Shown one piece after another: positions 1 to 62,535 of a stretch of 62,535 nt of DNA. Position 1 is the first letter of the stretch; each line of letters begins with the position of its first letter. Origin of the DNA: Acidobacteriota bacterium (lineage in GTDB: Bacteria; Acidobacteriota; Terriglobia; 2-12-FULL-54-10); NCBI GenBank assembly GCA_009691245.1, contig SHUM01000014.1, positions 1 to 62,535 of the forward strand. Direction: 5' to 3'. The position numbers and the translations under genes were made by a program. The notes beneath the pieces are model-generated. The model saw only the letters and a list, made by a program, of their open reading frames with translations. It was not told where the DNA came from and did no database searches.

Positions 1-83
1 GTTGTCTTCCCGCTGGCCACCGCCACTTCAACCTGCCGCAACACCGTTACGATCTGCTCTGGTTTGTACCTCTGCATCGGCAT
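1..83 (-). CDS. IS3-family transposase OrfA, N-terminal part (runs off window)
   Basis: The minus strand reads ATG at 83 and encodes MPMQRYKPEQIVTVLRQVEV and a few more residues before the window edge. The pattern QRYKPEQIV-LRQ-E followed by a GKTT segment is the usual start of the helix-turn-helix OrfA protein of IS3-family transposases, which binds the element's terminal repeats and is fused to OrfB by frameshifting. A ribosome site GGAGG lies 9 bases upstream. Only about 27 codons are visible, so integrity of the element cannot be judged. It sits immediately inside the proposed left end of the insertion sequence at about 149. Confidence 0.75.
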   Translation of the reverse strand, partial: MPMQRYKPEQIVTVLRQVEVAVASGKT

Positions 84-149
84 ATTCAAATACCTCCTTC
101 ATGAGATTCTCTCTCACTTCGGCTGGTATCGAAATCGCCGGGCAGGTCA
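1..149 (-). mobile_element. IS3-family insertion sequence, one terminus
   Basis: On the minus strand the sequence starting at 149 begins TGACCTGCCCGGCGATTTCG, which has the TGA-C-TGCCC form common at IS3-family ends. It lies 66 bases ahead of the OrfA start codon, the normal leader length. The integrase frame on its other side runs out of recognisable homology exactly here, so 149/150 is the proposed junction. The rest of the element lies outside the window. Confidence 0.65.
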
Positions 150-415
150 ATCTTGCTGAATCCGTTGATGGGCATTAGGCCCGAGCGCGTCGTGAAAACA
201 TAATCCCCAGCGGTGAAGCGTGGCAGGCCAGTCAATAGCTTCATCGCTGCCGCGCTTAACGGCACATCGTGAATCCGCTTCGCCTTCGTCGCTTCCTTCG
301 GCAATGTCCACATGCGCGCCGCCGCGTCTACCTGCCCCCACTTCATGTGCGCGGCTTCATTCAATCTCTGCCCGGTCAAAATCAATAATTGCAGATGCGC
401 CCCGCGCCGAAGCCG
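150..415 (-). pseudogene. Tyrosine recombinase (phage-type integrase) fragment cut by the IS
   Basis: The minus-strand frame reads HLQLLILTGQRLNEAAHMKW, then W-LP, TKA, and H-VPLS. This is the first half of the catalytic domain of tyrosine recombinases, with the first catalytic Arg in TGQR and the following E at the usual spacing. The downstream catalytic HxxR and Tyr motifs are missing because the frame runs into the insertion-sequence end at about 149; the residues after NGFSKI belong to the IS. No start codon or N-terminal arm-binding domain is visible upstream. It is a non-functional relic of an older integrated element. Confidence 0.75.
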
Positions 416-478
416 GGAGTACGCGGACCTTACAAGAAAAGAATTTCAAGCTGAGGCACTACCCGGGACTCAACAATA

Positions 479-507
479 TTGACATTGCCATAGGGACGCA
501 ATATATT
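479..507 (+). promoter_or_regulatory. Sigma70-type promoter of the first Oar-like receptor
   Basis: TTGACA at 479-484 and TATATT at 502-507 are separated by 17 bases. This near-consensus housekeeping promoter lies about 40 bases ahead of the ATG at 547, with GGAGG in between at about 535-539. Confidence 0.65.
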
Positions 508-546
508 GCTCCCAGTCTAGAAAACTTTTAACCTTGGAGGCGAACT

Positions 547-3500
547 ATGAAGCTGCGGGAGGCTTTGAGGACCGGATTCGTTTTCCTGTTTCTCTGCTGC
601 GGGTGCGCATCGGCACAGGTTACGTCTGGAACGATTTCTGGCACCTTAACGGATGACACCGGAGCGGTTGTTCCAGGAGCATTGGTAACCGGTACCAACG
701 TGGAAACGGGATTCACTCGAACGATTGAGACCGATGCCAGAGGCGCCTATCACCTGCGGCAACTGCCCGTGGGTTCATATGATGTCAAGGCGGAAGCGAC
801 CGGATTTCAGACCTCTCTCCAAAAAGGCATCAAACTGACGGTGGGCCAGGAAGCCGTGATTGATCTGGGACTTCATGTAGGGGCGGTTGCAGAAACGGTG
901 ACGATTACCAGTGAAGCTCCCATGGTGGAAACTACGACTTCTTCCGTGTCGGCGCTGGTCGATGATCGTCAGATTCGCGCCCTGCCCTTGAATGGGCGGG
1001 ACTACACCCAACTAGTGACCCTGCAAATGGGGGCGGTGGAGGCCGACCGAAAGGGAGGCGGGAACATAGGCCGGGGAACCGGGAAGAGGATTTCAGTCAA
1101 TGGATCCAGGCCTACTTCCAACGCTTATCTCGTGGATGGGACCGAGATAGGGGACCACATGGGACAAGCACCCGGAGGGGTCTCGGGCCAGGCTTTGGGC
1201 GTGGAGGCGATCCGGGAGTTCTCGGTCCTGACGACCAGCTATAGCGCGGCATACCCGAGCCAGGGCGGGGCGGTTGTGAATGCCATCACACAGTCGGGTA
1301 CCAATGACATTCATGGCGCGCTCTTCGAATTTCTCCGCAACAGCGCGATGGACTCCAACGAATGGGTAAACAATCGAAACCGGACCCTCCAGCCCGGCTT
1401 CAAGCGGAACCAATTCGGATTCGCTCTCGGCGGGCCTGTTGCGAAAGACAAAACATTCTATTTTGGGTCGATCGAGTTGTTGAAGGAGCGATTGGGGAAG
1501 TCCACCACCATTCCCGTGCCTGATGAAAACGCACGGAGGGGGTTGATTCCTATTGTGGACTCGCAGGGAAATGTCAGCGGATATAATAATGTGGGTGTCC
1601 ATGCCGATATCGCGCCTTTCATGAATCTGTACCAACCGATCAACGGACAACGATTCCCCAGCCTCGGGACCGGCGAGTTCTTCAATGTGTTCAGCCAGCC
1701 CACGGACGAAAATTATTGGATGTCTCGTGTGGACCATCGATTCTCGGAGTCCAACAGCGCTTTCGTCCGCTACACCTTCGACAACTCGAAGGTATCGTCT
1801 CCCAATCTCACTTCAACCGCCGTGAATACGTCAAAAATACGGTGGCAGTATGCCACCGTGGAACACAGTCATGTTTATTCGCCGACCTGGATTAACACAT
1901 TCCGGCTCGGCTGGAACCGCAGCCATGCCCAGGAAACGAGTCCGATTACGTTTAGTAATCTTCCAAGCCGGTTTGACTTTACTCCCGGTCACTCGTTTGG
2001 AGAGCAATCTACGCTTTCAGTAACAGGCGGCGTGCTGGGCACCCTAGGAGGGGATCCCACGCGCGACTACATCACGAACTTCTACCAAGTGATGGAAGAT
2101 GTCCTGACCACGCAGCGCTCTCATCAACTCCGATTCGGTGGCCGCGTCGGAAAATTCGGGAACAACTGGTATCTCCCCACCAATACCTATGGGGTTTACT
2201 CGTTTGCAAACCTCGAATCTTTCTTGACGGCCAGGCCACAGTCTTTCCAGGGCATGAATCCGGAGGGCGCGGATACCTTTCGAAGTTATGTCCAGTGGAT
2301 GATTGCTGGATACGTGGACGATAAATACCAGGTGCGGCCCAACCTGGTTTTGAACCTGGGCTTGCGGTACGAGATGGCCAAAGTCCCGACAGAGAAGCAT
2401 AATCGCTTGTGGGCTTTTCGCACGGCATCGGATCTCTTTCCGACTCAGGGTCCGCTTTACAAGAGCACCTCGCAGATGTGGAATATCCAGCCCCGGATTG
2501 GCTTTGCCTGGAATGTGCGCGGGGATGGAAAGACAGCCGTGCGGGCCGGTTTTGGCGTATACCAGCAGTATCTTCGTTCTCCGTATTGGGGCACTCTGGG
2601 ACTGCGCCAGCCTCCTCTCTTTAATCTTGTGACTGCTAATAATCCGCCGTTCCTGAGTGTTTACCGAACGGTTGACCCGGCAAGTCTGCGGCCCAGTTTA
2701 CAGTCCGGAAATTACGATATAGACCCGCCCTATCTGTTACAGCAAAACTTCACCGTGCAACACCAGATCATGGCGGCAACATCACTGACGGTTTCTTATG
2801 TGGGCTCTCGGGGAAATCATCTGGCGGCGATACGGTCGGTTAATATCAAGGCGCCGACGATCTTGACAGACGGTCGCAAGTGTTACAATTTCACGGGAGG
2901 CAACCCCTCTTGTCCTAACGGCAGCCTGACTCTGCTCAACCCCAACCTTCAGTCTGATAGCCGGTCGTACTCGGATGGGCAGTCCTTCTTCAACTCCCTG
3001 CAAATGAATCTCAGTCAGCGCCTGCAGCGCGGCCTGCAAATGGGACTCTCCTACACTTTCTCGAAATTGATTGATGAAGGCCCGGACCGCTGGGATAGCA
3101 CGGGTGCTCCCGGATCGGCCGATCCGGGCTCGCAGGATCCATTTGATCACAAGGAGAGACGCGGCCCGAGTCCGCTGGATGTACGGAACAACCTGGTAGT
3201 CAATTTTCTTTATGAACTTCCTAAAACCGGTTTTCAGAGCAGCATCCCAAAACACCTGCTGGATGGCTGGCAAGTGAACGGAATCCTGCGGAGTTCTTCC
3301 GGCAAGCCCTTTACGCCCGTCCTGGGTTATAACCGGGTTGAAACCGGGCTCACCAACGCCGGCTCTTCCCGTCCGAATTTGAAAGCAGGGGCAAACAATA
3401 ACCCGGTTCTGGGAGGGCCTGACAAGTATTTTGATGCCAGTTCATTCGAACTGCAGCCGCGAGGATTTTTGGGGAACGCCGGAGTCGGCACGATCAGCGG

Positions 3501-3738
3501 ACCGGGATTTGCCAATCTGGATTTTGGATTGGTGAAGCTCATTTCTTTTAGTGAGCGTCGGAGCATAGAATTCCGGACGGAATTCTTCAACCTCCTGAAC
3601 CATCCGAACTACCTGACTCCCCGGGGAGTGATTCAGACCAGCGCGACAGCGCCTTTCCCGAGCCCCACGGCGGCACGAATCGATGACACCGTTAACACGG
3701 CGCGGCAAATCCAGTTGGCGCTCAAGATCGCATTCTGA
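547..3738 (+). CDS. Oar-like TonB-dependent receptor with carboxypeptidase-regulatory domain
   Basis: The 1063-residue protein has a signal peptide (about residues 1-23, ending CASAQ) and an Ig-like carboxypeptidase regulatory domain from about 27 to 110 (GTISGTLTDDTGAVVPGA). A plug-like region at about 120-240 contains ALPLNGRDYTQLV, and a long beta-barrel follows. The C-terminus is ALKIAF, with the terminal Phe used for outer-membrane barrel assembly. This is the architecture of the Oar/TonB-dependent receptor family expanded in Acidobacteriota, assumed to import or bind large polymers or peptides at the outer membrane. The substrate is unknown. The start is supported by GGAGG about 8 bases upstream and a strong promoter at 479-507. 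Three paralogues occur elsewhere in the window. Confidence 0.9.
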   Translation: MKLREALRTGFVFLFLCCGCASAQVTSGTISGTLTDDTGAVVPGALVTGTNVETGFTRTIETDARGAYHLRQLPVGSYDVKAEATGFQTSLQKGIKLTVGQEAVIDLGLHVGAVAETVTITSEAPMVETTTSSVSALVDDRQIRALPLNGRDYTQLVTLQMGAVEADRKGGGNIGRGTGKRISVNGSRPTSNAYLVDGTEIGDHMGQAPGGVSGQALGVEAIREFSVLTTSYSAAYPSQGGAVVNAITQSGTNDIHGALFEFLRNSAMDSNEWVNNRNRTLQPGFKRNQFGFALGGPVAKDKTFYFGSIELLKERLGKSTTIPVPDENARRGLIPIVDSQGNVSGYNNVGVHADIAPFMNLYQPINGQRFPSLGTGEFFNVFSQPTDENYWMSRVDHRFSESNSAFVRYTFDNSKVSSPNLTSTAVNTSKIRWQYATVEHSHVYSPTWINTFRLGWNRSHAQETSPITFSNLPSRFDFTPGHSFGEQSTLSVTGGVLGTLGGDPTRDYITNFYQVMEDVLTTQRSHQLRFGGRVGKFGNNWYLPTNTYGVYSFANLESFLTARPQSFQGMNPEGADTFRSYVQWMIAGYVDDKYQVRPNLVLNLGLRYEMAKVPTEKHNRLWAFRTASDLFPTQGPLYKSTSQMWNIQPRIGFAWNVRGDGKTAVRAGFGVYQQYLRSPYWGTLGLRQPPLFNLVTANNPPFLSVYRTVDPASLRPSLQSGNYDIDPPYLLQQNFTVQHQIMAATSLTVSYVGSRGNHLAAIRSVNIKAPTILTDGRKCYNFTGGNPSCPNGSLTLLNPNLQSDSRSYSDGQSFFNSLQMNLSQRLQRGLQMGLSYTFSKLIDEGPDRWDSTGAPGSADPGSQDPFDHKERRGPSPLDVRNNLVVNFLYELPKTGFQSSIPKHLLDGWQVNGILRSSSGKPFTPVLGYNRVETGLTNAGSSRPNLKAGANNNPVLGGPDKYFDASSFELQPRGFLGNAGVGTISGPGFANLDFGLVKLISFSERRSIEFRTEFFNLLNHPNYLTPRGVIQTSATAPFPSPTAARIDDTVNTARQIQLALKIAF

Positions 3739-3983
3739 ATGCGGGCAAGGTGGGTGGTATTTCCGCAACCAAGTATTGTTAAGAAGCCGCTGAAATCGCC
3801 GGGGCACTCAGGAAGCGGGGCGGCCTCTTTCTCTTCTACCACATCGAGAGCTGCTAGCTGAATCGTAAGCCCCGATAGGAATATTCAAGCGTAGCGACGC
3901 AGCAGGATTTACCTCCTTTGGCCGGAACCGAACTCTAAACTGAAATTGATTTTCCGCAGGACATGCCGGCGCACTCCTCCGGC

Positions 3984-5786
3984 TCAGCGGCTGGTTTTTT
4001 CCGCCAGCCACTTGGAGACTACCTTAAGGGAAACGCTGTTGGAGACCCCTCCGTCCGGTGGAGCGGTCAGCACCGTAATCTTCACGGTACGATCGCCATA
4101 AACTCCGACGCGCTGTTCCGGATTGGTGCCCAGCACGAAGCGGTTCGGCGTGGCCTGCGCGGCGACGCTGGCCGGTATTTTCGCCTTTAGGGTGCGAATA
4201 TCTAGAAAGGTTGTGGGCACCGCAACACCGTCCACCCGCACCACGGAGTCGGGAAGAAAGCCTTCGCCATCCACGACCAATTCAAATTCCGCGATCCCCT
4301 CGGCTACCCGATGAGGCATGATTGCGCTGATTTCCGGCTCCTGGATAAACGGAGTGGGCCGAACCAGGTTGGCCGGCGCCGAGGTATAGTGCGCGGTATA
4401 TCCCAAGGAGATGAACTCCCCGCCCTTCATTACGCGTTCGATGACGCGGGCGTTGGCGATGTCCTGCAAGGGATTGGCGGACAGAACGAGCAGATCGGCA
4501 TAACTGCCCTCCGCGAGCACGCCCACCAGCGGGCGGGTGGCCGGCTTCCTTCGCGCCGTGATCATCTCGGCTCCCCAAAGCCCGAACGACTGCAGTGCCT
4601 GCATCGGCGTCAGACCACTTTCGACTAGCATGGCCAGTTCCAGATGCACAGCAAGTCCGGCGGTGCCGATCGAAGGCGTGTCCACGCCGCCCATCACTTT
4701 TCCTCCCAGCGCCACCCACCGCTTCACAAAGGCGCCGGCCAAGTGGTAGGCCTCCTTCGACTGCTTCACCTCCTCGTCGCTCAAGCGGGCGACCAGAACC
4801 TGTGCTCCGTACTTAGTGGAAAAACTTCGCGTGGTTCGGAATTTGCTTAAGAGGCCGTCGGCTAGATTCTTCGGGTAGTATGTCATCAGAGCCGGGTTGC
4901 GGTAGATGTTGTAAGAGTCCGTCTCGAACTGCGCAGCCATGTTCGCTTGCGAGCCAAATTCGTAGAGCAGCGTCGGATTGATATAAGCTGTTCCGTGCCG
5001 AATCACTTCCTGAATCAACGAGTCCATGCGCGCGCCGCCCTTCAAAAATAGGCCCCAATGCAGGTACTGGCCTTCGCGGAAGTTTTCGGCCTCCTCTGGG
5101 GTCATCAGGGACACCGCGCATCCCCACAAATGTTCCAGGATGTCCAATCCCGCCGCAGCAGCGTCCCGGCAATTCTCCGCGTGTCCAATGATGGCGAAAC
5201 CGGCCTCATGTATCTCCTCCGCCATCCATTGGTACGGCTGCCTGATTTGTTCGTTATACACCGGCAGCTTGGCGAACTCTGGTTCCCTCTTCATCCACTC
5301 CCGAACATTAGTGCGGACCTGTTCCCTGGTCATCGCAGGCGATAAGGAAAGGGAGCCGCCAGAATCGTAAAGCCGGGGAACGCGATTATCTGACCTTTGC
5401 GATTCCCGGTAATAGGCATCTCCGTAGACATCTCGGGCCTGCATGGAGACTACTGTCGTTACGCCGTGATTGAGCAGTAACTCGCCGAGCCAGCGCTGAT
5501 AATGCACGTGACTATCCACGAATCCGGGAATGACGAACTTACCGGCGAGCTCCACGACCGCGGCGTCGGCGGGGTAACGGGTTTGCTTTTCTCCAGCGGC
5601 TCGTACTTTGTCACCCTCGATGACGATCACGGCGTCGGGAACCGGTGGCTGGCCGGTTCCGTCGATCAACGTCGCGCCTTTGAGAACCAGCACCTTGCTT
5701 GTTTGGTTTTGCTGCGGCCAGCCCAGCGCAAGGAAACTCAGCGCGACAATTGCCAATGCGACCCAGCAAAATTGTCGCCAATACAT
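3984..5786 (-). CDS. Secreted amidohydrolase with C-terminal TIG-like domain
   Basis: About 600 residues. An N-terminal hydrophobic signal (WVALAIVALSFLALGW) is followed by the amidohydrolase beta-sandwich (GATLIDGTG) and the metal-binding motif VIPGFVDSHVHYQRW. IGHAENC and ILEHLWG follow, then a conserved Asp in GGVDTPSIG, as expected for metal-dependent imidazolonepropionase/prolidase-type hydrolases. After about residue 490 the chain continues as an IPT/TIG-like beta domain (LVVDGEGFLPDSVVRVDG), an unusual tail for this family. I chose the ATG at 5786 because GGAGGG lies 8 bases upstream; an ATG at 5822 adds 12 residues. It converges with the preceding receptor gene. The substrate is unknown; a cyclic amide or dipeptide is a guess from the family. 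Confidence 0.8.
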   Translation of the reverse strand: MYWRQFCWVALAIVALSFLALGWPQQNQTSKVLVLKGATLIDGTGQPPVPDAVIVIEGDKVRAAGEKQTRYPADAAVVELAGKFVIPGFVDSHVHYQRWLGELLLNHGVTTVVSMQARDVYGDAYYRESQRSDNRVPRLYDSGGSLSLSPAMTREQVRTNVREWMKREPEFAKLPVYNEQIRQPYQWMAEEIHEAGFAIIGHAENCRDAAAAGLDILEHLWGCAVSLMTPEEAENFREGQYLHWGLFLKGGARMDSLIQEVIRHGTAYINPTLLYEFGSQANMAAQFETDSYNIYRNPALMTYYPKNLADGLLSKFRTTRSFSTKYGAQVLVARLSDEEVKQSKEAYHLAGAFVKRWVALGGKVMGGVDTPSIGTAGLAVHLELAMLVESGLTPMQALQSFGLWGAEMITARRKPATRPLVGVLAEGSYADLLVLSANPLQDIANARVIERVMKGGEFISLGYTAHYTSAPANLVRPTPFIQEPEISAIMPHRVAEGIAEFELVVDGEGFLPDSVVRVDGVAVPTTFLDIRTLKAKIPASVAAQATPNRFVLGTNPEQRVGVYGDRTVKITVLTAPPDGGVSNSVSLKVVSKWLAEKTSR

Positions 5787-6298
5787 GAGCGGGTCCCTCC
5801 GTTCCGGAAATACTTTTGCCATGCGACTCCTGCCGCAGTCAATTCCACTTGCTACTTTCCGAAGAAATCCAATTCTGCCTGATTGAATTCTTTGGGATTG
5901 TCCACGTTGACCACACGCGCTCCACCGGAATTAATCTCTTGGTCTTCCCACGAGTGAAAATATACACGAATTTCGGTCTAACCGAGCACAATTGTTCTCC
6001 GATAGGGTGGTCGGCTCCGAACTGGCCTTTTCAAAAACTGCTTCCTTCTGGGTCTTTCCTGAGATCGATTTCTTCATCGCCACAACCGGTGGCGCGACCC
6101 TGCTCCGATGGTAAGAGACGCCATCCGCCTGAGGCACCCCTGACTATTCATGAGACGGCTTCTCGATCAACATTCGCTTTTCACCGCAGACGGAGTTTTT
6201 CGGTAGGCACACCCATTCTTGAATCAGGCGAAGCTGCTTAGAAACAGCAGACTTAGCCCAATGAAAGCTGATTCCACAAGGCAACATCGACGACGAAA
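5787..6298. other. Gene-poor stretch between the amidohydrolase and the TIGR03437 remnant
   Basis: I find no convincing gene, RNA or repeat here. Short open frames exist on both strands but have no recognisable family, ribosome site or codon pattern. It probably holds the promoter of the minus-strand amidohydrolase and decayed DNA upstream of the truncated TIGR03437 fragment. Confidence 0.5.
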
Positions 6299-6817
6299 TT
6301 GCCAACCGGCAGAGTTCTGAAATCATCGCCTAGGGCGCAGGTCGCCGTTCAAATCCCCTTCGAGGTCGCAGGGCAGACCACGGCGTCGCTGGTGGTAACG
6401 GTCTCTGGTCAATCCAGCGCGCCCCGGACGATTAATGTCGCGCCCACGGCTCCGGGTTTCTTTACACTTAACCAAGCAGGCTCTGGACCCGCGGTGGTAT
6501 TGCACTCCGATGGCGCAACGCCTGTTACCGCGGAGAATCCGGCACGCCTGAATGAAGTAGTCATTTTCTACTTAACAGGCCTGGGAGCGCTGAGTTCTCC
6601 TCTGGAGACGGGTGCCCCTGCAGGGGGCAATCCATCCGCCGCAACGGCGACATTGACGATTGGCGGAATCGGGGGAAGCGGGATTTCTGCCGTAGTTGAC
6701 TACGCGGGCGCGGCGCCTGGTTTTGTAGGCTTGAATCAGGTGAATGCGCGAATCCCGGCGAATGCTCCCCTCGGGGGCAGGTTGAGCAATCAGGTAACCA
6801 TTCCTATTGGGCAGTAA
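6299..6817 (+). pseudogene. Orphan TIGR03437 (Solibacter C-terminal) domain, N-terminally truncated
   Basis: The frame encodes about 160 residues that match the TIGR03437 pattern from end to end: VQIPFEVAGQTTASLVVTVS, then APGFFTLNQAGSGPAV, VIFYLTGLGAL, TLTIGG and APGFVGLNQVNARIPANAP. This domain is normally the C-terminal extracellular module of much larger secreted proteins in Acidobacteriota. Here the large N-terminal part is absent. The only start available is a TTG at 6299 without a clear ribosome site, and the first residues do not resemble the family. It is best read as the 3' remnant of a deleted gene. A stop at 6815-6817 and a good terminator hairpin follow, so the true 3' end is preserved. 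Confidence 0.75.
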
Positions 6818-6829
6818 ATCTTGGGTGGC

Positions 6830-6863
6830 GCGTGGCCGGATTATTTTCGGCCACGCATTCTTT
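6830..6863 (+). terminator. Intrinsic terminator hairpin after the TIGR03437 remnant
   Basis: GCGTGGCCG (6830-6838) pairs perfectly with CGGCCACGC (6848-6856) across a 9-base AT-rich loop. A short T-rich tail (attcttt) follows. The position 12 bases after the stop codon fits transcription termination. Confidence 0.7.
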
Positions 6864-6933
6864 CGCAACGAATCTATCTTAAGCAGTCTATAATGTGCGG
6901 GTTGTTTAATCTCCCGTTGCATGGTGATCCCCA

Positions 6934-8484
6934 TTGTCAGAAGAACAATCCGCACCCTCTTCGCTTAGAACCATTGGACTCATATTGGGGCCGATGCTGT
7001 TTGCCGGCGCATTGATTTACCCCGCTCCCGAAGGAATGTCCCTTGAGGCCAAGCGCACCGCGGCGGTGGTGCTGCTGATGGCTGTCTGGTGGATTACCGA
7101 AGCCGTCGAGATGGCCATCACCTCGCTGCTCCCGCTGGTCCTGTTCCCCGTTCTTGGAATACTTCCCAGCGAAAAAGTCGCGCCCTATTACACTGACCAC
7201 GTTATCTTCCTTTACTTCGGTGGCTTTGTGGTCGCGCTGGCCATACAGAAGTGGAATCTACACCGGCGCATCGCGCTGCATACCATTCGCATGGTGGGGA
7301 CGGAGCCGACGAAACTCGTGCTGGGCTTCATGATCGCCACCGCATTCCTGTCCATGTGGATGTCCAACACCGCCTGCGCCATGATGATGTTTCCCATCGG
7401 CATCGCCGTGGTGCTGCAACTGGCGGGCGAAGAAGGGCAGCCGCCTGATCGCCGTATACTCGATAATTTCGGCTCGGTGCTGATGTTGAGTATCGCCTAT
7501 GCCTCCAGCCTGGGCGGCATCGGCACGCTGATCGGCACGCCCACCAATCTTGTCTTTGCCGGCGCGGCTACCAAACTGGTTCCCGGTGGGCCGGAGATTC
7601 AATTCCTGAAATGGATGGCCATCGGCGTCCCCGTCGTGATCATCTTTTTGCCGATCTGCTGGTTCTATCTGTGCCGCTATAGCTCGCCCGTGCCGCTGAG
7701 CCAGATCAAGTTTCGCAGCGGCCAGCATGTGATCGAAGACGAGCTGCGCAAAATGGGCCGCATCACTCGCGAGGAGATGCTCCTGCTGGTTGTGTGGGCA
7801 TTCATGGCGCTGCTGTGGATCTTCCGCTCGCCGCTCAATCTTGGATCGTTCACGATTCCCGGATGGTCGCAACTGTTCGCCAAGCGCGCCTTCCTGCATG
7901 ACGCCACCGTGGCCATGGCCGCCGGCATTTTGCTTTGCCTGATTCCGTCATCAAAAATGAAGGGCGGGGAAAACGGCGGAAAACCGGAACGAGTATACCT
8001 GATCGATTGGGACACGATCCGCAAAGGAGTCCCGTGGGGCGTGCTATTCCTATTTGGTGGCGGATTCGCGCTGGCCGCCGGCATGGAGGCGACGGGCCTG
8101 TCGGCATGGCTCGGGACCATCTTCGGTAAACTCGCGGGCATCCCGCCATTTCTGATTGTTCTGATTGTTTGCCTCGGCGTTACATTTCTCTCCGAGATCG
8201 CCTCGAACACCGCCACCGCCGTCATGGCCATGCCCATTCTCGCCGCCACCGCGGGACAGGTGGGCCTGCATCCCTACCTCATCATGATCGCCGGCACCAT
8301 CGCCGCCTCCTACGGATTCATGCTGCCCGTGGCCACGCCTCCGAACGCCATCGTCTACAGCAGCGGCTGGATTCCCGCTCCGCAAATGGCCAAGACCGGC
8401 CTCGCCCTCGACTTAATGGGCGTTCTGCTAGTAGCCGCGATGGTCTACCTGCTCGTCGGCCCCGTCTTCGGCATCCCGGTCTAG
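6934..8484 (+). CDS. SLC13/DASS family anion transporter
   Basis: A 516-residue integral membrane protein with about 11-12 hydrophobic segments. The SLC13 (DASS) signatures are present twice: MSNTACAMMMFPI in the first half and SNTATAVMAMPILAATAG in the second. These SNT motifs bind sodium and substrate carboxylates in divalent anion:sodium symporters such as VcINDY. The likely substrates are C4-dicarboxylates, citrate or related anions; sequence alone does not decide. Translation appears to start at the TTG at 6934, with GGTGA 6 bases upstream, since the upstream ATG at 6921 is out of frame. A TATAAT element lies at 6889-6894. No partner genes are adjacent. Confidence 0.85.
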   Translation: MSEEQSAPSSLRTIGLILGPMLFAGALIYPAPEGMSLEAKRTAAVVLLMAVWWITEAVEMAITSLLPLVLFPVLGILPSEKVAPYYTDHVIFLYFGGFVVALAIQKWNLHRRIALHTIRMVGTEPTKLVLGFMIATAFLSMWMSNTACAMMMFPIGIAVVLQLAGEEGQPPDRRILDNFGSVLMLSIAYASSLGGIGTLIGTPTNLVFAGAATKLVPGGPEIQFLKWMAIGVPVVIIFLPICWFYLCRYSSPVPLSQIKFRSGQHVIEDELRKMGRITREEMLLLVVWAFMALLWIFRSPLNLGSFTIPGWSQLFAKRAFLHDATVAMAAGILLCLIPSSKMKGGENGGKPERVYLIDWDTIRKGVPWGVLFLFGGGFALAAGMEATGLSAWLGTIFGKLAGIPPFLIVLIVCLGVTFLSEIASNTATAVMAMPILAATAGQVGLHPYLIMIAGTIAASYGFMLPVATPPNAIVYSSGWIPAPQMAKTGLALDLMGVLLVAAMVYLLVGPVFGIPV

Positions 8485-8560
8485 ATGACAAACATTGCAA
8501 GTTTGACGTCGTTGCCTATGGAACTTGTCCTGTCGTCGTTTGCAGCTTATCATTGCGCCT

Positions 8561-9334
8561 ATGGCAAAACTCAATGTTCAGCAGATTCGGAATCTGGCAC
8601 GAACCATCATCGCCGAGAACCCGGGAGGTATTCGATATAGCGTCTTAATAAACGACAATATTTCACCGCAGTCTCCGGAAACCCCAAGGAGCACGATAGG
8701 TGGTGCAGTATATAACCTGGACACTTTATTTACCGATGAGATATCCAAGCCCAGCCGCGGTCTCTACGTGCCGGTTGCCAGATCAGGAAACGACATCGCC
8801 GCACTTGGGAGTGCTGAGCAAGTGGCGGGGACCGGGATCAAGGTAAGGGAAACCGATTTTTACGAGCCTTTCGCCCTATGGCTCAAGAACGATTTGGATG
8901 AAGTCACCGAAGTTAGGTCGCTTGGTGGGGCCGGCTTAAAGTAAAAATGGGGAACGCCCGATGTAGTCGGTGTTTACAAGCCGCTCGCCAGCAACCTGAT
9001 CAAGTTTCCTATCGAGATCGTTTCTGCTGAAATCAAAATTGATCCACTAGCGCCGGTTGTGGCTTTCGGCCAAGCTGTTGCTTACAGATTGTTTTCGACG
9101 AAGACTTACATTGCGATGCCGACGACCTTGACAGAGGAGGATCAGAGTCGGTTGGAATCCCTCTGCATGCTCTTCGGAGTCGGGCTGGTCCTATTTGATC
9201 TCAACAAGGAGATTCCACAGTTCTCGATTCGCGTGCGTGCTCAACGATTTTCACCGGATATGTTTTACGTCAATGAATTCGCTGATCGTCTAAAACACCA
9301 TGACGCCGAAATCTTTGAAGGACTGTTCGGGTGA
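8561..9334 (+). pseudogene. Hypothetical protein gene interrupted by one in-frame TAA
   Basis: An open frame from the ATG at 8561 (MAKLNVQQIRNLARTIIAEN) stops at TAA 8942-8944 after GGAGLK. The same frame then continues without a break as KWGTPDVVGVYKPLASNLIK to a stop at 9332-9334, with equally protein-like content (IEIVSAEIKIDPLAPVVAFG, AVAYRLFSTKTYI). The undisturbed protein would be about 257 residues. The first half looks like a winged-helix/HARE-like DNA-binding module. The second half resembles a restriction-endonuclease-like core with an E-x-K pair (SAEIKID), an inference only. One substitution explains the break, so it is either a recent nonsense mutation or a sequencing error. Confidence 0.65.
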
Positions 9335-9397
9335 ATTCTTCGGGTAGTGGGATCGCTAGGGTGTGAGTTTGCTGCTCTTGCGCTTTTAAAATTGTAA

Positions 9398-9422
9398 ATA
9401 CATAATGTCAATATAAATGTAT
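9398..9422 (+). promoter_or_regulatory. Possible operator of the brnTA pair
   Basis: ATACAT (9398-9403) and ATGTAT (9417-9422) form an inverted repeat with a 13-base spacer in AT-rich DNA that overlaps the brnT start codon. BrnA antitoxins bind palindromes at their own promoter, so this is a candidate site. The position is the only support. Confidence 0.35.
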
Positions 9423-9696
9423 GGACTACGTTTGGGACCACCAAAAGAATCGCCGGAACGTAGTCCGGCACGGCATTGGGTTCGAGGATGCCGTCAAGAT
9501 ATTCGAGGGGCCCACGCTGGAGCAGGTGGACACGCGGTTTGATTACGGCGAGGTGCGTGTTTACGCGGTGGGAGTGGTAAACGGCTTCGAGATCACGGTG
9601 ATCTACACGGACGCCCCTCACGGCGGGCGGCGAATCATCTCGGCCTGGAGGGCTGAACGACATGAAAGAGAAGCTTACTGGAAAAACATCGGCTAA
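9421..9696 (+). CDS. brnT: BrnT family toxin (ribonuclease)
   Basis: 91 residues with the BrnT/DUF497 pattern: YVWDHQKNRRNVVRHGIGFE with D-A-IFEGP following, RVYAVGVVNG in the middle and RRIISAWRAERHEREAYW at the end. BrnT is a RelE-like mRNA-cleaving toxin, and the C-terminal Arg/His/Glu-rich helix matches the family. The length is normal (about 90 residues). The stop overlaps the start of brnA by 35 bases, the classic toxin-first operon order for this system. The ATG is nearly at the base of an AT-rich promoter region with no strong ribosome site. Confidence 0.9.
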   Translation: MDYVWDHQKNRRNVVRHGIGFEDAVKIFEGPTLEQVDTRFDYGEVRVYAVGVVNGFEITVIYTDAPHGGRRIISAWRAERHEREAYWKNIG

Positions 9697-9994
9697 GACC
9701 GGGGCTAAGTCTGGGGTTAAGCAGGCCACCGATTGGAAGCGGGTCCGGTCCCGGAGCGAGACCCAAGTCCGCCGGGCGATCGCGGGCGATTCGGAGGCGC
9801 GAGCAACTGACGCGGAGTTCTGGAAGAACGCGCGAGTGGTAATGCCTCTGGCGAAGGAAACCATCACCATCCGCCTGGATGCCGATCTGCTGGAGTGGCT
9901 CCGCAAGCAAAAGCGCTATCAGACGCGCATCAACGCAGTGCTGCGAAGCTACATGCATGGGAATATGGGTTCCCGACGGCTCAGCGCCCGTTAG
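9662..9994 (+). CDS. brnA: BrnA family antitoxin
   Basis: 110 residues. After a basic N-terminal stretch comes the toxin-binding segment (DAEFWKNARVVMP) and a C-terminal ribbon-helix-helix core (KETITIRLDADLLEWLRKQ, followed by YQTRINAVLRSYM). This is the BrnA arrangement: the antitoxin neutralises BrnT and represses the shared promoter as a dimer. The lysine- and threonine-rich start (GKTSAKTGAKSG) is longer than in the best-known members. It is translated from within the 3' end of brnT. Confidence 0.9.
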   Translation: MKEKLTGKTSAKTGAKSGVKQATDWKRVRSRSETQVRRAIAGDSEARATDAEFWKNARVVMPLAKETITIRLDADLLEWLRKQKRYQTRINAVLRSYMHGNMGSRRLSAR

Positions 9995-10037
9995 TCTAGG
10001 GGGAAGATGAAAGAATACTGCTTTGCGGCTTCCATCA

Positions 10038-10796
10038 CTATCCCCGGACCAGGCCCCAGCGGCGCTGCATGCGCCGTTCGATCCATTGGAAGACGGTCAG
10101 GTCGATGGCGTAGCCGAGCAGCATGATCAGGATCATCACCGCGATTACCTGACTCATGTCGTTCAGGTCGCGGCCCATCATGAGCAGGTGGCCGAGGCCG
10201 AGCGAGACGAAAAGCATTTCGCCGGAGATCAGTGAGCGCCAGGCAAAGGCCCAACCCTGTTTCAGCCCACCCAGCAAATGCGGCATGCTGGCTGGCAGCA
10301 GGACATGTGTGAATTGATTCATCCCCGTGGCCCCAAGATTCCTGCCAGCCTGAAGCAGAATGTGCGGCACGTGGCGCAGTCCGATCTCGGTGCTGATGGA
10401 GACGGCCAGCACCGATCCCATTACCGTTACGAACAGGATCGCGTTCTCACTTAGCCCAAACCACAACACTGCCAGCGGCAGCCAGCAAATGCTCGGTAGA
10501 CTCTGCAAGCCCAAGATCAGCTTGCCGACGGTTGACTCCATGAACTCATTGGTGGCGATCAGGAAGCCCATGGCGACTCCCAGAACAACTGACAAGATAT
10601 ATCCAATGAGAATCCGCTTCATGCTGATGCCGATCGCCACTGGAATGGTGTTGTCTTGTATGCCATACCACATCGCTTCCAGCACCATATACGGCGACGG
10701 CAGCAGGTAGGTCGGCCAGAATTCCGCCCAGACGATCGCCTGCCAGAACAGGACCAGACCGATGTAAAAGAGAATCTGCTTAAGTTTTTTCATCAT
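10038..10796 (-). CDS. ABC transporter permease (SsuC/TauC/NrtB type)
   Basis: 252 residues with about six transmembrane helices, the BPD_transp_1 fold, and a coupling-helix region containing EIGLRHVPHILLQAGRNLGA and LLPASMPHLLGGLKQG. It is the inner-membrane channel of a nitrate/sulfonate/taurine-type importer. The gene is last in a minus-strand operon after the binding protein and ATPase; its start overlaps the ATPase gene by 17 bases, implying coupled translation. The substrate cannot be told from the sequence. Sulfonates, nitrate/cyanate, taurine or thiamine precursors are all transported by relatives. Confidence 0.85.
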   Translation of the reverse strand: MMKKLKQILFYIGLVLFWQAIVWAEFWPTYLLPSPYMVLEAMWYGIQDNTIPVAIGISMKRILIGYILSVVLGVAMGFLIATNEFMESTVGKLILGLQSLPSICWLPLAVLWFGLSENAILFVTVMGSVLAVSISTEIGLRHVPHILLQAGRNLGATGMNQFTHVLLPASMPHLLGGLKQGWAFAWRSLISGEMLFVSLGLGHLLMMGRDLNDMSQVIAVMILIMLLGYAIDLTVFQWIERRMQRRWGLVRG

Positions 10797-11604
10797 CGTG
10801 ATACTCTTCCCTGACCGAGCGGTCGATCTCTTCGCGCAACTGCGCCATTAATCTACGAGCCACCACGGCCAGCTCTGGGTCTTCGAGTTGGCGGGGCCGC
10901 GGCAATTCAATGAAGAAGGCGCTCTTCACGCGACCGGGCCGGAAGGTCAGCAGGACCACGCGGTCCCCGAGCCGCACGGCCTCGCGCATGTTGTGCGTAA
11001 CAAAAATAATCGTGCTCCTGGTCTCCTGCCAAACCCGCTCCAGCTCGTCGTGCAGGCGGTCCCGCGTCTGGGCGTCCAGCGCCGCGAACGGCTCGTCCAT
11101 CAGCAGAACAGCGGGTTCCAGCACCAGCGCGCGGGCCAGCGCGACACGCTGTCGCATCCCTCCAGACAGTTCGTGGATATAGCTTTCTTCAAACTTGGAG
11201 AGATGGACGAGCTGGAGGAATCTCCGCGCACGATCCCGGCGTTCTGCCGCGGGGATGCCCTTCATGCGCATGCCGAATTCCACGTTCTGCCGCACGTTCA
11301 GCCAAGGGAAAAGGGCCAGGTCCTGAAAGATCAGGATCGTGCCATGTACCGGCCCGTCAATCCGTTTTCCACTGGTGTAAATTTGTCCAGAGGTCGGCTG
11401 ATCCAGTCCAGCCATAATATTCAGCAGTGTGGATTTCCCGCAACCCGATGGTCCAACGACGCAGAGAAATTCGCCTTCCTTCACATTCAAGTTGATCTTG
11501 TCCAGCGCCAGCGTGCTTCCGGTCTCACCCGCGTAGGAGCGCGAGACATTCTCAAGCAGCAGCATACTTTCTCTTAGCCAGGGTGTTTGCGACGGTTGCG
11601 ACAT
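10780..11604 (-). CDS. ABC transporter ATP-binding protein (SsuB/TauB/NrtD type)
   Basis: 274 residues with a complete ATPase set: Walker A GPSGCGKST near residue 53, Q-loop in LIFQDLALFPW, signature LSGGMRQRVALARAL, Walker B VLLMDEPFAALD and the H-loop in IIFVTHN. FPWLNVRQNVEFG is typical of the nitrate/sulfonate/taurine subfamily. It powers the permease encoded directly downstream, whose start codon lies inside this gene. A short tail after residue 235 is variable in the family. Confidence 0.9.
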   Translation of the reverse strand: MSQPSQTPWLRESMLLLENVSRSYAGETGSTLALDKINLNVKEGEFLCVVGPSGCGKSTLLNIMAGLDQPTSGQIYTSGKRIDGPVHGTILIFQDLALFPWLNVRQNVEFGMRMKGIPAAERRDRARRFLQLVHLSKFEESYIHELSGGMRQRVALARALVLEPAVLLMDEPFAALDAQTRDRLHDELERVWQETRSTIIFVTHNMREAVRLGDRVVLLTFRPGRVKSAFFIELPRPRQLEDPELAVVARRLMAQLREEIDRSVREEYHDDEKT

Positions 11605-11739
11605 CTATGCTGCTCCGCAGTGCTGAAATAAACGATGATCGGTAGCGCGATGAACCGCGCTGGCGGGCGAAACGATTATCCTACCAGTGAACCCGCTGAT
11701 TTCCTGAAAAATTACCCGCCTGCCTGGATTCGCGTATCC

Positions 11740-12786
11740 TTAGCGAAACCCCGGTTCTCCGTGTTCTTTCAGAATCTCATTCAATAGCGTGAGGTCGTAT
11801 ATTCCATTTAAATTAATCTGCTGGCGCCCCAGAAGCCCCAGATCAAAAGCCGACTTTGCTGATTTCAGGGTTGGGTCTCGCAACGGATCAACGGTGAATT
11901 CAAGTCGGGAGAGCGATTCATCAAGGAGAGCCAGGGGCAGAGCCTTTGTCGTCTCCCGCCGAATCTCCTGATTGAGAACGCGCTTGGCCTCGTCCAGATT
12001 TAACTTCATCCATTCAGTCATTGCAACGTGCGCCCGCAGCCACCTTCGCACCAACTCCGGATGTTGATTTAGGAACTCAGCGCGAACGATCACCACGGTC
12101 GTGGCAAATTGACCATTCGGCCACAAGCTGCGCTCGTCGATGAATCGTTTCCCATTCGCTTCGCGAATCAGACGCGTCGCCCATGGCTCGGGTGCCCATG
12201 CCGCGTCCAATTCCTTGCGTGCAAACAGCGTCAATTGATCGGCATTCGCCATGGGCATGACCCGAACGTCGCCGCCTCGTTCCCACGATTGCATGTCATG
12301 TGATAGCAGCCATGCACGCAGTGCCACATCCTGCGTATTCCCAAGCTGAGGCGTGGCTACCCGCTTGCCGCGAAAATCTTCAGGGCTGCGTATTCCTGAA
12401 TCCGCTCGAACGATCAGCGAAGCGCCGCCACTTAAAGCTCCGGCTACAATGCGCAGCGCTTTCCCCTGCGATCGTACATAGCCTGAGATGGCCGGATTGG
12501 GGCCCACGTAGGCGATGTCCAACTGACTCGCGAAGATCGCCTCGATGATGGAAGGTCCGGCGTTGAATATTTTCCAATCGATCTTCGCATTATTGCCGAG
12601 GGCCTTCTGGTACGCGCCGTTGGCCTGCGCAATTAACGCCTGGGCATGAGTAATATTCGGCATATGTGCCGCGCGAATGATTACCTGCGAGGTTGTCTGT
12701 GAGTGCGTGCTCGATGCCGAAGCGAGCATGATGATTACGGCCATCACACGAGTCCAGCGACTTGTCGTCGGATTCTTTATTCCCAT
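11740..12786 (-). CDS. ABC transporter substrate-binding protein (SsuA/NMT1 type)
   Basis: About 348 residues from the ATG at 12786 (MGIKNPTTSRWTRVMAVIIM), which gives a normal signal peptide ending before QTTSQVIIR; the longer frame to 12870 adds 28 polar residues and is less likely. The two-lobed NMT1/SsuA-like fold is seen in AHMPNITHAQALIAQANG, LDIAYVGPNPAISGYVRSQG and VATPQLGNTQDVALRAWL. These resemble aliphatic-sulfonate and nitrate/taurine binding proteins. The protein should capture the substrate in the periplasm for the ATPase and permease encoded just downstream. The 135-base gap to the ATPase gene could hold an internal promoter. Confidence 0.85.
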   Translation of the reverse strand: MGIKNPTTSRWTRVMAVIIMLASASSTHSQTTSQVIIRAAHMPNITHAQALIAQANGAYQKALGNNAKIDWKIFNAGPSIIEAIFASQLDIAYVGPNPAISGYVRSQGKALRIVAGALSGGASLIVRADSGIRSPEDFRGKRVATPQLGNTQDVALRAWLLSHDMQSWERGGDVRVMPMANADQLTLFARKELDAAWAPEPWATRLIREANGKRFIDERSLWPNGQFATTVVIVRAEFLNQHPELVRRWLRAHVAMTEWMKLNLDEAKRVLNQEIRRETTKALPLALLDESLSRLEFTVDPLRDPTLKSAKSAFDLGLLGRQQINLNGIYDLTLLNEILKEHGEPGFR

Positions 12787-13104
12787 GATCTTGCCCAATC
12801 CAGCCAACTCTTCCTGTTCCGCCGAACCATTGTCAAAACATTGCCTGCGTGCTCGACGCGTACCGACCAAGCTGTTTGCTGCCGACCGTATCCTTGATGG
12901 CGCGACTGATTGCGGGTAAGTCTCTTGCTGATTGAAGTTCAGAGGTCTGGCTCATCGGCTGTGCGGTCGGTTAGTTACACCGACAACAACAGGCGCACCG
13001 GGCAATGCGAATTCCGCCGTGAGTCAAAGTCGAGTACATCCTCTGAAAGTAAGCCCAGTGCGGGAGATTGTCAAGGCACCGCCTGCGATGGCACTGATCT
13101 CAGG
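12787..13104. other. Intergenic region between fmt and the ABC operon
   Basis: I find no gene here. It must contain the promoter of the minus-strand ABC operon and the 3' end of the def-fmt transcript, but I see no convincing -35/-10 pair or terminator hairpin. An open frame on the plus strand at 12910-13278 has no family resemblance and overlaps fmt on the other strand. Confidence 0.5.
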
Positions 13105-14052
13105 CTAGACAGGTGCGCCAAACTGTTCGCCCGGCGTAATTTGCGCCCCATTCATGAATTCTCGCGCACTCATGCGGCGGCGGCCTTCGAGCTGGACTTC
13201 AACGACTTGAAGAATGGTCTGCTCGCCACAGGCAACCAGGACGCCTTCCGTTCCATTGGCGATTGTGCCCACCGGTAACGCTGCGCCTGAATTGGCATGC
13301 ACTGCTGGCCTGGCGGAGGTGATGACCAGCCGCTTGTTGCGAAATTCCGTGTAGATGCCCGGCCACGGTGTAAAGCCGCGCAGCCGATTGTAGATTCTTG
13401 TGGCGGACCAGGCCCAGTCGATCAGGCCGTCTTCCTTCTTGAGCAACGGCGCTTTCGATGCGCGGCTGTCGTCCTGCCTCTGGGGATGCAGACGGCCTGC
13501 CACCACGCCATCAAGCGTTTCCATCATCAAGTCTGCGCCCGCCACGCTCATCCGTTCCGCTAATTCGGGCGACGTCTCGTCGGGACCAATGGCCGTCTCC
13601 CATTGCAGTAGCGCGGGGCCGGTATCCATGCCCGGGTCCATGAGCATTGTCGTGTTGCCGGTGATGGTTTCGCCATTGGCGATGGCCCACTGAATGGGCG
13701 CGGCGCCTCTATATGCAGGCAACAGAGAAGCGTGCAGATTGATGCAGCCGTATCGCGGCAGCTCCAGCAACCAAGGCGGAAGAATCTGGCCGTAGCCGAC
13801 CACAATCATCACGTCCGGCTGCAGACCTTCCAGAATGGCGCGCGGCTCGTCGCGCCGGATGCGCTCCGGTTGCTCGACGCGCAATCCCAACCGCAGCGCG
13901 GCCTCCTTCACAGGAGGCGGATGCAGCTTCTGCTCGCGCCCCACGGGGCGATCCGGCTGCGTGTACACGGCGGACATCTCATGCCCGCCGGCGACCAGCC
14001 GTTGCAGCGTGGGGATAGCGAATTTTGGGGAGCCGGCAAAGACAATTTTCAT
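13105..14052 (-). CDS. fmt: Methionyl-tRNA formyltransferase
   Basis: 315 residues, the usual length. It formylates the initiator Met-tRNA using 10-formyltetrahydrofolate. Visible features are the N-terminal Rossmann start KIVFAGSPKFAIPTLQRL (GTP in most homologues is GSP here), the catalytic segment CINLHASLLPAYRGAAPIQW with the conserved Asn and His, and MDPGMDTGPALLQ with the catalytic Asp. The C-terminal domain begins near LRGFTPWPGIYTEF. It lies 58 bases downstream of def, the classic def-fmt pair, so newly made N-formyl groups are added and removed by neighbouring gene products. Confidence 0.95.
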   Translation of the reverse strand: MKIVFAGSPKFAIPTLQRLVAGGHEMSAVYTQPDRPVGREQKLHPPPVKEAALRLGLRVEQPERIRRDEPRAILEGLQPDVMIVVGYGQILPPWLLELPRYGCINLHASLLPAYRGAAPIQWAIANGETITGNTTMLMDPGMDTGPALLQWETAIGPDETSPELAERMSVAGADLMMETLDGVVAGRLHPQRQDDSRASKAPLLKKEDGLIDWAWSATRIYNRLRGFTPWPGIYTEFRNKRLVITSARPAVHANSGAALPVGTIANGTEGVLVACGEQTILQVVEVQLEGRRRMSAREFMNGAQITPGEQFGAPV

Positions 14053-14110
14053 TGGTGGAAGGGACGGAGTCCGTCCGGCGCCTTTAAGCGTGATCGCGTA
14101 AAACGGGACT

Positions 14111-14623
14111 CTACGCCCACTCGCCCGCCTTGGTCAGCTTCTTGATCTTGCGAATAATCAACTCGCGCTTGAGTGTACTCAAATGCGAAAGATAGAGCCT
14201 GCCGTTGAGATGATCTGTCTCATGGCAGAAGGCGCGGGCGAGTAGTTCCTCGCCGGTCATGGTGAATTCCTTGCCCTTAGCATCGCGAGCGCGCACCGTG
14301 GCGCGCATGGGGCGCGTGAGTTTCTCGCGGAAATCCGGCACGCTCAGGCAGCCTTCTTCCTCCGTCTGTTTACCTTCCGTGGCGATAATCACTGGATTGC
14401 ACAGCACGATTTTCTGATCGGGGTCTTTGCCGAATGTAATGTCAATCACCGCGAGGTGCTTGGAGACGCCAATTTGCGGCGCCGCCAGCCCCACGCCCTT
14501 GGCCGCATACATGGAATCGAACATATCCTCGATGAGCTTCTGCAACTGCTTGTCGTAGACGGTAATTGGCTCGGCAACTTTACTGAGTACCTCCGCCCCA
14601 TATTTCACGATTGGGTGAACCAT
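14111..14623 (-). CDS. def: Peptide deformylase
   Basis: 170 residues. It removes the formyl group from new proteins. All three active-site motifs are present: GVGLAAPQIG near residue 43, EEGCLSVP near 89 with the metal-binding Cys, and HETDHLNG near 134 with the two metal-binding His and the catalytic Glu. The chain is a type I enzyme of normal length. It is followed by fmt and preceded by rmuC at a distance of 48 bases, so the gene is probably within a longer minus-strand transcript. Confidence 0.97.
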   Translation of the reverse strand: MVHPIVKYGAEVLSKVAEPITVYDKQLQKLIEDMFDSMYAAKGVGLAAPQIGVSKHLAVIDITFGKDPDQKIVLCNPVIIATEGKQTEEEGCLSVPDFREKLTRPMRATVRARDAKGKEFTMTGEELLARAFCHETDHLNGRLYLSHLSTLKRELIIRKIKKLTKAGEWA

Positions 14624-14671
14624 GAAGTTTTTTCTGCGCTCCGTTTGAGATAATTCCCTGCAAATGTTTTG

Positions 14672-16096
14672 TTACTCGGATTCGCTTGCGCCCGCCGCGC
14701 GAAGGCTGGTGGGTTCCACCATGGGTTCCACGTCGCCATGCTGTGATGAAGATACTGAATCGGAAGATTCCTCGGCTACATTGGAGATATCCAGTAGGCG
14801 AGGAGTTCGTCCAATCTGATCGAGCGGCTCGATATCCGGACCTGCTGTTCCGCCCAGCTCTTTGAGCCTTCTCGCCTGTACCAGCACCCGAGATTCAAAC
14901 GATCCTGCCGCTCGATCAAAGCCGACTACTGCCTTGGTTAGCGACTTGCGCATGTCTTCCATATGCTCGGTGAATGTGGCGATGCGGGTGTAAAGCTCCC
15001 TGCCGAGGTCGCTAATCTGCTGAGCATTCTGCGCCATTTTTTCCTGCTGCCATCCGTACGCCATGGAGCGCAGCATGGCAATGAGGCTGGTGGGCGTGGC
15101 TAGCAGCACTCTCCGCTCCCAGCCGTATTCAATCAGATTTCGGTCCTGCTCAAGAGCGGCGGAAAACAATGACTCACCGGGCATGAAGAGGATGACAAAA
15201 TCGGTGGCCGCGTCGAGAGTCTCCCAATAACTCTTGGCGCCCAAACTATTCATATGCTCGCGGACCTGTTTCGCATGACGGGCCAGGTGCGCAGCCCGCT
15301 CCGTTTCGCTGGGCGCGGAAACGGAATCCTGAAAAGCGTTGAGCGGAACTTTACTGTCGAGCGCGATGCGCCGTCCCGCGGGTAAGGTCACGATCATGTC
15401 GGGACGCAGCCGGCCCAACTCACCCTGTAGCGTCTCCTGCTCGGTAAAGTCGCAGTACGGAGACATGCCCGCCATCTCCACGACTCGCCGCAGGGCCAGT
15501 TCGCCCCAACTTCCGCGTGCCTGTGGCGTGCGTAACGCGGAGTCGAGACTCCCCGTTACTTTCTGCAATGAACTGAGTTGCTGGGTCAACCCGCCGTAGG
15601 CTTCCTGACGATGCTTCTCCATCTGCGCAATCTGCTGCTCGTAGCGGGTGAGCGTTTCCTGCAACGGCAGGATCAGTCCGCCGATGGCCTGCTGGCGCAG
15701 GTCCAGATCGCCCTTCGCTTCTGTCTGGAGTGTCTGTAGCTTATTGGTCGCGAGCTCCAGAAAGGATTGGTTGTTGCTGGCCAGCGCCTTGTGCGCCAGC
15801 GCGTCGAATGTGTCGATCAACTTCTTCTCAACTTCCTGAAAGTCGCGGCGTTGTTCCTCGATCTTTGTTTGCGCATTTCGGAGGTCAGCCTGCGCACTGG
15901 CCTTCTTCTCACCCTCCTCGCGGACCTGCTGCTGTAGCGTGGCGAGTTGTTGTTCTTTGCTTAGAACAACTGCATCCAGCGACTGCTTTTGCTCCACGGC
16001 TTGGGCCTGCGCGTCTTTCACGCGGGCCGCGGCGGCGAGCCAGGCAGCGGCGAAACCCGCCACCAATCCTGATATGAATAGAATAATTTCCGTCAT
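14672..16096 (-). CDS. rmuC: DNA recombination protein RmuC
   Basis: 474 residues. An N-terminal membrane anchor (IILFISGLVAGFAAAWLAAA) leads into a coiled coil to about residue 190 (AVEQKQSLDAV, EEQRRDFQEVEKKL). The RmuC nuclease-like domain follows, with RGSWGELALRRVVEMAGM, YCDFTEQETL, RRIALDSKVPLNAFQD and DFVILFMPGES. RmuC limits recombination at inverted repeats and has a restriction-endonuclease-like fold. A Ser/Glu-rich tail follows after about residue 430. This is relevant here because the surrounding genome carries many long inverted repeats, though that link is only suggestive. Confidence 0.92.
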   Translation of the reverse strand: MTEIILFISGLVAGFAAAWLAAAARVKDAQAQAVEQKQSLDAVVLSKEQQLATLQQQVREEGEKKASAQADLRNAQTKIEEQRRDFQEVEKKLIDTFDALAHKALASNNQSFLELATNKLQTLQTEAKGDLDLRQQAIGGLILPLQETLTRYEQQIAQMEKHRQEAYGGLTQQLSSLQKVTGSLDSALRTPQARGSWGELALRRVVEMAGMSPYCDFTEQETLQGELGRLRPDMIVTLPAGRRIALDSKVPLNAFQDSVSAPSETERAAHLARHAKQVREHMNSLGAKSYWETLDAATDFVILFMPGESLFSAALEQDRNLIEYGWERRVLLATPTSLIAMLRSMAYGWQQEKMAQNAQQISDLGRELYTRIATFTEHMEDMRKSLTKAVVGFDRAAGSFESRVLVQARRLKELGGTAGPDIEPLDQIGRTPRLLDISNVAEESSDSVSSSQHGDVEPMVEPTSLRAAGASESE

Positions 16097-16126
16097 GCTT
16101 GCGACTAGCCATTACGATTGAGATTT

Positions 16127-17299
16127 TTAGAAAGCACGCAGTTGCGCCTGGTAGCCGTCAAAATTACGCCGCGTCTCTTCGAGAGAGTCGCCGCCAAACT
16201 TTTCCAGGAAACAGCGCGCCAGCGTCAACGCGACCATGGCCTCGGCGGCGACACCGGCGGCGGGCACTACGCACACGTCGGAGCGCTCGTAGGCCGCCTT
16301 CACAATCTCCTTGGTTTCCATGTGTACCGATTGCAGCGGTCGCCGCAGCGTGGAGATGGGCTTCAGGTACCCGCGAACGACAAGGTCTTCACCGTTGGAG
16401 ATGCCGCCTTCGAGTCCGCCAGCGTGATTTTCGGGCCGCGTGAATCGTCCCACCTCACGGTCATAGCCAATTTCATCATGAACTAGCGAGCCTACTGCCT
16501 GTGCATTCTCGATGCCCGTGCCGATCTCGACGGCCTTCACCGCCTGCAGCGACATCACCGCCTGCGCTAGCAGGCCATCCAGCCGCTCGTCCCAGTTGAT
16601 GTGCGTGCCGATGCCGGGCGGAACATTGTGCGCGACGACTTCAAAGATTCCACCAAGCGTATCGCCGGTGCGCAGAATGTCATCCACCGCTTGCTTCATG
16701 GCCTGCTCGGCTTCGGGTTCGGTGCAGTTGAAATTGATTTCGTCCTGCGCGCAGACTTCGCGTATCCGCTGCCAGCTCGGCTGGCCCTTAATACGAACAT
16801 CGCCGACGGCGATGACGTGGCTCAATACTTCAATGCCGAACTGTGCGAGCAACTGCTTGGCCAGCGCCCCGGCGGCCACTCGCGCCGCGCTCTCTCTCGC
16901 GCTCGACCGCTCCAGAATGTAGCGGGCTTCATGCAAATTGTATTTGAGCGATCCGGCCAGGTCGGCGTGTCCGGGGCGCGGCGGATTCAAGCCGCGATAC
17001 TTCTCCGCCGTGTTTTCCTGCTCTTCCACAGGAAGCGATTCTGTCCAGTTCTCCCAATCTTTATTGACAATCAGCATGGCGATGGGAGCGCCTGTGGACT
17101 TGCTGCGCCGCACGCCAGAAAGGAGTTCGGCGTTGTCGGTTTCAATTTTCATTCGACCACCGCGTCCGTAGCCGCCCTGGCGGCGACGCAACTCGCGGTT
17201 GATGAAGGCGGGATCAATGGGCACGCCCGCTGGCAGTCCAGAGACCCACGCGACTAATCCCCGGCCGTGCGATTCACCTGCTGTGCTGAAACGAAACAT
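16127..17299 (-). CDS. aroC: Chorismate synthase
   Basis: 390 residues. It catalyses the last shikimate step, EPSP to chorismate, using reduced FMN. The start FRFSTAGESHGRGLVAWVSG contains the GESHG motif. RRQGGYGRGGRMKIE, PRPGHADLAGSLKYNLHEAR, the Arg-rich ERSSARESAARVAAGALAK and NHAGGLEGGISNGEDLVVRG are all family signatures. The usual ARET reads ARES here, a mild variation. It sits 31 bases upstream of rmuC in the same orientation. The promoter is probably in 17300-17383, which separates it from the glycosyltransferase gene upstream. Confidence 0.96.
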   Translation of the reverse strand: MFRFSTAGESHGRGLVAWVSGLPAGVPIDPAFINRELRRRQGGYGRGGRMKIETDNAELLSGVRRSKSTGAPIAMLIVNKDWENWTESLPVEEQENTAEKYRGLNPPRPGHADLAGSLKYNLHEARYILERSSARESAARVAAGALAKQLLAQFGIEVLSHVIAVGDVRIKGQPSWQRIREVCAQDEINFNCTEPEAEQAMKQAVDDILRTGDTLGGIFEVVAHNVPPGIGTHINWDERLDGLLAQAVMSLQAVKAVEIGTGIENAQAVGSLVHDEIGYDREVGRFTRPENHAGGLEGGISNGEDLVVRGYLKPISTLRRPLQSVHMETKEIVKAAYERSDVCVVPAAGVAAEAMVALTLARCFLEKFGGDSLEETRRNFDGYQAQLRAF

Positions 17300-17383
17300 T
17301 GCTCTGCAATTCGTCCTGATTCAAGAGTTTGGATGCTGCGCGCCAAGTCCAATAGGGAGCCTGCGAACTAACGTATATCTTAT

Positions 17384-19186
17384 CTAGAATACATCACTTT
17401 CAACACGCGTGCCCACGCGCGTGGGCTGCCTATGCAAGGCGGCCGAGGCGGGTTGGGCTTCTGCGCCGCTCACGGGTAGAGCCCACAACCGAAGGTGTTG
17501 CAATGGAAAGATTGCCAGTGATCGAGCGCCGGGCCTCATTTCATCCACATGAAAATCATCCCGTGCGGCGATGAACGGGAAGTTGTCCGCGGGATTGTCC
17601 GGGTCCCAGTCTTTGAGTCCGCCTCCAAGATAAAAGCCAAGACCATAGACCTGAGTGCGGTGCAAGTATAAGACTCCCATTTGCGTTGGCTCGATTCCCA
17701 GCGAGACAGCACGGTCAGCGACATTGCGGACAGAGGCAATCCCATTGACGACCGGTGTGAGATAGATCAGCAAGCCAAGCAGGCAAGCGCAGACCGCTAA
17801 ACCGATGGTCCCCCCAGCTTCCAAAAGCAATCCACGCCACGCTAGCACGATCGCTCCTGCAATCAACAGAATCACCACACCCCATAATTGCAGGGGGATA
17901 CCGCTATGGGTGATGGAACTCCACCAGCCCAGGTGGCCGGCCTGCTGAATTGCGTCGGTAAGGCCCGTGGCCAAGGTCTCCGGCAATACCCAGGAGAACA
18001 GGGGGACGAGGAGTAAGGTGGCGGCAGTTAAAGAGACCGCCGTTTTCCTCCAAGCCGCAGGCATGGCGGACTGAGGGGATGATTCGCCGTGATCTGAATC
18101 GACCAGCGTGCCAGCCAGTAAAAGACTTAGCGGCGGGAGGAGTGGAAGCAAGTAACCGGGTAGCTTGTTTTCAGCCAACGAAAAAAAGATAAACGGTAGC
18201 GCCACCCAATAAAGCAGCAGGGCCAGCCTGGGATCGCTGCCTATGGAACGCCCGCCGCCACGAATGGCCAACACCAGCCCCCAAAGCGAGGCAATCAGCA
18301 GTAGTGGAGTCCATGGATAGATCGCCGCAGGAAGTACGGAGAAGTAGAACCACCCGGGTTGCGGGTGCCCAATGATCTCGCCCGAGGTGAACCGCTGAAG
18401 GTTGTGGCGGATGAAAAATTCTTCGATGAACGGCCAGCCATTTTGCATGTAGCACAGCACGTACCACGGAAGAGCAATCAGGCCATACAACGCAACGGCG
18501 GGCGTGATCAGCATTTGTCGGATCAATGGCCAGTCCCGGCAATGCAGTATGCAGGCCAGGACTACGAGTCCCGCCAGTCCCACCGCCAGCGGGCCTTTGG
18601 CCAGCGTTGCCAGTGCCAGAATGGCGTAAAAGGCATAGAGCGCCCAGGTCGGGCGCTTGGCATGGTGATGGGCGATATTTTGCTGCGACGGCGTATTTGC
18701 GGCATCTCCCAGCCACCAAATGGCAAAGAATGCCAGCGAGGCCGAGAGCGTGGTTGTGAGTAGCATATCCATGGCGGCGGCGCGAGAAAAGCCGATCCAG
18801 CCGAGCGAGGTGGCCAGTATCAGGCAACTCCATTGCGCCGCCCGCTCGCCACGGAAACGGCGGGCGAACCAGTACCAGACGCCTAGAAACATCAGCGCAA
18901 ACAAAGCGGAAGGCAGGCGCGCGGCGAATTCACTAACGCCAAGATGAAAGGCCGTAGCCGCCAGCCAGTAATAGAGTGGTGGTTTCTCGAACCAGGACTC
19001 GCCAAAGAGACGCGGCGTGATGTAATCGCCGCTCGTGTGCATGCCGCGCGCCACATCGGCGTAGCGCGGCTCGTCCGGTCCGACCAGCCCCATGGAGTTC
19101 AGGCCGGCCATCATCAGGATATAGGCGGCAACGCCGCACAACATGGAACGAAACATTGATAACCGCGAGATGGAATGCTTATTCAT
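17384..19186 (-). CDS. GT39/ArnT-like membrane glycosyltransferase
   Basis: 600 residues with about 12-13 transmembrane helices. The first periplasmic loop contains GPDEPRYADVARGM and SGDYITPRLFGESWFEKPPL with the acidic DE pair. This is the PMT/ArnT pattern for transferring a sugar from a polyprenyl phosphate donor to lipid A, protein or another acceptor in the periplasm. The C-terminal 150 residues are soluble (GLGFYLGGGLKDWDPDNP). Which donor and acceptor are used is unknown. The gene lies between peptidoglycan genes, but this may be chance: a long inverted repeat separates it from mpl. Confidence 0.85.
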   Translation of the reverse strand: MNKHSISRLSMFRSMLCGVAAYILMMAGLNSMGLVGPDEPRYADVARGMHTSGDYITPRLFGESWFEKPPLYYWLAATAFHLGVSEFAARLPSALFALMFLGVWYWFARRFRGERAAQWSCLILATSLGWIGFSRAAAMDMLLTTTLSASLAFFAIWWLGDAANTPSQQNIAHHHAKRPTWALYAFYAILALATLAKGPLAVGLAGLVVLACILHCRDWPLIRQMLITPAVALYGLIALPWYVLCYMQNGWPFIEEFFIRHNLQRFTSGEIIGHPQPGWFYFSVLPAAIYPWTPLLLIASLWGLVLAIRGGGRSIGSDPRLALLLYWVALPFIFFSLAENKLPGYLLPLLPPLSLLLAGTLVDSDHGESSPQSAMPAAWRKTAVSLTAATLLLVPLFSWVLPETLATGLTDAIQQAGHLGWWSSITHSGIPLQLWGVVILLIAGAIVLAWRGLLLEAGGTIGLAVCACLLGLLIYLTPVVNGIASVRNVADRAVSLGIEPTQMGVLYLHRTQVYGLGFYLGGGLKDWDPDNPADNFPFIAARDDFHVDEMRPGARSLAIFPLQHLRLWALPVSGAEAQPASAALHRQPTRVGTRVESDVF

Positions 19187-19207
19187 GAATAGCCGATTGT
19201 AAACCGG

Positions 19208-19296
19208 GATCAGAGCCGCGACCGCCAGGGAGCGGGCACGTTCAACGATTAGTGACCGTTGGCGGCGCCCGCTCCCTGGCGGTTGCGGCTCTGATC
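19208..19296. repeat. Long inverted repeat overlapping the 3' end of mpl
   Basis: Two 30-base arms (19208-19237 and 19267-19296) are complementary except at one position and enclose a 29-base loop. The right arm encodes the last residues of Mpl, and the stop codon of mpl (19249-19251) lies in the loop. The core GAGCCGCGACCG..AGGGAGCGG is shared with the element at 42736-42816, so they belong to one repeat family. It may also work as a terminator for mpl. Confidence 0.8.
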
Positions 19297-20706
19297 GGCG
19301 ACCGCTTGGAGTAGTTTTCCGTGAATTCCTCCGAAGCCGCCGTTGGACATCACCACGATCACGTCGCCGGGCATGACCAGCGCGCTAAGGCGCGCGACAA
19401 TCTGCTCCGTCGTACTGCCCATCTCCACGGCAACACCGCGACCGGCAATCAGTTTGCTCACATGGTCCAGGTTCATCCGTTCCGATTCCGGTATGCGATC
19501 CTGCTTAAAGACCCCTGCCAACATTACTTGATCGGCGACAGTCAGCGCATCGGCCAGTTCGTTCTCAAATACATTGCGGCGCAGCGTGTTGGAACGTGGT
19601 TCCAGAAGAGCCCATATACGGCGACTGGGAAATTTCGCGCGGGCGGCGTGCAGCGTCTCGCGGATGGCCGTCGGATGATGCGCGAAATCGTCCACTATCG
19701 TGACTCCAGCGGCTTCTCCCACTACCTCCATTCGCCGGCGTACTCCGGCGAACGAGTCCATCGCCCGCGCGATCTCGCTCCACTGAATGCCGTAATGCGA
19801 GGCCATGGCTACCGCACCAAGGGCATTCTGGACATTGTGTCGCCCGCAGAGTTGCATCGTGATTCGGCCTTTGCGCTGGCCGCTAAACGCCACGTCAAAC
19901 GACGTGTCCGTCGCGGAGGTTGCAATCTCGCTTGCGCGCCAGTCGCCTTGCTCGATTCCGTAGGTTTCTACCGTGCAGTAGGCCCGTTCACAGGCTTGGC
20001 GGATGATTTCGCTCTCCGCGCAGGCAGCCAGATATCCGCGGCGCGGAATGAGATTGATCAGCCGCTGAAAGGCCACAGTAACGGCTTCCAGATCGCGATA
20101 GATGTCGGCATGGTCGAACTCAATGGAAGTAAGTATCGCGGCATCAGGACGATAGTGTAAAAACTTGGGGCCCTTGTCGAAGAAGGCCGTGTCGTATTCA
20201 TCGGCTTCAATAATGAAGTAGCGGGAGTCGGCGGGGCCGCTGTCATAACCGCACGAAAAATTGTTGGGGACGCCGCCAATCAGGAATCCCGGTTGCAATC
20301 CGGCCGAGTAAAATATCCAACTGAGGATGGCAGTAACGGTGGTCTTTCCGTGGGTGCCGGCAATGGCAATCGTTTCGCGGCTGGAGAGGAACAACTCGCG
20401 GAGGATTTCAGGAAGAGAGGCGTAGGGAAGTTTGAGGTCGAGGACGGCCTCCAACTCCGCATTGCCGCGCGAGATGGCGTTTCCGATGATGGTGAGCTCA
20501 GGCCGCGGTTCGAGGTTCTCCGATCGGTAGCTTTCGCAGACGGGGATCTTCATCGCTGCGAGCTGCGTCGAGATAGGAGGGTAAATCTCCGCATCCGACC
20601 CGGTAACACGGTAGCCGGCTTGTTGGAGCAGTCCCGCCAGAGCGCCCATCGCGGTTCCAGCCACGCCGATCAGGTGAATATGCGCGCCGGGTCGCAGAGC
20701 GATCAT
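19249..20706 (-). CDS. mpl: UDP-N-acetylmuramate:L-Ala-D-Glu-meso-DAP ligase
   Basis: 485 residues. Mpl attaches recovered murein tripeptide to UDP-MurNAc in peptidoglycan recycling. The Mur-ligase start HIHLIGVAGTAMGALAGLLQ, the P-loop AGTHGKTTVTAILSWI near residue 111, EADEYDTAFFDKGPKF and the C-terminal domain with DDFAHHPTAIRETL are visible. GTDE/EADEYDTAFFDK is the form that separates Mpl from MurC. The gene overlaps the upstream LD-carboxypeptidase by 4 bases; together these two act on cytoplasmic recycled muropeptides. The last dozen residues (QSRNRQGAGAANGH) come from an inverted-repeat arm and are probably an acquired tail. Confidence 0.93.
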   Translation of the reverse strand: MIALRPGAHIHLIGVAGTAMGALAGLLQQAGYRVTGSDAEIYPPISTQLAAMKIPVCESYRSENLEPRPELTIIGNAISRGNAELEAVLDLKLPYASLPEILRELFLSSRETIAIAGTHGKTTVTAILSWIFYSAGLQPGFLIGGVPNNFSCGYDSGPADSRYFIIEADEYDTAFFDKGPKFLHYRPDAAILTSIEFDHADIYRDLEAVTVAFQRLINLIPRRGYLAACAESEIIRQACERAYCTVETYGIEQGDWRASEIATSATDTSFDVAFSGQRKGRITMQLCGRHNVQNALGAVAMASHYGIQWSEIARAMDSFAGVRRRMEVVGEAAGVTIVDDFAHHPTAIRETLHAARAKFPSRRIWALLEPRSNTLRRNVFENELADALTVADQVMLAGVFKQDRIPESERMNLDHVSKLIAGRGVAVEMGSTTEQIVARLSALVMPGDVIVVMSNGGFGGIHGKLLQAVADQSRNRQGAGAANGH

Positions 20707-21710
20707 TTGGGTTTCTTCTTCGCAGATTTATGAGTGGTCTTCGATTTCTTTTCCGCAGCTCGCACGGCTGGCTCCAGCGTGGTCAGCTTCACCGTGGCAT
20801 CTGCTTCCAGCTTCGCTCGGATGCCCAACGGCAGGGTCAGGCAGTGGCCGGAGTTGTGTCCAAATCTCATCCCAAAGGCGATGGGAATATTCATTCCCTC
20901 AAAGGCTTGCAGAATTACGTTATGCAAAACCTCATGCGGCGGGGGACCCAGCGTGCAGCCCGGCATTTCACCGAAGATCACGCCCTTTATGTCCTTGAAT
21001 TTTCCCGCGCGGCGCAACTGGAACAACATGCGGTCAATGCGGTACGGTTTTTCATCAACATCTTCAAGCAACAGAATCGACCCCGCTGTTGCAATTTCTT
21101 GCGGCGTGCCCAGCGTTGCCACCAGCAGGGAGAGGCATCCGCCCGCCAGCCAGCCTGTCGCAGTTCCGGGACGCAACACGACGGCGTCGGACTCCAGGTG
21201 ATAGCCACGCACCACGTCGGCCAACATCTTTTCCATCATGGTCCGCTCGTAGCCGGTCTCCCCGGATGCCAGGTCTTTGGTCAGCATGGGGCCTTGAAAA
21301 GTCACCCACCCAAGCGTCTGACTGAGAAACGTCAGCAGTGTGGTGATGTCGCTGTAGCCCATAACAATCTTGGGAGTCAGGCGTTGCAGCCGCTGCAGAT
21401 TGCTCCGCTGCGAGAGTTGCTCTACAACGTAGTTCGAGCCATACCCGCCGCGTGCGCAAAATACGGCACGAATGCCAGGGTCCTCCAGTTGCGCCAGCAA
21501 CGCCTGCACGCGATCAGCGTGCGGCCCCGCGTAGAACTCTTGTCGTGCCAGAGTCTGCGGATGGCAGACCACGCGGTAGCCGATCGCCTCCAGTTCACGA
21601 ATACCCTCATCCAACCGGCGACGATCCACAGGGCTGGCCGGAGCCACCAGGCCGATAGCATCGCCTCGTCGCAACGCGATCGGCTTGCGCACCGTTTTCT
21701 TGCTCGCCAT
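20703..21710 (-). CDS. ldcA: Murein LD-carboxypeptidase (peptidase S66)
   Basis: 335 residues. It removes the terminal D-Ala from cytoplasmic muropeptide tetrapeptides. The S66 family pattern is clear: ALRRGDAIGLVAPASPVDRR at the start, the nucleophile Ser in FCARGGYGSNYVVE, KIVMGYSDITTLL, and LAGGCLSLLVATLGTP before the Glu and His of the triad (LLEDVDEKPYRIDRML; FGHNSGHCLTLPLG). The C-terminus is a lysine-rich tail (KKSKTTHKSAKKK). The stop overlaps the start of mpl by 4 bases (ATGA-type), so the two recycling enzymes are co-translated. Confidence 0.9.
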   Translation of the reverse strand: MASKKTVRKPIALRRGDAIGLVAPASPVDRRRLDEGIRELEAIGYRVVCHPQTLARQEFYAGPHADRVQALLAQLEDPGIRAVFCARGGYGSNYVVEQLSQRSNLQRLQRLTPKIVMGYSDITTLLTFLSQTLGWVTFQGPMLTKDLASGETGYERTMMEKMLADVVRGYHLESDAVVLRPGTATGWLAGGCLSLLVATLGTPQEIATAGSILLLEDVDEKPYRIDRMLFQLRRAGKFKDIKGVIFGEMPGCTLGPPPHEVLHNVILQAFEGMNIPIAFGMRFGHNSGHCLTLPLGIRAKLEADATVKLTTLEPAVRAAEKKSKTTHKSAKKKPK

Positions 21711-21817
21711 TTTGAGCCACCCTCCTTGGGATGGGGATGCGGGACTTTGTTTGTGCTAAGAGCCTATGCTGCTTGCCTATGCTACGGGCACGTGCAACAA
21801 CCTAAATCAAATACTGG

Positions 21818-22663
21818 CTAAATCAAATACTCGCCTTGAAATATGATTTCGGCGGGGCCGGTCAGATAGACACCGTCGGCCTCCCAGCGTACCGGAAGCG
21901 CTCCAGCCAGCGTGCGGACTTCCACAGGGCTCTCCGCGTGGCCATTCAGTATGGCGGCAACCGCTGCCGCGGAGCTGCCTGTGCCTGAAGAGTTTGTCTC
22001 GCCTACGCCGCGCTCCCAATAGCGCACTTCAATGGCGTGCTTCGAAACTGGCCGATAGAACTCAATGTTGGTGCGGTTCGGAAAGTATGGGTGCCGCTCG
22101 ATCTCACGTCCGCAGTCCAGCCAGTTCCATTCAAAATTGTCCACTGCGATGGAGCAATGAGGATTACCCATTGAAGTGATGGTTGCTTTGCGTGGGCCGC
22201 CGGATAATGGTAATTCGTATCCAATCACCGGTTCGCCGACCGATTGCGGTGGGCGAAATGGAATCGAGTGCGCGTCGAAGATGGGCTTGCCCATGTGCAT
22301 ATCAAAAGTAAACTCAGTTCCCTTATGTGCCGTCAACTTGAGTTTTTTCACTCCGGCCACTGTCTGTACCGTTAGGTCGCGATCCCGCCCCGACGCATGG
22401 AGCAGATATGCCGCAACACAGCGCGTCCCGTTGCCGGAGATCTCCGCTTCGCTCCCATCGCTATTGAAAATGCGCAGGCTGGCGTCCACATCCGTTGTGA
22501 TGCCAGGTACGGTCAGAAAGATCACGCCATCGCCGCCTGCGCCGTAGCGCCGGTCGCAGAAGAGCTGCTTGGACTCAGGGGTGGGCAGCAGATCGACAGA
22601 TCCCTCCACAATGAGAAAGTCGTTTCCGGCGCCTTGTGCCTTGGTAAATCGAATCGAGTTCAT
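21818..22663 (-). CDS. dapF: DapF-like diaminopimelate epimerase with Ser at both catalytic Cys
   Basis: 281 residues with the whole DapF fold: FTKAQGAGNDFLIVEG at the start, FNSDGSEAEISGNGTRC near residue 75, TSMGNPHCSIAVDN, and WERGVGETNSSGTGSSAAA near residue 220. Canonical DapF has catalytic cysteines in MCGNGxRC and ACGTGAC; here both are serine (TCC and TCT codons). The remaining binding residues are kept. DapF converts LL- to meso-diaminopimelate; neighbouring mpl and ldcA also handle meso-DAP, so an epimerase role is expected. Whether the Ser/Ser pair is active, as Ser and Thr variants are in the related proline racemase superfamily, is open. No frameshift or truncation is seen. Confidence 0.85.
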   Translation of the reverse strand: MNSIRFTKAQGAGNDFLIVEGSVDLLPTPESKQLFCDRRYGAGGDGVIFLTVPGITTDVDASLRIFNSDGSEAEISGNGTRCVAAYLLHASGRDRDLTVQTVAGVKKLKLTAHKGTEFTFDMHMGKPIFDAHSIPFRPPQSVGEPVIGYELPLSGGPRKATITSMGNPHCSIAVDNFEWNWLDCGREIERHPYFPNRTNIEFYRPVSKHAIEVRYWERGVGETNSSGTGSSAAAVAAILNGHAESPVEVRTLAGALPVRWEADGVYLTGPAEIIFQGEYLI

Positions 22664-22711
22664 TCAAAACATTCCGCCATGAGCCGCCAGACATGAGCCG
22701 ACAGAGCGGCG

Positions 22712-25018
22712 CTAGACTCCCACCCGTGTGCTGTCCATCTCTTCATACCAGTCGGGACGCTTCAATACTTCGCGTGGCCTGCTGCCGTCAGGCGGGCCAA
22801 TGATGCCGTCGCGCTCCATCACATCCAGCAGGCGCGCGGCGCGTCCGTAGCCCAGTCGCAGGCGTCGCTGAAGGATCGATGTGGAAGCCTTGCCCATCTC
22901 CACGATCACGCGCACGGCCTGCTCGTACATCTCATCCTTTTCGGCCTCGCTATCCTCGATCGGATCGTCCCCATCTTCACCCACTGGAGGGCGCAAGAAC
23001 TCTTCCACATAATTTGGCGTGGCCTGAGCGCGCCAGAACTCGATTACTTGTGCGGTCTCAGCCTCGGTAACCAGTGGGGCATGGACGCGCACGAGGCGTC
23101 CTGAGCCGGGCGGCGAGAATAGCATATCTCCTTTGCCTAGTAATGCTTCCGCTCCATTCGAATCGAGGATGGTGCGCGAGTCAACCTTGGTAGCCACGCG
23201 AAATGAAATACGGGCAGGGAAGTTGGCCTTGATGAGTCCGGTGATGACATCCACGCTGGGCCTTTGCGTAGCCAGCACAAGATGAATGCCGACGGCGCGG
23301 GCCATCTGCGCCAGACGCGTGATAGAGAACTCCACGTTGCTCGAATCGACCATCATCAAGTCGGCCAGCTCGTCGATGAATATGACGATGTAGGGCAGGC
23401 GCTGATGCTCGCTGGGCGGCTCGAACAGATTCAAGCTTTCCGGCTTATCGAACAACTTGTTGTACTGGTCAATGTTGCGAACACCCTTCTCGGCCAACAA
23501 CTTAAGACGCCGCTCCATCTCTTTGACGCAATTGCGCAGGGCGTTGGCGGCGACTTTTGGGTCGGTGATTATGGGCGTGATCAGGTGCGGGATGCCTTCG
23601 TAAAGCCCCAGTTCCAGGCGCTTCGGATCGACCAGGATCATCTTCACTTCGTCCGGAGTGGACTTGAACAGAATGGACAGGATCAAGCTGTTCATGGCCA
23701 CGCTTTTGCCCGAGCCTGTAGAACCCGCGATCAGCAGGTGCGGCATGGAGGCTAAGTCGGCGACGCGCAGTTTACCATTGATCTCTTTACCCAAGGCCAC
23801 GGTCAGGGGCGACTTGGGATCGGTGAAGACCTCGGCCTCCAGTATCTCCCTCAGACGGATGATCTCGCGCTGCGGGTTGGGTACTTCAACACCCACCGTC
23901 GACTTGCCGGGGATGCGCTCAATGAGGATGGATTCGGCTTCCATCGCCAGGCAAAGATCATCTACCAAGTTAGTGATACGATTGTATTTAACTCCAGCCT
24001 CCGGCTTGAACTCATAGGTGGTAACCACGGGGCCTGGGTTGATCTGGGTAACCTGGCCAAGCACGCCGAACTCCTGGCATTTGCTGGTCAGCACGCCGGC
24101 TCTGCGCTTGAGGTCCTCCACGTGGTGCTCCTGCGGGCCCTCAGGTGCGAACAGCAGGCTGGTGCTGGGAAGCTGATATGCATGGGTCACGCGCGGCACC
24201 GGCGGCTGGTAGCGACCGGAATCGTAAATCCGGCTCATGACCGGCATCTGCACGGCGATGGGCTCAATATCCTCGTCTTCGAGGTCGTCATCCGCCGCAG
24301 GTTCTGCTTCAGATAGATTATCTATTTCATTGATTACACGCTTCTTATCATTTACTGCTGGATGGAATGTTCGCACCATTGGCTGGGGCTGCACCTTGGC
24401 TGGCCGTAGGCGCCTGATTAGTGCCGACTTAATACTGGCTAACTTCTCACGCACTGCGCCGACCCAGGCGAATTTTTCCTCTGCCCAAGCTGAAGTGGCC
24501 TCCACTGAGAAGGAGGTGAGCAGGTAGATGGAAACCAAGGCCAACAACGCGAGGAAGACGGTGCTGCCGGGACGATTCAGCAACGCGCGCAGCCCGTCCG
24601 AAATTAGTCCGCCCAGCAAGCCCCCGGCGGGAAACATCTCAAAGAAGCGCAGACGATAGGGAATGAGCGCCAAACCCGCTTGAATGCTTAGGAAAAGCAT
24701 CGCCGCGCCCGCAGCTTGAATCCAGGTTTCCACGACCGCGCGGCTGCGAAACATGGTCCAGCCCAGCCAGCCAAAGCCAATGGGAATCAGGAAGGCGCAA
24801 ACCCCAAACACCTGAAACATCAAGTCGGCGGCGTGCGCGCCTACCGTGCCGATCCAGTTGTGGATTTCCGCCGCGGCAGCCGCGGTGTGAAATGATGAGT
24901 CGCTAGTGGAAAAGGAGACCAGGCTGAGCAAGGCCATCAACGCCCCGGCCATCCAGACCAACCCGATCAGTTCATTTCGCCTGCGATTCAGCGTCGGCGT
25001 TAACCATGTCATAGCCAT
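22712..25018 (-). CDS. ftsK: DNA translocase FtsK/SpoIIIE
   Basis: 768 residues, shorter than E. coli FtsK because the linker is short. Four N-terminal membrane helices (about 20-180) and a short linker lead to the alpha/beta motor. The motor has NPQREIIRLREILE, Walker A IAGSTGSGKSVAMNSLI near residue 442, MILVDPKRLELGLYEGIPHL and Walker B IVIFIDELADLMM, then VHLVLATQRPS-type residues. The winged-helix gamma domain that reads KOPS sites ends the protein (ASTSILQRRLRLGYGRAARL). It pumps chromosome DNA through the division septum. A second ATG at 25012 has a better-spaced AAGG than the one at 25018. Confidence 0.95.
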   Translation of the reverse strand: MAMTWLTPTLNRRRNELIGLVWMAGALMALLSLVSFSTSDSSFHTAAAAAEIHNWIGTVGAHAADLMFQVFGVCAFLIPIGFGWLGWTMFRSRAVVETWIQAAGAAMLFLSIQAGLALIPYRLRFFEMFPAGGLLGGLISDGLRALLNRPGSTVFLALLALVSIYLLTSFSVEATSAWAEEKFAWVGAVREKLASIKSALIRRLRPAKVQPQPMVRTFHPAVNDKKRVINEIDNLSEAEPAADDDLEDEDIEPIAVQMPVMSRIYDSGRYQPPVPRVTHAYQLPSTSLLFAPEGPQEHHVEDLKRRAGVLTSKCQEFGVLGQVTQINPGPVVTTYEFKPEAGVKYNRITNLVDDLCLAMEAESILIERIPGKSTVGVEVPNPQREIIRLREILEAEVFTDPKSPLTVALGKEINGKLRVADLASMPHLLIAGSTGSGKSVAMNSLILSILFKSTPDEVKMILVDPKRLELGLYEGIPHLITPIITDPKVAANALRNCVKEMERRLKLLAEKGVRNIDQYNKLFDKPESLNLFEPPSEHQRLPYIVIFIDELADLMMVDSSNVEFSITRLAQMARAVGIHLVLATQRPSVDVITGLIKANFPARISFRVATKVDSRTILDSNGAEALLGKGDMLFSPPGSGRLVRVHAPLVTEAETAQVIEFWRAQATPNYVEEFLRPPVGEDGDDPIEDSEAEKDEMYEQAVRVIVEMGKASTSILQRRLRLGYGRAARLLDVMERDGIIGPPDGSRPREVLKRPDWYEEMDSTRVGV

Positions 25019-25045
25019 TATCCTTGTGGCTGGATAAAATTATTT

Positions 25046-25051
25046 ATTATA
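25046..25051 (-). promoter_or_regulatory. Candidate -10 element of ftsK
   Basis: The minus strand reads TATAAT here, inside an AT-rich block (25036-25080) that stands out from the GC-rich surroundings and lies just upstream of the ftsK start. No good -35 box is found at 16-18 bases, so it is a candidate only. Confidence 0.4.
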
Positions 25052-25175
25052 CAACCAATTGTTTATAATACAGTTACTAAAGGATGCCGCAGAGATAATT
25101 GACTCCGCTGGAACACACCTCCAGCGCCTTATGGGTGGTGCGTCCGAAGAGTGTCCCACCATCTTTAGCAACCTT

Positions 25176-26171
25176 CTAGGGGGTAAGGTTGAGACGGTAG
25201 GACATAGCCAGAGCAAGTACTATTATGCCAAGTATGAACCGATAGTAAACAAAAATCCTGAATGTACCAAACTGCAAAAACTTGAGAAAGAAGGCGATAG
25301 TAGCGTATCCGGTCACAGCTGAGACCAGCGCCCCCACCGCGAACGGAAGCAGCGCGTCGGGCGCAAGTCCTTGATGATAAACGTCCACCAATTTCTTCAG
25401 ACAAGCCCCGGCGATAATGGGAGTGGATAGCAGAAAGCTGAACCGCGCCGCCGAATCCCTTTGAAAATGAAGAAACAAGCCCGTAGTAATGGTAATTCCC
25501 GAGCGGGAAACACCGGGGATCAACGCCACCGCCTGCGAGCAGCCCACGAGCAGGGCGTCGGCAACGCCGACATGCCGCAAACCCTTGCTTCCAGACTGCT
25601 TGCGGTCCGCATACGCCATCAGAAGCGCCACCACAATCAGGGCCGACCCCATCACCCAGGGACTGCGCAACGTGGTCTCCACCTGTTTCTCAAACAGCAG
25701 CCCGACAATCGCCGCGGGAATAGTCCCCAGGACCAGTAGCCAGAGCAAACTCCCGTCTTCGACTGGACTGGTGGGAGCACTTTGAGCAGGCGAAAAATTT
25801 GTATTATTTGGGAAATTTTGAGTCCCCTTGGAGGTAGACAAATTCGTGGTAGAGTCGGCTGTGCCCAAATTGCACACTTTCACGGTTTTGTTGGCAGAGT
25901 TCACAAAATCAACATCGGTGGAATCTGTGGATTTAGCGGTTCCCAGCCCGCATCGCCGCAGGCCACCGGCGATCAACTCCATCCAAGTTTTCCAAAAATA
26001 AATGACAACCGCGACAAGCGTTCCCACATGGAGGGCGACATCGAAGGTCAGACCCGGATCGCGCCAGCCCAAAAGCCAGGGCAGCAACGCGAGATGGGCC
26101 GTCGAGGAGATGGGCAGAAACTCGGTGAGCCCCTGCACCGCTCCCAAAATGATCGCTTGCCATAACGGCAC
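25176..26171 (-). CDS. uppP: Undecaprenyl-diphosphatase with a long low-complexity insert
   Basis: 331 residues against about 265-275 for the family. The enzyme dephosphorylates undecaprenyl diphosphate, recycling the lipid carrier of cell-wall synthesis. Both BacA motifs are present: VQGLTEFLPISSTAHLALLP near residue 12 and PGVSRSGITITTGL near 220. Between residues about 75 and 140 lies a polar, Asn/Ser/Thr-rich insert (KSTDSTDVDFVN, NLSTSKGTQNFPNNTNFSPA) at a loop between membrane helices, with base composition more AT-rich than the rest. The start ATG lies at 26171. The catalytic part is complete, so activity is likely. Confidence 0.92.
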   Translation of the reverse strand: MPLWQAIILGAVQGLTEFLPISSTAHLALLPWLLGWRDPGLTFDVALHVGTLVAVVIYFWKTWMELIAGGLRRCGLGTAKSTDSTDVDFVNSANKTVKVCNLGTADSTTNLSTSKGTQNFPNNTNFSPAQSAPTSPVEDGSLLWLLVLGTIPAAIVGLLFEKQVETTLRSPWVMGSALIVVALLMAYADRKQSGSKGLRHVGVADALLVGCSQAVALIPGVSRSGITITTGLFLHFQRDSAARFSFLLSTPIIAGACLKKLVDVYHQGLAPDALLPFAVGALVSAVTGYATIAFFLKFLQFGTFRIFVYYRFILGIIVLALAMSYRLNLTP

Positions 26172-26483
26172 GGTTGGCGCGCTCCCTCTTAAGCAGTCCT
26201 GCGAATCCTGATTATAGACGCACCCTCCGCGACATGTTTCGAGTCACCGGCGCTTATTTCCGCCCTGCACCATTTTGGTGCACACGATTTAAGTATCCAA
26301 TCCGTGCCGCACCTCATCGTCCAATGCCTTGGGTTGCAGGGGAATCGTGGTATGCTGGGCGCAAATAATTGGGTCAGGATGGATCACCAGGAAAAGGTGG
26401 TTCCTACAATGAGGCTTTTGCCGACAATGAAGATAGTGCCAACAGCGATGATTTTGCCGAATACATTTTTCAGGAGATATGCC
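26172..26483. other. Divergent intergenic region between uppP and an Oar-like receptor
   Basis: No gene is seen. A perfect palindrome TGCACCA-TTT-TGGTGCA lies at 26266-26282, possibly an operator or small terminator. In-frame codons upstream of the receptor ATG at 26484 (from 26304) have no signal peptide character and precede a good ribosome site, so they are treated as leader rather than coding DNA. Confidence 0.5.
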
Positions 26484-29400
26484 ATGAAGCGTAACATCCG
26501 TTTGCTCGCACTCCCTATGCTGGGTCTACTGTGCGCCGTCGTTTCGCTCGTTTCGCGCATGGAGGCGCAGACGCCTACCGGAACTGTCACCGGCATGGTG
26601 CGCGATGAGAGCGGCGCGGTTATTCCCGGCGCCACGGTTATCGTCAGCAACGACGCTACTGGCATCAAGCGCACGCTACAGTCCGACGCCGCAGGGCGCT
26701 ACCACGCGCCGGGGCTTGATCCGGGACGCTACACCGTTGAAGTCCAGAACGCCGGTTTCCAGACAGAAGTGCGCCAGGGCTTGCAGCTCACCGTGGGACG
26801 CGGCATCGAGATTGACTTCTCGTTGCGCATCGGGCAGATCTCGGAGAAGGCCGTGGTAACCGCCGAGGCTCCGCTGGTCGAGACCGTCACCAACACCCTC
26901 TCTGGCCTGGTCGATGAGGATACCATCCGCGACCTGCCTCTCAACGGGCGCAGCTTCGATCACCTGATCGCCTTGCAGCCCGGCGTGCATTGGTTCCGCA
27001 CCGGAGGACACGTGCCCACGGGCGGACTCATGTCCGAGTACTTCACGGTGGGAGGATCGCGCGCTCTCTCCAATCAATATCTGGTGGACGGCACGGAGTT
27101 GCTGGGCATCGGCGGGCAATCGATCCTGCCGGGTGGCGTGCTCGGCAAGAACATGGGCGTGGACGCCATTCAGGAGTTTAACGTGCTGCTGGGCAACTAC
27201 GGCGCGGCCTACGGCAAGCGCTCGGGCGGCGTGGTGAACATTGTAACCAAGCCGGGCACCAACACGCTGCATGGCTCGATCTACGAGTTCCTGCGCAACG
27301 ACAACTTCGACGCGCGCAACTTCTTCGACATCAACTCTCAGCCGCCCGAGTTCAAGCGCAACCAATTCGGCGGCTCGATGGGCGGTCCCATTCGCAAGGA
27401 TCAGACATTTTTCTTCGGCACGTATGAGGGCCTGCGCGAAGTGCTCGGCCTCACCAGCCGCGCCGTGGTGCCCACTGATGAGGCCCGCACCCGCGCCGTG
27501 CCCGCCATCGTACCCTACCTCGCGCTCTATCCCCGCGCCAACGGAAGGGATTACCTCGACGGCACGGCTGAGTACAATTCGTCGCCAGCGCGCATCTCCA
27601 GCCAGGATTTCTTCCTCGGTCGCTTCGACAACACTTTCTCTGAAAAGGACAGTTTGTTCCTGCGCTACGGCTACACCAAGTCCAAACTGCGCGACCCCGA
27701 GTTAAATCCGCTGACGTTCACTGGATCGAACAGCGCCGGCCACACGCTGACGCTGACGGAGAAGCGCGCCTCGGCCACCACGTTGAACGAAGCGCGCTTC
27801 GGCTTCAGCCGCGCCCGGTCATTTTCCGGCACGCAATTCGTCATCGAAACCAGCCCGTCGCTCGAGTTCATGCAGGGCGCCGGTTCAGTCGGACAAATCG
27901 ACATCGGGCTGGTCGGCGCGGGCTCGGCGGGCGGAGCAATCGTTCGCGCGGGCAACCGTAATGCGCAGGACCGTGCGCTGGTGATCAATCAATTCGAGTT
28001 CGCCGATCAGGTCACTCACTATCGCGGCGCGCACTCGCTGCAGATGGGCGGCACGATTCAGCGCATCCAGCACAATGAGAATTTCCAGGGCATCCCGCTC
28101 GGCACCATGGAGTTCAACGGCCTGACGGACTTCCTGGCGGGCAGGCCGTCGCGCTTCACCGGCGCGCCTCCCGGCACCGGCGACGCCACCAAGGCTTACC
28201 GCCGCATCTACTTCGCCGGATATTTCCAGGATGACTGGAAGTTTCGCCCGAACCTCTCGCTGAATTTGGGGCTCCGCTACGAGATCATGACCGTGCCCAC
28301 CGAGGCCAGCGGCGACCGCATCTCGAACTATCGCACCCACTTTGAAAACGGCAATCGCGTGGTGGACTCGCGGCCGACTTTGGGCAGCCCCTTCTGGCAA
28401 GCCAGCCACAAGCTCTGGTCGCCGCGCGTCGGATTCTCCTACAACCCGGACGGCGAGGGCAAGATGGTGTTCCGCGGCGGCTTCGGCACTTTCTACGATC
28501 AGCTTGTCTCCGAGTTCCGTTTCTACACCAACGCCAATCTGCCGTTCTTCGGCAATCTGCAGGTGAACAATCCGCCCTTCCCCCTCGGCCTGGCCGGAAC
28601 CGGGACGACTCCATTGCCGGCGCCGCAAGGAGTGGACCACGAGTTGAAAGTTCCTGTGAAGCTGCAATGGAACTTCTCGATCCAGCGGCAGATCACCGCC
28701 AACTCGGCTTTGAGCGTGGCCTATCTCGGCGCACACTCCTATAACTTGTCGCGCGTGGCCGACTTCAACACGCCCATCCCCGCGCTGGTCAATGGCGCAA
28801 AGTTTTTCGCCGCCGCACCGCTGCCGCGCCGCAACCCCACGCTGGGCGGCAGTCAGATCGTGATGACCGACACGCACGGCTTCTACCACGGCCTGCAGGC
28901 GGACCTGACGCAGCGCATGTCCAACAGCCTGCGCGGCAAGTTCTCCTACACCTTTTCGCGCAATATCGATGAAGCGTCGTCCATCACCGGTCAGGAAGCG
29001 CTCGGCGCGCCCGCCACGGCGCAGGATCCGGAGAATGCCCGCGATGATAGAGGACTCTCGTCGTTTGACGCGCGGCACACGTTTGTTTCGAACCTCACTT
29101 ACGACCTGCCGAAATTTGCGTCTTCTGGAAACGGGGGCGGCGCGGCGGCGCGCATCGCCAACGGCTGGCAGTTCAGCGGCATCTTCACCACCAACACCGG
29201 CGAGCCCTTTACTGTCCTATCCGGCTTCAACCGTTCGCGCAGCCAGAGCCGCAGCGTGGCCGATCGCCCCAGTCTCGCCGCAGGCAAGAGCAACAATCCA
29301 GTCGTGGGCGCCGGCGCAGGTTGTGGCGTGATCGCGCCGGGCGAAACGCTCGGCGGGCCGGCGCGCTACTATGACCCCTGCGCGTTCGTGCTTCCCGACA

Positions 29401-29693
29401 TCGGCACCTACGGCAACCTGGGGCGCAATACGCTCATCGGCCCGGGATTCATCAGCGTGGATTTCAGCCTGGTGAAGGCCACCTCCATCAGCGAACGTTT
29501 CCAGACCGAGTTCCGCGCCGAGGTGTTCAACCTGTTCAACCACGCCAATTTCGGACTGCCCAGCAATTCCGTGCTGAACGCTCCGCCGGCGGCCACGCCG
29601 AATCTGTTGAGTTATCGCGGCGCGGCGGGCATCATCTCGACAACCAGCAACACCTCGCGCCAGATTCAGTTTGGCCTCAAGATTTCGTTCTAG
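26484..29693 (+). CDS. Oar-like TonB-dependent receptor with carboxypeptidase-regulatory domain
   Basis: 1069 residues from the ATG at 26484, preceded by AGGAGA 6 bases upstream; the open frame extends further but the signal peptide (MKRNIRLLALPMLGLLCAVV) begins here. The regulatory Ig-like domain is GTVTGMVRDESGAVIPGATV, the plug-like region has DLPLNGRSFDHLIALQPG, and the barrel ends in QFGLKISF. It belongs to the same family as the receptor at 547-3738 but has a much higher GC third-position bias. It stands alone between uppP and a convergent ankyrin gene. The ligand is unknown. Confidence 0.9.
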   Translation: MKRNIRLLALPMLGLLCAVVSLVSRMEAQTPTGTVTGMVRDESGAVIPGATVIVSNDATGIKRTLQSDAAGRYHAPGLDPGRYTVEVQNAGFQTEVRQGLQLTVGRGIEIDFSLRIGQISEKAVVTAEAPLVETVTNTLSGLVDEDTIRDLPLNGRSFDHLIALQPGVHWFRTGGHVPTGGLMSEYFTVGGSRALSNQYLVDGTELLGIGGQSILPGGVLGKNMGVDAIQEFNVLLGNYGAAYGKRSGGVVNIVTKPGTNTLHGSIYEFLRNDNFDARNFFDINSQPPEFKRNQFGGSMGGPIRKDQTFFFGTYEGLREVLGLTSRAVVPTDEARTRAVPAIVPYLALYPRANGRDYLDGTAEYNSSPARISSQDFFLGRFDNTFSEKDSLFLRYGYTKSKLRDPELNPLTFTGSNSAGHTLTLTEKRASATTLNEARFGFSRARSFSGTQFVIETSPSLEFMQGAGSVGQIDIGLVGAGSAGGAIVRAGNRNAQDRALVINQFEFADQVTHYRGAHSLQMGGTIQRIQHNENFQGIPLGTMEFNGLTDFLAGRPSRFTGAPPGTGDATKAYRRIYFAGYFQDDWKFRPNLSLNLGLRYEIMTVPTEASGDRISNYRTHFENGNRVVDSRPTLGSPFWQASHKLWSPRVGFSYNPDGEGKMVFRGGFGTFYDQLVSEFRFYTNANLPFFGNLQVNNPPFPLGLAGTGTTPLPAPQGVDHELKVPVKLQWNFSIQRQITANSALSVAYLGAHSYNLSRVADFNTPIPALVNGAKFFAAAPLPRRNPTLGGSQIVMTDTHGFYHGLQADLTQRMSNSLRGKFSYTFSRNIDEASSITGQEALGAPATAQDPENARDDRGLSSFDARHTFVSNLTYDLPKFASSGNGGGAAARIANGWQFSGIFTTNTGEPFTVLSGFNRSRSQSRSVADRPSLAAGKSNNPVVGAGAGCGVIAPGETLGGPARYYDPCAFVLPDIGTYGNLGRNTLIGPGFISVDFSLVKATSISERFQTEFRAEVFNLFNHANFGLPSNSVLNAPPAATPNLLSYRGAAGIISTTSNTSRQIQFGLKISF

Positions 29694-29866
29694 GCCATTT
29701 TTGCAGATTGTGTATAGTTGCGAAACTCCAAACGAGCCCCGCAGGGGCGGAAAAACGCTCTACACCAAAAGTAAAAATGGTCTAGAGCAGTGGGCAGGAA
29801 GTGCGCGGCAGCGATCCCATGTCCTGTCCGGTGGGTGTATGTATCGGTGTGTACGCGCAGTTTAAT

Positions 29867-31366
29867 TTACGGTAGAACGGCTTTGACCGGTGCTACCCCT
29901 GTGGTGGGGATGGTGATGGCGGCGGTGGGGCTGGCTCCCAGAGAGAGCAACAGGCCGGCGGCGCTGGGGTGTGGACCAAAAGGCTTCTTGGTAAAATTTG
30001 CCACCTTGATTCCAATTAATCCCTGCGCAATGCTCAGCGGCGTTTGCTCGAAGACATCGCGGACATCCATGCGCGCGCCGCGCTCCACCAGAAACCGGAT
30101 GATCGCCTCCGTGCCGGTGTACGCCGCGCCGTGCAGAGCGGTCCAGCCATTCTCTCCCACCGCATTCACATCTGCGCCCAGGTCCAGAAGAAGTTTGGCG
30201 ATGGCGAGCGACTCGGCATCCTGCCGCGCGGTGCGGTCCTCGAAGTTTCCGAGGCCGGCGGCTACCATCAACGCCGTGGTATTTTGCGTCGTGGCAATCT
30301 TCGGGTCCGCGCCGCGATCCAGCAAATAGCGCACCAGCTCGATCTCACCGGTTCCCACGGCGAGAAAAAAGGGCGTGGCTCCGGCCATACCGAACCGCGG
30401 CGTGCTGCCGGGCAGCACCGGATCGGTTTTGACGCGAGCGTTGATGTTCCCGCCGCGATCCAGCAGCGCCGTCAACAACGTTTTCATGCTGGGGCGGAAC
30501 ATGAACGACGCCACCGCCAGGTGGCCCGGCACGGCGGAGATATTGGCCATCCCCTCGAGCAGCGCATAGTGCATCGCCGTCAATCCATCCTTGTCGGCGG
30601 CATTCGGATCGGCGCCCTGCTCCAGCAGGAATAGCGCGAACGCCTCGCGTCCCCGCGCCGTGGCCACCACCAGCGCGGTGCCAAATTCCGTGGCGGAGTC
30701 GTTCACCTTGGCGCCGCTCTCCAGCAACAGGCGCGCCGTATTGATATTTCCCTGTTGCCCCGCGAACAACAGCGCGGTGAATCCACTCTTCGAACGTGCA
30801 TGAACATCCGCCCCGCCACGAAGTAAGGCGCGCGCCACATCAAAATGATTCTGCTCGACGGCCCACATCAGCGCCGTCTGCCCGCGCCGGGATTCATTGG
30901 CGTTGGGATCGGCTTTGCGCGCAAGTAGTTCTTCCACGATGCGCGCATTACCCGCCCGCGCCGCCGTCATCAACGCGCTCTCGCCGGACTTCTGCATGGC
31001 ATTGGGATTCGCTCCCGCCTGCAACAGCAGCGCCGCCATCTCCGCATTGCCATTCAGGCAAGCCAGCGCCAGCGGAGTTACACCGTAAGAGTTCGCCGCA
31101 TTCACCTGCGCGCGCGCCCGCACCAGCAGGCTGGCGGCAACGAGATCATTCCACTGCGCGGCCCAGTGCAGAGCGGTCGCGCCGTCCGGCTGCGCGGCGT
31201 TGACGTCCACTCCCTCTTTCACGAGCGCGGCAATTGCGGCAGGTTCCTGCTTCTGCGCGGCCTCCACCAAACGCAGGTCCGCCGCAAACAAAGTTGTCTG
31301 CATTGAGGCCAGCAAGGCAGGCACGCAAACCATCTTTATGCCGGTTGATGAAATTCGCAGATTCAT
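29867..31366 (-). CDS. Secreted ankyrin-repeat protein
   Basis: 499 residues with a signal peptide (start MNLRISSTGIKMVCVPALLA) and at least ten ankyrin repeats, seen as repeated GATALHWAAQ, GVTPLALACLNG, GESALMTAARAG, GQTALMWAVEQN and GWTALHGAAYTG units. The repeats mediate protein binding; no catalytic domain is present. It is the last gene of a three-gene minus-strand operon, 8 bases after the DUF1552 gene. Ankyrin proteins in this position accompany DUF1592/DUF1552 pairs in many Acidobacteriota genomes as far as I recall, so a scaffold role in the same exported complex is likely but unproven. Confidence 0.85.
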   Translation of the reverse strand: MNLRISSTGIKMVCVPALLASMQTTLFAADLRLVEAAQKQEPAAIAALVKEGVDVNAAQPDGATALHWAAQWNDLVAASLLVRARAQVNAANSYGVTPLALACLNGNAEMAALLLQAGANPNAMQKSGESALMTAARAGNARIVEELLARKADPNANESRRGQTALMWAVEQNHFDVARALLRGGADVHARSKSGFTALLFAGQQGNINTARLLLESGAKVNDSATEFGTALVVATARGREAFALFLLEQGADPNAADKDGLTAMHYALLEGMANISAVPGHLAVASFMFRPSMKTLLTALLDRGGNINARVKTDPVLPGSTPRFGMAGATPFFLAVGTGEIELVRYLLDRGADPKIATTQNTTALMVAAGLGNFEDRTARQDAESLAIAKLLLDLGADVNAVGENGWTALHGAAYTGTEAIIRFLVERGARMDVRDVFEQTPLSIAQGLIGIKVANFTKKPFGPHPSAAGLLLSLGASPTAAITIPTTGVAPVKAVLP

Positions 31367-31374
31367 ACTGGCAC

Positions 31375-32775
31375 CTATACGCCTTCGAGCAAGTCCAACT
31401 TACCCGTGCTATCCCCAAGATGGTCCATGGGGATACCCATCTTATCGAGCATCGCCAGAAACAAATTCGTGGCCGGAGTGTCCTGCGGGAATCGCAGGTG
31501 CCGCCCGCCACGCAATTTATCCGCGCCCGGCCGACCTGCTCCGCCGCCCAGTAGCAGGATCGGCAGATTGTTGTGAACATGCAGATTCCCGTCGCTCAAC
31601 GCCCCGCCATACACAATCATGGAGTGATCGAGCAGAGTTCCATCGCCATCCGGCGTAGCCTTGAGCTTGCCGATGAAATACGCCAGACACTTCACGTGCA
31701 GCAGGTCAATCTGCTGGACTTTGGCGATCTTCACCGGATCATACTGATGATGCGACAGCGAGTGATAGGCCTCCGCGTAGCCGAGTTCCTTGTAGCTGCG
31801 CGTGTTCTGTTCGCGACCCATCATGAAGGTGATCATGCGCGTCATGTCCGTCTGCCAGGCCAGCACCTGCAGATCAAACATCAGCTTCACGTGCTCGCTG
31901 AATACCGATGGCACGCCGGCGGGACGCTCGAAGCTGGGCAACTCGCGCGACGATTGTTGCTCAGCCACTGCGATGCGCCGCTCGATGTCGCGCACCGATT
32001 CCAGATACTCACTCAGCTTAGCGCGGTCCGTTGGTCCCAGTCCCGGCAGCAGGCGACGCACATCATCGGCGACCAGGTCCAGAATGCTGCGCTGCTTTTC
32101 AAGCTGCGCGCGACGCTCGGTAGAATCCGTGGTGGCCGCGTCGCCGAACAGCCGCTCGAAGACGCGCCGCGGGCGATTCTCCATCGGCACGGGGGTCGTC
32201 GCCGTGCGCCAGCTCAACGTATTCGAGTAAGCGCAGCTATAGCCGCTGTCGCAGGTGCCGATCACGTCGGTGGAATCGACGGCGACTTCCAGCGACGCGA
32301 GCTGTGTCTGGTTGCCCATGTGCCGCGCAACAATTTGGTCGACGGAGATTCCCGCGCGCAGGTCCGCGCCTTCGGTCTTGTGCGGATGCACGCCTGTCAG
32401 GAAGACCGCGCTGGCGCGCGCGTGCTCGCCGGCTCCTTCGCCTTCAATGGCCTTGCCGTTGTTGTGCGCCAGTCCGGTCAGCACCTGGAGCTGATCGCGG
32501 TAGGGAGCCAGCGGCGTCAGCGCGGAGGTGATCTCGAACGACGCGCCCTCTGTCTTCGGAGTCCAGGCATCCATGATGACGCCGTTCGGCACGTAGACAA
32601 ACCCCAGCCGTTGCGCCGCCGGACGCTCCGCGGCGCGGGCCAAGGCGGGCACCATCGAGTCCAACAAAGGCAGGGCGATGGATGCCCCCACTCCGCGCAG
32701 GAAGGTGCGGCGCGGAATGGATTTCTTAAAGAGGATATTGGCGCGTGCCTTCGATTTAGTCATGGATTCCCTCAT
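31375..32775 (-). CDS. DUF1552 protein with Tat signal
   Basis: 466 residues. The twin-arginine signal PRRTFLRGVGASIALPLLDS is followed by the DUF1552 body: RLGFVYVPNGVIMDAWTPKT, the HARASAVFLTGVHPHKTEGA region, MENRPRRVFERLFGD, and MIVYGGALSDGNLHVHNNLP. DUF1552 proteins resemble the alkaline-phosphatase/sulfatase-like DUF1501 group and are exported folded, but the reaction is unknown. The start codon overlaps the stop of the DUF1592 gene by 4 bases, so the two are translationally coupled; these families nearly always occur together. Confidence 0.9.
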   Translation of the reverse strand: MRESMTKSKARANILFKKSIPRRTFLRGVGASIALPLLDSMVPALARAAERPAAQRLGFVYVPNGVIMDAWTPKTEGASFEITSALTPLAPYRDQLQVLTGLAHNNGKAIEGEGAGEHARASAVFLTGVHPHKTEGADLRAGISVDQIVARHMGNQTQLASLEVAVDSTDVIGTCDSGYSCAYSNTLSWRTATTPVPMENRPRRVFERLFGDAATTDSTERRAQLEKQRSILDLVADDVRRLLPGLGPTDRAKLSEYLESVRDIERRIAVAEQQSSRELPSFERPAGVPSVFSEHVKLMFDLQVLAWQTDMTRMITFMMGREQNTRSYKELGYAEAYHSLSHHQYDPVKIAKVQQIDLLHVKCLAYFIGKLKATPDGDGTLLDHSMIVYGGALSDGNLHVHNNLPILLLGGGAGRPGADKLRGGRHLRFPQDTPATNLFLAMLDKMGIPMDHLGDSTGKLDLLEGV

Positions 32776-35225
32776 GGATTTAATGGCCTCCGCATCTGGA
32801 AGGGCGTACTCTCAACAATTCCCAAAATGATATCCGACCACTTGAGTTTTTCCGGCGCGGCGCGGCGCAGAATCTGCCGCACGGTGGGCTGGTCGTAGTA
32901 TTCAACGCCACGGCCCAGAGCGTAGGTGAGCAACTTCGATGTCGCCGTTGTGAGAAACTCCCGCTGGCTGTCCAGCAGCACCCCGCGCAGTCCCGAGGGT
33001 CCCACGAATTTCGTGCCGCCAGGGATAACTCCAGACGCGTCCACCGGAATGTTGTCCGCGCCGCTGGTGGTTCTCCACCGACCGACCGCATCGAAATTTT
33101 CCAGCGCGAACCCGAGTGGGTCCATTCGCTGATGGCAGGTCGCGCAGGCCGGATTGGCGCGATGCCGCTCCATCGCCTGCCGCATGGAAAGTATCTTGCC
33201 CTCCGTGTTGCGATCTTGCAGGGCCGGGACGTTGGGAGGAGGCGGGGGCGGGGGCGCGCCGAGCAGAGTCTCCAGAACCCACTTGCCGCGCAGCACGGGC
33301 GAGGTGCGGTCCGCGTAACTGGTTACGGTGAGAATGCTGCCCTTGCCGAGCAAGCCGTGCCGCTGCGAATCAGCCAGCTCCACGCGCCGAAAGTGACTAC
33401 CGTAAACGTCCGCGATGCCGTAATGCCGCGCCAGCCGCTCGTTCAGGAAAGTATAGTTGGCGTCCAGTAAGTTTAGAATACCGCGGTCCTGACGGATGTT
33501 TTCCGCAACAAACAATTCGGTTTCCTGCTGGAGCGCTGCGCGGAGGTTCTCATCGAAATCAGGAAACTCGCCGAGGTCAGGCTGCACGCTTTTTATGTTG
33601 CGCAGATACAGCCACTGCCCGGCAAAATTCTCAACCAGCGCACGCGCCCGGGCATCGGCCAGCATTCGTTGAACTTGCTTGAGCAACTCGGCCGGCTGAT
33701 GCAATTGCCCACGCTCCGCCGCGCCGAGCAGCTCATCGTCGGGGAGGCTCGACCACAGGAAAAACGACAGCCGCGCCGCCAGTTCCAGATCGCTGATTCT
33801 GAATGCCGCGCTGCTCGCCACACCCGCAGGGTCGCGCTCGATGCGAAACAGAAACTCGGGCGAGACCAATATGCGCGTCAGCGCCATCTCGATCCCGCTC
33901 TCGAAGCGCGCGCCCACGCGGCCCTGGCGAAAGGGGATGAGCAGCGTCTCACGATCCTGGTCGTTGATCGGACGGCGGAAGGCGCGCCGGGCAACGCGGG
34001 AGAGAATGGCCCACGCGCACGTTTCCTCTGCTTCCTTTGCTTCCTTGCCGTCGCAGATCAGCAATCTCTTGGCCACGGAATTGTCCGTGACCGCCGCGGC
34101 GCCCGCGCGCAAATTCACCGGTCCATCGATGACCACGCTGCCGATGCCCGGTTCGAGATCATCGCGATTGGCGATCAGCGGCGGCAACAGCGCTTCGTCC
34201 TCCCAAGTCTCGCGCTGGAAGGATACTCCCACCAGATGAGTCCCGGCGGATACACTCACTTTGACCTGGAAATCCGCGTCGGCGGGTTTCTCCGCGCTGG
34301 CTGGCGCATCCTGATTCGCGGCTGGACTGGTGGGCGCGGTGGGATCGAGCCGCAGAGTGGTGTCGTAGCGCGAGGCGCGTTTGCCCTCTCCGCCCACAGT
34401 GGTCTGTGCAACCCGCGCACCGTTCAGCCAGATGTCCAGGTCATGCGCCTCGGCGATGCCCAGAATGCGCGAGCCTTCATAGGTGGTCTTCAGGCGGACA
34501 TTGATCCAGTAATCACCCGCCACGGGGAAGTAATGGCGAACCGCAATTCCGCCGCGCGATCCGAAGGGCAGGGCCTCGCTGACTCGGTCATTCTGACTGA
34601 GAAAACGAGGAACGTCGTAGATGACCTGCTCGGCGCGTGGCGGGATCGCGCCCATCGCCAGCCGGCTCACCTGACGCGCGGCGGAGAAATAATTTTCGAG
34701 CAACAGCGGCGAGACCGACAGGACATCACCGATATTGTCGAACCCATATCCGGAGTCATCGGCGGGAAGTGAGGAGCGCAGGTCAATAGCGTCCACGTCC
34801 AGATCAAGCAGGTCGCGGACCGAGTTGACGTACTCGGCGCGATTCAGCCGGTGCAACGCAGGCTGGCCGGGATTGAGGGCGGCGGCGGCGGCGCGGTCGA
34901 GCGCCGATTCCAGATAATTCGTCAGTGCTGTGAGGGTGGGAGCAGGCGGGCGCGGCGCGCCCGGCGGCGGCATCTCGCCGCTACGCAATTTGCGTAGCAC
35001 TCGCTCGCCCACATCGGCGTGCGAGGAAACATGATTCCAGTCAACACCCTCCAGCACCAGGCCGGCGGTTTTTAGTCGTTGGTTATGGCAGGAGACGCAA
35101 TATTGATTGACCACCGCAGTCGGCGCGGCCAGCGCGGCGGCATCCTGTGCAATAGCGTTCACCGCGCAGGCGACGGCCATTGCCGAGACAAACAGGATTC
35201 GCGCTGTGATGCGAGAATGTTTCAC
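32772..35225 (-). CDS. DUF1592-family cytochrome c-containing protein
   Basis: 817 residues with a signal peptide (ILFVSAMAVACAVNAIAQ). A c-type haem motif, YCVSCHNQRLKTAG, lies near residue 42. The following order of small domains is characteristic of Planctomycetota/Acidobacteriota surface proteins: DUF1587 (LHRLNRAEYVNSVRDLLDLD), a carbohydrate-binding-like beta region (240-370), DUF1595, DUF1592 (LELAARLSFFLWSSLPDDEL), DUF1588 (ADRTSPVLRGKWVLETLLG, a poly-Pro run and a second haem-like motif CATCHQRMDP), and DUF1585 at the end. It is an exported redox or polysaccharide-degradation protein of unknown function, acting with the DUF1552 and ankyrin proteins downstream. Confidence 0.88.
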   Translation of the reverse strand: MKHSRITARILFVSAMAVACAVNAIAQDAAALAAPTAVVNQYCVSCHNQRLKTAGLVLEGVDWNHVSSHADVGERVLRKLRSGEMPPPGAPRPPAPTLTALTNYLESALDRAAAAALNPGQPALHRLNRAEYVNSVRDLLDLDVDAIDLRSSLPADDSGYGFDNIGDVLSVSPLLLENYFSAARQVSRLAMGAIPPRAEQVIYDVPRFLSQNDRVSEALPFGSRGGIAVRHYFPVAGDYWINVRLKTTYEGSRILGIAEAHDLDIWLNGARVAQTTVGGEGKRASRYDTTLRLDPTAPTSPAANQDAPASAEKPADADFQVKVSVSAGTHLVGVSFQRETWEDEALLPPLIANRDDLEPGIGSVVIDGPVNLRAGAAAVTDNSVAKRLLICDGKEAKEAEETCAWAILSRVARRAFRRPINDQDRETLLIPFRQGRVGARFESGIEMALTRILVSPEFLFRIERDPAGVASSAAFRISDLELAARLSFFLWSSLPDDELLGAAERGQLHQPAELLKQVQRMLADARARALVENFAGQWLYLRNIKSVQPDLGEFPDFDENLRAALQQETELFVAENIRQDRGILNLLDANYTFLNERLARHYGIADVYGSHFRRVELADSQRHGLLGKGSILTVTSYADRTSPVLRGKWVLETLLGAPPPPPPPNVPALQDRNTEGKILSMRQAMERHRANPACATCHQRMDPLGFALENFDAVGRWRTTSGADNIPVDASGVIPGGTKFVGPSGLRGVLLDSQREFLTTATSKLLTYALGRGVEYYDQPTVRQILRRAAPEKLKWSDIILGIVESTPFQMRRPLNP

Positions 35226-35284
35226 GACTACCTCGTCAGACGTTTTCCAGCTTCATTCCATCAAAATGCTTCCAGCATGGGCCA

Positions 35285-36097
35285 TCAGAACGCTTCCGGC
35301 ATGTGGTAGATGCGAATCCCGCGGCCGCCGCTCATGATGATTTCCTTCGCCGCCGGATTGATGTCAAACACGCCGCTGCCATCTTCGAGCCGGTAGACCG
35401 GCGCGATGTCGCCGCAGTCGCCGTAATTCCAAACGGCGGTGTAGGCACGCTGGCGTCCAGGATGCCCTTTGGGAACGCGCTGTGCGCCCCCACCAAAGAT
35501 TATCTTCTTCGCCGGGGAATAGAGCAAGGCCTTCGAGAGTGTAAAGCCTTCTCCGCCGCCCAGCCCGGTTTTCGGCCCGCTGATCACGCAGCGCGGCGTT
35601 ACATCGCCTTGATCGGTGCGGTTGAAAATCATGATTCCCTGCGAGGCCACCACGGCCATCAGGTTGTTGACGGGGTCAATGGTCACGCGGCGGGGGAAGC
35701 GCATTCCGGTCTTCGGCCCGTGCAGGATGCGCACCGGGGCAATGTTTCCGTTGCCGCGGCTGGGGAATACCAGGATGGAGTCACTCCCCTCCTGAGTCAC
35801 ATACAACTCACTATTCACAGTGTCAATGGAGACATTGTCCGTATCCATGCTGCCGCCAAACATGGTCCGGGGACCCTGAATCACGCGCAATGGTTTCTCG
35901 TCACCCGAGGCGTTGGCGCGGAATATCAGCAGGGCGTGAGCAAAGGGGTTAGGCACCACGATTTCATCATGCACCGTGTCGATGGCAATTTCATGCGTGG
36001 TGCGCGCCATGTGCGTGTTCTGGCCTTCCATGGTCCGCAGCGGATTCACATTGCCTTTCGCCGAACCGGCGAAGATCGAGATGCGCGGATGACTCAC
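35285..36097 (-). CDS. Beta-propeller protein, downstream half after an in-frame TGA
   Basis: 270 residues in the same frame as 36098-37357, beginning GTG (VSHPRISIFAGSAKG) directly after TGA 36098-36100. It contains five to six further propeller units (EIVVPNPFAHALLIF; ELYVTQEGSDSILVF, RVTIDPVNNLMAVV; GIRIYHMPEAF at the end). It has no signal peptide, no usable ribosome site at the GTG, and starts in the middle of a blade whose first strand (DEILVPN) is in the upstream part. The reading I prefer is that it is made by decoding the TGA, giving one exported protein of about 690 residues. Independent reinitiation at the GTG is the alternative. Confidence 0.7.
   Translation of the reverse strand: MSHPRISIFAGSAKGNVNPLRTMEGQNTHMARTTHEIAIDTVHDEIVVPNPFAHALLIFRANASGDEKPLRVIQGPRTMFGGSMDTDNVSIDTVNSELYVTQEGSDSILVFPSRGNGNIAPVRILHGPKTGMRFPRRVTIDPVNNLMAVVASQGIMIFNRTDQGDVTPRCVISGPKTGLGGGEGFTLSKALLYSPAKKIIFGGGAQRVPKGHPGRQRAYTAVWNYGDCGDIAPVYRLEDGSGVFDINPAAKEIIMSGGRGIRIYHMPEAF
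36057..36073 (-). promoter_or_regulatory. Candidate SECIS-like hairpin 24 nt after the TGA (copy 1)
   Basis: On the minus strand UUCGCC-GGUUC-GGCGAA forms a perfect 6-bp stem with a 5-base loop that starts GGU. It begins 24 bases after the UGA at 36098-36100. Bacterial selenocysteine insertion elements are hairpins about 15-40 bases past the UGA with a G in the first two loop positions, which this satisfies. The paralogous gene has a hairpin with the same stem at the same distance. Confidence 0.45.
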
Positions 36098-37357
36098 TCA
36101 GTTGGGAACGAGTATCTCGTCGCGCTTGGGGTTATACGCCACCGTACCCGGCGAGCCGAACCCGGAGCGGGGAGAGCCCTTCGGCGCGCTGCGAATCACA
36201 CGCGACGGCACGACATTACCGGCAGCCGTGCGCGGATAGACCGTCGCGGTATGGTTGTCCCAGTTGGACACCCAAAGTTCATTGCGCTTTTGATCGAGCA
36301 CCACACTCGTTGGCCCGTCAATCTCCGTCCTGTCTCCGCCCAGTGTGCGCGCGGGCGCCACGTCGCCGTTCGCCTCCACGGGAAAGAACAATACGCGGTC
36401 ATCACCGGCGTTGGCCACCATGAGTTGCCGGGTCTTGGCGTCGTAGAAAATTCCCATCGGCAGATTCAAACCCGTCTTCGCACCCTGAATCACGCGCAGC
36501 GGCGCGATGTCGCCATTGGCTTTTCTGTTATAGACACTTATGGACGGAGGCAGGAATTTGCCTGACGATGGCCCCAGATTGCGGACCAGATCAAAGTAGG
36601 ATTTGCGCTTCCCCTTCAGCTCCGGCGGCACCGAGCCTTCCTGCAGAAACACTTCATTCGGCTGCGTCTCGTGCCAGTGGCCATGATTGACGACGTAGAC
36701 TTCGTTGCGGGCTTCGTCCACGTAGATGCCATGCGGATCGGCAAGTTGCGTCTTCGGCCCCTGGATGAAGCGCACCGCGTCGTCTTCCATCTGCGCCATG
36801 CGGTTATAGACGGCCACGCGGTTGACGTGCTCGATGGTGACAAACAGTTCATCGACCGGCCGGTCCAGAAAAATTCCCCACGCGCCATGGGAAGTAGGCA
36901 GCCAACGTATGGCTTCCATGTCACCATTGCCGTTGAGTGGAAACACGCCCAACTCACTGTTGCCCTCGCCACTCACTTTATAAATCTCGCCGAACTCGGG
37001 CGAAATAGCGATGCCGCAGATGTCGCCCAGATCGGCCTTGGGCCCGGCGATCATGCGCAGCGGCTCACTGACGCGCTCGGAGCGTTCCGCGGGAAAATCG
37101 GCTCGATAGGCCTCGATGCTCTGGCCCTTGCGTTCATTGTCGTTGCTGAGGAACAGCTCGCCCTTCTCTTCATCAATGGCCATGCCGCTGAAATTGGAGT
37201 AAGGGTCTTCTTCGATCACGCGCACGGGATCGCGTTTGATGATGGTGGTGCGCCGCCCAGTGTTTGCAGCAGCGGGGCGCGGCGGATTCTGCGCCAGACT
37301 CACGCCCGCCGCGACTGCGATCACGCAATATAGAATTAGTTGGGATTTACTGGACAC
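36098..37357 (-). CDS. Secreted NHL-type beta-propeller protein, upstream half ending at an in-frame TGA
   Basis: 419 residues from the GTG at 37357, chosen because AAGGAGG lies 5 bases upstream and the signal peptide (SKSQLILYCVIAVAAGVSLA) follows immediately. Repeated units of about 45 residues show the pattern x-G-D-x-x-P-x-R-x-I-x-G-x-K-T and E-L-x-V-x-N-x-x-x-x-x-x-x-V-F, for example NGDIAPLRVIQGAKTGLNLP and NELWVSNWDNHTATVYP. These are NHL/SMP-30-like blades. The frame ends RDEILVPN-TGA, in the middle of a blade whose remaining strands are encoded in frame downstream. A second gene at 59039-61285 has the same structure. It sits ahead of the DUF1592 operon and behind an Oar-like receptor. 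Reaction unknown. Confidence 0.8.
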   Translation of the reverse strand: MSSKSQLILYCVIAVAAGVSLAQNPPRPAAANTGRRTTIIKRDPVRVIEEDPYSNFSGMAIDEEKGELFLSNDNERKGQSIEAYRADFPAERSERVSEPLRMIAGPKADLGDICGIAISPEFGEIYKVSGEGNSELGVFPLNGNGDMEAIRWLPTSHGAWGIFLDRPVDELFVTIEHVNRVAVYNRMAQMEDDAVRFIQGPKTQLADPHGIYVDEARNEVYVVNHGHWHETQPNEVFLQEGSVPPELKGKRKSYFDLVRNLGPSSGKFLPPSISVYNRKANGDIAPLRVIQGAKTGLNLPMGIFYDAKTRQLMVANAGDDRVLFFPVEANGDVAPARTLGGDRTEIDGPTSVVLDQKRNELWVSNWDNHTATVYPRTAAGNVVPSRVIRSAPKGSPRSGFGSPGTVAYNPKRDEILVPN

Positions 37358-37558
37358 CAGAACCTCCTTGGGGGCCCTCCCCCTCAGGGCGAGGGGAAAG
37401 AGAGTCACCCGGTGCTGCTTTGACTTTACAACTTGCCGCGGTTACACATCCAGCGAAAAGCCCGCGCCATCCCGAGATACGGGATGACACGGCTACCAAT
37501 GCGGTAATGTCTTTGCTCTGGTAGCCGCGTCAAACTGTATTTTTGGCGCGGGATTTTC

Positions 37559-40500
37559 CTAAAAGGTATAGCGCAGGTTGAACTGCATCTGGCGCGCCGA
37601 GCTGGACAGCTCCTGAATGACTCCCGCGTTGCCGGCATGGTTCAGGCGCGCGGTATTGCCACCCTGCGCGGGTTGCGCGCCGCTGAAGACGGTGCGATTC
37701 GGCAGGCCGAAATTGGTGCGGTTCAGCAGATTGAACCACTCCATGCGATAGGTGAGCGTGTGGCCTTCCAGGATGCGGAAGTTTTTCACCAGCGAGAAAT
37801 TTACGTTGGCGCGGCCCGGGCCAATCAGCGTGTTGCGCCCCAGGCCGCCGTAGAAACCGGCGAGTGGATCGCTGAACGCGCAGGGATCGAAGTAGCGAGT
37901 CTCCGGTCCCAGCTTTTCTCCGGCCTTTATAACCGGAACCACGGCGCCTGCCGCAACCGCGGCGACGCCGCAACTGCCTGTGACTCCCGCGATGGGATTG
38001 TTGCTGTCGCCCGCCTGATTCGGACGATCCGGCGCGCCGGAGTTTCCGTCATTCGAGCGGTTCGATCCGATCAGCACGGTAAACGGATTGCCCGTCGCGG
38101 CGGAGAAGATGCCGCTGGCCTCCCAGCCATTCAGAATTGTTGAGGCCACGCCGCTCATCGGGAACGTAGGCACTCGATACGTTCCGTTGATGGCCAGCGC
38201 GTGGCGCTGATGCTGCGAGGCGAGACTGCGGTCGCCGCCGCGATCAAACGGGATGAGCGTAGAGTCCGGCGTGTTGGCGGTCAGCGCGGCCTGCCACGCG
38301 CCGGAGTCGGTGATGGCGCTCGAATAGGTGTAGCTGGCCTGCAGGTTGAGGTTCTGCGACTGGCGCTTGTTGAACTGGACTTGCAGAGAATCGTAATTCT
38401 GTTGCGCGTCGGTCTGCACCACGCGGATGGCGCCGAACGCCGGGTTGTAGCGCGGCGCGGCGGCCAGCGGCGAATATTGTGGACGACCGTCGGCGCCGAA
38501 AGTCGGGATGCGCGTGTTCAAGCTGGTTTGGCGCACCCAGTGCACGCCGCGCGATCCGCCGTAGCCCACGGCCAGCACCATGCCCGGGCCAACCTGCTGC
38601 TCGGCGGTCAGGTTGAATTGATAGACAGTCGGCGTCTGCGGCTTCGGTCCCCACACGCGCAGGTCAATCGAGCCCGCCGGCGGATTGGTGATGTTGGCCT
38701 TGGGGAAGCCCGTGATCGGCGTTGGGTTGTTGATGCTCAAATTGGTGATCAGCCCGGAGCGCGAGTAGAGCGAATAGAATCTGCCGCTCGAAAATTGATT
38801 GTGATAGATGCCTGCGCCGCCGCGCAGCACGGTCTTGCCCGACTCGCCGAACGGCGTCCATGCGAAACCGAAGCGTGGAGCGAAGTTCTTCAGCGAAGGA
38901 TTCTCGAGCCATCCCGGCCCGCGGGTAACCGCGGTGTCGCGCAGAAGATCCACAATGGTGGCCTGATTGCCGTGAACTTCCGTGGGAACGGAAACAAATT
39001 CATAGCGCAATCCGAAATTGAAGTTGAGATGATTGGTGGCTTTCACGTCATCCTGCAGATACACCGCGGTCATCCACTGGCGCAGCCCCTGCACGGGGTC
39101 CGAATCAAGCGATTGCGCCTCGAACCGTGTCGGAATCCCTTGCAGGAACCCGGTGACGCTGCCAAAGGTGTATCGGCTCTGCGAAGAGTAAACGTAATTG
39201 TTGTTCTGCTGGCGCTGCAGGTTGAAGCCCATGCGCAGCGAGTGCGCGCCGGTGTGGTAATCCACCGCATCGGAAATCTCCCAGACATTCTGGATGAATC
39301 CCGAGGGCGCGGCGTTCTGATGGCCCAAATTGCCGATGGTGGCGTCCTGTCCGCCGGTAACCGTAAAGGAGAGGTTCCAATCACGGCCGGGCACAAAGGC
39401 CAGCGCGGCGTCGTCCGGCTGCGCGGCATTATTCAGAAGCGGGTTGGTGCGGTTGAATGACACGCGGAAGACATTCAGAAAATTGCTGGTGGCAATGGTC
39501 TTCCACTCGAGCGTGGAGAACGTATTACGCGAGGTGAGCAACGCCAGATAGGGATCAAACGTTGCCACGCTGCTGGCTTCGGTGTCGTCAATTGTCATCC
39601 GGCCGAACAGGTAATGCTTGTTGGAAAACTGATGGTCGATGCGCAGACTGCCGTAGTCCTCGCGCGTGGGGTTCGATCCCGCCGAGGAATACTCCGCCGT
39701 GCCGTCGCCATAGTCACGCCCGTTCGGCAAGGGATAGTGATCCAGATACGGACGGACCGAGGGCGCCACGCCGACGTTTGCGGCTCCCACCAGCCCGCGA
39801 TGCGCGCCTTCGCTGGGCACAGTGCGGAAATTCAGGCTCTGCAGTCGTTCGCGCAATCCTTCGTAAGCGGTGAAGAAAAATGTGCGGTCGCGGATCACCG
39901 GTCCGCCCACCGTGCCGCCAAATTGATTGCGCCGAAATGGCGGAAGGTCTTTGCCTGCCTTGTTGTCCAGATAACTGGGCGAGTCGAAGATATCGTTGCG
40001 CAGAAATTCAAAGGCGCTGCCGTGGAAGACATTCGCTCCGGAGCGCGTAACGGCGCTGATGACGCCGCCGGCGGTGCGGCCGTATTCGGCGGAGTAGTTG
40101 CGCGTGTATACGCGGAACTCGAGGATGGCATCCACGCCGAGGTTGTTGCCCGCCACGCTCCCCGGCGTGTTGCCGGCGTGGTCGCGGATGTCGGTGCCGT
40201 CGAGCAGAAACGAGACGAAGTCGCCCGGCGTGCCGCCCACCGACATGCGCCCGCCCGCGCCGGTTACGACTTTAGCGATGGTGCCGGTGCTGGAATTTGT
40301 GTATTGCACGACGCCGGGTTGCAGATAAGCCAGCGCATCATAGCTGCGCCCATTGAGCGGCAGCTCGCGAATCGCCTTGTCGCCCACCAGGCCGGAAAGT
40401 TCCGCGGTGGTAGTCTGCACTAGCGGCACTTCGGCGATCACGTTCACGCTTTCTGTAACTTGACCGACTTCGAGCGCCAGATCGACCACGATCTCACTGC

Positions 40501-40801
40501 CTACGCTGAGCGCGACATTTTCGCGCACGGCCGTGCGGAAACCCGCCGCGCCAGCCTGCACGGAGTATGCACCAGGCTCGAGCGCCGCCAGACGGAAGCG
40601 TCCCGCGCTATCGGCCACTGAGCTGCGCACGCGGCCCGTCTCCTGCTGCTTCACCTGCACGCCGGCGCCGGGCAGCACCGCGCCGGATGAATCGCGCACC
40701 GTGCCGGAGATGGTGCCCAGCGGCCCTTGCGCCAATAACGGCGCCACGCCCACGCACAGCACCAGCGTTAGCACGCCAACATGTTGCCTGAAATACAGCA
40801 T
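37559..40801 (-). CDS. Oar-like TonB-dependent receptor with carboxypeptidase-regulatory domain
   Basis: 1080 residues. A signal peptide (VLTLVLCVGVAPLLAQ), the regulatory Ig-like domain GTISGTVRDSSGAVLPGAGV, a plug-like region with ELPLNGRSYDALAYLQPGVV and a long barrel ending in QFNLRYTF are visible. It is the first gene of a minus-strand series that continues with the split beta-propeller, DUF1592, DUF1552 and ankyrin genes. This suggests a shared substrate-capture function at the cell surface, although a 201-base gap before the propeller gene allows a separate promoter. The ligand is unknown. Confidence 0.9.
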   Translation of the reverse strand: MLYFRQHVGVLTLVLCVGVAPLLAQGPLGTISGTVRDSSGAVLPGAGVQVKQQETGRVRSSVADSAGRFRLAALEPGAYSVQAGAAGFRTAVRENVALSVGSEIVVDLALEVGQVTESVNVIAEVPLVQTTTAELSGLVGDKAIRELPLNGRSYDALAYLQPGVVQYTNSSTGTIAKVVTGAGGRMSVGGTPGDFVSFLLDGTDIRDHAGNTPGSVAGNNLGVDAILEFRVYTRNYSAEYGRTAGGVISAVTRSGANVFHGSAFEFLRNDIFDSPSYLDNKAGKDLPPFRRNQFGGTVGGPVIRDRTFFFTAYEGLRERLQSLNFRTVPSEGAHRGLVGAANVGVAPSVRPYLDHYPLPNGRDYGDGTAEYSSAGSNPTREDYGSLRIDHQFSNKHYLFGRMTIDDTEASSVATFDPYLALLTSRNTFSTLEWKTIATSNFLNVFRVSFNRTNPLLNNAAQPDDAALAFVPGRDWNLSFTVTGGQDATIGNLGHQNAAPSGFIQNVWEISDAVDYHTGAHSLRMGFNLQRQQNNNYVYSSQSRYTFGSVTGFLQGIPTRFEAQSLDSDPVQGLRQWMTAVYLQDDVKATNHLNFNFGLRYEFVSVPTEVHGNQATIVDLLRDTAVTRGPGWLENPSLKNFAPRFGFAWTPFGESGKTVLRGGAGIYHNQFSSGRFYSLYSRSGLITNLSINNPTPITGFPKANITNPPAGSIDLRVWGPKPQTPTVYQFNLTAEQQVGPGMVLAVGYGGSRGVHWVRQTSLNTRIPTFGADGRPQYSPLAAAPRYNPAFGAIRVVQTDAQQNYDSLQVQFNKRQSQNLNLQASYTYSSAITDSGAWQAALTANTPDSTLIPFDRGGDRSLASQHQRHALAINGTYRVPTFPMSGVASTILNGWEASGIFSAATGNPFTVLIGSNRSNDGNSGAPDRPNQAGDSNNPIAGVTGSCGVAAVAAGAVVPVIKAGEKLGPETRYFDPCAFSDPLAGFYGGLGRNTLIGPGRANVNFSLVKNFRILEGHTLTYRMEWFNLLNRTNFGLPNRTVFSGAQPAQGGNTARLNHAGNAGVIQELSSSARQMQFNLRYTF

Positions 40802-40917
40802 CGGGAGCCTCCCAAATTTCTCTCATCTGACTGACTAGCCGGCTTGCCGCCAGCTTCTGTTATGTCGATCATCTTACCATACGGGCGCGGTTGTAATGAG
40901 TATTGGATCATTGCACA

Positions 40918-40998
40918 TTGTCATTCCGAGCGTAGCGAGGAATCTGCTTTCCAACCAAGCTATGAAAAGCAGATTCCTCGCTACGCTCGGAATGACAA
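40918..40998. repeat. Perfect 33-bp inverted repeat (ATTCCGAGCGTAGCGAGGAA family)
   Basis: Arms at 40918-40950 and 40966-40998 are exactly complementary, with a 15-base loop. A single degenerate arm of the same family lies at 44046-44079. The element lies between divergent or tail-facing genes (start of the 37559-40801 receptor and end of the 41032-42693 gene), outside any reading frame. It can act as a transcription barrier, and its recurrence suggests a mobilised small repeat. Confidence 0.85.
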
Positions 40999-41031
40999 AA
41001 TCAAAGGAGGCGCCGGAACCTCAAATGTTTG

Positions 41032-42693
41032 CTACTCTGCGAACTCGATGAAGCCGACGCGCACGCCGGACCACCAGATTCGCCGCGGGTTCACCGGATC
41101 GACGAATACGCGGCGCGGCGCCAGCCCCTTGGTGGGCAGCGGATACTCGTGGAACTGCACTGACTTGGGGTCAAAGCTGGCGATGGCGTCGCCCTCGCGT
41201 TCGCTGAACCAGACCAGGCCCGTGCGGCGGTCCACGTCCACGCCATACGGCCCCACGCCGGGCGTGGGCACATCGTACTCAGTGAACTCGCCAGTGCGAT
41301 AGTCCACGTGGAACAACTTGTTGGAGTCCTGCGCGCCCACCCACAAGTTGCCCTCGGCGTCCGAGCCCATGCGGCGAAAATCCACACCGTGCGCATTCAC
41401 CCGATAGGTGATCAGTTTGCCGCCCTTGGTGTCCACGCGATTAACCGCGTTGTCGTAGTTGCCCGTGGTCCACACGCTCGGCTCACCGTCGATTGCTCCA
41501 CCAATGGCGATGCCATAAGGATGCGATCCCTTCGGCGTGGGATAGGCGGTGATCTCGCCCGTGGTGATGTCCATGCGGATGACGCGGCTCGACGAGTTGC
41601 CGGTGGCCCACAAGTAATTTCCCACAAAGCGCATGGTGTTCAGCGGCGAACGGAATCTCGGCGGCGCGGCAATGGGGAACTCCTGGAACTGCTTCGTCGA
41701 CGGCGTGTAACGTAGCAGCACGGCGTCCGGCGTGGGACCGTTGTCGAGTATCCAAAGATTCTTCTGCGCGTCCTCGGCGATCTGCGCCAGCACACGCGGC
41801 TTGGCCCCGGCGGGCGCGGTCAGCGGCGCGTAATCGAGCGTCTGGCCATCGATGCGCCCGAACCTGCCGCCCTGCTCTTCGCTGATCAGCAGATTGCCCT
41901 GCGAGTCAATCCCGGCCTCGTAGCTCTTTGCGCCGAAGTCAAACTCGACGGCGGTTACCTTGCTGTGCGCGCGGTCCTGCAGAGGGTGCGGCAGATGCGC
42001 CGTCGGCCCGCGCGGCGGCGTGGCGTTAGGGTCGCTAAACGGCGGGCGGTCCATGCCGAAATTCTTACTGAGATAGTCGAGCACCACCGCGTACTCGCGC
42101 GAAGTCAGCGGCTTAAAGTTGTGCGGCTTCCACAGATCAGGCCGCTCATCGATGAACCAGCTCATGCGCTCCACGGTCTTGGCCCACTGCTCCGGCGTAT
42201 GCCGCGTCGGCACGATGCGATCCAGATAATGGCAGTGGATGCAGTGGCTGATGATGAGCTGCTTGCCCTCGCCCTCGGGCATGGCGGGCGAGTAGTCGTC
42301 GTTGGTGAGACGCCTGTCCGGCGGCAGCACGGACCGTGCGATGTTCAAGGTGAGACCGGCCTCGCTGGCCGCATCGGCCTTGATGTTCACCGCCGCCGCG
42401 ATGGCGCTCTGTGACTCCTCGGCAAACGCCTGCGCCACATACGATCCGGCGGGTAACATCGGCGTGCGATACGCGCCGTCCGCCTGACTGACGACGAGAA
42501 TTGTCTGGCCCGGCTGTACGCTGCTCACGCGCACAAACGCTCCGGCCACGGGCTTGCCTGCGGCGTCCTTCACCACGCCGCCCAGCGTCTGCGGCGGCCC
42601 CTGCGGCGCGCGGCTGCAAGCGGTGAGCAGAAGCACAGCAACCAGCGCGCTCATCATGTTCCATCCGCGTCCGCATTTTAATTTGTTTCGCAT
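41032..42693 (-). CDS. Lipoprotein: regulatory Ig-like domain, haem c, Vgb-like propeller
   Basis: About 553 residues from the ATG at 42693; the longer frame adds 7 residues. The lipobox LLLTACSRA marks a lipoprotein. A carboxypeptidase-regulatory domain (LGGVVKDAAGKPVAGAFVRV) is followed by a haem-binding segment LIISHCIHCHYLDRIVP. The C-terminal half is a streptogramin-lyase-like (Vgb) propeller (EAGIDSQGNLLISEEQGGRF, HPYGIAIGGAI, PYGVDVDRRTGLVWF). The fusion suggests a periplasmic oxidoreductase or lactonase working with the adjacent cytochromes and sulfite dehydrogenase. The family is common in Acidobacteriota, but its reaction is not established. Confidence 0.85.
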   Translation of the reverse strand: MRNKLKCGRGWNMMSALVAVLLLTACSRAPQGPPQTLGGVVKDAAGKPVAGAFVRVSSVQPGQTILVVSQADGAYRTPMLPAGSYVAQAFAEESQSAIAAAVNIKADAASEAGLTLNIARSVLPPDRRLTNDDYSPAMPEGEGKQLIISHCIHCHYLDRIVPTRHTPEQWAKTVERMSWFIDERPDLWKPHNFKPLTSREYAVVLDYLSKNFGMDRPPFSDPNATPPRGPTAHLPHPLQDRAHSKVTAVEFDFGAKSYEAGIDSQGNLLISEEQGGRFGRIDGQTLDYAPLTAPAGAKPRVLAQIAEDAQKNLWILDNGPTPDAVLLRYTPSTKQFQEFPIAAPPRFRSPLNTMRFVGNYLWATGNSSSRVIRMDITTGEITAYPTPKGSHPYGIAIGGAIDGEPSVWTTGNYDNAVNRVDTKGGKLITYRVNAHGVDFRRMGSDAEGNLWVGAQDSNKLFHVDYRTGEFTEYDVPTPGVGPYGVDVDRRTGLVWFSEREGDAIASFDPKSVQFHEYPLPTKGLAPRRVFVDPVNPRRIWWSGVRVGFIEFAE

Positions 42694-42735
42694 GATCTTC
42701 TTCCCACTATGCAATGTTCTTAATTCCGCGATCCA

Positions 42736-42816
42736 AACCGAGCCGCGACCGTAAGGGAGCGGTGGTTAGGTTTGAATCAAGACCAACCACCGCTCCCTTA
42801 CGGTCGCGGCTCGGTT
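42736..42816. repeat. Perfect 32-bp inverted repeat (GAGCCGCGACCG family)
   Basis: Arms at 42736-42767 and 42785-42816 are exactly complementary around a 17-base loop. The GAGCCGCGACCG..AGGGAGCGG core also occurs at 19208-19237, so the two elements are members of one dispersed family. The element lies in the gap between two minus-strand genes, 14 bases after the stop of the cytochrome gene, and may end its transcription. Confidence 0.85.
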
Positions 42817-42830
42817 AAAACGCTGCTCTG

Positions 42831-44042
42831 TTAGCGGTACAGCGACGGCGGCGGATTGGGCAGCGCAAACTGCGCCGCATCCACCGCGACATTCTGCCGC
42901 ACGCGATTCAATTGATACGCCACACGCACGCCACGCACTAGCGTTACATCCCAATGGAACGGAACCTTTACGCCGTCTACGTCCCGATAATCGGAGTAAT
43001 CAATGCGGCTGGGCATGCGGCCCGCGGTGGAGTCCACATAGTACATGGTGCGTAGCAGCAGGCCGGTCGCGGCGTCAAAGCTCAACTCCACAAGCGGCAG
43101 AAATTCCGTGCGGCCGGCAAGCACAATCGCGTCACGCCCATTCACGTTTTCGCGGCGATTGACGAGCAGATCGCGCAGCAACTGCTCCACGCGCCGCGGC
43201 AGATTGAGCAAGTCCTCGAGTTGCGCCGCGTCGCGCCGCCAGCCGAACATTAGGCGGACCGGACCATTGCTTTCGCGCATCCAGCCTTGCGCTCCGTTCA
43301 CCACTCCGAAAGCCTGCGCGCTATTGCCCAGGTGCGAGACAGTAAAGCCCTTGGTGAGGCGCTGGTCCGGAGCCTGAGAAAAACCCTGGACTGCAACCAC
43401 CTGATTCCGATTACTGAGAATGGTGAGCGAGCCTTCCTCCACGCGCGAGGTGTTCTTCTGCACCGCGCCAGAGCTGCCCAGCGCGTTGACATATTTGTCC
43501 AGCACCTGGCGAAGCGAAGGCAGCGCGTCCTGTACGGAGGGTGAAACGACTTCGGGCGTCCGCTCACCGGTGCGATCCAAATTAATTGCCGCGACCGGCG
43601 CCGCGCTGCCGCGATGGCAGGTGAAGCAACTGATCACGTTGCGACCGCCGAAGCTGCGCTGGTTCAGGTCGCGCACCATGCGGATCATATCGCGCGCGAT
43701 GTCTTTATTGGGATTGCCCTCAACATCGCGGTCGCCACTGGCGCTGTGGCAATGCTCGCACTCGACGCCCAGCGCCTCGGACATGACCTGCATGCCGGGA
43801 ATCACTTCGCCATAGGGAACGCCATTCAATGCCGTAATATTGGCGTAAACTTGCTCGGCAGTCTTGTTCGACGGCTTTCCTAAAGCAGGATTGGGAGGCG
43901 GTGGAATATATCCCATTTTAGGTGGAGGTATGGGAGTAAATTGAGGCGGCGCAGGAGCCAATTCTCTTTGTGCCACCACCAGCGTGGCAATGAATGTGGC
44001 CCATATCGCCAGCAGCCCGATGCTGAGTGTCGCGGACTTCAT
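42831..44042 (-). CDS. Di-haem cytochrome with reaction-centre-type fold and LolA-like tail
   Basis: 403 residues. A signal peptide (LLAIWATFIATLVVAQ) and a Pro-rich linker come first. Two c-type haem motifs, CEHCH near residue 95 and CFTCHRG near 141, lie in the arrangement of the photosynthetic-reaction-centre cytochrome c subunit family (ITALNGVPYGEVIPGMQVMS, ARDMIRMVRDLN). In Acidobacteriota this family serves non-photosynthetic electron transfer. The C-terminal half (from about 190) resembles lipoprotein-sorting LolA-like beta domains (FDAATGLLLRTMYYVDSTAG). The upstream SoxCD-like genes suggest it could accept their electrons, but nothing shows this directly. Confidence 0.85.
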   Translation of the reverse strand: MKSATLSIGLLAIWATFIATLVVAQRELAPAPPQFTPIPPPKMGYIPPPPNPALGKPSNKTAEQVYANITALNGVPYGEVIPGMQVMSEALGVECEHCHSASGDRDVEGNPNKDIARDMIRMVRDLNQRSFGGRNVISCFTCHRGSAAPVAAINLDRTGERTPEVVSPSVQDALPSLRQVLDKYVNALGSSGAVQKNTSRVEEGSLTILSNRNQVVAVQGFSQAPDQRLTKGFTVSHLGNSAQAFGVVNGAQGWMRESNGPVRLMFGWRRDAAQLEDLLNLPRRVEQLLRDLLVNRRENVNGRDAIVLAGRTEFLPLVELSFDAATGLLLRTMYYVDSTAGRMPSRIDYSDYRDVDGVKVPFHWDVTLVRGVRVAYQLNRVRQNVAVDAAQFALPNPPPSLYR

Positions 44043-44045
44043 AGG

Positions 44046-44079
44046 AAAGCAGGTTCCTCGCTACGCTCGGAGTGACAAA
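44046..44079. repeat. Single arm of the 40918-40998 repeat family
   Basis: This 34-base stretch matches one arm of the perfect inverted repeat at 40918-40998 with two or three differences (ATTCC versus GTTCC; AATGACA versus AGTGACA). No matching partner arm lies nearby. It occupies the leader of the di-haem cytochrome gene, ending 3 bases from its start codon, so it is in the untranslated region. Confidence 0.7.
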
Positions 44080-44188
44080 CCAAGTAGTAACTCAGCCGAT
44101 GGGCCCGCCGTACGCTCTCCTGCGGAATTCAGAATCTGGAATTCGGAATTCAGGCTCCGCCACTCGTGGCCACTGTGAGACAAGAAAA

Positions 44189-44842
44189 CTACCTACAGGT
44201 GCCCACGCGGCAGCGCTGCTTGTTGATGTCCTCCAACTTTGCGGGTAGGAAGCCATCGCGATTGGGCATCTTTACTTTGGGCAGTGACTTCGCGTCGATC
44301 AAGTCACTTTCCTGAATGAGTTCGTTGCGATGCAAAATGAAAGCGGTGAGTGAGTAGGCTTCATCGTCAGTGAGTGACCCGCCCTGGCCGGGCGGCATGG
44401 CGCGCTTGACGTAGTCCCAGATCGGCGGCGCGAACGGCCAGAAACTTCCGATAGTGCGATCCGGTTGCGCGGTGCCGATGCTGCCCTTGCCGCCGGCCAG
44501 GCTGGGAGCGTTCTTTGTCCCTTCGAGCTTCGCGCCGTGGCAACCAGCGCAGCGGCGCGCGTAGAGTTCCGCGCCCTTGCCTGAAGTCCCGCTGCCCGCG
44601 GGCAGGCCCTGGCCATCAGGAGAAATCGAAGTTCCCAATCGGCGCATTTCCTCGTCCGTGGGCGCGCGGCCCATTTCATAAGCCGGCCCTTGTGCCTGCG
44701 CAGGCATCACCCATGGCGCGGCGCAGAGCCACAGCACAACGGCGACTAACACGCAGGAGCAACTGCGCAGTGAGTGACTACAAACCATGTAACTACGGAC
44801 CAAGTGACTATCCAGTGAGTGACTACGCATCCCAGAAGGCAT
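44189..44842 (-). CDS. Mono-haem cytochrome c, SoxD-like partner of SoxC
   Basis: 217 residues with a signal peptide cleaved near PAQAQGP. One c-type haem site, ELYARRCAGCHGAKLEGTKN, with the usual proline and axial Met (RAMPPGQGGSLTDDEAYSLT) in a class I cytochrome fold. The start codon lies 20 bases inside the sulfite dehydrogenase gene and has GGGAG 8 bases upstream, so the two are coupled. Sulfite dehydrogenases of the SorAB and SoxCD types use such a cytochrome as electron acceptor. The first 18 residues are encoded by DNA containing two copies of CAGTGAGTGACTAC (44768-44781 and 44813-44826), so this end has been altered by repeat copying. Confidence 0.83.
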   Translation of the reverse strand: MPSGMRSHSLDSHLVRSYMVCSHSLRSCSCVLVAVVLWLCAAPWVMPAQAQGPAYEMGRAPTDEEMRRLGTSISPDGQGLPAGSGTSGKGAELYARRCAGCHGAKLEGTKNAPSLAGGKGSIGTAQPDRTIGSFWPFAPPIWDYVKRAMPPGQGGSLTDDEAYSLTAFILHRNELIQESDLIDAKSLPKVKMPNRDGFLPAKLEDINKQRCRVGTCR

Positions 44843-46082
44843 TGGTCACGCTCCCATCCGTGTTGACGCGCCAGGGTTGAATCGCATTAAAGTGAATGAC
44901 GCTGTTAGTGGTTTTTTGGAAGTAGTCAGGAGTCACTCCCCAGGTCTCGGCGAACTCACTCAACGACGGCTGACGGACATTCTGATCGTCGGTGCAGCGC
45001 GATTGCAGAACCGCCTGCTGTCCGGTCCATTTCCAGGAGAGGCGAAAACGCGTATGGGCCTTTGGCAACAGCGGCTGCTGGAGCTGCGCGTCCTGCCAAT
45101 TGCGGCCGCCATCAACGGAAATTTCCACGCGGCGGATAGTCCCCAGCCCCGACCAGGCGAGCCCATTGATTTCGTAGAACCCCTTCGCGCGCATCTGCTG
45201 TCCGCCCGAGGGATTGGTGATGACCGACTTCGGGCCCATCTCCGTATTGAACCAGCGGGCCTTGCCGTCGGCGCGCAGGCTGGCGTTGGTGCCCAGCTCG
45301 ATCTGAGTCAGGAACGGCTGGTCGCCCACTTGCAGGCGCCGCAGCCACTTCACGTTGCGCACGCCCTCCCAACCGGGCGCCAGCAGGCGCAGCGGGTAGC
45401 CCTGATCGGGCCGGATCGCTTCGCCGTTCTGTCCGTAGGCGAGCAGCGTATCGTCCATCGCTTTTTCAAGCGTGATGTTCATGGCGTGGCGTACGCGGTC
45501 AGCGGACTCGGCCAGCAGCCACGCCGCGCCCTTCTTGACGCCCGCTTCCTTCAATACCGTGGAGAGCAGCACGCCGGTCCACTCGCTGCAACTCGACTTG
45601 CCGAAACGAAGTTGCGCGGTCGACCACTTCCAGCGGTCGCGCGTGGGCGCAGTGTTGGCCACGCATTCGATGAAGTGAATGCGCGAAACCGACGGCAGCC
45701 GCTTCAATTCCTCCATCGAGAACACCAGCGGACGATCGACCATGCCGTGAATCATGAGCTGGTGATCGTCCGGATTGATGTCCGGCGGCGTGATGCCACG
45801 AGTGAAGACATAATGGAGCGAGGATGGCGTGATGATTCCGGTTTGATCCGAGAGCGGCGAAAACGTGCTGGGCCCACCGCCCTCGGCCCAATTGCGCAGC
45901 GGCTTCTCGTGCGACGACCGCGATCCATAGGCCCGCGGGTCCTGCGCGGGATCGGCGGAAAGCTTCTCCGGGATCTGCCCAAGGCTTTGTCCCGGCTCAG
46001 GGACGAAACCGCCTGCGACCAATCCAGCCATCGCCGTGCTGGCCCGTAAGAAGCGTCTTCGAGTTGTCCTGTTTTTAGTCAT
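44823..46082 (-). CDS. SoxC/SorA-like molybdopterin sulfite (sulfane) dehydrogenase
   Basis: 419 residues. A twin-arginine signal (TTRRRFLRASTAMAGLVAGG) exports the folded enzyme with its molybdenum cofactor. The sulfite-oxidase domain has SRIHFIECVANTAPTRD, whose Cys binds molybdenum, QLRFGKSSCSEWTGVLLSTV, and IRPDQGYPLRLLAPGWEGVR. A C-terminal dimerisation (Mo-co_dimer) domain starts near residue 300 (GLGTIRRVEISVDGG). It oxidises sulfite or, if SoxC-like, bound sulfane sulfur. The adjacent cytochrome is its likely acceptor. No other Sox genes (soxAX, soxYZ, soxB) are visible, so simple sulfite detoxification is more likely than thiosulfate oxidation. Confidence 0.85.
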   Translation of the reverse strand: MTKNRTTRRRFLRASTAMAGLVAGGFVPEPGQSLGQIPEKLSADPAQDPRAYGSRSSHEKPLRNWAEGGGPSTFSPLSDQTGIITPSSLHYVFTRGITPPDINPDDHQLMIHGMVDRPLVFSMEELKRLPSVSRIHFIECVANTAPTRDRWKWSTAQLRFGKSSCSEWTGVLLSTVLKEAGVKKGAAWLLAESADRVRHAMNITLEKAMDDTLLAYGQNGEAIRPDQGYPLRLLAPGWEGVRNVKWLRRLQVGDQPFLTQIELGTNASLRADGKARWFNTEMGPKSVITNPSGGQQMRAKGFYEINGLAWSGLGTIRRVEISVDGGRNWQDAQLQQPLLPKAHTRFRLSWKWTGQQAVLQSRCTDDQNVRQPSLSEFAETWGVTPDYFQKTTNSVIHFNAIQPWRVNTDGSVTNAFWDA

Positions 46083-46170
46083 TAACTAATCCTATCTACA
46101 TTTGTTCGGCGTCCCAGTTCTACCGCAATCTGCTTGTAGATTCAAGTAGATTGGATTTCCGGAAAGGCAT

Positions 46171-48042
46171 CTAATGAAGCTCAGCCAGGGCGGGGGCCAG
46201 ATCGGGGTGATGATAAACGACCTTGCCGCCAACCCAGGTCATCAGTACTTGGGTACGGCTGATTTCCTCCGTCGGAACAGTTAAAAAATCCCGGTCGAGC
46301 AGAATCAAGTCGGCCCATTTGCCGGGTTCAATGGTCCCAAGTTCCTTCTCTTTCAGCGTATATTCAGCGCCCCAACGAGTCATGCTACGCAAAACGTCAT
46401 GGCGATCCAAAGCTTCCGCTGGGTTCCAAACTCGCCCCGAGACAGAGTCCTTCCGTGTCAACATCGTTTGCAGGTACAGGAATAGCAGTGGACCGCCGTC
46501 GTGGCCATCGGTATGAAATGCTGGATGCAAGCCAGCCTTCACTAACGACTTGAGCGGCACTACCAACTGCGCCAGCTTCTCCGCATCACGGTTTCTCGCG
46601 GCGAAGTCCGCGCGCAGAACGTACTTTGTGGTGCAGGTCCAGACGACTCCGAGATGCAACCCTTTGATCATCTGATCGGGGCGAGGATTGGCGGCGCAGT
46701 GGTCGATGGCGTGCCTCTTTTGCCGGACCTGCTCGATGGTCATGCCAGCCTCTTCGCTCGCCCGCTCGATCAGCATCAAGATGTAGTCCGTTGCCAAGTC
46801 GCCATGATTGTGGAATCCTCCAATGCGCCATCCCCGGCGCACCGCGGCGTAGATGCGGTCCCAGTGTTCACCGCCGGGCAGCAGCGAGCATTGCGGTTGA
46901 GTCAGACCAAAATCCCTGGGGATCAACGGAACGGTCGAGCACATGGGTCCCGCCATGTCGGAATCCGCCGAGCCGCCGTAAATTCCGGTGATCCAGAGAT
47001 GCGGAGAACCCGTGCCCTCCACATTCGCCGGCATGAGGGCGGCAACTTCCGGCGTCATGTTTTCCACGGAGTAAGCCAACCGGATAGGCATCTCGCCCCT
47101 GCGATCCAGCAACGCGAAGGCGGCGTGCGCCGTGGCATCCAGCTTCGAGGCCCAGGTGGTCACGCCATAGGAAGCCCATTCCTCAAGTTCCTTCTTGTAA
47201 GCTTTGGCAAGCAACTCCGTGCGACGAGCCAAGCTGAACGCGGGGACGCGCGCGGCGGGAATTGCCAGGTTGTGAACGGACCCAGCGCCCAACCGCCCGG
47301 TAGGCTCGCCGTTCCCATCCAACTCGGCATTCAGCAGCTTCAGTGGGAATCGGGCGAGCAGCAGGCTCAAACCCGCCGAGTTCACTAAATCGAAGTTCAC
47401 ATTGTTCATCCGCACCAGCAGTGGCCGGTTGGAAACGATGCGATCCAGCGCGCGTCGATCCACCTTGTCACCAAAATCGATACTCGAATCAAATTCTCCC
47501 GGCTGAACTTCGTACACCAGCCACGGAAGTTCTTTTTCCGGTGGGTCGGCCTGAATCCGCTTGCCCATTTGGTCCAATATCTCGTTGACGCTGCCCGCTT
47601 CGACCACATGGGGATTGGCAATTTCAGGCGCTACTTCGAGGGCAGAATGGTACAGCGCGTAATCCATCAGGTGGACGTGGGTGTCGATGATTCCGGGCAA
47701 GATGGTTCGTCCCGCTAAATCGATCACTCGAGTCTGCGGACCACGCAACGCCAGCACTTCCTGGTTGCGTCCGACGACGGCGATTCGGCCATCTGAAATA
47801 GCGAGTGCCTCGCCGATGCTGAAGGAGTCATCCACGGTGACGATTTTGCCGTTGTGGAGAATCAGATCAGGGCGAGATGATGTTTGCGATTGCAGCACCG
47901 CGGGGAGCGTGAACAGGAAGAGGCTGAGTACTGCCGCCACCCGTCCGGATCGCAACAAAGTAAAGTACAGAATACGCCTCGGAATGCGCCCATTGTCGTT
48001 GGCCGGATTACGGAGCGCATAAAGTGCAGGCGGCTGTTTCAT
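46171..48042 (-). CDS. Secreted YtcJ-like amidohydrolase
   Basis: 623 residues from the ATG at 48042, which has AGAGG about 9 bases upstream. An open frame continues to 48276 but that part is a repeat element. A signal segment (GRVAAVLSLFLFTLPAVL) precedes the amidohydrolase start DLILHNGKIVTVDDSF. The metal motif is TILPGIIDTHVHLMDYAL, with FHNHGDLATDYI and HTDGHDGGPLLF later, as in YtcJ-type enzymes. LGTIEPGKWADLILLDRDFL ends the fold. YtcJ relatives cleave diverse cyclic or N-formyl amides; the substrate here is unknown. It resembles the two plus-strand amidohydrolases at 53346 and 55521. Confidence 0.85.
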   Translation of the reverse strand: MKQPPALYALRNPANDNGRIPRRILYFTLLRSGRVAAVLSLFLFTLPAVLQSQTSSRPDLILHNGKIVTVDDSFSIGEALAISDGRIAVVGRNQEVLALRGPQTRVIDLAGRTILPGIIDTHVHLMDYALYHSALEVAPEIANPHVVEAGSVNEILDQMGKRIQADPPEKELPWLVYEVQPGEFDSSIDFGDKVDRRALDRIVSNRPLLVRMNNVNFDLVNSAGLSLLLARFPLKLLNAELDGNGEPTGRLGAGSVHNLAIPAARVPAFSLARRTELLAKAYKKELEEWASYGVTTWASKLDATAHAAFALLDRRGEMPIRLAYSVENMTPEVAALMPANVEGTGSPHLWITGIYGGSADSDMAGPMCSTVPLIPRDFGLTQPQCSLLPGGEHWDRIYAAVRRGWRIGGFHNHGDLATDYILMLIERASEEAGMTIEQVRQKRHAIDHCAANPRPDQMIKGLHLGVVWTCTTKYVLRADFAARNRDAEKLAQLVVPLKSLVKAGLHPAFHTDGHDGGPLLFLYLQTMLTRKDSVSGRVWNPAEALDRHDVLRSMTRWGAEYTLKEKELGTIEPGKWADLILLDRDFLTVPTEEISRTQVLMTWVGGKVVYHHPDLAPALAELH

Positions 48043-48168
48043 GAATCGGGCCTCTCTCTCTCCGTCGGCCACCGCTGGAAATAGTGGATTACGCGGCGGC
48101 AGGACATGCATAGGACATGGCACTTGATACTCCGACCCGTGGGACAAGTCAAGCCACAATAATGGCGG

Positions 48169-48290
48169 GTGGTGGGTCAGTTTGAATAAGTTGTCGATGG
48201 TGCTTAAGTGGGGCAGGCATTCCTGCCTGCCCTTAAGAGGACAGGTCTGGAGACCTGTCCCTACCTTAGAGCGCAAACTGACCCACTACC
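48169..48290. repeat. Nested palindromic repeat element (two hairpins in a 13-bp inverted repeat)
   Basis: Outer arms GTGGGTCAGTTTG (48172-48184) and CAAACTGACCCAC (48274-48286) enclose two hairpins: GGGCAGGCA with TGCCTGCCC (48211-48232) and GGACAGGTCT with AGACCTGTCC (48239-48260). CTTAAG sites flank the first hairpin. This resembles the nested short repeats known as REP or MITE-like elements. It accounts for the apparent N-terminal extension of the amidohydrolase frame. I see no transposase in the window that matches its ends. Confidence 0.8.
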
Positions 48291-48459
48291 TGATGGCGAA
48301 GTTCGCGCATCCAATTCCCATCCTGGAGAGTTCAATGTCGGCAGCCGCATCGGACTGTTGGCGCGAGCATTTCATACGAAGGTCATGGAACAATCATTCG
48401 GAAGGGAGCAACAATGCATCGGACATCTGAACTAGTGTAAACCAGGTAAACTCGGGTTG

Positions 48460-49093
48460 ATGGCGGGTCTGCTTTGTCTGGCCTGGGGAGCGCAACAAGT
48501 TGCCGCGCAGAGCACGTATACGCCGGGCGCGTATCGCGCGCCTCGCTATCCGCAAGTGAAAGCGAATTACACAATTGTGGAAGGATACGCAGCTTCCGGG
48601 ACATCCCGGGCCAGGCGTCAACAAACTGTGGGTGATCGCCATCGGCACCAACCCCAAAGGCATTCGCACCAAGAGCTTTCAGGACGCGGGCGGCTCATGG
48701 GAGCGCTCGCGCTCCGGCGTGATTCACTGAGGCATGGGCTCGCGCACCGGCTTTGTCATGGAAAAACTGATGCCCGGTGAGTGGGAGGCATTTCATGAGA
48801 AGAACGACGTGCCTTCCGGCCATCTGCACATCCATACCTACTTCACGACCATAGATGTTACGACAGCCGACGGCCGCGTCATTCGTCTGCTCGACAAAGG
48901 CCGGCTGACGGTGCTCGATGACCCCAAGGTGCGGCAGGTGGCGGCGAAGTATGGCGACCCGGACGTGATTCTGCAGGAAGTCCGGAACCCCGCCATGCCC
49001 GGCATCAACGTTCTCGGCAACTACATGGAGGACTACGGAAAGGATCCCGTCTCCTACATCAAGAAAGAATTCATCAACAACTATAAGTACTAG
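48460..49093 (+). pseudogene. Decayed secreted protein gene (frameshift plus stop)
   Basis: An ATG at 48460 starts a signal-peptide-like stretch (GLLCLAWGAQQVAAQ) and STYTPGAYRAPRYPQVKANY in frame 1. Protein-like content then shifts to frame 2 near 48590 (LPGHPGPGVNKLWVIAIGTN, followed by KGIRTKSFQDAGGSWERSRS). In frame 2 a TGA at 48728-48730 breaks GVIH-x-GMGSRTGF, after which a clean C-terminal part runs to 49093 (ending NYKY). HLHIHTYFTT is a possible metal-binding segment. The family could be an aminopeptidase-like hydrolase, but I do not recognise it firmly. The TGA could simply replace TGG (Trp). Two independent lesions make it a pseudogene. Confidence 0.65.
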
Positions 49094-49117
49094 ACCATTT
49101 TTCGGGATAGTGTATCC

Positions 49118-49148
49118 GAGCCACGCCATTACTGGCGCGGCTCCGATT
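49118..49148 (+). terminator. Terminator-like hairpin after the pseudogene
   Basis: GAGCC-a-CGCCA (49118-49128) pairs with TGGCG-c-GGCTC (49133-49143) across a 4-base loop, with one mismatched pair. The following bases (cgattt) are only weakly T-rich. It lies in the gap between converging genes and may serve both strands. Confidence 0.5.
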
Positions 49149-49159
49149 TGGTCACAGCA

Positions 49160-49756
49160 TCAGCAAATATTCTTTAGTGGGTGAAGAAGAAACAGACAAC
49201 CCTCGGCCCCGAGTTCGGCGCCGAAGGCGCGAACGTCGGGCATGAGATCGCTTGACCCCGGACGGAAGGCTTCCGCGGAAGTGGTCAGCGTAATCATCGC
49301 GGGACGGGCGTTGGAGCCCACGCGCAGACTCAAGTAAGCCAGCAACCCCCCGGAAATGCTGGTCGCGGACGGATCGGAAAGCTCCGCGGGAATCGTCACG
49401 GTCGAGGTGTCGATGCCATTCGCGTTCTTCGCCGTCGTCACATCCGCGCTGAATTTCAATCTTCCGTTGTCGCCCGCAAGGCCAGCCTCCACCTTGTCAA
49501 ACTTCACGTTGGCGCTCACGAAAGTCACTTTCAATCTCACTCGGCCAACGGCAATGGACTCTGGCGGAGTGAAATAGATGGGCACCAGCGCCGCTTGCTC
49601 CGGCTGTCCGGAAGTCTTGCCAAGCGTAATGCGCATGGTCTTCTGGACATTGATCTCCGACTCCTGCGCGGAGGCGATGGCGAACACTGGGGCCAGAGCC
49701 AGCAATCGTGGGCCAACCAGCACGGCCACGCTTAGACTGCGCCATACAGCCATCAT
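49160..49756 (-). CDS. Secreted cohesin-like domain protein
   Basis: 198 residues from the ATG at 49756, chosen because AGAGGG lies 6 bases upstream; the open frame extends to 49804. The signal peptide ends near AIASAQ. The mature part is a beta-sandwich with cohesin-type features: VPIYFTPPESIAVGRVRLKV with the following TFVSANVKFDKVEAG, TSTVTIPAEL and AYLSLRVGSNARPAMITL. Cohesin-like domains bind dockerin or other protein partners outside the cell; no dockerin is seen nearby. A C-terminal Cys-containing tail (GCLFLLHPLKNIC) is unusual. Function is unknown. Confidence 0.65.
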   Translation of the reverse strand: MMAVWRSLSVAVLVGPRLLALAPVFAIASAQESEINVQKTMRITLGKTSGQPEQAALVPIYFTPPESIAVGRVRLKVTFVSANVKFDKVEAGLAGDNGRLKFSADVTTAKNANGIDTSTVTIPAELSDPSATSISGGLLAYLSLRVGSNARPAMITLTTSAEAFRPGSSDLMPDVRAFGAELGAEGCLFLLHPLKNIC

Positions 49757-49958
49757 TTGAAGCCCTCTCTGAGCATCAAACATCCACCCACCCGGCGCGG
49801 ACACTGCATTTGTTAATTACACCAGACATATCATCTACTAATGACAATCTGCACAATCAGCTTGACTTAGGTACCCAACGCGAGTAAAAAAGTCTCACCA
49901 CTTTGCTATCGATCAAATTGTCCGAGCCTTAAAGATGTATCTTCAGGAGGTCCACATC

Positions 49959-52900
49959 ATGCGAACCGCAACGGCCACATTTGTGAGTGCGCTCATGTTG
50001 TTTTGGGTATGTTTGGCGGAAGCTCAACTTACCACCGGAACCATCAGCGGATCGGCCACCGATCCCAGTGGAGCCCTGGTGCCCGGCGCCAACGTCACGG
50101 TGAAGAATCTGGAGACTGGCATCTCCCGCAGCACCGTAACCGGAGGCAGTGGCCGCTATGAAGTTCCCAATCTCCCGGTGGGAAATTATGAAGTAAGCGC
50201 GGAGATGAACGGATTCAAGAAAACCATTCGCAGCGGAATCGAGCTGACCGTGGGTCGCACAGCGGTGGTGGATATGGCCCTGCAGGTGGGCGAAGTCACG
50301 CAAGCGGTAACCGTAACTGACGAAGTATCGCTGGTGGAAACCGCGTCGGCCACCGTATCCAGTTTGGTGGATGAGAAGAAGGTCGCCGACCTGCCGCTCA
50401 ACAACCGCGATCTGACGCAACTGGTCTTCCTGCAACCCGGAGTGCTGCAAGTGCCTAGGGAGCAGGGGAATATTGGTTATCGCAGCGGCATGGGAGCCAC
50501 CTTCTCGGTGGGTGGCGCGCGCGGCAACCAGAACACCTTTTTGCTGGATGGCATGTCCAACTCCGACCCGTCAGGAAACGCGGCGGGCGCCGCCCAGTCT
50601 TATATCGGCGCCGAGACGGTGAAGGAATTTCAGATCATCATCAACAATTATTCCGCCGAATACCAAAGTTTGCCCGGCGCCATTGTCAGCGCCGTAACCA
50701 AGTCGGGGACCAACACACTGCACGGCTCGATCTTTGAATATGCGCGCAATGACAACTTCGATGCCACCAAGTGGGACAACAAGATTGTTCCTTTGGCCGC
50801 CGGACAGAAATCCGTCAAGAATGAGTTCAAGCGGAATCAGTTTGGCGGAGCGATCGGCGGGCCCATTGTCAGGGACCACACTTTTTACTTCGCCAGCTAT
50901 GAAGGGTTGCGCGAACGCCAGGCGGCCAGCGACACCGCTTTTGTGCCGACCGTTGCCGCCCGGCAGGGGATATTGCCGATCACCACTTCACTGACGGCGG
51001 CCAATTGCACGGCTTCAAGCGGCGTGGTGGACCTGGCCAACGCAGTCTGCGCGCTGCCCGTGGCGGCATCGGTCCGGGCGCATCTGGCGCTATGGCCCGT
51101 TCCTGGAGTGGGGAACACCATGGGCAATTCCGATAACGGGCGCGTTGAAATTTTCGGCGTGCAGCGCGCGCCGGTCAATGACGACTACGTGAACGGGAAA
51201 ATCGATCACCAGTTTGCGGGGCAGAGAGCCGGATTCATCTCCGGGACTTTCAGCTTTGATGACGCCAACCGCGACATCCTGCGCATGTTGGGCGACTTGG
51301 CGAACCGCGGCACGCTATCCAGAAAGTATGTTCTCGCCTTCAAGCACACTAGCGTGCTGACTCCCGCGACCATCAATGAATTTGGCTTTGGATTCAATCG
51401 CACCAATATCATTGGGGAAATTCCCCTGGATGGCGATTCGGACATCGCCGGGCTGGCCTTCCTCCCCGGCGCGAAGCGGCTCGGGCAGTTGAGCGTCGGG
51501 AACATCGCCAGCCTCGGTTACTCCAACAGCGAAGCGCCCACCTTGGAACGAACGATTTCCCTCAAGGACGGATTGTCGCTCAGCCGCGGCAACCATTCCT
51601 TCCGCACCGGGGTCGAACTCCAACTGATTCGCGACGAGGACAACAGTTGTCCTCCGGGATGCTACGGCAACTATAACTTTCAGGATCTCCGCCGCTTCAT
51701 TACCGGCGTGGTGCGCCGCTATGATGCGCTGCTGCCAACGGCAGCGGGATTTCCGGGCTTTAAGATGAAGCAGTCGCTTTTCGGGGCGTACTTCCAGGAC
51801 GATTACCGGATCATGAATTCGCTCACGCTGAATCTAGGGATGCGTTATGAGTTTGTTACCATTCCCAAAGAGGTCAATGGTAATCTCCGCATCATGAAAC
51901 GATTTGAGGATCCGGCGCTGGTGCCCGGCCCGTTCTTTGCGAGCAATCCCACGACCAAGAGTTTCAGCCCACGATTCGGGTTTGCCTACGCTCCCGGTTC
52001 GCGCAAGACCTCCATCCGCGGCGGCGCGGGAATCTTTTACGATCACCCGATGCTCTATGAGACCCGCACTAATCTTGGCGAGATGCCGCCGTTCCGCTCG
52101 GTCGGTCAAGTGAGCATTGACAATCCCGGCACGCCGGCCATCCCGTTTCCCAACGGCTACGGCGCCATCACCTCGCCGAACGTGACGCTGACGACGAACC
52201 TGCGCACCGCGCAATGGAATATCGATACAACCTACATCTACCGCTGGAACCTGACGCTACAACGCGAGATCATGGGCGACTGGCTGGTCTCGGCGGGCTA
52301 CACCGGTTCACGCGCCGTGCATCTGTGGAACCAGTACGTGCCCAACCTGAACAAGTGGATCGGGTGGCCCAATCAGCCGACCGGCGCGAAGTACTTCCCA
52401 GCGACGAATGAGGCCGGCTTCGGCGGTCGTATTCAACCGAACTTCGCGCAGATTCGCTGGCAGGCTTCCAATGGCAGCAGCTACCATCACGGTCTGGCCT
52501 TGAGCGGTCAACGGCGCCTCCGCAACGGCCTGCAATTCCAGATCTCCTACAACTTCGCCAAGACCATCGATCAAGGCACCGACGTTACCGGCGGAGAACT
52601 GGGAACCAATCAGCGGACTCTCTACATGTGGGACACGCACCTGCTGAAGGCGCTTTCCTCGCAGGATGTCCGGCACGCCTTTACGGCCAACTATTCCTAC
52701 GAGCTGCCCCTGGCAAGAGGAAGAACAGGCATCGCAGGAGCCATTGCCAAAGGGTGGCAGTTGAACGGCATCATCACTCTGACCTCCGGCTATCCGCTCA
52801 CCATCGTGGACTCCAACTCCGCTCAATTGACGCGCATGGCGGAAAACGGCGGCTTGGCCGTGAATATGATTCCCAATGGAGACAGCAATCCCACCGTGGG

Positions 52901-53291
52901 GACCACGGCCGGATGCGGCACGGGCACGAGCGCCGTGACGGGTGGACAGACTCTGGGCGCGGCTCACAGAAGCGGCGGCATTCTCTATTACGACCCCTGC
53001 CAGTTTGAAGCTTCGACGCTCGGCTACTACGGCACTCTGGGACGCAACACGTTGATCACTCCCGGCCTGGCCTCAACTGATTTTTCATTGTTCAAGAACT
53101 TCGATCTTTCCGAGGGGCGGCGCTTCCAATTCCGGGCTGAACTGTTCAACGTGTTGAATCGCGTGAACCTTTCAATTCCCGATACAACTCCGCTGGATGC
53201 CAATGGCATCCGGGACTCCGCTGCTGGCCGGATCAACGCCACCCGTGGCTCGGCCCGCCAGATCCAGTTTGCATTGAAGTATATTTTTTAG
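49959..53291 (+). CDS. Oar-like TonB-dependent receptor with carboxypeptidase-regulatory domain
   Basis: 1110 residues from the ATG at 49959, preceded by AGGAGG with 8 bases spacing. The signal peptide is RTATATFVSALMLFWVCLAE, and the regulatory domain has TGTISGSATDPSGALVPGAN. The plug-like region has DLPLNNRDLTQLVFLQPGVL; the barrel ends in QFALKYIF. It begins a plus-strand cluster with two amidohydrolases, a TPR protein and a split beta-propeller protein. This matches the other cluster, where an Oar-like receptor likewise precedes a TGA-split propeller gene. The ligand is unknown. Confidence 0.9.
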   Translation: MRTATATFVSALMLFWVCLAEAQLTTGTISGSATDPSGALVPGANVTVKNLETGISRSTVTGGSGRYEVPNLPVGNYEVSAEMNGFKKTIRSGIELTVGRTAVVDMALQVGEVTQAVTVTDEVSLVETASATVSSLVDEKKVADLPLNNRDLTQLVFLQPGVLQVPREQGNIGYRSGMGATFSVGGARGNQNTFLLDGMSNSDPSGNAAGAAQSYIGAETVKEFQIIINNYSAEYQSLPGAIVSAVTKSGTNTLHGSIFEYARNDNFDATKWDNKIVPLAAGQKSVKNEFKRNQFGGAIGGPIVRDHTFYFASYEGLRERQAASDTAFVPTVAARQGILPITTSLTAANCTASSGVVDLANAVCALPVAASVRAHLALWPVPGVGNTMGNSDNGRVEIFGVQRAPVNDDYVNGKIDHQFAGQRAGFISGTFSFDDANRDILRMLGDLANRGTLSRKYVLAFKHTSVLTPATINEFGFGFNRTNIIGEIPLDGDSDIAGLAFLPGAKRLGQLSVGNIASLGYSNSEAPTLERTISLKDGLSLSRGNHSFRTGVELQLIRDEDNSCPPGCYGNYNFQDLRRFITGVVRRYDALLPTAAGFPGFKMKQSLFGAYFQDDYRIMNSLTLNLGMRYEFVTIPKEVNGNLRIMKRFEDPALVPGPFFASNPTTKSFSPRFGFAYAPGSRKTSIRGGAGIFYDHPMLYETRTNLGEMPPFRSVGQVSIDNPGTPAIPFPNGYGAITSPNVTLTTNLRTAQWNIDTTYIYRWNLTLQREIMGDWLVSAGYTGSRAVHLWNQYVPNLNKWIGWPNQPTGAKYFPATNEAGFGGRIQPNFAQIRWQASNGSSYHHGLALSGQRRLRNGLQFQISYNFAKTIDQGTDVTGGELGTNQRTLYMWDTHLLKALSSQDVRHAFTANYSYELPLARGRTGIAGAIAKGWQLNGIITLTSGYPLTIVDSNSAQLTRMAENGGLAVNMIPNGDSNPTVGTTAGCGTGTSAVTGGQTLGAAHRSGGILYYDPCQFEASTLGYYGTLGRNTLITPGLASTDFSLFKNFDLSEGRRFQFRAELFNVLNRVNLSIPDTTPLDANGIRDSAAGRINATRGSARQIQFALKYIF

Positions 53292-53345
53292 CAGGCGCGC
53301 GATGGAGCGCTGCGAATGCAAGGTCAAAAGCTGTTGGAGGTGGAT

Positions 53346-55283
53346 GTGTCTGATCTGAGCAGGCTAAAGCGATTTGCATTCCTCATTATGTTACTGGCGG
53401 GGACCGGCATCCTGCGGGCGCAGCAGACCGTCAACGTGCCCGCCGAGATGGTTCAGTACCCTGACCTGATCATCTTCAACGGCAAGATCGTCACCATGGA
53501 CGACACCACTCCCACCGGACCTGTCGGAAAAATCGTGGAGGCCATGGCCATTCGCGGCGACCGCATCCAGTTTCTTGGGAGCAGCCAGCAGGTGCAGCGC
53601 TATGCCGGCCCGCAGACCCGCAAGATCGATCTGAAGGGCAGGACGGTGGTGCCGGGATTGATCGACACGCACAACCACTTGCATGATTCGTTCATCGGCG
53701 CATGGGCGCGCAAGAACCCGCAGGAAGTGCTGCGCTTCCGCAAATCGTTCAGCGTTACGGGAAAGACATTCGAGGATTTGACGAAGGGCATCGAGCTGGT
53801 CATCAAGGAGCAGATGGCCAGCGCGCCGCCGGAACAGTGGGCCACCATCAGCCTGCCGGGCCGAGGCCCCAACGGACTGGGCATCGGCACCGTTTACATG
53901 ACCGAGAAGACGATGACGCGCGAGAAGCTGGATGCGCTCGCGCCCACGCGCCCGGTGGCCGTCGATACCGAGTCCGCGTTCCTGCTCAACACGGCCGGGC
54001 GCGATGCCTATATGAAGATGTTCGAGGTGGACCCGACCGCAGAGAACGAGGCCAGCACACTGCTCAATCCGCAGATCGGCCGCACGCTGATCACCGAGCA
54101 GTATTTCCGGACCCGCGTCCCGCTCCTCGCCAATATTGTGGAGGACGGGCTGAAACATTTTGCCGCCCTGGGATTCACCACGTTCAGCTCGCATATCGTG
54201 GGATTCCCGATTCACGATGCGTATACGAAGCTGGCACGTGAAAACCGTCTGCCCGTGCGTTTTGGATTCGCGCATCGCTACTGTCAGGTGATGGCGGTGG
54301 ACATCTCGGGCTGTTTCGCGCGGCTGGGCGATATGGCGGGATTTGGTAACGACTACTTCTGGAACGTGGGCGTAACACTCGGCGGGCTGGATAGTGACGC
54401 GCCGGGCATATGCAGCACGATGGAGGCCGTCCCGCAGATCAAGGCCATGGAGGATTGCCGCTTCATGCCCGGCACGCCGTATCACGATGCCATCTACACT
54501 GCGTTCCGCTCGCATCTGCGCTATGTGGTTAATCACGTAATGGGCGACCGGAGCATGGACATCTTCCTGGATATTGTCGACAAGGCCATGAAGGATGATC
54601 CCAGCATGGATTTAAACTACATCCGCTCGCTGCGCCTGAGTTCGGACCACTGCGGATTCTATCCGCGACAAGACCAAATTCCTCGTATGGCGAAATTTGG
54701 AATGCATTTTAGCTGCGGCCCCAAAGAGATCGACGACATGGGCAGCTACATTCCCAAGATTTATGCGGAACGCTATGCCAAGCAAATTGAGCCGATCAAG
54801 AGCATGTTGGCCGGGGGACTCATCGTGGCCAACGAAGGCGCCGGCAACGGCCTGGACGACGTGAACCCCACGGCATTCGCGCGGTACTTTCCCTTCATCA
54901 GCCGCAAGCGTACCAATGGCGTGTTGATCGCGCCGGAAGAAGCGATTGACCGCGTGCAACTGCTCAAGATGTCCACTTCATTCGCCGCTTCCTACCTGAT
55001 GCGGGAGAAGGAAATTGGAACACTCGAACCCGGCAAGATGGCCGACTTCGTGGTCTTCAACAAGGACTACTTCACCATCCCGGAAGCGGAGATTACCAGC
55101 GTGGTTCCGCTGATGGTGGTAACGGGCGGCAAGACCATTGTGCTGCGCGACGAATACGCCAAGGAAGCAGGCATGCCCGCCGTGGGTCCTCAGCTCAAGT
55201 TCAGTTACGAAGTGCCCAGGGCTAACGCGCAAGCGCGAGACGGCGACGCCATGGACGCCACCGAGTTGCTCAGACGTAATTAG
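53346..55283 (+). CDS. Secreted amidohydrolase, paralogue A
   Basis: About 645 residues from the GTG at 53346, with GGAGG 5 bases upstream; an ATG at 53316 adds ten residues. The signal segment (FAFLIMLLAGTGILRAQQ) leads to DLIIFNGKIVTMDDTTPTGP and the metal motif VVPGLIDTHNHLHDSF. Later elements are SLRLSSDHCGFYPRQDQIP, KFGMHFSCGPKEIDDMGSYI and EIGTLEPGKMADFVVFNKDY, in the YtcJ-like order. It differs from most amidohydrolases in the long insert between residues 100 and 300. It is about 50 bases downstream of the receptor gene and very similar to the next gene. Confidence 0.85.
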   Translation: MSDLSRLKRFAFLIMLLAGTGILRAQQTVNVPAEMVQYPDLIIFNGKIVTMDDTTPTGPVGKIVEAMAIRGDRIQFLGSSQQVQRYAGPQTRKIDLKGRTVVPGLIDTHNHLHDSFIGAWARKNPQEVLRFRKSFSVTGKTFEDLTKGIELVIKEQMASAPPEQWATISLPGRGPNGLGIGTVYMTEKTMTREKLDALAPTRPVAVDTESAFLLNTAGRDAYMKMFEVDPTAENEASTLLNPQIGRTLITEQYFRTRVPLLANIVEDGLKHFAALGFTTFSSHIVGFPIHDAYTKLARENRLPVRFGFAHRYCQVMAVDISGCFARLGDMAGFGNDYFWNVGVTLGGLDSDAPGICSTMEAVPQIKAMEDCRFMPGTPYHDAIYTAFRSHLRYVVNHVMGDRSMDIFLDIVDKAMKDDPSMDLNYIRSLRLSSDHCGFYPRQDQIPRMAKFGMHFSCGPKEIDDMGSYIPKIYAERYAKQIEPIKSMLAGGLIVANEGAGNGLDDVNPTAFARYFPFISRKRTNGVLIAPEEAIDRVQLLKMSTSFAASYLMREKEIGTLEPGKMADFVVFNKDYFTIPEAEITSVVPLMVVTGGKTIVLRDEYAKEAGMPAVGPQLKFSYEVPRANAQARDGDAMDATELLRRN

Positions 55284-55314
55284 TGAGGATCGCAAATAGT
55301 TGTGCGCCGGTTCT

Positions 55315-55451
55315 CCGTCAGGGCACGACTTTAGTCGTGCCGACGCAGGCTGATTTGAATGAGGCTTTAACCCCTGAGATGTGTCCCTCGGCGGTTAGAA
55401 CCGCTGGGTTGCAAGTGGGTTTTCGGCACGGCTAAAGTCGTGCCCTGACGG
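55315..55451. repeat. 28-bp inverted repeat (GGCACGACTTTAGTCGTGCC family)
   Basis: Arms at 55315-55342 and 55424-55451 are complementary except at one position. The left arm itself contains the palindrome GGCACGACTTTAGTCGTGCC. A small hairpin (GCGGTT/AACCGC) lies in the 81-base centre. The element occupies the gap between two paralogous amidohydrolase genes on the same strand, so it may separate their transcription. Confidence 0.8.
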
Positions 55452-55520
55452 GGAACTTGCGCGCGCTATTATGTGATAGTCGGTATTTCTAGTTTGCAGT
55501 GTGGAGTCGAGGAGGGTCCC

Positions 55521-57500
55521 ATGTTCGGAGCCATGTTCGAAGTAAGTCAGACAGTGAGATTGCTTTCATTGAGTCTGTTGCTGATGGTGACGGGAGTCGT
55601 CCAGGCGCAAAATACGCTGACGGTACCGGCGGAGCTGGTGCAGTTTCCAGAGATGATTATTCATAATGCAAAAATTGTTACCATGGACGACACAGCGCCC
55701 AATGGCACGGTGGGCAGCACCTTCCAGGCAATGGCGATTCGCGGTGACACCATCTACCTGCTGGGCACCGACGCGCAAGTCCTGCGTCTGGCCGGTCCGC
55801 AGACGCGCAAGATCGATCTGAAAGGCCGCACCGTGGTGCCCGGACTGATCAACACCCACAATCATCTTCATGGCGGCTACATCTCCAACTGGCTCAAGAA
55901 ATTTCCAGAAGAAGAAGCCAAAATGCGGGCCCTGCAAAATCGCAGAAACTTTAGCGTAACGGGAAAGAGCTTTGACGAGTTGACGAAAGGAATTGAGCTG
56001 GTAATCAAAGAGAAGATGGCGGACGCTCCGCCGACCCAGTGGGCGGCCATCTCCGTTCCCTCGCGCGGCAAGTACGGCTTCGGCATCGGCACTCCCTACG
56101 TAATCGACGGAGGAATCACGCGTCAGGACCTGGATACGCTGGCTCCCCAGCGCCCCGTCTCGGTTAGTGGCGAGGGTGTCGAGCTAATGAACACGGCCGC
56201 GCGCAACGCATTGCTGGACCTGTTCCGGCTGGATCACACCGATGAGGCCGAATACTACACCATGATCGGTTCCGGCGGCGACACTCCATCGAATGTCTCT
56301 ACCGGCGAAGGCTTCACAGAACAGTTTTGGGCATCCCGCGTTCCTATGATGGCCGACGGTCTCGAAGATGGATTGAAGCATTTCGCGGCGCTGGGCTGGA
56401 CGGGATTCAGCTCGCATATTATCGGCTTGCGCATCTATGACGCCTATTTAAAGCTGGCGCGCGAAGGACGTATGCCGGTACGCTTTGGCTACGCCGACCG
56501 CAACTGCCAGATCATGGTGGTGGATATTCCGGCATGCTTCTCCCGCAAGCAAGACATCGCCGGAGTGGGCGACAAATATTTCTGGAACGTCGGCGTTACT
56601 CTCGGCGCGCTCGATCATGACGCCCCAACCATCTGCCACACCATGGAGGCCAGTCCCAAAATTAATGCCTTGCAGAAGTGCTATGCGGAGCCGGGCGGAC
56701 CTTACAACGAAGCCATCTACACGGCCATCCGCCAGCGCCTGCGCTACGTGGTGAACCATGTGATGGGCGACAAGAGCATGGACCAGTTCATGGACATCAT
56801 CGAGCGGGCGATGAAGGACGATCCAGGCATCACGCTCGAACATATCCGTTCGCTACGCCTGAGCGCGGACCACTGTGGATGGTACCCGCGCCTCGATCAG
56901 ATTCCGCGCCTGGCAAAGTTCAACGTTCAACTCAGTTGCGGTCCCAAGGAGATTGACGATCAAGGAGCCTTCATCCCTAAAATTTTCGGGGAGAAATATG
57001 CGAATCGAATTGGGCCCATGCAGAGCGTGTTCAAAGGAGGCGTGATTGTCTCGGTGGAAGAGACGCAGGCGGATGGTCTGGAAAATCCCGCGCCGACCAC
57101 CTTCGCGCGCGTGTACCCATATATTACTCGCAAGCGGTCCGATGGCGTTTCCATCGCGCCGGAGGAGGCCATCAACCGAATCCAATTGATGAAGATGATG
57201 ACCTCGAATCCATCGCTATTTATGATGAAAGAGAAAGAAATTGGGACACTGGAAAAGGGCAAGCTGGCGGATTTCGTGGTTCTCAGCAAGGACTACTTCT
57301 CCATTCCAGAGGCGGACATTCCAACCGTCTATCCATTGATGACCGTAGTGGGCGGCAAGATGATCGTGCTGCGCGACGAGCTGGCGCGAGACATCGGCCT
57401 AACCGCCGTGGGACCGCAACTCAACTTCATCTCCAAGGCTCCAGGAAGGGAAGACCGCGACGATTGGATTCCCAGCGCGGAGTATTTTACGGAGCAGTAG
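55521..57500 (+). CDS. Secreted amidohydrolase, paralogue B
   Basis: 659 residues from the ATG at 55521, preceded by AGGAGGG. The signal segment (TVRLLSLSLLLMVTGVVQAQ) leads to MIIHNAKIVTMDDTAPNG and the metal motif VVPGLINTHNHLHGGY, with Asn where the paralogue has Asp. The remaining motifs (RSLRLSADHCGWYPRLDQI, FNVQLSCGPKEIDDQGAFIP, EIGTLEKGKLADFVVLSKDY) match paralogue A closely. Tandem duplication with divergence of substrate range is likely. An intrinsic terminator follows. Confidence 0.85.
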   Translation: MFGAMFEVSQTVRLLSLSLLLMVTGVVQAQNTLTVPAELVQFPEMIIHNAKIVTMDDTAPNGTVGSTFQAMAIRGDTIYLLGTDAQVLRLAGPQTRKIDLKGRTVVPGLINTHNHLHGGYISNWLKKFPEEEAKMRALQNRRNFSVTGKSFDELTKGIELVIKEKMADAPPTQWAAISVPSRGKYGFGIGTPYVIDGGITRQDLDTLAPQRPVSVSGEGVELMNTAARNALLDLFRLDHTDEAEYYTMIGSGGDTPSNVSTGEGFTEQFWASRVPMMADGLEDGLKHFAALGWTGFSSHIIGLRIYDAYLKLAREGRMPVRFGYADRNCQIMVVDIPACFSRKQDIAGVGDKYFWNVGVTLGALDHDAPTICHTMEASPKINALQKCYAEPGGPYNEAIYTAIRQRLRYVVNHVMGDKSMDQFMDIIERAMKDDPGITLEHIRSLRLSADHCGWYPRLDQIPRLAKFNVQLSCGPKEIDDQGAFIPKIFGEKYANRIGPMQSVFKGGVIVSVEETQADGLENPAPTTFARVYPYITRKRSDGVSIAPEEAINRIQLMKMMTSNPSLFMMKEKEIGTLEKGKLADFVVLSKDYFSIPEADIPTVYPLMTVVGGKMIVLRDELARDIGLTAVGPQLNFISKAPGREDRDDWIPSAEYFTEQ

Positions 57501-57524
57501 TGTAGAGTCCATCACATGTTGAGC

Positions 57525-57559
57525 GGGGCGCGGCTGCAAGTGTTACCGCGCCCCTTTTT
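57525..57559 (+). terminator. Intrinsic terminator after amidohydrolase B
   Basis: GGGGCGCGG (57525-57533) pairs perfectly with CCGCGCCCC (57546-57554) across a 12-base loop, followed by TTTTT. It lies 25 bases after the amidohydrolase stop and ahead of the TPR gene, so those genes are probably separately transcribed, at least in part. Confidence 0.85.
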
Positions 57560-57577
57560 CAATCAGGAGACACTCCC

Positions 57578-59035
57578 ATGAAGATGTTTCAGGCATGGGT
57601 TATGCTGGCCCTGCTATGGTGGCCCCTAACCGGAGCGTGGGCTCAGGAAGAGCTTTGGAAGCAGCAAATGAGCGCTGCTTCCGATGCCCTCCAGAAAAAC
57701 GACATGCGCGAAGCCATGCTCGCTTTTCGCGCCGCCATCCGGGAAGCGGAAAAGTTGGGGCTGGAAGACTCGCGTCTGGCCAGCACTTTGGCGCTGGCCG
57801 CCACCTTCCTGATTTCGCAGCAACAGTTTGCCGAGGCGGAATCGTTCCTTCAACAATCCCTGTCGATCCGCGAAAAAAGTTTAGGGTTGGATCATCCTGA
57901 GGTGGCCGCCACGTTGGATCGTATCGCGAGCTTCTACGAAGGTCAGGGAAGTCGCGCTCCGGCCGAAACTGCGCTACTCCGATCGCTCAAAATTCGTGAA
58001 CAACAGTTTGGCGGAGAGCATCGCGAAGTGGATGCCAGTATCAATCGGCTGGCTATAATGTATGACGCGCAAGGCCGCTACGACGAAGCCGAACCACTAC
58101 TGAAACGTTCCCTTGCGATTCGCGAAAAGCTTCTGGGACTGGATGATCCTTTGGTGGCCGCGACCATGAACAACCTCGGCGTGGTGTATCACAACAAGGC
58201 CAATCTGGCTGAGGCCGATTCGTTCATCCGTCGCGCCTTGCAAATTCGAGAGAAGCATTTCGGCGAGCGGCATATGGAAACGGACAACAGTATTAGCAGC
58301 CTGGCTGGCGTCTACAGCGATCAGGGCCGCTACGCGGAAGCGGAAAAGTTACTGACACGGTCCATGATCATCCGCGAAAATTCCTTGGGCGTGAAGAATC
58401 CCATGGACCCGATGATCGCCGCGGGTTTGAAAGAACTGGCCGCGGTGCGCATGGCGTTGGGAAAATTCCCCGAAAGCCAAGGCCCGCTGGAACGCGCCTT
58501 GATTATCGAGGAGAAGCTTCTCAGTAAGGAGCATCCGCTTTTGGCGGTGACCTTAACCGACCTGGCTCGCGTGCACCAAAATCAGAAGCACTACGCAGAC
58601 GCTGAAAAATCACTGAAGCGCGCCCTGGCGATCCAGGAAGCGACTTCAGGGCCAGAGCACTTGAGCGTCACCGCCACGCTCAACTCGTTGTCGGAGGTGT
58701 TCGCGAGCCAAGGGCTCTACGGCAGCGCGGACCCACTACTGAAGCGTTCGCAGGCGATTCTGGAGAAATCCGGGCCGGAGGGGCAACTGAATCTCGCCGC
58801 CACCTTGGATCTGCGGGGGAAACTCTATTCCGCCCAGAAAAAATACAAAGATGCGGAACCTTTTTTCAAACGCTCATTGGAAGTTGCCGAAAAAACTCTT
58901 GGAGCGAATCACCCGTTTTTGGCGGAGATATTGATGCACTATGGTGATCTGTTGCGCAAGACGTCTCGAGCGGGCGAGGCAGCGAGTTTCGAGACCCGCG
59001 CCGCAAGTCTCCGAACCACGCAACAGACCAGGTAG
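57578..59035 (+). CDS. Secreted TPR-repeat protein (kinesin light chain-like repeats)
   Basis: 485 residues with a signal peptide (FQAWVMLALLWWPLTGAWAQ). About ten 42-residue tetratricopeptide units follow, seen as repeated AESFLQQSLSIREKSLGLDH, EPLLKRSLAIREKLLGLDD and ADSFIRRALQIREKHFGERH. This is the TPR_10/12 (kinesin light chain) subtype. The repeats form a superhelix for binding proteins; no catalytic domain is present. Preceded by AGGAG before the ATG. Its stop is 3 bases ahead of the start of the split beta-propeller gene, so the two are surely co-transcribed and the TPR protein may be its partner. Confidence 0.85.
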   Translation: MKMFQAWVMLALLWWPLTGAWAQEELWKQQMSAASDALQKNDMREAMLAFRAAIREAEKLGLEDSRLASTLALAATFLISQQQFAEAESFLQQSLSIREKSLGLDHPEVAATLDRIASFYEGQGSRAPAETALLRSLKIREQQFGGEHREVDASINRLAIMYDAQGRYDEAEPLLKRSLAIREKLLGLDDPLVAATMNNLGVVYHNKANLAEADSFIRRALQIREKHFGERHMETDNSISSLAGVYSDQGRYAEAEKLLTRSMIIRENSLGVKNPMDPMIAAGLKELAAVRMALGKFPESQGPLERALIIEEKLLSKEHPLLAVTLTDLARVHQNQKHYADAEKSLKRALAIQEATSGPEHLSVTATLNSLSEVFASQGLYGSADPLLKRSQAILEKSGPEGQLNLAATLDLRGKLYSAQKKYKDAEPFFKRSLEVAEKTLGANHPFLAEILMHYGDLLRKTSRAGEAASFETRAASLRTTQQTR

Positions 59036-59038
59036 GCA

Positions 59039-60484
59039 ATGCAGCTGGGAGGCCCGATGCTTCATCATTCGCGTTTCAGTCCCGGATACGCTCGCATTGC
59101 TGGAGTGTGCTTCGTGGTGTTCGTCGCTGGCTGGATATTGTTCGCCGGCAGAGATGGATGGAGGGAAGGGAGCCTCGGCTCTCAGGTTGCTGCGCGCAAA
59201 CCCCGCGGACAAGCCCAGCTCGTTTCGATTCAGCCGCTCCCGGAGATGAGCGGGGCCATCTGCGACTTGGCGCCAGCCGCGGCTTCGACCTCGCTGCGAA
59301 CCGCGATGCAGGAAGCACGGCAGACTGCTTCTCCGGATGCGAGTGAGCAGTTGGAGATTCAGAAGCGGCCTCCTTTGCGGGTGATCCGCGATCCTTATTC
59401 CGCGTTCAGCTCCGTGGCCGTGGACCCCATACGCGATGAGGTGATCTTCACCGACGAGAATCTCTTCCAGTTGGTGGTCTATGATCGCTTGGCCAACACG
59501 CCTGCGTCGGCCAAGATGACCGAACCCAAGAGGATCATCGGCGGATTGAATACCAAGATCGAGTTCAATTGCCACGTCTACATCGATCCGAAAACCGGTG
59601 ACCTGTACACCATCAGCCACGATTCGGACGGCATGCCGATGACTGTTTTCAACCGGCAGGCCAAGGGCGATGTGCCGCCGACCCGGGAGCTTGACGTGCC
59701 CAAGGGCACCTACGGAATTGCGGTGGACGAAGTGGCCGAGGAAATGTTTTTTGCCATCGAGCATGATTCGGCCGTCTCAGTCTACAGGAAATATGCGGAG
59801 AAGGATGAAGCCCCGATTCGCCTGATTCAAGGCGACAGGACATTGCTGGGCGACGCTCACGGAATCGCTCTCGACACCAGGAAGCAATTGATGTTTGTCA
59901 GCAACTACGGATACTCATCGAGCCGCGCCGCCGCGCCGCCGGGGGGAGCGGGGAGACGGCGGAGGAGCGAGGAGAAACCGAACTGGCCGCTGCAACGCAG
60001 CGTCGCGATTCCCGGCACGGGCAAAATCCTTCAGCCTTCCATCAATGTCTATCCCATCAAGGCGCATGGAGACATCCCGCCCCTGCGGATCATTCAGGGA
60101 CCGAAAACACAAATCAACATGCCGTCGCACTTGTTCATGGATGAGGGGAACAACGAACTCTTTGTAGCCAACGATATGGGCAACTCTATTCTGGTGTTCG
60201 ATGCCTCCGCCAGCGGAGACATAGCCCCCAAGCGCGTGCTGAAGGGGCCCAAGACGATGATCCAGAACCCCACCGGGGTGTTTGTGGACTTGAAGAACGA
60301 TGAGCTTTGGGTGGCCAACTTCGGTTCCCGCGCGGCCACCGTCTTCAAGCGAATGGCGGCGGGAGATACTGCTCCGCTGCGCATCATCCGCAACGGCCCC
60401 CTCGATGCTCCCGGCCTGATGATCGGCAATCCGGGTGCGGTGGGATATGACACCAAACGCGAAGAGATTCTGGTTCCTAACTGA
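59039..60484 (+). CDS. Secreted NHL-type beta-propeller protein, upstream half ending at an in-frame TGA (copy 2)
   Basis: 481 residues with an N-terminal membrane/signal segment (RIAGVCFVVFVAGWILFAGR). Blades of about 45 residues show the same pattern as the 36098-37357 protein, for example HGDIPPLRIIQGPKTQINMP and ELFVANDMGNSILVFDASAS. A basic, Pro-rich insert (PPGGAGRRRRSEEKPNWP) replaces a loop. The frame ends KREEILVPN-TGA, and the blade's remaining strands continue downstream in frame. It begins 3 bases after the TPR gene. The start could also be the ATG at 59057, which follows GGGAGG. Function is unknown; a surface lactonase or redox enzyme is possible. Confidence 0.8.
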   Translation: MQLGGPMLHHSRFSPGYARIAGVCFVVFVAGWILFAGRDGWREGSLGSQVAARKPRGQAQLVSIQPLPEMSGAICDLAPAAASTSLRTAMQEARQTASPDASEQLEIQKRPPLRVIRDPYSAFSSVAVDPIRDEVIFTDENLFQLVVYDRLANTPASAKMTEPKRIIGGLNTKIEFNCHVYIDPKTGDLYTISHDSDGMPMTVFNRQAKGDVPPTRELDVPKGTYGIAVDEVAEEMFFAIEHDSAVSVYRKYAEKDEAPIRLIQGDRTLLGDAHGIALDTRKQLMFVSNYGYSSSRAAAPPGGAGRRRRSEEKPNWPLQRSVAIPGTGKILQPSINVYPIKAHGDIPPLRIIQGPKTQINMPSHLFMDEGNNELFVANDMGNSILVFDASASGDIAPKRVLKGPKTMIQNPTGVFVDLKNDELWVANFGSRAATVFKRMAAGDTAPLRIIRNGPLDAPGLMIGNPGAVGYDTKREEILVPN

Positions 60485-61285
60485 GTGATGCATCCGCAGA
60501 TTGCGGTCTTCGCCAGGCTGGCGAATGGCGCGCCCAAACCGGTGCGGCAGATTCATGGACAGAAAACAATGTTATCGCGGACGGTCCACGCAATTGCCTA
60601 TGATGAGATTCACGATGAGATCGTGGTGCCCAATCAATTCGCGCAGGCCATTCTGACATTTCGCGGAGGAGCGAATGGGGAAGAGCCGCCGCTGCGCATC
60701 ATTAACGGTTCGCTGACGCAATTAGAGGCCCCGGACCGGCTGGGAATTGATCCGGTGAATAACGAAATACTTGTTCCGGAAAGTGGGCGCGTGCTGGTCT
60801 ATCCCCGCGAGGCGAACGGCAACTCGGCCCCCAGCCGCATCCTGGAAACCGAAGGCGGCATGGGCGGATCGGTTGCGGTGGACTCGCTCAATAATCTGCT
60901 GGTCACTGCTGGATCGTCAATCAAGATATTCAGCCGCTCAGGCAAAGGGAAAGTCCAGCCACTACGAATCATCGGCGGACCCAAAACGCGCGATATGATC
61001 AATGGCAGCAAGAATATCGTTCTGCATCCGGCACGTGGATGGATCGTGGTGGCTAACCAGGGCGTCAACAGCCATCCCCCGATTGACTACTCCGAGGGAT
61101 CATTCGTCGGCGTTTGGAGCATTCACGATAGCGGCGACGTTCCGCCCAGGTGGACCATCGGCGGCCCCCATGGCGCACTGCGCCAGGCGCGTGGCGTAGC
61201 GCTGGATCTCAAGAATAAGTCTGTCATTGTCTCAGACAAATATCTGAATGCAGCTTTAACGTATTACTTTCCGGAAATGTTTTGA
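60485..61285 (+). CDS. Beta-propeller protein, downstream half after an in-frame TGA (copy 2)
   Basis: 266 residues in the same frame as 59039-60484, starting GTG (VMHPQIAVFARLANG) right after TGA 60482-60484. Further blades are seen in EIVVPNQFAQAILTF, LEAPDRLGIDPVNNEILVPE and VALDLKNKSVIVSDKYL. No signal peptide, no ribosome site at correct spacing, and the frame begins mid-blade, exactly as in the other copy. A joint protein of about 748 residues with one residue at the TGA is the likely product. Reinitiation is the alternative, and would leave an unexported half-propeller. Confidence 0.7.
   Translation: MMHPQIAVFARLANGAPKPVRQIHGQKTMLSRTVHAIAYDEIHDEIVVPNQFAQAILTFRGGANGEEPPLRIINGSLTQLEAPDRLGIDPVNNEILVPESGRVLVYPREANGNSAPSRILETEGGMGGSVAVDSLNNLLVTAGSSIKIFSRSGKGKVQPLRIIGGPKTRDMINGSKNIVLHPARGWIVVANQGVNSHPPIDYSEGSFVGVWSIHDSGDVPPRWTIGGPHGALRQARGVALDLKNKSVIVSDKYLNAALTYYFPEMF
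60509..60525 (+). promoter_or_regulatory. Candidate SECIS-like hairpin 24 nt after the TGA (copy 2)
   Basis: UUCGCC-AGGCU-GGCGAA forms a perfect 6-bp stem with a 5-base loop. The stem is identical to that of the first copy (36057-36073), the distance from the UGA is the same, and the loop differs but keeps a G in its first two positions. These are the constraints described for bacterial selenocysteine insertion elements. Confidence 0.45.
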
Positions 61286-61316
61286 ATCGGAATGCAGCAG
61301 AAAGAACAGTCTGTCT

Positions 61317-61353
61317 GGAATGGTAGGCGCGTGGGGACTCGAACCCCAGACCT
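61317..61353. repeat. 37-bp direct repeat, copy A (tRNA 3'-end sequence)
   Basis: Identical over 37 bases to 61638-61674. Read on the minus strand it is the T-arm and 3' acceptor strand of a tRNA with encoded CCA (core GGGGTTCGAGTCCCC). The two copies flank a GIY-YIG nuclease gene. Confidence 0.9.
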
Positions 61354-61380
61354 TCCCGATGGCATCGGGACGCTCTAACC
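61321..61380 (-). pseudogene. tRNA-like 3' fragment (D-loop to CCA) with anticodon-like GCC
   Basis: On the minus strand GGTTAGAGC looks like a D-arm 3' half. It is followed by a 5-bp stem TCCCG-ATGCCAT-CGGGA with a GCC in the anticodon position, then the T-arm and CGCGCCT-A-CCA. The 5' acceptor strand that should pair with CGCGCCT (AGGCGCG) and the 5' D-arm are absent, replaced by the end of the GIY-YIG gene. It cannot fold into a full tRNA. It looks like a tRNA-derived tail linked to the nuclease gene. Confidence 0.6.
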
Positions 61381-61629
61381 GTGCGCGGAACCTGCAATCA
61401 GCTGATCCATTGCTTGGCGCGATTTCCAACTTTTCACCTGACGCTCCCGCTGCCTGGCTAGCGGCAAACTCTCGTACGCTTCCTGATAGACCAGTATCCA
61501 GGGTCCACGCCCACGAGTATAGGCGCTGTGTCCGCGCGCATGTTCACTCAGCCGACGAACCAAATCATTCGTGGACCCAATGTAGAACCGGTCCGCTGTC
61601 TGACTCTTCAATATGTACAGGTGTGCCAT
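61375..61629 (-). CDS. GIY-YIG nuclease family protein
   Basis: 84 residues from the ATG at 61629 (MAHLYILKSQTADRFYIGST), giving the GIY-YIG core LYILKS-(x)n-YIGST, the conserved Arg in NDLVRRLSEH and the Glu/Lys-rich end (LARQRERQVKSWKSRQAMDQ). This is the UvrC/homing-endonuclease N-terminal fold in single-domain form. The frame to 61686 upstream reads through tRNA sequence and is not coding. The gene lies between two copies of a tRNA-derived direct repeat, so it is probably carried by or linked to a tRNA-associated mobile unit. The role of such stand-alone proteins is unknown. Confidence 0.8.
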   Translation of the reverse strand: MAHLYILKSQTADRFYIGSTNDLVRRLSEHARGHSAYTRGRGPWILVYQEAYESLPLARQRERQVKSWKSRQAMDQLIAGSAHG

Positions 61630-61637
61630 GCAAAATC

Positions 61638-61674
61638 GGAATGGTAGGCGCGTGGGGACTCGAACCCCAGACCT
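61638..61674. repeat. 37-bp direct repeat, copy B (tRNA 3'-end sequence)
   Basis: Exact second copy of 61317-61353, 284 bases away from the end of copy A. It is part of the tRNA-Val(GAC)-like fragment at 61642-61686. Confidence 0.9.
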
Positions 61675-61686
61675 CCACCGTGTCAA
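61642..61686 (-). pseudogene. tRNA-Val(GAC) 3' fragment, candidate attachment site
   Basis: The minus strand reads TTGACACGGTGGAGGTC, then a T-arm and CGCGCCT-A-CCA. This is the anticodon-loop-to-3'-end half of a tRNA-Val with anticodon GAC; AGGCGCG/CGCGCCT with A73 is a known bacterial tRNA-Val acceptor. Sequence upstream (61687 onward) has no tRNA similarity, so homology stops precisely at the anticodon loop. This is the usual cross-over segment for integrases that target tRNA genes, so it may be an att site. Confidence 0.65.
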
Positions 61687-61748
61687 TTTTGAGCAACCAA
61701 CCCTAAAACCTAATGCTTGCCTTGCTTTACCGCGATTTGCTCGTCAGC

Positions 61749-61773
61749 AAAACCCCTCCAAACGGAGGGTTTT
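61749..61773 (-). terminator. Terminator-like hairpin
   Basis: AAAACCCCTCC (749-759 of this kilobase) pairs with GGAGGGTTTT (61764-61773) around AAAC with one bulged C. On the minus strand the stem is followed by a run of T, so it could terminate the GIY-YIG-like gene at 61883-62197. Confidence 0.55.
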
Positions 61774-61882
61774 GTTGACGAGTTGTTGACGCTATTGTTG
61801 ACGAGTTTACGGTAGAGGTCTAGGTAGCGGTCAAAAGGCAGAATGGTGAATGCCCTCGCGGATACTTCCGGGAGGCAGTGTC

Positions 61883-62218
<336 letters not shown>

Positions 62219-62230
62219 CTAAATAGCAAC

Positions 62231-62256
62231 TGCGGCACGCGCTCCAGTGTGCCGCA
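62231..62256 (-). terminator. Hairpin between the small basic gene and the GIY-YIG-like gene
   Basis: TGCGGCAC (62231-62238) pairs perfectly with GTGCCGCA (62249-62256) over a 10-base loop. It follows the stop of the 59-residue gene on the minus strand. No T-run is present, so termination is uncertain. Confidence 0.4.
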
Positions 62257-62327
62257 CGATGAAGAATTGCTTTCAACGCAGTTTTAGGACAATACCCTCT
62301 TAGGCTGTCCGGTGCAAACCATCCGCC

Positions 62328-62507
62328 CTACCTTGCTTTGCCATGCTTGACCCCCTTCTTTTTCCCGCTGCCTTTGGGCCGTCCGCCTTTTTTGCCATTC
62401 TCGCGGGCAATCTCCTGCAATCGCTCAATACCAAACCGCTTCAACCGGGCCTTGTAGCTTCGCTTGCCTAGCCAGCTTGTGAATTTCTGAAGTTCTGATT
62501 TCTTCAT
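62328..62507 (-). CDS. Small basic hypothetical protein
   Basis: 59 residues, start ATG at 62507 with GAGG 8 bases upstream and stop TAG at 62328-62330. The chain begins MKKSELQKFTSWLGKRSYKA and ends in a Lys/Gly/Arg-rich tail with GGRPKGSGKKK. About 40 percent of residues are Lys, Arg or Gly, so nucleic-acid binding is plausible. I recognise no family. It is upstream of and on the same strand as the GIY-YIG-like gene; such small basic proteins are common in integrated elements. The frame is too short for most automated gene calling. Confidence 0.6.
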   Translation of the reverse strand: MKKSELQKFTSWLGKRSYKARLKRFGIERLQEIARENGKKGGRPKGSGKKKGVKHGKAR

Positions 62508-62514
62508 AGATAGA

Positions 62515-62529
62515 TCCTCAATTGTTGAG
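62515..62529. promoter_or_regulatory. Palindrome upstream of the small basic gene
   Basis: CCTCAATTGTTGAGG is an inverted repeat (arms CCTCAA and TTGAGG with a 3-base centre). It lies directly upstream of the 62507 start codon and partly covers its ribosome site, so it could be a regulator site. The rest of the region is beyond the window. Confidence 0.35.
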
Positions 62530-62535
62530 GTTATT

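What the first reader, a model, noticed from the sequence alone, without database searches (positions are those of the whole stretch)
36050..37357. A secreted beta-propeller gene contains an in-frame TGA in the middle of a blade
Seen directly: the frame from 37357 ends RDEILVPN-TGA at 36098-36100, and the same frame continues as V-SHPRISIFAG to 35285 without another stop. The upstream half ends after one strand of a blade and the downstream half begins with the next strand of that blade, so the parts are not independent domains. Only the upstream half has a signal peptide, so a separate downstream half could not be exported. Family knowledge: NHL propeller units have strands E-I-x-V-P-N and I-x-V-F in the same polypeptide. 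Inference: the TGA is decoded, most likely as selenocysteine.
Basis: partly seen in the sequence, partly recalled or inferred. Interest (0 to 1): 0.93.

Follow-up and report, generated by a model that had tools for sequence, protein, structure and literature searches.

The report
Amplified family of selenocysteine-containing propeller proteins
The in-frame stop codon is almost certainly read as selenocysteine, and the gene belongs to an apparently undescribed family of secreted propeller proteins that some soil and groundwater Acidobacteriota carry in up to 39 copies per genome, every one with the same recoded codon.

Summary
The frame from 37357 meets TGA at 36098-36100 and stays open to 35288. 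The same genome has 21 copies of this gene family, two in this window (the other at 59039-61285); related Acidobacteriota genomes have up to 39. Every one of about 115 distinct copies has TGA at exactly this site. The next codon need not be a start codon (GTA, GTC, GTT, ACG or AAT in about a dozen) and no ribosome-binding site precedes it, so re-initiation fails. Thirty-one nucleotides after the TGA comes the loop of a 7-bp hairpin that meets all four criteria of the bacterial SECIS model, is perfect in 74 of 94 copies (at most 7 in 500 codon-preserving reshuffles) and shows compensatory changes. The genome has selA, selB, selD and tRNA-Sec(UCA); its SelD is itself a Sec protein with the same GGU-loop hairpin. 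TGA also ends 43 of 91 family genes, so it is not globally reassigned. No copy has a sense codon there. A May 2026 inventory of 119 prokaryotic selenoprotein families and NCBIfam (June 2026) contain nothing like it. Biochemical function is unknown; a redox or nucleophilic role outside the cytoplasm is inferred.

The parts
35285..37357 (-). Selenoprotein propeller gene, copy 1 (690 codons including Sec420; final stop TGA 35285-35287)
   Evidence: conserved downstream half
37363..37367 (-). Shine-Dalgarno GGAGG, 5 nt before GTG start at 37357
   Evidence: Sequence
36098..36100 (-). In-frame TGA read as selenocysteine (residue 420)
   Evidence: conserved in every copy
36057..36073 (-). SECIS apical hairpin UUCGCCG-GUU-CGGCGAA, loop 31 nt after the UGA
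   Evidence: covariance-model hit 36050-36100, E 5e-12
36076..36088 (-). Proximal small hairpin of the family (5 bp); imperfect in this copy
59039..61285 (+). Second selenoprotein propeller gene in the window, copy 2 (748 codons including Sec482)
60482..60484 (+). In-frame TGA (Sec482) of copy 2
60509..60525 (+). SECIS apical hairpin of copy 2, UUCGCCA-GGC-UGGCGAA
60494..60506 (+). Proximal hairpin of copy 2, CCGCA-GAU-UGCGG
37559..40801 (-). Upstream neighbour: outer-membrane barrel with carboxypeptidase-regulatory-like domain (TonB-receptor type); context only
32772..35225 (-). Downstream neighbour: DUF1592/DUF1588/DUF1587 (PSD/PSCyt) protein; context only

Best explanation
The gene encodes a secreted double beta-propeller selenoprotein. 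During translation the UGA at 36098-36100 is read as selenocysteine by Sec-tRNA(UCA) delivered by SelB, which is recruited by a bacterial SECIS hairpin whose loop lies 31 nt downstream; the last UGA, which lacks a SECIS, ends the protein. It is one member of an amplified, Sec-only family of exported propellers in Acidobacteriota (21 copies in this genome, up to 39 found in a relative). Shown by sequence evidence: conserved UGA, SECIS, Sec apparatus, selection on both halves. Inferred: export, and a function in which Sec420, in the loop after strand B of blade 7, acts as a redox or nucleophilic residue.
For: TGA at the same codon in all copies read: 94 distinct in nine genomes, 28 of 29 GTDB loci, the other being a decayed fragment, and all strong matches spanning the site in 247 phylum and 399 class genomes. 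SECIS: 7-bp stem perfect in 74/94 against a null mean of 2.4 and maximum 7; loop Arg codon AGG in 82/84 against 6 expected; six pairs with both-side changes, 34 cells against 10.2 shuffled, covariation score 0.176 against 0.103; in L075 Ala/Ala became Asp/Ser and in L086 Pro/Gly, keeping the stem. All four bSECIS criteria met: loop 3 nt, stem 7 bp, G first, spacing 31 nt, energy -9.9 and -10.9 kcal/mol. Model R1 finds 21 sites in this genome, equal to the 21 copies found by protein search, and none in 10 genomes lacking the family. selA, selB, selD and tRNA-Sec UCA present; Sec-SelD uses the hairpin GUCCAAA-GGU-UUUGGAC. Downstream dN 0.15 against upstream 0.19.
Against: No proteomic or 75Se evidence. 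No Cys homologue, though nearly all selenoproteins have one (PMC13188914). The Sec trait is also common in relatives without the family (26 of 32 have selA), so co-occurrence adds little. G261 lacked selA and G039 lacked a clear tRNA-Sec hit; both may be assembly gaps. The folding energy of the whole 66-nt stretch is no lower than that of shuffled sequence; the case rests on covariation and codon choice.
Confidence: 0.95

Rival explanations
1. The TGA is a real stop, and the downstream half is made separately by termination-reinitiation at the adjacent codon (TGA-GTG), giving a two-chain propeller.
For: GTG follows TGA in about 103 of 115 copies; ORF callers see a GTG-started downstream ORF.
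Against: About a dozen copies have GTA, GTC, GTT, ACG or AAT instead. No Shine-Dalgarno core lies before codon +1 in any of 94 copies. No hydrophobic export segment in 123 downstream halves. It explains neither the exclusive use of TGA over TAA/TAG nor the SECIS hairpin. The GTG preference may reflect context or RNA constraints.
Confidence: 0.02
2. UGA is read by near-cognate suppression or programmed readthrough as Trp or another standard residue, without selenium.
For: The equivalent loop position in other blades holds various residues (P, A, W, H).
Against: A SECIS meeting all published criteria is conserved under codon-level selection, and the host has the full Sec apparatus with a like hairpin in its Sec-SelD. 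No copy has TGG or another sense codon, as drift under readthrough would give.
Confidence: 0.02
3. Global reassignment of UGA in this lineage.
For: None specific.
Against: UGA is the terminal stop of 43 of 91 family genes and of 4 of 24 other long window ORFs.
Confidence: 0.003
4. Pseudogene or sequencing error.
For: A single locus seen alone would allow it; one paralogue (C18) does carry an extra TAG and L216 is a decayed fragment.
Against: Same TGA in about 115 copies from independent assemblies; strong purifying selection on both sides.
Confidence: 0.002

Closest known systems
Bacterial selenoproteins with a bSECIS element (e.g. SelD, FdhA; inventory in PMC13188914)
   Same: In-frame UGA, adjacent SECIS with G-first small loop, SelA/B/C/D in the host; the host's own Sec-SelD has a 7-bp stem with the same GGU loop.
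   Different: No propeller family among the 119 listed; no Cys counterpart found; 21-39 paralogues of one family per genome against 57-63 selenoprotein genes of all families in the record genomes; no UxxC/CxxU motif.
NHL-repeat and lactonase-type beta-propellers (Pfam PF01436, PF10282)
   Same: NHL and Lactonase matches above cut-off in the read-through protein; 12 four-stranded blades in the model.
   Different: Only weak repeat-level similarity; the single-propeller relatives without TGA that I read align repeat by repeat to other blades and not over the VPN-U-V blade.
Selenium-binding protein 1 / methanethiol oxidase (SBP56)
   Same: Also a beta-propeller linked to selenium (own knowledge).
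   Different: No SBP56 match; not known to contain genetically encoded Sec (own knowledge).

Membership tests
Bacterial selenoprotein | In-frame UGA inside a frame that stays coding on both sides | tested here: met
Bacterial selenoprotein | bSECIS: 3-9 nt loop, 4-16 bp upper stem, G in first two loop positions, 16-37 nt spacing, MFE at most -7.5 | tested here: met
   3 nt, 7 bp, G first in the aligned loop of all 94 copies, 31 nt, -9.9 and -10.9 kcal/mol (criteria)
Bacterial selenoprotein | Host has selA, selB, selC (UCA) and selD | tested here: met
Bacterial selenoprotein | Hairpin under selection as RNA (covariation, codon choice) | tested here: met
Bacterial selenoprotein | Cys-containing homologues (usual, not obligatory) | tested here: not met
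   None in 41 relatives, 247 phylum and 399 class genomes, 29 GTDB loci, or plasmids
Bacterial selenoprotein | Selenium physically incorporated | not testable with these tools
   Needs 75Se or mass spectrometry
NHL-type beta-propeller | Repeat profile match and propeller fold | tested here: met
   PF01436 28.7 bits, cut-off 20; model; PDB matches are tandem propellers, with TM only about 0.3
Selenium-binding protein SBP56 | SBP56 profile match | tested here: not met
   Absent from the Pfam scan

The most novel reading that the evidence does not exclude
A Sec-only exported propeller family that expanded within single genomes (39 sites in an 83%-complete draft), so that one family could rival the largest known whole selenoproteomes, in soil and groundwater Acidobacteriota. 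Sec would be indispensable here rather than a replacement for Cys, implying a chemistry on the propeller loop face not known from thioredoxin-like selenoproteins.
Probability: 0.6. Interest if true: 0.87.

Novelty: new variant of a known kind. Interest (0 to 1): 0.82.

Why it matters
Methods that look for Sec/Cys pairs or filter candidates by homology to known or Cys proteins would tend to miss a family without Cys relatives, so these genes are probably annotated as two broken pieces. If true, single soil and groundwater bacteria devote tens of genes to one family of exported selenoproteins, which would revise the size and place of bacterial selenium use and raise the question why Sec cannot be replaced by Cys there. 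The SECIS set (over 100 natural variants in one register) is also a good data set for SelB recognition.

Tried and rejected
Re-initiation, global recoding, Trp readthrough and pseudogene were tested and rejected. Co-occurrence of the family with selA is consistent but not discriminating, since most relatives have selA anyway. Thermodynamic z-scores of the 66-nt stretch were uninformative. Alignment A1 was too diverse for a collection scan, so a downstream-half alignment was used. Sense-codon homologues: weak matches in G288, G362, G370, G434, G617 and in Paraburkholderia and Streptomyces plasmids are other propellers; the HMM alignments that I read (the printout was cut off) match other blades and do not cover the Sec blade. 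Gene neighbourhood: outer-membrane barrels, amidohydrolases, molybdopterin oxidoreductase and tandem copies recur, but no fixed operon. Haft and Tolstoy 2025 is not held, and a search for Deng et al. 2026 returned only the review; both were seen only through that review.

Full report
Observation. The minus-strand frame from GTG 37357 (preceded by GGAGG, five bases before the start) runs to TGA 36100-36098 and continues open to TGA 35287-35285. Read through, it is 690 residues. The AlphaFold model from 18 aligned family members is confident (pLDDT 85.6, pTM 0.86) and shows 12 four-stranded blades; by my count the TGA residue, 420, lies in the loop between strand B (414-419) and strand C (425-430) of blade 7.

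The family. A search with the upstream half in 41 related genomes gave dozens of matches in several of them (the match counts there include partial repeats). Reading on past the end of each match showed the same thing every time: TGA at exactly the same codon followed by the homologous second half. In this genome there are 21 copies, all with TGA at that site and one with an additional TAG; two of the 21 lie in this window, the second at 59039-61285. Twenty-nine loci from GTDB genomes, all titled Acidobacteria, Acidobacteriota or Candidatus Sulfopaludibacter MAGs, some from groundwater or soil by their names, behave alike apart from one decayed fragment. In a phylum sample 6 of 247 genomes and in a class sample 25 of 399 had a match (some of the latter weak and to other propellers); every strong match that spans the site has TGA. 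The G269 match stops short of the site and was not resolved.

Not a stop with re-initiation. Codon +1 is usually GTG but is GTA, GTC or GTT in ten copies, and ACG (L189) or AAT (L204) in two. None of 94 copies has a Shine-Dalgarno core before it. Hydrophobic N-terminal segments occur upstream (97 of 106) and never at the start of the downstream half (0 of 123) (that count includes a few chance matches of the pattern). Between copy 1 and its closest relative L002, dN is 0.19 upstream and 0.15 downstream with dS saturated.

The SECIS. Counting T of TGA as 1, bases 28-34 pair with 38-44 around a loop at 35-37, typically UUCGCCA-GGU-UGGCGAA. The stem is perfect in 74 of 94 copies; when codons are redrawn by the family's own usage with the protein kept, the mean is 2.4 and the maximum of 500 trials 7. 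The loop Arg is AGG in 82 of 84 cases although AGG is 7 percent of Arg codons. On 63 distinct sequences 92.9 percent of cells pair, six pairs change on both sides, and covariation exceeds all shuffles and all slid registers. In L075 the residues became Asp and Ser, and in L086 Pro and Gly, so that the RNA pair was kept while the protein changed. The published bacterial SECIS model (PMC13188914) asks for a 3-9 nt loop, 4-16 bp stem, a G in the first two loop positions, 16-37 nt spacing and at most -7.5 kcal/mol; the two window copies give 3, 7, yes, 31 and -9.9 / -10.9. A second small hairpin (13-17 with 21-25) is also conserved but imperfect in copy 1. A covariance model of the 51-nt element finds 21 sites in this genome, 39 in G006, 21 in G005, 17 in G036 and G261, 14 in G001 and G023, 10 in G030 and fewer in five others, and none in 10 genomes without the family (the listing of individual sites is truncated).

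The machinery. This genome has tRNA-Sec with anticodon UCA (C16, 73 bits), selB (C2), selA (C54) and selD (C9). Its SelD carries the usual TGA (AAG-U-ASK) followed by GUCCAAA-GGU-UUUGGAC, the same stem length and loop as in the propellers at a shorter spacing. UGA also terminates 43 of 91 family genes, so its meaning depends on the SECIS. Among 14 family-bearing genomes 13 have selA whole or in part, but 26 of 32 relatives without the family have it too, so this is consistency, not proof.

Function. Only inference is possible. In the model Sec420 sits in a B-C loop; by general propeller topology such loops share a face with the D-A loops, where invariant His209 and His455 lie (I had no coordinates to measure distances). 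A surface site with Sec and His fits a redox or nucleophilic enzyme, or metal binding, outside the cytoplasm. A Cys at position 114 is common but not invariant, so no fixed Sec-Cys pair is evident. Neighbours vary.

Novelty. The May 2026 inventory lists 119 prokaryotic selenoprotein families and subfamilies, none a propeller, and gives 57-63 genes as the largest selenoproteomes. NCBIfam of June 2026 has no model over cut-off. Literature searches of the held library found no prior report; two relevant papers could not be read, so an earlier mention cannot be excluded. The mechanism is canonical; the family, its Sec-only character and its amplification are what is new.

Noticed in passing
59039-61285 (+): A second full copy of the same selenoprotein family in the window, with its own TGA (60482-60484) and SECIS.
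   Followed up: yes
L217 (G000:C9:53900-55200): The genome's SelD is itself a selenoprotein with a 7-bp GGU-loop SECIS closer to the UGA than in the propellers.
   Followed up: yes
G000:C18:2-1984: One paralogue has an additional in-frame TAG: a decaying copy in the same genome.
   Followed up: partly
G003:C197 and C17, C183: A relative (G003) has two selB and two selA genes over cut-off; whether two Sec systems or a mixed MAG was not examined.
   Followed up: no
37559-40801 (-) and 49935-53291 (+): Two large outer-membrane barrels with carboxypeptidase-regulatory-like domains; similar genes adjoin some other copies of the propeller family (L191, L192, L196).
   Followed up: partly
G012:C56:5613-6755: A selA match in a relative has an internal TGA; not examined.
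   Followed up: no
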